Below, piece after piece: positions 1 to 22,341 of a stretch of DNA of 22,341 nucleotides (its first letter is position 1; each line of letters starts with the position of its first letter). Source of the stretch: a virus. Below the pieces are notes generated by a model. That model had not been told where the DNA came from and did no database searches. It saw nothing but the letters and a program-made list of their open reading frames with translations. Both the position numbers and the translations under genes were made by a program. The stretch is taken from the IMG/VR virus record IMGVR_UViG_3300033571_015650, positions 1 to 22,341 of that record; one strand, written 5' to 3'.

Positions 1-1554
1 AGGAACGTGACACAGCTATCCGATAAGGTTGTGGAATGGTTCCGTTTACGTGGGATAAGCCAAAGCACACTGATGGACTTCAAGATTAGCGATGGAGAGG
101 AGTTCATGCCACAGGTTGGAGAGAAGAGGAATACCATACACTTCAACTACTTTCGTGACGGGGAACTGATTAACATCAAGTACCGTGACGCCATGAAGAA
201 CTTCAAGCTCGTTTCGGGCGCGGAGCTTATATTCTACAACCTTGACGCAATCAAAAAAACAGATGACGTTATTATTGTCGAGGGTGAGATTGACTGCATG
301 AGCTTCCACGAGGCAGGCTTCCCTCAGGTTATCAGCGTTCCAAACGGGGCAAGCAAGAATGGAAGACTCGAGTACCTCGACAACTGCTGGCAACAACTCG
401 AGCACATAAAAGATGTGTACATTGCCACGGACAATGATGAGCCGGGTAGGGCACTTCGAGAAGAACTCGCCCGACGACTCGGAAAGGAGAGGTGCTTCAT
501 AATTGATTACGGGCCGTTTAAAGACGCCAATGAGGTTTTGCAGTCTGATAGACTCGCCTTGAGAGATATGGTCTTAAAATCAAAGGAATACCCATTGGAG
601 GGCATACGTACACTCGATGACATAGCCGAGAGTTTGTATGACCTGAAAAAAAATGGTTTGAAGGCGGGTGATGGAATTAGCATACCTACTGTAAATGAAT
701 ACATTACATATGTCCCGGGTTTTGTCACCGTCATAACAGGCGTTCCGAACCACGGGAAGGGCGAGTTCCTTGACCAAATTCTTGTTGATCTTGCCTTCCT
801 CCACAACTGGAGATTCGGTATCTATAGCCCCGAGAATGGAACACACGCACTACACGCTCAAAAGCTTTTCTCTAAAGTTAGTGGGGAGGGCTTTAACGAG
901 ACAAGTGTTAATACCATATCCGAGTTTATTGGAGAATATGGGGACAGGTTCTACATGATTGATCCGCCCGAAGACCTGACCTTGGATAGCATTTTAAGTT
1001 ACGCCAAGCTTTTGGTCAAGAGGTACGGCATCAATGGACTTATCATCGACCCTTGGAACAAGTTAGACCATCAGTGGAAGGACAGTGAAAGGGCGCACAT
1101 TAGCAGGTGCTTGGATATGCTTGACAACTTTGCAAGGAAGTACAACATTCACATATTCGTTGTGGCCCACCCGACAAAGCTTCAGAAGGATAAGGAGACC
1201 AAGAAGGTTGAGGTTCCGACGCTCTACAGCATATCGGGGACTGCCGATTGGTTTAACAAGTGTGCCAATGGTATAGTTGTCTACAGAAATTGGTACGAAG
1301 ACGGGATGAGCGATACAGACGTCCACATTCAGAAGGTAAAGTTTAAGCACTGGGGAAAGCAAGGAGTCGTCCGATTGGCGTATGACCCCGTATCAGGAAG
1401 GTACTACAATCCCCCGTTCAAGAACAATAAAAGCTATCTAAAGATCAAGCAGCAAGAAATGCCATTGACTCAGGCAGAGGTAAAACCAAATACTCAGTTC
1501 CTCACAAGATACGAGCCGAAGGCATTCGATGACATAGAACAAAACGAGATTTAA
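1..1554 (+). CDS. Bifunctional Toprim primase / DnaB-type helicase, 5'-truncated by window edge
   Basis: Predicted replicative primase-helicase of the T7 gp4/Twinkle type, which unwinds DNA at the fork and makes RNA primers. Counting from the first in-window start codon (GTG at 7), a Toprim domain spans about residues 85-170, with the glutamate motif VEGEID (91-96) and the aspartate motif ATDNDEPG (140-147). The RecA-like helicase follows: Walker A GVPNHGKG (245-252), Walker B GLIIDPW (344-350), the histidine motif VVAHPTK (385-391) and the C-terminal block WFNKCANGIVVYR. Walker A ends GKG instead of GK[ST], which is unusual. The frame is open to base 1 and relatives carry an N-terminal zinc-binding domain before this point, so the true start is probably upstream and GTG 7 is not a convincing start. 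It is followed after 18 nt by a small gene, probably in the same transcript. Family call is firm; activity of the altered Walker A is unknown. Confidence 0.9.
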   Translation, partial: RNVTQLSDKVVEWFRLRGISQSTLMDFKISDGEEFMPQVGEKRNTIHFNYFRDGELINIKYRDAMKNFKLVSGAELIFYNLDAIKKTDDVIIVEGEIDCMSFHEAGFPQVISVPNGASKNGRLEYLDNCWQQLEHIKDVYIATDNDEPGRALREELARRLGKERCFIIDYGPFKDANEVLQSDRLALRDMVLKSKEYPLEGIRTLDDIAESLYDLKKNGLKAGDGISIPTVNEYITYVPGFVTVITGVPNHGKGEFLDQILVDLAFLHNWRFGIYSPENGTHALHAQKLFSKVSGEGFNETSVNTISEFIGEYGDRFYMIDPPEDLTLDSILSYAKLLVKRYGINGLIIDPWNKLDHQWKDSERAHISRCLDMLDNFARKYNIHIFVVAHPTKLQKDKETKKVEVPTLYSISGTADWFNKCANGIVVYRNWYEDGMSDTDVHIQKVKFKHWGKQGVVRLAYDPVSGRYYNPPFKNNKSYLKIKQQEMPLTQAEVKPNTQFLTRYEPKAFDDIEQNEI

Positions 1555-1572
1555 AATAAAAGTAAAAAAAAA

Positions 1573-1785
1573 ATGAACTACGAAAGGATTATCGCAAAGA
1601 TGAAGTCCATGCAGGACTCTGGTAAGAATATGCCACTAACGAAGGAGGAGATGGACGAGATACCACCGGGCTTCTTTGTTGCCCGTGCAGCCATCCCACT
1701 TGAGGACGGAAGCGCCATCGTTCAACCAAATAGGAAGCAGAGGAGGCAGCAGAAGAAGGATAAAAAAAAGACCCCTAAAAAGTAG
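1573..1785 (+). CDS. Small protein with Lys/Arg-rich C-terminal tail, unknown function
   Basis: A 70-aa protein I do not recognise. The N-terminal two thirds are mixed and probably partly helical (MNYERIIAKMKSMQDSG), and the last 18 residues are almost all Lys, Arg and Gln, suggesting nucleic-acid or acidic-protein binding. The ATG lies directly behind an A-rich leader (aaaagtaaaaaaaaa), the kind of start found in Bacteroidota, with no Shine-Dalgarno sequence. It sits 18 nt behind the primase-helicase and is the last gene before a terminator. Part of the Lys-rich tail is encoded by the left arm of that terminator hairpin, so the tail composition may partly reflect RNA structure. Coding status is supported by leader, spacing and strand; function is open. 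Confidence 0.7.
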   Translation: MNYERIIAKMKSMQDSGKNMPLTKEEMDEIPPGFFVARAAIPLEDGSAIVQPNRKQRRQQKKDKKKTPKK

Positions 1786-1800
1786 GAGCCTTTTGTTTTT
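1766..1800 (+). terminator. Intrinsic terminator overlapping the end of the 70-aa gene
   Basis: Left arm 1766-1777 (aaaagaccccta), 5-nt loop aaaag, right arm 1783-1794 (taggagcctttt) form a 12-position stem with 10 Watson-Crick pairs and two internal mismatches, followed by gtttttgttt. The stop codon TAG (1783-1785) lies in the right arm. It would end the primase-helicase transcript just before the convergent minus-strand genes. Confidence 0.6.
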
Positions 1801-1820
1801 GTTTGGTTATGACTATCCCT

Positions 1821-2042
1821 TTACTTCAAAAGGTTGTCTGTGCTGACTTCAAAGAACTCCGAAATCTTAATTGCCTGAGCAAGGCTGCACTCGCTTCGAT
1901 ACTCCTCCCAAGCAGTGATTACGAACTGAGATACGCCAATCTTCTCACCAAACTCCCGGCGAGAAAGGTTCTTTGCATCTCGAAGAAGGCGAAGGTTGCG
2001 ACCAAAGGCAGACCGTTCCTTTTTTGTTTTTTTAACTTCCAT
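1821..2042 (-). CDS. Small XRE/Cro-C1 family HTH transcription regulator
   Basis: A 73-aa protein consisting of one HTH_3 (Cro/C1, XRE) domain from about residue 14 to the end: GRNLRLLRDAKNLSRREFG, then EKIGVSQFVITAWEE (turn and recognition helix) and SLAQAIKISEFFEVSTDNLL, the usual last helix. A basic N-terminus (VKKTKKER) precedes it. Such proteins bind operator DNA as dimers and act as phage repressors, Cro-like switches or autoregulators. It is encoded against nearly all other genes of the window and lies 13 nt behind a membrane-protein gene, with which it probably shares a transcript. No C-terminal cleavage or oligomerisation domain is present, so it resembles Cro-like or plasmid/phage mini-regulators rather than a full CI repressor. 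No integrase is visible here, so a lysogeny role is only a possibility. Confidence 0.85.
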   Translation of the reverse strand: MEVKKTKKERSAFGRNLRLLRDAKNLSRREFGEKIGVSQFVITAWEEYRSECSLAQAIKISEFFEVSTDNLLK

Positions 2043-2055
2043 GGTATATTGATTT

Positions 2056-2469
2056 TTAAAAATTACTTGAAAAGAATATGGTTAGCGCAATCGCAAGACC
2101 CGCCCCAAAAAGGGTGACCCTCGACTTAAATTTGAGGCTAATCATGGCGGTTGTGTCCATCGACCTTTCGGTCTTCCATCGTTCGGGGTACACGTTCCTG
2201 TCCATTACGTTCCTGAACGAGTAGTATGCCCCATCGTGTATGTATGGGAAAACGCAAACCGATGGGATGTACATTGATACAGGTAGTACACCTACGGCGA
2301 CAATGATCCTCAATATGTTGAGGTATCCATGAACGTCCCCGTACACTGTATTGGCGTGATTAAGTTTGGAGTAGTCGGCCACGTGAAAGAAGTAAGCCTC
2401 GATAATTCCAGACGCAAAACAAAACGCCAACCAAACAAGAAGTGAGATTATGTCTGTGTAAGTTTCCAT
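2056..2469 (-). CDS. Small integral membrane protein, unknown function
   Basis: A 137-aa protein with about three hydrophobic helices: residues ~5-28 (start METYTDIISLLVWLAFC), ~52-78 (LRIIVAVGVLPVSMYIP) and the C-terminal ~115-135 (TLFGAGLAIALTIFF). Between the second and third lies a polar loop with HDGAYYSFRNVMDRNVYPERW. The loop pattern looks like uncharacterised membrane proteins of Bacteroidota phages that I recall, but I cannot name a family. I chose ATG 2469 rather than the in-frame ATG 2490, because a TAnnTTTG box (TATGTTTG, 2481-2474 on the minus strand) ends four bases before 2469 and overlaps the sequence a longer product would need. It probably starts a two-gene operon with the XRE regulator. 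A membrane role such as superinfection exclusion is speculation. Confidence 0.72.
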   Translation of the reverse strand: METYTDIISLLVWLAFCFASGIIEAYFFHVADYSKLNHANTVYGDVHGYLNILRIIVAVGVLPVSMYIPSVCVFPYIHDGAYYSFRNVMDRNVYPERWKTERSMDTTAMISLKFKSRVTLFGAGLAIALTIFFSSNF

Positions 2470-2473
2470 ATAA

Positions 2474-2481
2474 CAAACATA
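2474..2481 (-). promoter_or_regulatory. Bacteroidota-type -7 box TATGTTTG for the minus-strand operon
   Basis: On the minus strand TATGTTTG matches TAnnTTTG and is followed by TTAT and then ATG (2469). I see no good TTG (-33) element at the usual 17-23 nt. The 4-nt box-to-ATG distance equals that at two plus-strand genes, which raises my confidence. It predicts a leaderless or nearly leaderless mRNA. Confidence 0.5.
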
Positions 2482-2527
2482 AAACCACACACTTAAAAAA
2501 ATAAATAGAACAAAAAAAAGTTATTAC

Positions 2528-2559
2528 TTGCTTTTGTGAATCATTCTACCATATATTTG
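2528..2559 (+). promoter_or_regulatory. Bacteroidota-type promoter (TTG-N21-TATATTTG)
   Basis: TTG at 2528-2530, 21-nt spacer, TATATTTG at 2552-2559, then TGCA and ATG at 2564. This fits the TTG/TAnnTTTG promoter known from Bacteroides and Flavobacterium. Transcription would start at or next to the start codon. The 2470-2563 gap thus holds two divergent promoters and little else. Confidence 0.6.
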
Positions 2560-2563
2560 TGCA

Positions 2564-2881
2564 ATGAATGAAGATAAGACTAAGCACATCATTGAGATGA
2601 TGTTACTTGGACAGCTAATGGCTGATAGGATTGATGTCGCCGGGGCAAAGGGTTGGCTAATGCAAAAGGTCAAGATGCAGAGCAAGGCGCTTGTGTCTAC
2701 CCTCGAAAAGGACATGAAGATTATGTACATGGCTACCTACAAAAACGAAGAGGCTTCAGCGGCGTATGAGGACGCACTGTCTGCTGTCGAATCCGTTTTT
2801 GATGAGTTAAGGTCAATCCCTATTGAAAGTTGGGAAAGCTTGGCAGACGTAATTAAGTCCGTAAAAAACAAAGGGGAATGA
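2564..2881 (+). CDS. Small predicted helical protein, unknown function
   Basis: A 105-aa protein I do not recognise. It looks almost wholly alpha-helical: MNEDKTKHIIEMMLLGQLM, AKGWLMQKVKMQSKALVSTL, EEASAAYEDALSAVESVFDEL, with a basic C-terminus (VIKSVKNKGE). No signal peptide or transmembrane segment. It begins 4 nt behind a TATATTTG box, so its mRNA is probably leaderless, and its stop overlaps the next start as ATGA, which suggests translational coupling to the downstream glycosyltransferase. As the first gene of the unit that includes two sugar transferases and a DnaA-like protein it may be an early gene, but nothing in the sequence tells its role. Confidence 0.75.
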   Translation: MNEDKTKHIIEMMLLGQLMADRIDVAGAKGWLMQKVKMQSKALVSTLEKDMKIMYMATYKNEEASAAYEDALSAVESVFDELRSIPIESWESLADVIKSVKNKGE

Positions 2882-3525
2882 ATAGTGTCCTGATAGTAGT
2901 CTTCACTTACAATCGGCCCAGTATGCTTCGTGATACATTGATCCACTTGTCCAAATACGGACACAAAATATTGGTCATTGACGACGGAAGTACATACGAT
3001 AAGTCTGTGGTTCTTAATGGTTTAGATGAAAATATAGAGTACATAAGGACTCCCCACAGGGGCAAGGAGCGTTGGTGGATGAACTGGAACGATGCCCTTA
3101 GAGTTTGTAGGGAGAAAAACCCACGCCTATTCATATTTATGGCGGATGACTTTCAGAACCTTGATCTTTTGAAGGCCGTTCACGTTTATAGTGGAATAAA
3201 AGAGGTAGCCACCTTGAACTTGATAAATGATGGCCGTGTTCAGTGGGGTTGTTCCCCGCGTCAGGTTTCAGACGATTTAATACTCCTTGGCTTTAATGAC
3301 TGCGGCTTTATTTGTAACAAGGCGGTTCTCAGGTTTTTGAAGTGGAGAATCAATCCAGTAAAAACAAATAATGAATCGTCAGGTGTTGGAAGGCAGTTGA
3401 CTAACAGGCTTCGTAAGTTGGGAGTCAATATGTATTGCCCTGTAAAGAGTTTTGCATATCACGGAGACCATCCATCCATCATGCACCCTGAGTTGAGAAA
3501 ATCAGAACCAATAATAAGCAAATGA
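2878..3525 (+). CDS. Family 2-like (GT-A) glycosyltransferase
   Basis: A 215-aa predicted nucleotide-sugar glycosyltransferase. The N-terminus shows the GT-A signature: VLIVVFTYNRPSMLRDTL (residues ~4-21), then LVIDDGSTYD (about 30-39) with the donor-binding acidic pair, and FMADDFQNLDLL (about 75-87) as the metal-binding DxD-like motif. The C-terminal part has YHGDHPSIMHPE, an acceptor-side block I associate with phage-encoded transferases. It is short for family 2 but holds the whole fold core, and has no transmembrane segment. It overlaps both neighbours by 4 nt (ATGA), so it is translated together with the GT9-like gene. Acceptor is unknown: virion protein, host surface glycan or modified DNA base are all possible. 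Family firm, substrate open. Confidence 0.85.
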   Translation: MNSVLIVVFTYNRPSMLRDTLIHLSKYGHKILVIDDGSTYDKSVVLNGLDENIEYIRTPHRGKERWWMNWNDALRVCREKNPRLFIFMADDFQNLDLLKAVHVYSGIKEVATLNLINDGRVQWGCSPRQVSDDLILLGFNDCGFICNKAVLRFLKWRINPVKTNNESSGVGRQLTNRLRKLGVNMYCPVKSFAYHGDHPSIMHPELRKSEPIISK

Positions 3526-4235
3526 TTGACTTTTATGTTTATCAAGACCCAAACTATGCGTTGGGGAACTTTGTCAACTGCACCCCGACAATACTCCGTC
3601 TATACGAGACGCATAAAAAACCCATCCCCGTTATGTTTGGAACGAGGTATGTTGCAGAGGCATACGAGGGTTCCGAATACATAACACACATAAGTAGCCC
3701 AAAGGGGAGGAAATTGTTTGGCAGTGATCTAATATGCAGGGAGAACATAATGCCTGACTATGAGTACATCCAAATGAAAACCATTGGAAAGCCATACTCA
3801 AACAATGCCTTTGTTCCGGTGAATGCGAATTATAGGAAAAGCTTTGAGAACTATCGCTACTCGGTATTGGCCTGTGGAAGTGGATCGGACAGAGAGGATT
3901 ACGTGAACAGCAAGACGCCCGACGTTGAGCTTTTTTTTAGGGAGATTGAATCGTCAAAGATCCCCGTCATCTTCATCGGAAGCGATCAGGATTACGCAAG
4001 AATGAAGGATGTAGCAGATGCCTGCTCCGTAAGATGCATAGGCAACATACAAGAGTGCATAGCGTGTATAGACGGGGCAGAAATGTTCATAGGCAACGAC
4101 ACTGGATTTGCTCACGTTGCTGGCGCACTAAAGAAACCAATGCGCCTATATTGGAAAGACACTAAGTGGCCGAAGAACGCCAATACTAACCTAAATTGTG
4201 AATACATATTTAAAGACAAATGGAAACAAAGCTAA
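3522..4235 (+). CDS. GT9/heptosyltransferase-like (GT-B) glycosyltransferase
   Basis: A 237-aa protein resembling glycosyltransferase family 9 (ADP-heptose:LPS heptosyltransferases), shorter than the usual ~320-350 aa. The N-terminal half starts FYVYQDPNYALGNFVNCTPT. The C-terminal half carries the donor-binding signature: PVIFIGSDQDYARMKDV, then MFIGNDTGFAHVAGALKKP (about residues 188-206), matching the family's xNDTGxxHxAAAL block. It overlaps the previous gene by 4 nt (ATGA) and the next by 16 nt. In bacteria these enzymes build LPS core; in a phage it could change the host surface or glycosylate a phage component with the adjacent GT2-like enzyme. Fold assignment likely, substrate unknown. 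Confidence 0.8.
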   Translation: MIDFYVYQDPNYALGNFVNCTPTILRLYETHKKPIPVMFGTRYVAEAYEGSEYITHISSPKGRKLFGSDLICRENIMPDYEYIQMKTIGKPYSNNAFVPVNANYRKSFENYRYSVLACGSGSDREDYVNSKTPDVELFFREIESSKIPVIFIGSDQDYARMKDVADACSVRCIGNIQECIACIDGAEMFIGNDTGFAHVAGALKKPMRLYWKDTKWPKNANTNLNCEYIFKDKWKQS

Positions 4236-4945
4236 CAAAAGAATTAGACCAGTACGAGATTGTGACTGCGGCAAAACTAATGATCCCATCATCATTGTTT
4301 AAGTTTAGAGACACCGTTAAAGGTATTATTGCGCCCGATCAATTATTGGCGCTTGACACTCACATAGACTCACGGGTTCGAACTGGATCAATCTCCATGA
4401 TGGACAGGAACCCCCGTCAAGTTTTTGACTTCCTAAGATCCAAGGTTTGCGAAGCACTTCATTTGAATCATGACGATGACATGAAGGTCACGCGAAGAAA
4501 GAAAAATGTTTTGGCCCGCAAGATAGTCTATGCCTCGGTACGAAAGGAGTGCAACATTTCACTCGATGACTTGTCCAGTTTTTATGGTCAAGACCACGCG
4601 ACTGCCGTCTACTCAATAAGGAAGGTGATTGACTTTTTGCTCACCGATAAGGAGTATCGAAACCTCATCATGTATTATGCTGACCGAATAGCTGAGTACG
4701 GGTACACGAACTTCCGTAAGTGGTGTGATGCTGTCCTGACCGGAAAAATCATGAACCTAAAAGTTGGTTCCGTAATGACAAGGGTCAATGACACGAAAAG
4801 ATACTACTTCTTGGATGAGACCCCGCAGGGATATCTATGCTCAACCAAGAGGATTAAGGGCGGTCATTTACTGAGTGATGTATCAAAAGAAACAAGGATC
4901 ATAATCCCATATGACGAAGCTCGGTACGCAACAATTCACGCATAA
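4220..4945 (+). CDS. DnaA domain IV-like DNA-binding protein without AAA+ domain
   Basis: A 241-aa protein whose middle (about residues 88-152) resembles DnaA domain IV, the helix-turn-helix that reads DnaA boxes: ARKIVYASVRKECNISLDDL, then SSFYGQDHATAVYSIRKVI. The DH followed by A-T-A-V matches the RDHTTV signature. No P-loop or AAA+ domain is present, so it cannot work as a full initiator ATPase. A basic stretch (VTRRKKNVLARK) precedes the HTH and a small beta-rich domain (about 170-241, MTRVNDTKRYYFLDETPQGY) follows. It starts inside the glycosyltransferase gene (16-nt overlap). It may bind the phage origin or DnaA boxes, recruit or compete with host DnaA, or act as a transcription regulator. 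HTH assignment likely, role inferred. Confidence 0.75.
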   Translation: METKLTKELDQYEIVTAAKLMIPSSLFKFRDTVKGIIAPDQLLALDTHIDSRVRTGSISMMDRNPRQVFDFLRSKVCEALHLNHDDDMKVTRRKKNVLARKIVYASVRKECNISLDDLSSFYGQDHATAVYSIRKVIDFLLTDKEYRNLIMYYADRIAEYGYTNFRKWCDAVLTGKIMNLKVGSVMTRVNDTKRYYFLDETPQGYLCSTKRIKGGHLLSDVSKETRIIIPYDEARYATIHA

Positions 4946-4947
4946 AC

Positions 4948-4978
4948 TTGCAACGATAAACAAAATTACATATATTTG
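4948..4978 (+). promoter_or_regulatory. Bacteroidota-type promoter (TTG-N20-TATATTTG)
   Basis: TTG at 4948-4950, a 20-nt spacer and TATATTTG at 4971-4978, followed by CCAT and ATG 4983. It matches the Bacteroidota housekeeping promoter and decides the start of the SSB-like gene. It would drive the overlapping operon to 9183. Confidence 0.65.
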
Positions 4979-4982
4979 CCAT

Positions 4983-5363
4983 ATGAATAACAAGTACAAG
5001 GGCGTAGTAATTGAGATCGGCCCAGAAAACAGATTCTCAGACAAGTTCGTGTCAAAGCAAATCGTTCTTGAGGATAAGTCAAGCAAGTACCCTAAGAATG
5101 CGGCCTTTGAGTTTGTTAATGCAGCCATTGAGAAGATTGATGGCCTCCGTATTGGAGACGAAATAGATGTTACGTTTGAGCCAACATCAAGGAAGTCAAA
5201 GGACGGAAGGTGGTTCACAAGTAATAGGGCTTGGGAAATCGGGATCATGACGAGCTACTCTCCGAACAAGATGGAGGTTAAAAGCAATCCTCAGCCAAGT
5301 GCCCCGGTAAGCAAGCCAAAGGTTGAAGACACTCCATACGAAGATACTGAGCTTCCTTTCTGA
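4983..5363 (+). CDS. DUF3127-type OB-fold, SSB-like protein
   Basis: A 126-aa predicted single-stranded-DNA-binding-like protein. Residues 5-90 follow the DUF3127 pattern known from Bacteroidota and their phages: YKGVVIEIGPENRFSDKF, QIVLEDKSSKYPKNAAFEF, LRIGDEIDVTFEPTSRKS and WFTSNRAWEIG. A disordered Pro/Ser linker (about 97-115) leads to an acidic end, EDTELPF, which closely imitates the SSB tail (DDDIPF) that recruits replication partners. The frame runs back to an ATG at 4911 inside the upstream gene, but the promoter box at 4971 and the domain start argue for ATG 4983. It heads an operon of overlapping genes and fits with the primase-helicase and DnaA-like proteins. SSB function is inferred from fold and tail. 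Confidence 0.8.
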   Translation: MNNKYKGVVIEIGPENRFSDKFVSKQIVLEDKSSKYPKNAAFEFVNAAIEKIDGLRIGDEIDVTFEPTSRKSKDGRWFTSNRAWEIGIMTSYSPNKMEVKSNPQPSAPVSKPKVEDTPYEDTELPF

Positions 5364-5641
5364 TGTTTTATAGGGATGAAATAAGGCGCGATTGGAAGGC
5401 GTACCAAGATTTGTGTAGTTGGTTCATTTCCAATAGGATAAACATAAAAGATTATCTGCGCCTTTATTTCCCCACCTTCAAGTTTTATCGGTACGTTGGG
5501 TCAAATGGCCTTCCGATGCTGACAAAAGAAAGCTTGGAGTACATGAGGAGGCTGAAAAAAATCATAGAATCAGAAAACCACGAAATAGCCACCCATGCTA
5601 TTAGAACACAAGTACGGAGAAAAAGCGTTAAGAAAAAATAA
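5363..5641 (+). CDS. Unknown 92-aa basic protein
   Basis: A 92-aa protein I do not recognise. It has an aromatic-rich middle (DYLRLYFPTFKFYRYVG), then a helix (LTKESLEYMRRLKKIIESE) and a very basic C-terminus (TQVRRKSVKKK), suggesting contact with nucleic acid. The start ATG shares one base with the SSB-like gene's stop (TGATG), implying translational coupling, so it may act in the same replication step. Its end overlaps the next gene by 47 nt. Confidence 0.65.
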   Translation: MFYRDEIRRDWKAYQDLCSWFISNRINIKDYLRLYFPTFKFYRYVGSNGLPMLTKESLEYMRRLKKIIESENHEIATHAIRTQVRRKSVKKK

Positions 5642-5903
5642 AAGCAGGTACACCCTTGAGGAGATTGTATCGTGTAACATGAGGGTCGAAAAAGCCGTTT
5701 ATGCACTTCTTCCTCATGGAGTTAAGGCAAGTCCGGTTCACTTTGCAATATTGTTTTGGAAGTTCAAGGAGAACGGTAAGGTGGTCAATAAGAAAAGGAT
5801 ATCGAATGTTCTTGGGTGGTTGTTTTCTGGCAAGGCAACACCTAAATACAATCCGTGGATAAGGCATTTGGAGAAATGTGCAAAAGCAATTAACAGTATA
5901 TGA
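5595..5903 (+). CDS. Unknown 102-aa basic protein
   Basis: A 102-aa protein I do not recognise, mostly helical and basic: SRYTLEEIVSCNMRVEKAVY, SPVHFAILFWKFKENGK, KKRISNVLGWLFSG, HLEKCAKAIN. The pattern could be a small HTH-like DNA-binding protein, but I see no clear family motif. ATG 5595 gives a 47-nt overlap with the previous gene, long for this window; an alternative start is ATG 5679, giving a 74-aa product with a short gap. The stop overlaps the GroES-like gene's start as ATGA. Coding status is likely, start uncertain. Confidence 0.6.
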   Translation: MLLEHKYGEKALRKNKSRYTLEEIVSCNMRVEKAVYALLPHGVKASPVHFAILFWKFKENGKVVNKKRISNVLGWLFSGKATPKYNPWIRHLEKCAKAINSI

Positions 5904-6154
5904 ATCAGCAAATTAAGCCAGTATCGACAATTATATGTTGCAAGGAGATAGAGGATGATAAATCCCTTTTCCTTATGAGGAAGGAGGCCCTTGTAAATGC
6001 GGAGGTTGTGTCTATTGGGGATCGTGTATCGAGTGTGTCCCCGGGAGACATAGTATTCTTCTCAAGGAAGAGGGCGGTAGTTGTCAAAGATTTGATGTAT
6101 GTAGAAGAGAGCGATATTGAACTCGTAAAAAAAACAGCAAATGGTGCTTCTTGA
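5900..6154 (+). CDS. GroES-like (Cpn10) co-chaperonin candidate, short form
   Basis: An 84-aa protein that lines up by eye with GroES over its length: IKPVSTIICCKEIEDD matches the first strand (IRPLHDRVIVKRKE), AEVVSIGDRV matches GEVLAVGNG, VSPGDIVFFSRKRAVVV matches VKVGDIVIFNDGYGVK, and LMYVEESDIELV matches the last strand. The stretch between strands (residues ~17-33, containing LFLMR) would be the mobile loop that docks onto GroEL. GroES is about 97 aa, so this is slightly short, mainly in loop regions. Phages such as T4 (gp31) encode such caps to fold their capsid protein in the host chaperonin. It overlaps the next gene, which also looks Cpn10-like, by 14 nt. Fold assignment is moderately sure. 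Confidence 0.65.
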   Translation: MNQQIKPVSTIICCKEIEDDKSLFLMRKEALVNAEVVSIGDRVSSVSPGDIVFFSRKRAVVVKDLMYVEESDIELVKKTANGAS

Positions 6155-6812
6155 TAGCGTTAAAACACTAAAGCCAAAAAGAGGCTGCGTAATCATACGG
6201 GTTGACAGCTTGGTGAATGAGAGCATTTCATTTGCCAATGGTAAGTCATTGGTTCTCATGTCTGTAACCGACACCGAGAGATCCCGAAACAGCTCCAAAA
6301 GGGGAGTGGTATACTCAACTCCTTCTGAGACATCGTATGGTGGAGGTTGGTCAAACGTGGACAAGCACTGTAATGTGTTGTCGGGTGACGTTGTTTACTT
6401 CGCATACGATGTTATAGCACAATACCTCCATGAGGAGGCTACTGGAGATAGGGACGGTGTATTGAGGGTGGTCAAGAGCGATGACTCGTTCTACATCTTT
6501 GTGCCGTATCCCATGATATTTATGCGTGAGAGGGATGGTGTAAGGGAGGCGCTTAATGGATTTGTAATAGGCATTAAGCCTGAATTGGAGAAGGAGAGCG
6601 AACTCGAAATCCAAACAAAGAAGGACAACAGGAGTATAGTTGTTACCGTCCCCGTTGCATTGGGAAGCGAGGCTGATGAGTGGTATCAGCCAGAGGTTGG
6701 TGAGAGGATTGCGTTCAGGGGTCTTGCGTTGCCTATAGATGCGGATTTGTTCAACAAACAAGAACTATATTACATAAGACCAAAATCAATCATTGCTACT
6801 TATGGCCGATAA
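6141..6812 (+). CDS. Possible tandem Cpn10/GroES-like protein
   Basis: A 223-aa protein with two segments that each follow a Cpn10-like strand order. Segment 1 (about 10-130): LKPKRGCVIIRVDSLVNE, a Ser-rich insertion, KRGVVYSTPSE, VLSGDVVYFAYDVI and FYIFVPYPMIFMRERDG. Segment 2 (about 135-223): LNGFVIGIKPELEKE, QPEVGERIAFRGLALPID and ELYYIRPKSIIATYG. In both, a [G]-[DE]-x-[VI]-x-F strand is followed by a final strand with I[FI]xx, as in GroES. It directly follows an 84-aa GroES-like gene (14-nt overlap), so the two may assemble a mixed cap. Sequence identity to GroES is low; a different SH3- or OB-like beta-barrel is the main alternative. Structure prediction is decisive. Confidence 0.5.
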   Translation: MVLLDSVKTLKPKRGCVIIRVDSLVNESISFANGKSLVLMSVTDTERSRNSSKRGVVYSTPSETSYGGGWSNVDKHCNVLSGDVVYFAYDVIAQYLHEEATGDRDGVLRVVKSDDSFYIFVPYPMIFMRERDGVREALNGFVIGIKPELEKESELEIQTKKDNRSIVVTVPVALGSEADEWYQPEVGERIAFRGLALPIDADLFNKQELYYIRPKSIIATYGR

Positions 6813-7227
6813 ACTAAGAATCATAGAGTACGCTGACGTAAAGCAGTTCATATACCCCGAAAAGTGGGATGAATTTGTGTCAGCCCTGTTCATTGAGAAA
6901 CACGACCAAGAACTTGATCGGGTTAAGATTGTGAACACAATTGCCAACTGCGTATCAGAGGTATTCAGCACCCCCGTTGAGTATCTCCGTGGCCGCAAAG
7001 GAACCCGTGACGAGAGCGATAGTCGTATAGCCTTCACCTACATTATTCTGCACATAGGAGTGACAGAAGAATGGGTGGCTAACTACTTTGAGTGCAGCAA
7101 AGGAACCGTGTGCTACAGAAAATCGCGTTTTGCAGACTTGTATCAAACCGATCACTACTTCAATAGAAGGGTTCAGTCTGTTATAGGCAAGATGAATGAC
7201 GCTGGATTTGCATTTATTAAAATATGA
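6802..7227 (+). CDS. Second DnaA domain IV-like HTH protein
   Basis: A 141-aa protein. Residues ~45-125 resemble the Trp-repressor/DnaA-C type HTH: IANCVSEVFSTPVEYLRGRK, then DSRIAFTYIILHIGVTEEWV, NYFECSKGTVCYRKSRFADL. The spacing copies DnaA domain IV (V...F.V....L...R, R.IA.YL, F....GTV.....), but the RDH signature is lost, so binding specificity is probably different. No ATPase domain. ATG 6802 is preferred over TTG 6793; it overlaps the preceding gene by 11 nt. The stop overlaps the next gene as ATGA. It may bind phage origin or operator sequences. Less certain than the DnaA-C-like protein at 4220. Confidence 0.6.
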   Translation: MADKLRIIEYADVKQFIYPEKWDEFVSALFIEKHDQELDRVKIVNTIANCVSEVFSTPVEYLRGRKGTRDESDSRIAFTYIILHIGVTEEWVANYFECSKGTVCYRKSRFADLYQTDHYFNRRVQSVIGKMNDAGFAFIKI

Positions 7228-8045
7228 AGATAAAGATATTTGCGGCGATGCATGGTCGCCATGATGTTTTCCGGATATTTAAGGCAGGGGTTGATAGGCT
7301 TCAAAAAAGCTTTGACTGCGAACTCTTTGTTGTTTGCTCTTCAGATGAGGATGAGCAACTCTGCAACATTATGGGAATCAAAAACGTAAGGTGTGCCAAC
7401 GACCCGATAAGCGATAAGCATAACTATGGTGTGAGGCAAGCGATGAACGATTCTAATTGGACGCACCTTTTGATTATGGGGAGTGATGACGTGATAACGG
7501 ATGCTGGGATGGGCATATTGACTCGCTTAGATGCAAGGCACTCAGGCTTTTACGGCGGCTTGTTTTACAATACTGAGAACGGGGACTGCAAGCATTGGGA
7601 CTACCCAAGAGACCTGAATATCAAGAGATTGTTTGGCGCTGGCCGTATGCTAAAAAGGGAATTGATTGAGTATGCAATAGAGCGTATTGAGATTCGCGGG
7701 ATTATATCGGGAGACAAATTTGCTATTCGAGAAAGGCAAATTGTACCCCGTCAAATGGCTGAATACCTATGTGCTTCAAAGAGATGGAAGCGAGGAGAGA
7801 TTGTTAATGAAGGCATTTGGGAGACGGGTCTTCAAAAGGGATTAGATGTAAGTCTTGAGTCGATCCTGACCGAATGCGGGGCGCCGCCAGTTGGCATAAG
7901 CGGTGTTCACGTTTGTGACTTCAAGAGCAAACACAATCTATGGAGGTATGATGAACGGGACGGATCCCCGTATTCCTTTGATGATTTTGCTAAAAATCTA
8001 AGCGATGAGGAGCTTGACCTTATTTACAAACTAAAACAAAAATAA
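7224..8045 (+). CDS. GT-A type glycosyltransferase-like protein
   Basis: A 273-aa predicted glycosyltransferase, the third of the window. N-terminus MKIKIFAAMHGRHDVFRIF and ELFVVCSSDEDEQLC give the nucleotide-binding strand order; THLLIMGSDDVITDAGM (about residues 84-100) carries the DxD-type metal site in SDDV; FGAGRMLKRELIEYA (about 134-148) is the typical acceptor-side block. No membrane segment. It shares 4 nt with the upstream HTH gene and 1 nt with the following membrane-protein gene. It is not a close copy of the GT2-like gene at 2878. Acceptor unknown; function in decorating virion, host surface or DNA is inference. Confidence 0.75.
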   Translation: MKIKIFAAMHGRHDVFRIFKAGVDRLQKSFDCELFVVCSSDEDEQLCNIMGIKNVRCANDPISDKHNYGVRQAMNDSNWTHLLIMGSDDVITDAGMGILTRLDARHSGFYGGLFYNTENGDCKHWDYPRDLNIKRLFGAGRMLKRELIEYAIERIEIRGIISGDKFAIRERQIVPRQMAEYLCASKRWKRGEIVNEGIWETGLQKGLDVSLESILTECGAPPVGISGVHVCDFKSKHNLWRYDERDGSPYSFDDFAKNLSDEELDLIYKLKQK

Positions 8046-8251
8046 TGAAGAAAAAGTGGTGGTTCGCCGGGTTCACTATCCTGATGATTGTCATTACAAT
8101 GATTCTTTCTTTTGTAAAGATTATGTACGATCAAATAGACTTGGTCATCGTTTTCATTCCGTCAATCTTATGGTGGTCATTAGTCTTTGGCTATGGCGCA
8201 TACATTGCATTTAAGATATTTAGGGAGATTATGAGAGTCAATAATGTTTAA
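8045..8251 (+). CDS. Small two-helix membrane protein
   Basis: A 68-aa protein with two transmembrane helices: residues ~5-27 (WWFAGFTILMIVITMILSFV) and ~33-58 (DLVIVFIPSILWWSLVFGYG). The N-terminus is basic (MKKKWW) and the C-terminus carries Lys/Arg (KIFREIMRVNN), a hairpin with both ends probably in the cytoplasm. It follows the glycosyltransferase with a TAATG overlap. Size and topology would suit a holin, but no lysis enzyme is nearby and it lies in the replication-side operon, so I leave it as unknown membrane protein. Confidence 0.7.
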   Translation: MKKKWWFAGFTILMIVITMILSFVKIMYDQIDLVIVFIPSILWWSLVFGYGAYIAFKIFREIMRVNNV

Positions 8252-8564
8252 TTGGCGGATAAAATATCTTAAGCCTGAGCATGGTTATAGCCCCGAAGAT
8301 GGCATAGATTCCAACGGGGTCTTGGGATGGTATGTAGGCAAATGTGTTGACAACGAGTTTGTTAACAACCAACTTGTTTCAGACCCAAGGTTTATTGTCT
8401 TGGATGATAGTGGATATGTTGATATTGTGTACCCGACCCATGTCAGATTTTTAGACACCCCAGCAGATAGATTGATTGCGAGAATATTACAGGACTTTGA
8501 TTCTGATAGTCCTAAAAGTCAAATTGTAAAAACTATTCATGGATTTTTCGAAACTGAAATATAG
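8244..8564 (+). CDS. Unknown 106-aa acidic protein
   Basis: A 106-aa protein I do not recognise. It appears mixed alpha/beta with a beta-rich start (NWRIKYLKPEHGYSPEDG, GWYVGKCVDNEF) and an acidic C-terminal helix (RLIARILQDFDSDSPKSQ). No signal peptide or membrane segment. It overlaps the membrane-protein gene by 8 nt and the following gene by 26 nt, so it belongs to the same coupled operon. Confidence 0.65.
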   Translation: MFNWRIKYLKPEHGYSPEDGIDSNGVLGWYVGKCVDNEFVNNQLVSDPRFIVLDDSGYVDIVYPTHVRFLDTPADRLIARILQDFDSDSPKSQIVKTIHGFFETEI

Positions 8565-9183
8565 GGTAGACCAAATCCCCGACAATAAGTCTGTGGTTAT
8601 GCATTACCCGGACTTGGGTCGAATGGCTCACGTATTTAGCGATCAGGGTGATATGCCCAATGAGTTGACGCCAGACTTCGTGATGCGTTACTTGATACTG
8701 ATGTATGCTCCGGGGAGTCCCTTTGTTTCCGACTTCTCTGAGCTAAAGTCTCGCAAGGCAAAAGTCCTTGGCTTTCTAAATGTTAGTGTTGAGGGAAAGA
8801 ACTCATTACCAGCTCATTACAATAATCTTATAGCATTTAAGTACACGTCAGTTGTTCAGAAGGCCGTCCTTTTACTTAGGCTGTGCAAGAACCACGAGTG
8901 GGCATTGTTGAGGGCGGCAGAAGAAAAGCAGTTCCTGTTGTTGAGTCAGATGTTTACAAAGTTTGATGATGTTCAGGACGAGAAGCGATTACAAGACGCA
9001 ATCAAGGCGAACATGGAGATGTTGAAGACCCTGAAGGATTCAATCATTGAAAGGGAAAAGAGTGTGGAGCTTGATGAGGGGGTTAGTCAGTACCTTGCTG
9101 AGGAAAATCTTGGCATAGACCCCGAAACATACATTGTTCAGTATGGGGAGACAAGCTCGGTATTCCCCGGCATAGTTCCATAA
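8539..9183 (+). CDS. Conserved-looking phage protein upstream of terminase, unknown function
   Basis: A 214-aa soluble protein. It starts MDFSKLKYRVDQIPDNKSVV, has a helical core (FVMRYLILMYAPGSPFVSDF, AFKYTSVVQKAVLLLRLCKN) and a long charged helix that may form a coiled coil (about 140-185, DEKRLQDAIKANMEMLKTLK). I recall similar proteins just upstream of packaging genes in phages of Bacteroidota but cannot name a family. It is the last gene of the operon from 4983; a promoter box follows. Small terminase subunit or scaffold/neck helper are options, without direct evidence. Confidence 0.7.
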   Translation: MDFSKLKYRVDQIPDNKSVVMHYPDLGRMAHVFSDQGDMPNELTPDFVMRYLILMYAPGSPFVSDFSELKSRKAKVLGFLNVSVEGKNSLPAHYNNLIAFKYTSVVQKAVLLLRLCKNHEWALLRAAEEKQFLLLSQMFTKFDDVQDEKRLQDAIKANMEMLKTLKDSIIEREKSVELDEGVSQYLAEENLGIDPETYIVQYGETSSVFPGIVP

Positions 9184-9198
9184 TTTCTTACGATGTTG

Positions 9199-9206
9199 TA
9201 TATTTG
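9199..9206 (+). promoter_or_regulatory. Bacteroidota-type -7 box TATATTTG before the packaging genes
   Basis: TATATTTG lies 30 nt before ATG 9237, giving a leader of about 25 nt that ends in A-rich sequence (cgcaaa). No good TTG at the expected distance; only a weak TTC about 20 nt upstream. It would separate the replication-side operon from the packaging genes. Confidence 0.45.
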
Positions 9207-9236
9207 GACGTTTAAATTGCTAAAGATATTCGCAAA

Positions 9237-9425
9237 ATGAAAAAGACAAAGTCCAAGGTAAACGAGGCTGGGGTGTACACAAAGCCGGGAATGCGTAAGT
9301 CTCTGTTTGAGAAAATCAAAAAGGGAACCAAGGGAGGTGACCCGGGCGAGTGGAGCGCGAGGAAGGCACAATTACTTGCCAAAGAGTACAAGAAAAAAGG
9401 CGGTGGCTATAAAACTAAAAAATGA
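9237..9425 (+). CDS. Small basic phage protein, N-terminal half of a family usually fused
   Basis: A 62-aa, strongly basic protein: VNEAGVYTKPGMRKSLFEKI, KKGTKGGDPGEWSARKAQLL, AKEYKKKGGGYKTKK. I recognise the GGxPGxWSARKAQLLAxEYKKxGGGY block from small basic proteins of phages and bacteria (I believe DUF5872, unverified). There, as I recall, it continues in one chain with the kind of sequence found in the next gene. Here a TGA ends it, after a run of six A. It begins behind a TATATTTG box, just upstream of the large terminase. Function unknown; DNA binding or condensation during packaging is a guess from charge. Confidence 0.75.
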   Translation: MKKTKSKVNEAGVYTKPGMRKSLFEKIKKGTKGGDPGEWSARKAQLLAKEYKKKGGGYKTKK

Positions 9426-9694
9426 TGGCAAAGAAAGACCCACAACAAAGTTTGCGCGATTGGACATCTCAGGAGTGGATGACATCGGGCACGTATTCTA
9501 ACAAGAATAAGGGATCGTCTAAGGAAGTTAAGTCAGAAGGCAAGAAGCGTTATTTACCCAAGTCCGCTTGGGGTGAGTTGTCATCTGGTGAAAAGGCGGC
9601 AACCAACAAGGCCAAGCGTGAGGGTGATAAAAAGGGTAAGCAGTTTGTTAATCAGCCAAAGAAAATTGCCAAGAAGACATCAAAGCACCGTTAA
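9422..9694 (+). CDS. Small basic phage protein, C-terminal half of a family usually fused
   Basis: A 90-aa basic protein: QQSLRDWTSQEWMTSGTYSN, then KKRYLPKSAWGELSSGEKAA, TNKAKREGDKKGKQFVNQPK, KIAKKTSKHR. It carries the second half of the family described for 9237-9425 (…SLxxWTxQxWxT, RYLPKxA, KGKQFxxQPKKIAKKTxxxR). Start is ATG 9422 or ATG 9425; the first shares ATGA with the upstream stop. The frame is -1 relative to the upstream gene, so a -1 slip on the A-run would join both into one chain. The stop overlaps the terminase start as TAATG. Likely a packaged or packaging-associated nucleic-acid-binding protein; not proven. Confidence 0.75.
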   Translation: MMAKKDPQQSLRDWTSQEWMTSGTYSNKNKGSSKEVKSEGKKRYLPKSAWGELSSGEKAATNKAKREGDKKGKQFVNQPKKIAKKTSKHR

Positions 9695-12153
9695 TGTCTG
9701 ATAAAGAGATTTCTCAGGAGATATTATTACAGTACGTCAAGGAAGATGAGTTCGTGTACATAAACGAACACGATCCCGACTTGTCTACCATAAAAATTAA
9801 GTTGCCATCGCTTGTTGAGTGGTATGCTAATTTTCTTGGCTACACTCCCACTTGGGAGGAGGCCATAAAGTACGTTGATGGATATGGCTTGCCTGCTGAG
9901 GATCAAGTGTTTACATATCAGCAAATCCCCGACAAGATAAAGGGTATAAACTCCACGATTAGGAAGAAGAAAAGTCTAAAGCGTGGGGATACCATAACCG
10001 TTCCAGACCTTTATTCTGAGATAGAGGACAATCGAGTCCATTACAAGAATGAGATTGATTGGATCAAGAGGGACATCAAGAGGAGGTATCACGGTTATTG
10101 GGTCTTCATCAACGGAAGGCCGACATACATTGATGGTTGGCACTTTGTGTACCTAAACTATTGGGACATAGGAAGTGACAGACCTGACGGATACCCCGAC
10201 TATAGGGACATTGATAGAAGGTTCTTTCATTTTGCAAGGTACTGCTACACAACAACTCATAGTTACTTTCAGTTCAAGGTCACATACAGGGAGATTGGAA
10301 AGGTCAAGACGGACTATTTCAGCGACTTAGCTGGCGCGGAGAAGTTTGTCGAATCATTAAAAGAAAAGAATATACCATCAATACTTGACGGCTTAAATGA
10401 GCCTAATAATCCACACCCCGGCTTTATTGTAGATATGGAGAGGAGAACTTGTTATGGGTTCGCTCATCCAAAGAGACGTAGAAGGGGAGCAACAAGTGCT
10501 GCTGCTTGCATAGCATATTTAATTACAACTGAACAGCGTTTAAGACACGCGGGATTGCAGTCGCTCAATGATAAGATGGCGACCGATGACGTTTACAAGG
10601 ATAAGATTATACGGCCTTGGAGAAAGCTACCATTTTGGCACAAACCGCTACATGATGGTAGCAATAACCCCGCGACAAAGCTTAACTTCCAACCCCCGGC
10701 AGATCGAACTAACCTATCTGCAAGTATAGAACGAGATGCCCATGACGGATGGATAGAGCCAAGGGCCGCCAACGAGAGGGCATTTGACGGAACAAAGCTT
10801 CACGCCATCATCAGAGACGAGGGTGGAAAGATAGACGGGTATAGTTACGACATCATGGAGTGGTGGGGTATCGCCAAGAAAACCCTTGCACAGGGGCCGA
10901 TAATACACGGACTTGGTATGATTCCCTCGACTGTTGGTGAGATGGATAGTGGTGGCGGAAGACAGTACGAGCGTCTTATTACACTAAGCAAGTGGGAGAA
11001 TAGGGACAGCAACGGGGAGACGGCTACAGGTTTGTTTACCATTATGGAGCCAGCCTTTGATGGGTTGGATGGTTTCATTGATCAGTACGGAAACTCGATC
11101 ATAGAGAATCCAAAAATTCCCATTTTAGGGATAAATGGGAAATGGATTAATAAGGGGGCGAAGAATTATCTGATGGCAAGGCGTGAGATGCTTCAACGTG
11201 ATGCCACCCCCGAAGACTACATAACGGAGCTGAGGGACTTCCCGTGGACGCTAAGGGAGGCCATGACCAAGGGTGGACGAAACAATGGTATAGACAGAAA
11301 GATCCTTAACAAGAGGATAAATGCTATTCGTTTTAGCAGAAGCCCCGACAACTTCATCAAGCCGAGGAAGGGTAACTTTGAGTGGGTTTCCGACTTTGGT
11401 GGAGATGTTGTATGGCGAGACGACCCCGATGGGAAGTTCATGGTCAGTCAATTTCCTTCTCCTCAATTCAGGAACAGAAAACAATACGATGCTGATGCAA
11501 ATAGTTGGATGCCCGATCCAATATGCTGCAATAAGTTTTTATGCGGGGCTGACCCGTTTATGTTTGATGCCAAGGACGTTGCGGGTCAAAAGAAGTCAAA
11601 TGGAGCTATTGCTGTGTTTAGACACCGGGACACTGTAGAGGATTATGAAGAGAAGCCCCGTTCAGAATGGCAAAGCAACAAATTCGTTCTAACATATAGT
11701 GTACGATCGGAGGACAAGGATGAGTACGTTGAGGACTGCCTAAAGACTTGCATATTCTACTCCTCATTCATATACCCTGAAATGAACGTGCCTATTGTTG
11801 CCGAACTTTTCAGGAAGTGGGGATACGGCGGATACCTACTTCACGACACCAATGAATATGGGGTGAGGGTTCCAATGCCGGGCAGAAAGGTTTCGGCTAA
11901 CGCTGAGACCAAAAACGAGATATTTGCCGACGTCATGACCCACGTCAGGAATTTTGCCGAGTGGGAGAATCACATAGAGTTATTGGAGGAGTGGATGAAC
12001 ATTGATGGGCCGTCAGACATGACCAACTATGACTTGTTCGCCGCTGCTGGCATGATCTTTTTAGGTCGAAAGTCTCAGTTCCCAATAATGTTCCACGAGA
12101 GTAGTGCGCCTATACAAATGGACGGCTTACCATTTGATGAATATTCTGTGTAA
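9694..12153 (+). CDS. terL: Terminase large subunit
   Basis: An 819-aa predicted packaging motor: N-terminal ATPase that drives DNA into the prohead through the portal, and C-terminal RNase H-like nuclease that cuts concatemers. A Walker A-like segment lies at residues 260-268 (KRRRRGATS), replacing the usual xGK[ST] by the R-rich form; Walker B is AIIRDEGGK with D375/E376; the coupling motif is near 405 (GLGMIPST). Nuclease acidic residues are plausible at D620 in FLCGADPFMFD and D780 in MTNYDLFAAAGM. The N-terminal ~190 residues (WYANFLGYTPTWEEAIKYVD; HGYWVFINGRPTYIDGWHF) are longer than in most terminases, and the total length is near that of crAss-like and related phages of Bacteroidota. 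TAATG overlap with the upstream basic-protein gene. Portal follows after 71 nt. Confidence 0.88.
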   Translation: MSDKEISQEILLQYVKEDEFVYINEHDPDLSTIKIKLPSLVEWYANFLGYTPTWEEAIKYVDGYGLPAEDQVFTYQQIPDKIKGINSTIRKKKSLKRGDTITVPDLYSEIEDNRVHYKNEIDWIKRDIKRRYHGYWVFINGRPTYIDGWHFVYLNYWDIGSDRPDGYPDYRDIDRRFFHFARYCYTTTHSYFQFKVTYREIGKVKTDYFSDLAGAEKFVESLKEKNIPSILDGLNEPNNPHPGFIVDMERRTCYGFAHPKRRRRGATSAAACIAYLITTEQRLRHAGLQSLNDKMATDDVYKDKIIRPWRKLPFWHKPLHDGSNNPATKLNFQPPADRTNLSASIERDAHDGWIEPRAANERAFDGTKLHAIIRDEGGKIDGYSYDIMEWWGIAKKTLAQGPIIHGLGMIPSTVGEMDSGGGRQYERLITLSKWENRDSNGETATGLFTIMEPAFDGLDGFIDQYGNSIIENPKIPILGINGKWINKGAKNYLMARREMLQRDATPEDYITELRDFPWTLREAMTKGGRNNGIDRKILNKRINAIRFSRSPDNFIKPRKGNFEWVSDFGGDVVWRDDPDGKFMVSQFPSPQFRNRKQYDADANSWMPDPICCNKFLCGADPFMFDAKDVAGQKKSNGAIAVFRHRDTVEDYEEKPRSEWQSNKFVLTYSVRSEDKDEYVEDCLKTCIFYSSFIYPEMNVPIVAELFRKWGYGGYLLHDTNEYGVRVPMPGRKVSANAETKNEIFADVMTHVRNFAEWENHIELLEEWMNIDGPSDMTNYDLFAAAGMIFLGRKSQFPIMFHESSAPIQMDGLPFDEYSV

Positions 12154-12179
12154 TATTCGGGTTTCTTTTGGTGGAATTA

Positions 12180-12207
12180 TTGTAAAGACGCTAAGTTGGT
12201 ACTTTTG
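12180..12207 (+). promoter_or_regulatory. Bacteroidota-type promoter (TTG-N17-TACTTTTG) before the portal gene
   Basis: TTG at 12180-12182, 17-nt spacer, TACTTTTG at 12200-12207. Both elements and the spacing are as in Bacteroidota housekeeping promoters. It lies in the 71-nt gap between terminase and portal genes and would leave a leader of about 10-13 nt before GTG 12225. It may give the head genes their own transcript. Confidence 0.6.
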
Positions 12208-12224
12208 TCCTAAAGTGTAATATC

Positions 12225-14567
12225 GTGCTTGCATATTCAGGCCCAACAATAGTATTCCCAAGCGATGACGTCCCCGTCAATAAGAAGGAGGGACGCAAAT
12301 GGCAAGAGTCAGTAGCTCGGTCTATCTGGTCTCGCTACAGCTTGGGGAGTACGTACTATGGTTTTCAGAACCGCGACCAAATGATGCTGATGCGCCTCTA
12401 TTCAGATGGCCGTCAACCATCGGACAAGTACAAGGATTGGATGACGGGCAAGAAGAAGGAGAAGGGCACTCCTGCGTCTGGTGAGCATATGGTCACAGAC
12501 TTCTTCCGCAAGGGGTATGCTAATGTTGATTACTCTATTGATAGCCCCGCACCATCGTTTAAGTCTACGATTCTTTCAGTTTTATCTAACTCCGACTACA
12601 AGGTTCAGGCAGTTAGTATGTCTACGGGCAGCATAGCGGAAAAGAAGAAACGCAAGTTCACACTTTACTTCGACACTAAATTTAAGGCGCTTCGTGAGAT
12701 GGCTGGTTTGCCTCTCCCCGTGCTTCCTTGGGAGCCTCAGAACTTGGAGGAGCTTGAATTATATGAGAGACTCGGTGGAATCAAGTTGACCTACGAGATG
12801 GCCTTGGAGGACATTTGTGCCCACGTCTTTGAATCGAGCGACTGGACAAGCATACGTTCAAGGGGTATTGAGGATGAGATTGACTTGAACTTTGTGTGTG
12901 GTAAGGTATATACTTGTGAGAAGACTGGAGCCACAAAGATTAAGCACATCAAGCCTCAAAACCTTGTGATGAGTTGGATTGACGAGGATCGGGATACGCC
13001 GACCTTTGTTGGGCACTTGGAGAAGGTTAGGCTGTGTGACATCCGCGCTAAGCTTCTTGCTGAAGGATATACAATTGAGGAGGTCATGCAGGTTGCAAGG
13101 TCTTATTACAACACCTTGAACTTGGCCCAGTCATGGGATTACTTCCGTGAATACGATCCCAACACGGAGAGATGGCGTTGGGAGGACATCACTGTTGATG
13201 TACTTGAGTATGAATACTGCTCACTCGACACAAAGTTTTACACTGAAAGAGAGACTAAAGATGGTGCGATTCAATACTTCTTTGATGAGGAGTCTGATGA
13301 AAGCAGGTCTGAACGTAAGTCTTATTCTGACGGACGTAAGAGGAAGACTGATAAGATTCAGAACGCAACCATTTATTGCGGTAAGTATATCGTTGGTTCT
13401 TCCTTTGTTTTCGACTATGGTCGTCAGGTAAATATCATGAAGTCTGATTATGCTACGGCATATTGTTCATACTTCTTTGAGCGTGTCCCCGGAAAGGCGA
13501 TTACAGAAAGGTTGATTCCAATCTACGACAGCCTTATGATGTGCCGCTTGAAGCTTCAGGCCGCAAAGTGGGCAGCTGCCCCGAAGGGATATAGCATTGA
13601 CATCGCCGCCCTTTCTAATATCAATATAGGTGGTGCGATATACAAGCCTCAAGACCTGATAAGTATCAGGAGGCAGAATGGTGTTCAGATTTACAAGACC
13701 ACCATGCAGCAGGGTAAGGTAGTCACTGGGGAGAACTCAATCCGAGAACTTGAAGGTGGTATAGGCCCTCAGCTTCAGGAGTGGATTACCTGCTTCGTAC
13801 ACGATTATGAGAGGGCGCTCGAGCTTTCGGGGATCAGCCGACTCATGATGGGTGGTAAGTCAATTAACTCGGAGAAGGGCCTTGGCATTTCTGAGCTTGA
13901 GATAAGTGCTACAAACCATGCGTTGTTCCCGTTGAAGGAGGGTCTTAGGAAGTGGAAAGAAAAGGCGGCCAAGGCAATTGTTATGAAAACACTTGTCAAC
14001 ATTCAGTTTGATGATAAGTGCAGGGAATACTGGACAAAGGTCATAGGTGAGGAAAAGGTTGCGGCAATACTTGATATTGGCGAGACAACCCTTGAGGAGT
14101 TGAGCATTAGCCTTGAGAGCCTTCCAAACGATCAGATGATTCAGGACGTTAAAATGGCCGCTATGCAGTCCATGAACGCAGGCAAGAATGGTCAGCGTGG
14201 TATGTCCGTTTCAGACTATATGTATGTTCTACAACTACTTGATAAGCGAGAGATTAAGCTGGCGACTTGGTATATGGCTATTAGCGAGGAACGTGCAGCG
14301 AAGCAAAAAACTGAGAGCGAAACGGCTATGCAACAGCAAAATGCTATGATGATGGCTCAGGCTGCTCAACAAGCAGAGATGGCAAAAGTCCAAAGCGCAC
14401 AGCAGTTGGCACAGGTTGAGGTTCAGAAACACGCGGCAATGGCCAATATCGACTTGATGAAGGAGGAGAGAATTCAAAAAATGAAGGGGGATCAGGTTCT
14501 TGAACAGATCCAACTTGAGGGAATTCTTGAGTCAAGATTCAATACAGAGATAACTGGTAGAATATAA
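12225..14567 (+). CDS. Portal protein
   Basis: A 780-aa predicted portal: the dodecameric ring at the unique vertex through which DNA enters and to which the connector binds. The assignment rests on position between terminase and scaffold/capsid genes, size, and composition: N-terminal helical region, a central wing/stem region (IKHIKPQNLVMSWIDEDRD, ITERLIPIYDSLMMCRLKLQ, AAKWAAAPKGYSIDI), and a long Gln/Ala/Met-rich coiled coil near the C-terminus (about residues 688-760, TAMQQQNAMMMAQAAQQAEM) that could form the barrel. Length fits crAss-like portals (about 750-800 aa). The start is GTG 12225; TAA at 12192 blocks the frame upstream and no other start codon fits between them. Promoter directly upstream. 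Confidence 0.75.
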   Translation: MLAYSGPTIVFPSDDVPVNKKEGRKWQESVARSIWSRYSLGSTYYGFQNRDQMMLMRLYSDGRQPSDKYKDWMTGKKKEKGTPASGEHMVTDFFRKGYANVDYSIDSPAPSFKSTILSVLSNSDYKVQAVSMSTGSIAEKKKRKFTLYFDTKFKALREMAGLPLPVLPWEPQNLEELELYERLGGIKLTYEMALEDICAHVFESSDWTSIRSRGIEDEIDLNFVCGKVYTCEKTGATKIKHIKPQNLVMSWIDEDRDTPTFVGHLEKVRLCDIRAKLLAEGYTIEEVMQVARSYYNTLNLAQSWDYFREYDPNTERWRWEDITVDVLEYEYCSLDTKFYTERETKDGAIQYFFDEESDESRSERKSYSDGRKRKTDKIQNATIYCGKYIVGSSFVFDYGRQVNIMKSDYATAYCSYFFERVPGKAITERLIPIYDSLMMCRLKLQAAKWAAAPKGYSIDIAALSNINIGGAIYKPQDLISIRRQNGVQIYKTTMQQGKVVTGENSIRELEGGIGPQLQEWITCFVHDYERALELSGISRLMMGGKSINSEKGLGISELEISATNHALFPLKEGLRKWKEKAAKAIVMKTLVNIQFDDKCREYWTKVIGEEKVAAILDIGETTLEELSISLESLPNDQMIQDVKMAAMQSMNAGKNGQRGMSVSDYMYVLQLLDKREIKLATWYMAISEERAAKQKTESETAMQQQNAMMMAQAAQQAEMAKVQSAQQLAQVEVQKHAAMANIDLMKEERIQKMKGDQVLEQIQLEGILESRFNTEITGRI

Positions 14568-14583
14568 ACCAAAAAGAGAAAAA

Positions 14584-15732
14584 ATGAGTGATGCAGTAAA
14601 TCCGATTAAACAAGCGGAGGATTTTTTCAATGGTAAGGGTGAGATTATCATCACCCCACAAGGGCCGATTCGGTCGGAGTCTAATGAAGATGAGGTTCAG
14701 GATGATCCACAACAGCTTCAGTCAGACGCAGATTTACAAGAAGTTCAGGATGTAGACTCAGGTCAGGGTTCGTCGGAAGAGTCTTCCGAAGAGAAGTCCC
14801 CGTCTGTTTCTTTTGACTTCAGCAAGTTTGGGGTTTCTTCAGAGGAGGAACTTGTAAGCAAAATTAGCCGCCTTCAGGAACTTGAATCAAAGTCCAAGGA
14901 GATTGAACTTTTCAATCAGGTTAAGTCAAAGATCAATGCCCCGTATGCTGACGAAAAGATCGCAAAGATCAATTCAGTAGTTCGTGAGACGGGCATTAAG
15001 GACTTAAGCATTGCGGCAGAACTTGCTACAATGACGGCGGATGAACTCCGAACCGATCCTATTAAAACATTGGCATTTAGAGAAATCATGAAGAACCCCG
15101 ATGCCCTTAGCGCGTTGACCTTTGATGAGGTTAAGCAGGCCATGGCAAAGAGGTACGACATTGAGTATAGCGATGAGCTTGCTCCACTCACTAAGCTTGA
15201 GGTGGAGAGCGCTATAAAAGAAGTTCAAAATAAAATATCTTCTATTCAGACGAGTGAGAACGATGTTTTAGGAACTTTGTTGAGAGAACGTGAACAAGAG
15301 TTGTTCTTGCAACAACAGAAGTCCGAGAAGGCGGCCAAGGACGTAGAAACAGCGGTTAGCAAATTTTCTACACTATCGGCTAAGTTTGGTGGAGAAGAAA
15401 TCAGTGTGGCGGTTAGCCCAGAACTACTCAACCAAGTCAAAGGGTGGGCGACACATTTCGCGGCGAGTTTGCCTGAGAATGAGTCCTACCAATCTACCAT
15501 TGATACTTATATTACTGGTGTCTTAAAGAACGCATTGGAGGATAAGATCGCCGAGCAGTTTAAGGCTAAGATTGAAGGGAAGATCACTCAAAAGGCTATA
15601 AAGGCTACGCATAATGGCGGAAGTGTGGTGCATAAAGATAAGCCCGGAGACTCCGACTCTAATTGGATTCCTGAGTGGCAGCAGGCGCACATTGACCATC
15701 TCAAGAAGATGGGTGTTTCAGTTCCGAAATAA
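14584..15732 (+). CDS. Head scaffold protein candidate
   Basis: A 382-aa protein between portal and capsid genes, the classic place for a scaffold that templates prohead assembly and leaves before packaging. It has a very acidic, disordered N-terminus (about 35-78: DEVQDDPQQLQSDADLQEVQ, GSSEESSEEKS), predicted coiled coils (about 90-115 SKISRLQELESKSKEIELFN; about 205-270 LLREREQELFLQQQKSEKAA), and a more basic, folded C-terminal part (EWQQAHIDHLKKMGVSVPK) that could bind the shell. These are usual scaffold properties, but no family motif is visible. A-rich leader (ccaaaaagagaaaaa) before ATG. It could also be a capsid-maturation helper. Confidence 0.6.
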   Translation: MSDAVNPIKQAEDFFNGKGEIIITPQGPIRSESNEDEVQDDPQQLQSDADLQEVQDVDSGQGSSEESSEEKSPSVSFDFSKFGVSSEEELVSKISRLQELESKSKEIELFNQVKSKINAPYADEKIAKINSVVRETGIKDLSIAAELATMTADELRTDPIKTLAFREIMKNPDALSALTFDEVKQAMAKRYDIEYSDELAPLTKLEVESAIKEVQNKISSIQTSENDVLGTLLREREQELFLQQQKSEKAAKDVETAVSKFSTLSAKFGGEEISVAVSPELLNQVKGWATHFAASLPENESYQSTIDTYITGVLKNALEDKIAEQFKAKIEGKITQKAIKATHNGGSVVHKDKPGDSDSNWIPEWQQAHIDHLKKMGVSVPK

Positions 15733-15756
15733 AAACACTTAAAAAAATAAAACAAA

Positions 15757-17142
15757 ATGGCAACTAATCCGTTTACGCCATCTACGATCCCACAGGCGGG
15801 AAATATTACGCTTGTATCTAACGTAGACTTGGCACAACCAATCTGGTCTCCGACCCTGTATCAGCCTTATGGTACTCAGGGTGCTGAGGTTATGCAGTTC
15901 TTCAAGGCTATGGGCGCTCTCGTCCCTGTTATCCGTATGACCGGAGTACACTGGGAAGAAGATCGTTATGGTTCTGCTTTCCAAGTTAAGACCCTTGTAT
16001 CAGCTCCGGGCGCAGGTTCTAACCTGACTATTCAGCTCGCTTCTGCTTACATCGACGCTACAACTCGTGAAAGCTGGCCGATCGAAAACGAAATCGTGAA
16101 GTCTACCCGCACTGGTAAGCAGTACCAGATCATCAGCAAGACTGATAACGGTTCTGACACCACGCTCGTTCTTCGTCCCCTGAAGTCTACTACCAACGAG
16201 TCTGCTCAGGCTAACGAATACTTTATGATTTCAGGTGTGTCTGTTGCTGAGGCTTCTGACAAGCAGGACACTAAGAACTCATATCAGACTGAGTACACTT
16301 GGCAGCTTCAGGACATCCGTACTGACCACAACATCACTGGTTCTGACTTTACCGAGAGCCTCCAGCCTGTTCGTTATGAGAAGGGTGGTGCAATCGTAGG
16401 TTACAACTCTATTGCTACTGTTCAGCACGAGTACGATCACCTTCAGAAGACTGTTAACACTATGATCTGGGGTGAGACTGCGACAAACACAAGTATGCCG
16501 GGTGTAGGTTACACCACAGGTATGGTTGAGCAGTTCGAGCTTCGTGCGGTGAATCAGGACACTGGTGGTTCTTTGACTGTTGCTGACTTCGAGTCAATCG
16601 AGCAGACGCTGTCTTCTAACTGGGCGCTTGGTAACTACATTACCCTCCTCTCAGGTAAGTCTTACAGCGAAATCAGCGCCGATGTGATCTCTGACTTCAA
16701 TCAGTCTAACATCAACGCCGTAAACAATCAGCTTGCTAACGCCCTGTTCGGTACATCAGGTTTCGATGTAAACCAACTGTATGCTACCTACAGCGTTCAA
16801 GGTCTTGCTGTTAACGGTAAGTCTTTCGGTCTCAAGCGTTTGACTATTCTTGACGACCCGAATGGTGCTGCTGCCAACAACTCTGCCCTTCAGGATTACG
16901 GTTTCGTTCTTCCGATTGGTAAGACCCGCGATAACGATGGCGTTCCTCGTGGATTTGTTGAGCTGAAGTACAAGGACTTCGCTGGTCAGAACCGTATGAT
17001 GCGTATGTGGTACACTGGTGGTGCTTCCCCTGCGAAGAACACCTCTAAGGATGACTTCAATATGCACATTGTGTCTGAAATCGGTTTCGATTTCATGAAC
17101 CTGCAGCAGTGCGCCCTGTTCAAGAACAGCGCTCTGTCATAA
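15757..17142 (+). CDS. Major capsid protein candidate
   Basis: A 461-aa protein, probably the HK97-fold shell subunit. Evidence is position directly after the scaffold candidate, size, and beta-rich composition without membrane segments: start MATNPFTPSTIPQAGNITLV; EVMQFFKAMGALVPVIRMTG; STRTGKQYQIISKTDNGSDT; DHNITGSDFTESLQPVRYEK; KDFAGQNRMMRMWYTGG near the end. Codon use supports very high expression: all 13 Arg codons are CGT (11) or CGC (2), none AGA/AGG, unlike the terminase gene. The leader is A-rich (acttaaaaaaataaaacaaa). A strong hairpin lies just behind the stop. Fold is inferred; virion protein sequencing would settle it. Confidence 0.75.
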   Translation: MATNPFTPSTIPQAGNITLVSNVDLAQPIWSPTLYQPYGTQGAEVMQFFKAMGALVPVIRMTGVHWEEDRYGSAFQVKTLVSAPGAGSNLTIQLASAYIDATTRESWPIENEIVKSTRTGKQYQIISKTDNGSDTTLVLRPLKSTTNESAQANEYFMISGVSVAEASDKQDTKNSYQTEYTWQLQDIRTDHNITGSDFTESLQPVRYEKGGAIVGYNSIATVQHEYDHLQKTVNTMIWGETATNTSMPGVGYTTGMVEQFELRAVNQDTGGSLTVADFESIEQTLSSNWALGNYITLLSGKSYSEISADVISDFNQSNINAVNNQLANALFGTSGFDVNQLYATYSVQGLAVNGKSFGLKRLTILDDPNGAAANNSALQDYGFVLPIGKTRDNDGVPRGFVELKYKDFAGQNRMMRMWYTGGASPAKNTSKDDFNMHIVSEIGFDFMNLQQCALFKNSALS

Positions 17143-17158
17143 GCATAGCATGACTAAT

Positions 17159-17192
17159 GGAATAGGGGTGGCATACGGCCATCCCTTATTCC
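17159..17192 (+). terminator. Strong hairpin behind the capsid gene (terminator or mRNA-stabilising)
   Basis: Stem 17159-17172 with 17178-17192 (ggaataggggtggc / gccatcccttattcc): 14 pairs including one G-U, one bulged T, loop atacg. No T-run follows, so it may be a partial terminator, processing site or 3' stabiliser of the capsid mRNA rather than a strong terminator. Confidence 0.6.
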
Positions 17193-17196
17193 TGTC

Positions 17197-17224
17197 AAAT
17201 AAGTGAAACAATAAATAAGTGAAA
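17197..17224 (+). repeat. Direct repeat of 12 nt in the leader of the 306-aa gene
   Basis: aaataagtgaaa occurs at 17197-17208 and again at 17213-17224, 4-nt spacer caat. The second copy ends two bases before ATG 17227, so it forms the translation-initiation region; the first copy looks like a duplication of that leader. I see no start codon with an ORF behind the first copy. Confidence 0.6.
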
Positions 17225-17226
17225 AA

Positions 17227-18147
17227 ATGAACATTTATGTGAATGATAACCTCATGTCCAAAGAGGAGCTGATGGGGTATCTTGAAGAATTAAAGCCTGT
17301 GTTCCCCTTGTTCTTCGACAAGAAGAATCCGAAGCCAGTTGTAATTCATTATCGAGACGATATGAAGTACATGGTTCGCAAGCGTCGGGGAGCCAAAGAG
17401 TTTGGTCAGATGTCGGTGGCGCATCCACTCCCACAGATTGTAAAGTGTATGAAGTTCGCCCGTAATGATTATGGGATGAGCGATATGTTTGTCCTTACCC
17501 GTGGGGTTCGAGAGGTTAACCGAAAGACTGGTGAGCCATTTTACCCGACAAAGGACATCATGTTTCAATTGTCTAATGGGAAGACGCTTCACCCCGGACA
17601 AGACGAGGTAGAACTCGTTTATTGGTACTTCTTCTCAGGCAAGTTTACCAATGGTAAGGTTGACAATCCCCGTGCGGAGTTTCATTTCACCAACCCTGTT
17701 GTTGAGAGCAAGGATCGCATTGAGAAGAACCGTGAGGTGTTTGAGCTTCAGAAGGACATCCTATACGGAGGCGTTTCTACCGTTGATATAGAGCGTTATA
17801 TGTCCACCTTTGGCCTCGAGATTTCGGCCTTGGAGGAGGTAAACCGCACCACATTGTTTGACTATGTTACGACAAGCCCCGGTGCTAAGGAGTCTTACTA
17901 CAACATCTTGCGTTCTGATTCCGACAACCAAAACCTCGCAGAGGCCATGGGACTTGTTAGGGAGGCGATTGAAAGGGGTAAGATTACTTCAGAGGGCGAC
18001 AACTGGGTCTTTGTAAATAAGACTGGTAATGGCCGTCCATTTGCCCCAATTGATGTGAAGGACGATGTGAAGGGTCTGTCCAAGATTATTTTGGAGGACG
18101 AGAGGCTTCGTCAACGCCTTGAAAAGTCTCTGCAATCAGCAGAGTAA
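17227..18147 (+). CDS. Probable head-associated structural protein, unknown family
   Basis: A 306-aa soluble protein following the capsid gene. It begins MNIYVNDNLMSKEELMGYLE and has basic patches (VVIHYRDDMKYMVRKRRGAK) and an acidic-basic helical C-terminus (LSKIILEDERLRQRLEKSL). I do not recognise a family. Position suggests a structural, capsid-associated or head-completion protein, and its C-terminus could hold binding helices. Its leader contains a 12-nt direct repeat and the hairpin behind the capsid gene lies upstream, so it may be expressed at a lower level than the capsid protein. A standard intrinsic terminator follows, which ends the head transcript. Confidence 0.7.
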   Translation: MNIYVNDNLMSKEELMGYLEELKPVFPLFFDKKNPKPVVIHYRDDMKYMVRKRRGAKEFGQMSVAHPLPQIVKCMKFARNDYGMSDMFVLTRGVREVNRKTGEPFYPTKDIMFQLSNGKTLHPGQDEVELVYWYFFSGKFTNGKVDNPRAEFHFTNPVVESKDRIEKNREVFELQKDILYGGVSTVDIERYMSTFGLEISALEEVNRTTLFDYVTTSPGAKESYYNILRSDSDNQNLAEAMGLVREAIERGKITSEGDNWVFVNKTGNGRPFAPIDVKDDVKGLSKIILEDERLRQRLEKSLQSAE

Positions 18148-18168
18148 TAATAAAGGAAACCCGAAACT

Positions 18169-18198
18169 AAAAAGAGGGGTCTATTGACCTCTTTTTTT
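18169..18198 (+). terminator. Intrinsic terminator after the head genes
   Basis: Stem arms 18169-18181 (aaaaagaggggtc) and 18186-18198 (gacctcttttttt), loop tatt. The stem is continuous with two G-U pairs and runs into the T-tract. It lies 22 nt behind the stop at 18147. Confidence 0.8.
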
Positions 18199-18205
18199 AT
18201 TTTTG
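18198..18205 (+). promoter_or_regulatory. Possible -7 box TATTTTTG at the end of the terminator
   Basis: TATTTTTG matches TAnnTTTG and overlaps the last T of the terminator tract. There is no TTG at the right distance upstream (nearest at 18184, spacer 11). If real, it gives a leader of about 40 nt for the 552-aa gene. Low confidence, since T-tracts produce this match easily. Confidence 0.3.
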
Positions 18206-18249
18206 ACACTAAACAAAGATGGCTAAATCCTAAGCAAAATAATACTAAA

Positions 18250-19908
18250 ATGGCTACGTTTACAGCTCAAGATATTGATATTACAGTCACATTTGACGCG
18301 GACGGAAACACCGTAAAGGTCAAGGATAATGTGGATTACTCCACGTTTGATGATATGCCAACAGCATTTATTGTTGATACTGGTGTATTTTTAGATCCGT
18401 TTAGCAATGTTGTTTTTTCAAAGCCATTGGTTAATAATCCTCTTATTGATATCTCAAATGGAGACGATGAGAGTATTGCTTACAATTTGCCTTTAACAAC
18501 ATCTTCTACAATACTCCCCGGCCCATATGGCCTAACATTTACAGTAAACGTGAATGTTGCATTGACTAATCTTGTTGTAGATCAAATCACAACAACAACT
18601 CAAGAGGCTGAGATTCAAGGTGATTACTACTACCTTCAGCCGGGTGATATTGTTGTTTTTTCAGGTTCAAGCAATGCGGGAAACAACGGGTCTAAGACTG
18701 TCGTGTCTGCTAGTTATGACCCTCTTCTTGATGTTACTACAATTGTTTTTGCAGCCGCTTCATTTACAAACAATGAAAACGGAACAAGTGGAACTGTCGC
18801 AGCAATTACAATTGAAAGAACCTATGTGAAAACAGCGTCTTACACCTATACTGATTGTACGAAGGTTACGCCAAAAATCACTATAACCTCATCATGTACC
18901 GATGAGAATATTACTATTGCAGACACCACGGTAACAACTGGTCAGACTGTTGTTTCAAGAAACATGAGTCTAACGTATCCTGAAGGACTTGTTGATCCTG
19001 TTCCTGCTGTAAATCCAGTAACAACATCTCAGTCATCTTACACAATTGGCGAGCTTGCGAATGGCACATATACTGGCATTTTGGAGTTGGATATGAGTTA
19101 TGTTCAGAATGACGATCTTGTTGTGACATATTCAGTCAGAAAGGTTGATGAGTCCACCGTTGTTTGCAGTCTTAATCTATGTTGTGTAGAGCAGTGTCTT
19201 GATTCTTTATACGATAAGTATTCAAGTTGTTCAGGATCGGTAAACAATGCATACGCCACGAAAGTTATTCAATCAAACTTCTTAGTTAATCAATTCAACA
19301 TTCAAAAAGATTGTGGAGAGGTTGACAAGGCTGCGGCTACTCTTGCTGAGTTAAAAGATTTACTTGGCACTGATTGCTCATGTTGCGGAGACGGAGCTGA
19401 GGAGGTAAGTTGGGTTAGCTCGGCTATTTCTGGGCTTGATGTTCCTCCCGGAACGATGAGGGTTCTTTACTTCAATGATACTCGTATTACAGGAAGTGGG
19501 ACAGCAGTAAATAGCTTTACCAACAATCCGGGATTCACTATCCCAGCAGGATTGTTTCAGGTTGGTGATATGCTTGAGATTGAAATTCGCGCAGAATATC
19601 TCGACACTCTTGCTGAAATTAAAATCAGAAACACTACATCTACAGCTACTTACGCAGAGGACTCTCTTGCATTGAATGATTTTGGCACAGAAGTATTGAG
19701 GATTGTTCGAGTTGATGAAAGTACAGTAAGTGTGCTACGTGAATTTCAAATATTGAATGCGACTCCGGGTGTCAGTGTAGTTCAAAGTGCAACGAACTAC
19801 TCATACAATGATTCAACACTTAATGTAATTAATTGGGTTCCAGACACCCCGGCTGATGTTATGTACTATTGGATTAAGGTAATTCACATTACTGACTACG
19901 CAGGATGA
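18250..19908 (+). CDS. Cys-rich, beta-rich structural protein (fibre or decoration candidate)
   Basis: A 552-aa, Thr/Ser/Asn- and beta-rich protein of virion type. N-terminal part (1-200) looks like repeated beta domains (GDYYYLQPGDIVVFSGSS; TTIVFAAASFTNNENGTSG). The middle has 11 cysteines at about 203, 216, 306, 311, 312, 316, 327, 355, 376, 378 and 379, the core being LCCVEQCLD and TDCSCCG; this could bind metal or form disulfides. The C-terminal 160 residues are beta-rich, as in receptor-binding or decoration domains. I chose ATG 18250: the longer frame starting TTG 18184 lies in the terminator, whereas ATG 18250 follows aataatactaaa. The stop overlaps the next start as ATGA. I do not know its exact role; head fibre or tail/neck protein fits the context. 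Confidence 0.65.
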   Translation: MATFTAQDIDITVTFDADGNTVKVKDNVDYSTFDDMPTAFIVDTGVFLDPFSNVVFSKPLVNNPLIDISNGDDESIAYNLPLTTSSTILPGPYGLTFTVNVNVALTNLVVDQITTTTQEAEIQGDYYYLQPGDIVVFSGSSNAGNNGSKTVVSASYDPLLDVTTIVFAAASFTNNENGTSGTVAAITIERTYVKTASYTYTDCTKVTPKITITSSCTDENITIADTTVTTGQTVVSRNMSLTYPEGLVDPVPAVNPVTTSQSSYTIGELANGTYTGILELDMSYVQNDDLVVTYSVRKVDESTVVCSLNLCCVEQCLDSLYDKYSSCSGSVNNAYATKVIQSNFLVNQFNIQKDCGEVDKAAATLAELKDLLGTDCSCCGDGAEEVSWVSSAISGLDVPPGTMRVLYFNDTRITGSGTAVNSFTNNPGFTIPAGLFQVGDMLEIEIRAEYLDTLAEIKIRNTTSTATYAEDSLALNDFGTEVLRIVRVDESTVSVLREFQILNATPGVSVVQSATNYSYNDSTLNVINWVPDTPADVMYYWIKVIHITDYAG

Positions 19909-20630
19909 ACTTAGGAGAAATAGTTGGATATTCTAATTTGAAGCTTGGTAAGGACTACCAAGGGGGGTATATTACGCCCGATCAGTTGAACAGCTACATA
20001 TTGGAGGCTGTCAATTCTGAGATGATAAACAGATTCCTTCGAGTATATGAAAACAATCGAGTCATTACGGACGACATTAGGCCATTCATTGTTACTCTTG
20101 GTGACAACGCGATTCCTCCACTATCTATTGATTCATATGGATATGGTGAGCTTCCAGATGATTATATTGGCTATACTGATGTTCGGGTAAACACGTATGA
20201 GCAGGTTAATTGTTCAACCGTAGAGTCTAAGCCACGAATGGTTGAGATGATAAACCGAGATAGATTCAACTACAGGGTCACGTCATCCGTCCTAAAGCCA
20301 AGGTTTACTGATCCAATTGGAACCATCCAAAATGACAAGGTTTACATTCAGCCCGCATCATATCCGTCATGCGTGTTCTCGTATGTTAGGAAGCCTGTTA
20401 AGGCATATTTTGACTACGATATTGTTAATGACGATGTGGTTTACTTACCGCCGGGGCAAACGCACGTAAACAACAGTGTTGAGCCACAGGGATCCCCGTC
20501 ATTAAGCGTTGAGTTCGAATGGCCCGATCAGGTTCACGAGGAGCTTGCCGACATGATTGTGAAGTATTACGCAACTAACTTCAGGTCTGAGTTCAATATG
20601 CAGACTCTTGACCTACAAAAACCCGCTTAA
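19905..20630 (+). CDS. Head-tail connector (adaptor/ring) candidate
   Basis: A 241-aa protein beginning with helices (YITPDQLNSYILEAVNSEMI), followed by a beta-rich middle (SIDSYGYGELPDDYIGYTDV; KVYIQPASYPSCVFSYVRKP) and closing helices (QVHEELADMIVKYYATNFRS). Helix bundle plus beta domain and closing helix is a plan seen in adaptor and ring proteins that join portal to tail. It overlaps the preceding structural gene by 4 nt and stops 3 nt before the next gene. No specific family recognised; assignment by position and architecture only. Confidence 0.55.
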   Translation: MNLGEIVGYSNLKLGKDYQGGYITPDQLNSYILEAVNSEMINRFLRVYENNRVITDDIRPFIVTLGDNAIPPLSIDSYGYGELPDDYIGYTDVRVNTYEQVNCSTVESKPRMVEMINRDRFNYRVTSSVLKPRFTDPIGTIQNDKVYIQPASYPSCVFSYVRKPVKAYFDYDIVNDDVVYLPPGQTHVNNSVEPQGSPSLSVEFEWPDQVHEELADMIVKYYATNFRSEFNMQTLDLQKPA

Positions 20631-20633
20631 TAG

Positions 20634-21224
20634 ATGTTTACAAAGCGGAACCTAATAGAAACCCTTCAGAATAGACTCGTTGGCGGGGACTGCCCGGATG
20701 ACGTGAAGGGTATGTATCCTGTTCAGATTATTGAGCAGATTGTCCAAGCTGTTTTTAGCGACCTCATCGCCAAGAGTCCTATGATGATGAAGCAGTTGGG
20801 CATAGCCTATACTGTTACCCCGTCATACAATGAAGGAAGCAAAAAGTATCAGGCCACGTTGCAGGTTAAGCCATTGCAGGGTAGTCAGTCTATTTTGTTT
20901 GCCTATGGATGCGATGAGAACGACTGGTACACAATCATTCAAGGGAGGTACAACAACTTTGTTATGGGTATTTTGAAGCCCGGTCGTTGTCGGATAGGAA
21001 CATACTACGAGGATGGAAACCTTGTGTTTACCGATCAGCCCTATTCGACTGTTACGGCATACCTTGTCCCCGATGTTCAGGATATGAATGAGGATGAGGA
21101 GATAATTATGCCGGGGAATGAATCTATATTCTTCGATGCCTGCTTTAGAATGATCAAGAGCATGGGTGTTAATCCTTCAGAAATCGTAAACAATACTAAA
21201 GTAGATGGCACAACAACCCAATAA
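20634..21224 (+). CDS. Head-tail connector candidate, 196 aa
   Basis: A 196-aa protein: helices at the start (YPVQIIEQIVQAVFSDLIAK), a beta-rich core (YQATLQVKPLQGSQSILFAY; GRCRIGTYYEDGNLVFTDQP) and an acidic segment with a last helix (DMNEDEEIIMPGNESIFFDA). No known motif recognised. Position between two other connector-like genes suggests a neck ring or completion protein. It overlaps the next gene by 20 nt. Confidence 0.5.
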   Translation: MFTKRNLIETLQNRLVGGDCPDDVKGMYPVQIIEQIVQAVFSDLIAKSPMMMKQLGIAYTVTPSYNEGSKKYQATLQVKPLQGSQSILFAYGCDENDWYTIIQGRYNNFVMGILKPGRCRIGTYYEDGNLVFTDQPYSTVTAYLVPDVQDMNEDEEIIMPGNESIFFDACFRMIKSMGVNPSEIVNNTKVDGTTTQ

Positions 21225-21975
21225 GAATATTACATACGTTGTAGTGTCGGCCATAAATCGACTTGGCTTGAACATGAACCTATACGATTGGCTTGAACAG
21301 CTTGCCATCGAGTGGGCATCTGAGGTTCACGGGGTTACACACGCCCCCGCCATCAAGCTCGTTGAGTTCAATGTTGGCAACGGAAGTCGGATATGGCAAA
21401 TGCCATCGGACTACATTAGGCATGGCCGCATTGGATACAATTGGCAGGGTAACTTTATGACACTGACCAACTACCCCTCACTTCTTGTAAACGAGACTGA
21501 GACTATCTGCTCTGACCCGAACCAAGATTCAAATAATAATGATTCAGGGGACGGGAACATGGGTTCTTGGATGGGTGAGTATTATTGGCAGGGTCGTTTT
21601 TACGGGCCTCCGTTTGCTCGCCCCGGGGGTTTTAACAGGGCCTACTACAACATCAATGAGGAGGAGCGTCAAATTGAGTTTTCTACCGATGTCACTAGCC
21701 TTCCAAATGGGATAGCCTTGATTGAATACCTTTCGAGTGGTAATCCTTGCGGAGAGACCCTTATGCGCCCCGTCTTTATTGAACCAATGAGGGCGTATTT
21801 GATTTGGCAGTGCTATGAACTTTCCGAGGTAACGGGGCTTAACCCTAACATGGCCAAGGATAAGGAGAGACAATATTCAGAGGCCGTGTACAACCATCAG
21901 ACCATTGCATTTGCCCCGACAGTTTCAGAAGTTCTCGATAGTGTTTGGGAAGGAACAGCATTCAGTCTGAAATAA
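21205..21975 (+). CDS. Head-tail connector/tail tubular-like candidate, 256 aa
   Basis: A 256-aa protein: helical start (NRLGLNMNLYDWLEQLAIEW), beta-rich region (FNVGNGSRIWQMPSDYIRHG), a Gly/Asn-rich variable loop (about 105-120, DSNNNDSGDGN) and helical C-terminus (PMRAYLIWQCYELSEVTGLN; KERQYSEAVYNHQTIAFAPT). The C-terminal pattern, aromatic helix followed by a K-E-x-x-Y-x-x-A-x-x-N helix, reminds me of adaptor proteins of podovirus-type tails such as T7 gp11, without firm homology. It overlaps the preceding gene by 20 nt. Confidence 0.55.
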   Translation: MAQQPNKNITYVVVSAINRLGLNMNLYDWLEQLAIEWASEVHGVTHAPAIKLVEFNVGNGSRIWQMPSDYIRHGRIGYNWQGNFMTLTNYPSLLVNETETICSDPNQDSNNNDSGDGNMGSWMGEYYWQGRFYGPPFARPGGFNRAYYNINEEERQIEFSTDVTSLPNGIALIEYLSSGNPCGETLMRPVFIEPMRAYLIWQCYELSEVTGLNPNMAKDKERQYSEAVYNHQTIAFAPTVSEVLDSVWEGTAFSLK

Positions 21976-22000
21976 AGCAAAAAAAAAAGAGGAAGAGGGA

Positions 22001-22318
22001 ATGGAAAAGAAAAACAAAAAGGATTCACGTCTAACGAAGGCAGGTGTGTCTGGGTACAACAAACCCAAGCGTACACCAAGCCATCCTACGAAGTCACACG
22101 TTGTTGTGGCTAAATCAGGAAACCAAATAAAAACAATTCGATTTGGTCAGCAAAGCGTGAAAACCAATCAAACGGTAGGTCAACGAGAGGCATTCAAGTC
22201 TCGTCATGCTAAGAACATTAGCAAGGGGCCAATGTCCGCAGCTTATTGGGCCAATAAGGTAAAGTGGTCTCCAAGCAAGACTGCATCTTCGTCAAAGAAA
22301 TGGAAAAAGGGATCTTAA
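22001..22318 (+). CDS. Small strongly basic phage protein, unknown function
   Basis: A 105-aa Lys/Arg-rich protein: DSRLTKAGVSGYNKPKRTPS, HPTKSHVVVAKSGNQIKTIR, REAFKSRHAKNISKGPMSAA, YWANKVKWSP and a Ser/Lys tail. I have seen this conserved block (HPxKSHVVVAKxGxxIKTIRFGxQ … SRHAKNIxKGxMSAAYWANKxKW) in many unrelated large phages, but do not know its function; its order of basic blocks would suit DNA or RNA binding. It sits among virion genes, like the other small basic proteins before the terminase. The leader is purine-rich (aaaaaaaaaagaggaagaggga) rather than a clear Shine-Dalgarno sequence. Coding very likely; the downstream region is cut by the window end. Confidence 0.75.
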   Translation: MEKKNKKDSRLTKAGVSGYNKPKRTPSHPTKSHVVVAKSGNQIKTIRFGQQSVKTNQTVGQREAFKSRHAKNISKGPMSAAYWANKVKWSPSKTASSSKKWKKGS

Positions 22319-22341
22319 ATAATAAATAAAAATAGTACAAT

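Follow-up and report, generated by a model that had tools for sequence, protein, structure and literature searches.

A −7 box four nucleotides ahead of the start codon predicts leaderless mRNAs in a phage most likely infecting Bacteroidota

Two plus-strand genes of the phage sequence analysed here, starting at positions 2564 and 4983, are probably transcribed with the primary sigma factor of the host from the A of their own ATG and are predicted to yield leaderless mRNAs; a minus-strand gene starting at 2469 perhaps does so weakly. Under this reading, phage transcription would rely on the host's primary sigma factor, with the −7 box TATATTTG of the 2564 and 4983 genes ending 5 nt before the A of the ATG. 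RNA polymerase starting on this A would produce mRNAs without a 5′ leader, which would be translated through direct recognition of their 5′-terminal AUG. The geometry is the same at the 2469 gene, whose box TATGTTTG departs from the consensus; a weak leaderless promoter may lie there. We infer promoter activity, start position and leaderless translation from the sequences themselves and from an excess of the arrangement in phages and hosts that is specific to its spacing.

The window, i.e. the whole stretch of DNA analysed, is a complete IMG/VR record of 22,341 bases, and its predicted terminase, portal and structural protein identify it as a fragment of a tailed phage. Named phages with a related terminase infect almost exclusively Flavobacterium, Cellulophaga and other Bacteroidota, and the DUF3127 family, to which the product of the 4983 gene is assigned, is typical of Bacteroidota; the host is most likely one of the Bacteroidota. 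A scan of bacterial genomes with the terminase recovered neither a prophage nor a host, and DNA and protein searches of INPHARED with the region of the candidate sites gave no match. The sole close contig, IMGVR_UViG_3300005805_000317, is 99% identical to the window and so cannot serve to show conservation of the sites. Its alignment to the window is lost only across 18297–19904, within a large ORF (18184–19908) that appears to be a hypervariable gene, possibly encoding a tail or receptor-binding protein. The same contig carries ~38 additional bases at window positions 1802–1808, between a terminator-like hairpin and a helix-turn-helix gene.

The first-pass annotation had singled out a minus-strand ATG lying 4 nt behind a TAnnTTTG box, which we confirmed (TATGTTTG at 2481–2474, TTAT, ATG at 2469–2467) together with the identical spacing it had reported at 2552 and 4971 (TATATTTG-TGCA-ATG 2564 and TATATTTG-CCAT-ATG 4983). 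The comparison with shuffled sequence that it had suggested came out in its favour: the window contains three copies of TAnnTTTG-N4-ATG (minus strand 2481–2467, plus strand 2552–2566 and 4971–4985), against a mean of 0.31 and a maximum of 2 in 100 dinucleotide shuffles, none of which reached three. The box by itself is not enriched (19 observed, 16.5 expected); the enrichment in the window lies in the spacing of box to ATG. Anchored on the 28 ATG gene starts, five TAnnTTTG boxes lie within 100 nt upstream, three of them at gap 4 (P = 1.2e-5, or P = 9.6e-5 when gaps 4 and 5 are both counted) and the remaining two at gaps of 30 and 44. Under the stricter TAHHTTTG-N4-ATG only the two plus-strand sites are left, with 0.19 expected and at least two found in 1.3% of Markov shuffles. 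A scoring matrix derived from 62 N4 sites in other phages, which partly rewards AT-richness, ranks the sites at 4983, 2469 and 2564 first, second and fourth among all window positions (scores of 20.1, 15.6 and 15.1, respectively), and by this matrix all three have the AT-rich spacer and overall profile of a Bacteroidota primary-sigma promoter. Promoters of the sigma-70 type were rejected as candidates, their number in the window being below chance expectation.

Coordinates of the candidate promoters, start codons and genes in the window (Table 1) place the two plus-strand sites ahead of quite different genes. Both TATATTTG boxes, at 2552 and 4971, fit the TAHHTTTG form of the −7 box. In the 4983 protein, residue 6 is aligned with position 3 of Pfam DUF3127 and with position 4 of PHROG 4932. 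The start codon at 4983 is backed by homology, the one start of the three that is; the 2469 and 2564 proteins had no relatives by which their start codons could be checked. Relatives of all three proteins in IMG/VR were limited to the 99% identical contig and one 20-residue match. The 4983 gene has its own candidate promoter behind a DnaA-like gene, and a family-2 glycosyltransferase gene lies at 2878–3525 in the replication-side gene run. Taken singly, the 2564 gene and the 4983 gene are each likely to be leaderless. The TATTTTTG box listed for contrast stands directly behind a terminator-like hairpin with T-run (AGAGGGGTCTATTGACCTCTTTTTTT; window 18160–18210).

Table 1. Candidate promoter elements, start codons and associated features of the window, with strand and remarks.
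Feature	Positions	Strand	Basis or remark
Candidate −7 box TATGTTTG	2474–2481	−	Departs from the refined consensus TAHHTTTG by a G at −9
ATG start codon, predicted +1 if box 2474–2481 is used	2467–2469	−	Published box-to-start distances
137-codon ORF with N-terminal hydrophobic stretch, no family match; operon gene 1	2056–2469	−	
73-aa helix-turn-helix (HTH_3) regulator; minus-strand operon gene 2	1821–2042	−	
Terminator-like hairpin behind minus-strand operon	1766–1794	−	4 in window vs 3.7 expected, weak alone
Rival −7 box TAAGTGTG; 14-nt leader for 2469 gene if used	2488–2495	−	Score 15.5 vs 15.6
−7 box TATATTTG, 4 nt before ATG 2564	2552–2559	+	
TTG of possible −33 element, within ACTTGC 2526–2531	2528–2530	+	Sequence; 21 nt before box
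105-codon ORF, predicted leaderless, no family match; gene 1 of plus-strand run	2564–2881	+	
−7 box TATATTTG, 4 nt before ATG 4983; top-scoring site of window	4971–4978	+	
TTG of possible −33 element, within ACTTGC 4946–4951	4948–4950	+	Sequence; 20 nt before box
126-codon single-strand DNA-binding protein (DUF3127 / PHROG 4932), predicted leaderless	4983–5363	+	Homology
TATATTTG box, gap of 30 nt to ATG 9237; contrasting candidate for an ordinary promoter with leader	9199–9206	+	
TATTTTTG box, gap of 44 nt to ATG 18250; contrasting candidate for a promoter with leader	18198–18205	+	

Published transcription maps bear on where such boxes would direct the start. The first-pass annotation had placed the transcription start of Bacteroidota only a few bases behind the −7 box, in agreement with a distance of 4–5 nt in F. 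johnsoniae (PMC6847099) and a box at −12 to −5 in F. psychrophilum, where 5.5% of mapped mRNAs are leaderless (PMC9723704); in B. thetaiotaomicron, leaders under 10 nt make up 3.7% (PMC7366714). The −33 TTTG/TTG element is weak in published maps. Given a start 4–5 nt behind the box, box-N4-ATG predicts transcription from the A of the ATG.

As a class, the box-N4-ATG layout is accompanied in Bacteroidota phages and their hosts by an excess of gene starts exactly at gap 4. We scanned IMG/VR contigs, which were without taxonomic labels, for TATATTTG with an ATG 0 to 20 nt behind it, so that no particular gap was preset. Where a −33 TTTG was also present, 14 ORFs of at least 40 codons began at gap 4, compared with 0, 1 and 0 at gaps 8, 9 and 10, and counts climbed again from gap 11; with an ATGAAA start, gap 4 held 18 and its neighbours held counts of 2 and 6. 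Across the independent IMG/VR samples of TATATTTG boxes, the gene starts at gap 4 numbered 18 and 16, with 2–6 at its neighbours. Pooling loci for TAHHTTTG, with seed sites removed, yielded 32 starts at gap 4 vs ~9 at other gaps, with 14 and 11 at gaps 5 and 6, 4 to 5 at gaps 7–11 and ~10 beyond, a two-humped distribution corresponding to no leader or a leader from ~8 nt. The scarcity of gene starts at gaps 7–11 looks as though leaders of ~3–7 nt were avoided. In the N4 class and in leadered promoters alike, the base right behind the box is T or C, G being avoided, and the next one is A, and the A found at position 5 in 61% of leadered promoters is, in the N4 class, the A of the ATG, which supports one start position for both classes.

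Use of the arrangement varies among phages with annotation: of seven Bacteroidota-type phages surveyed over stretches of up to 50 kb, two have N4 sites, at annotated starts 19187 and 4450 of Flavobacterium phage elemoE and 39733 of phage ctfjg026, and the stretches surveyed of phi46:3, B40-8, FCL-2, crAss001 and Panino have none. The elemo phages were rejected as a test of conservation, being 98–100% alike. Several other phages (loci L071, L087, L131, L136, L577, L009, L011 and L045) carry leaderless-type promoters directly behind terminator-like hairpins, the T-run of the hairpin doubling as the AT-rich spacer. Fusion to a terminator was seen in 5 of 62 leaderless promoters vs 12 of 388 leadered ones, a suggestive tie between the two features.

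The gap-4 excess extends to host genomes, where it is specific to Bacteroidota. Across 28 Bacteroidota genomes, TAHHTTTG preceded ATG at N4 1806 times vs 1109 at N10, compared with 476 vs 460 in 13 other prokaryotes (odds ratio 1.57, Fisher P = 2e-9); the totals were summed by hand from per-genome counts, and the genomes had been chosen for containing a promoter-like pattern, at one site each, too few to account for the difference. Gap 10 was used as the control as it has the same codon phase as gap 4; the reversed pattern and gap 9 proved poor controls because codon phase matters.

The minus-strand site named by the first-pass annotation is the weakest of the three, and its interpretation suits the two plus-strand companion sites better than the named one: the leaderless start at box-N4-ATG is supported as a general claim and less so at the site for which it was made, which has G at −9 and belongs to a box variant that has no gap-4 excess in phages. 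TATGTTTG fits only the older, looser TAnnTTTG, and mapped Flavobacterium promoters hardly ever have G at −9 (PMC6847099). On the minus strand, no TTG lies at a −33-type distance before the 2474–2481 box. Among IMG/VR phages, TATGTTTG had 0 of 42 and 0 of ~35 ORFs at gap 4 vs 18 of 68 for TATATTTG (Fisher P = 9e-5 for 0/42 vs 18/68), and all G-bearing boxes pooled gave 3 at gap 4 vs a mean of ~2.7, one of the three being the named site itself in the near-identical contig. In host genomes, TATGTTTG was counted 63 times at N4 vs 55 at N10 and TATATTTG 225 vs 150; these ratios do not differ significantly (P = 0.24), so that the host data alone do not separate the two boxes. We lean slightly towards the named box being a chance match, with the 2469 gene transcribed from another promoter such as TAAGTGTG (2495–2488), which scores almost the same and would leave a leader of ~14 nt. 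Against this, TAAGTGTG also has G at −9 and in addition a G at −7, where T is invariant; a box is unlikely to fall precisely at a gene start by chance (~1% for all genes of the window, by rough estimate); and the named site keeps second place in the window when its G is penalised, a score to which the AT-rich spacer contributes. A leaderless 2469 gene is consequently a tentative prediction, somewhat doubtful as it stands. The 2469 and 2564 genes are divergent with 94 bp between them, and this region resembles a putative regulatory switch region; its repeats contained no convincing operator.

For the sites as a set, the boxes could be real promoters from which the start drifts 1–3 nt upstream, leaving leaders of 1–3 nt instead of none. 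The somewhat raised counts at gaps 5 and 6 (14 and 11 vs ~9) and the F. johnsoniae starts at 4 or 5 nt behind the box (PMC6847099) are in keeping with such drift, which we nevertheless consider unlikely, as the peak is at gap 4 and positions 4 and 5 behind the box in the N4 class are mostly T then A, a usual start dinucleotide; leaders of 1–3 nt, if true, would functionally still be leaderless. That all three sites arose by chance, where a TA-rich word happens to meet ATG in AT-rich intergenic gaps, is very improbable: it agrees with the lack of over-representation of the box alone in the window, and is opposed by the spacing-specific excess in the window, in independent phage samples and in Bacteroidota but not other genomes, which also upholds the earlier claim that the recurrence was not due to chance.

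The box-N4-ATG rule would make leaderless genes of uncultured phages readable from sequence alone, yields concrete and inexpensive predictions for RNA 5′-end mapping and helps to fix start codons: KNV12_gp21 of elemoE (L590, NC_055854.1) is annotated from 46422, and TATCTTTG-N4-ATG points to a start at 46440. Bacteroidota ribosomes work without Shine-Dalgarno pairing, which makes translation start in their phages of interest. A broader speculation, which we think unlikely, is that fusion of promoter and start codon as box-N4-ATG is common among Bacteroidota phages and bypasses the blocked Shine-Dalgarno interaction of their hosts; transcripts would then fall into two classes, those lacking a leader and those with one of at least ~8 nt, and very short leaders would be avoided. 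Leaderless mRNA is already known in Bacteroidota, in a few percent of genes, and is here extended by prediction to a phage; no description of leaderless mRNAs from phages of Bacteroidota was found in the literature searched. The finding adds to a known promoter and leaderless-mRNA arrangement of Bacteroidota and opens no new one.

The mRNA of lambda cI is leaderless, and, as there, a possibly leaderless operon of the window encodes a helix-turn-helix regulator and borders a divergent promoter region; unlike in lambda, the regulator is the second gene of the operon and not the predicted leaderless one, and no operators were found. The survey of TA-led (leaderless) genes (PMC3160421), in which such genes are predicted by a box ~12 bp upstream of the start, likewise describes a promoter box at fixed distance to the start codon, although the box there is the E. 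coli-like TANNNT, not TAnnTTTG, and many Bacteroidetes genes were put in an ‘atypical’ class. Leaderless mRNAs of Bacteroidota hosts (PMC9723704, PMC7366714) were mapped by RNA sequencing whereas the phage case is a prediction; the start codon lies at or adjoining the transcription start in the hosts and is predicted to do so in the phage. Compared with primary-sigma (sigma-ABfr / sigma-A) promoters of F. johnsoniae (PMC6847099) and F. psychrophilum (PMC9723704), the promoters proposed here belong to a phage, are read from its sequence only and include a minus-strand box with G at −9; they share with them the TAHHTTTG box, a predicted start 4–5 nt behind it and the AT-rich spacer, and the two plus-strand sites have a possible TTG-like −33 element.
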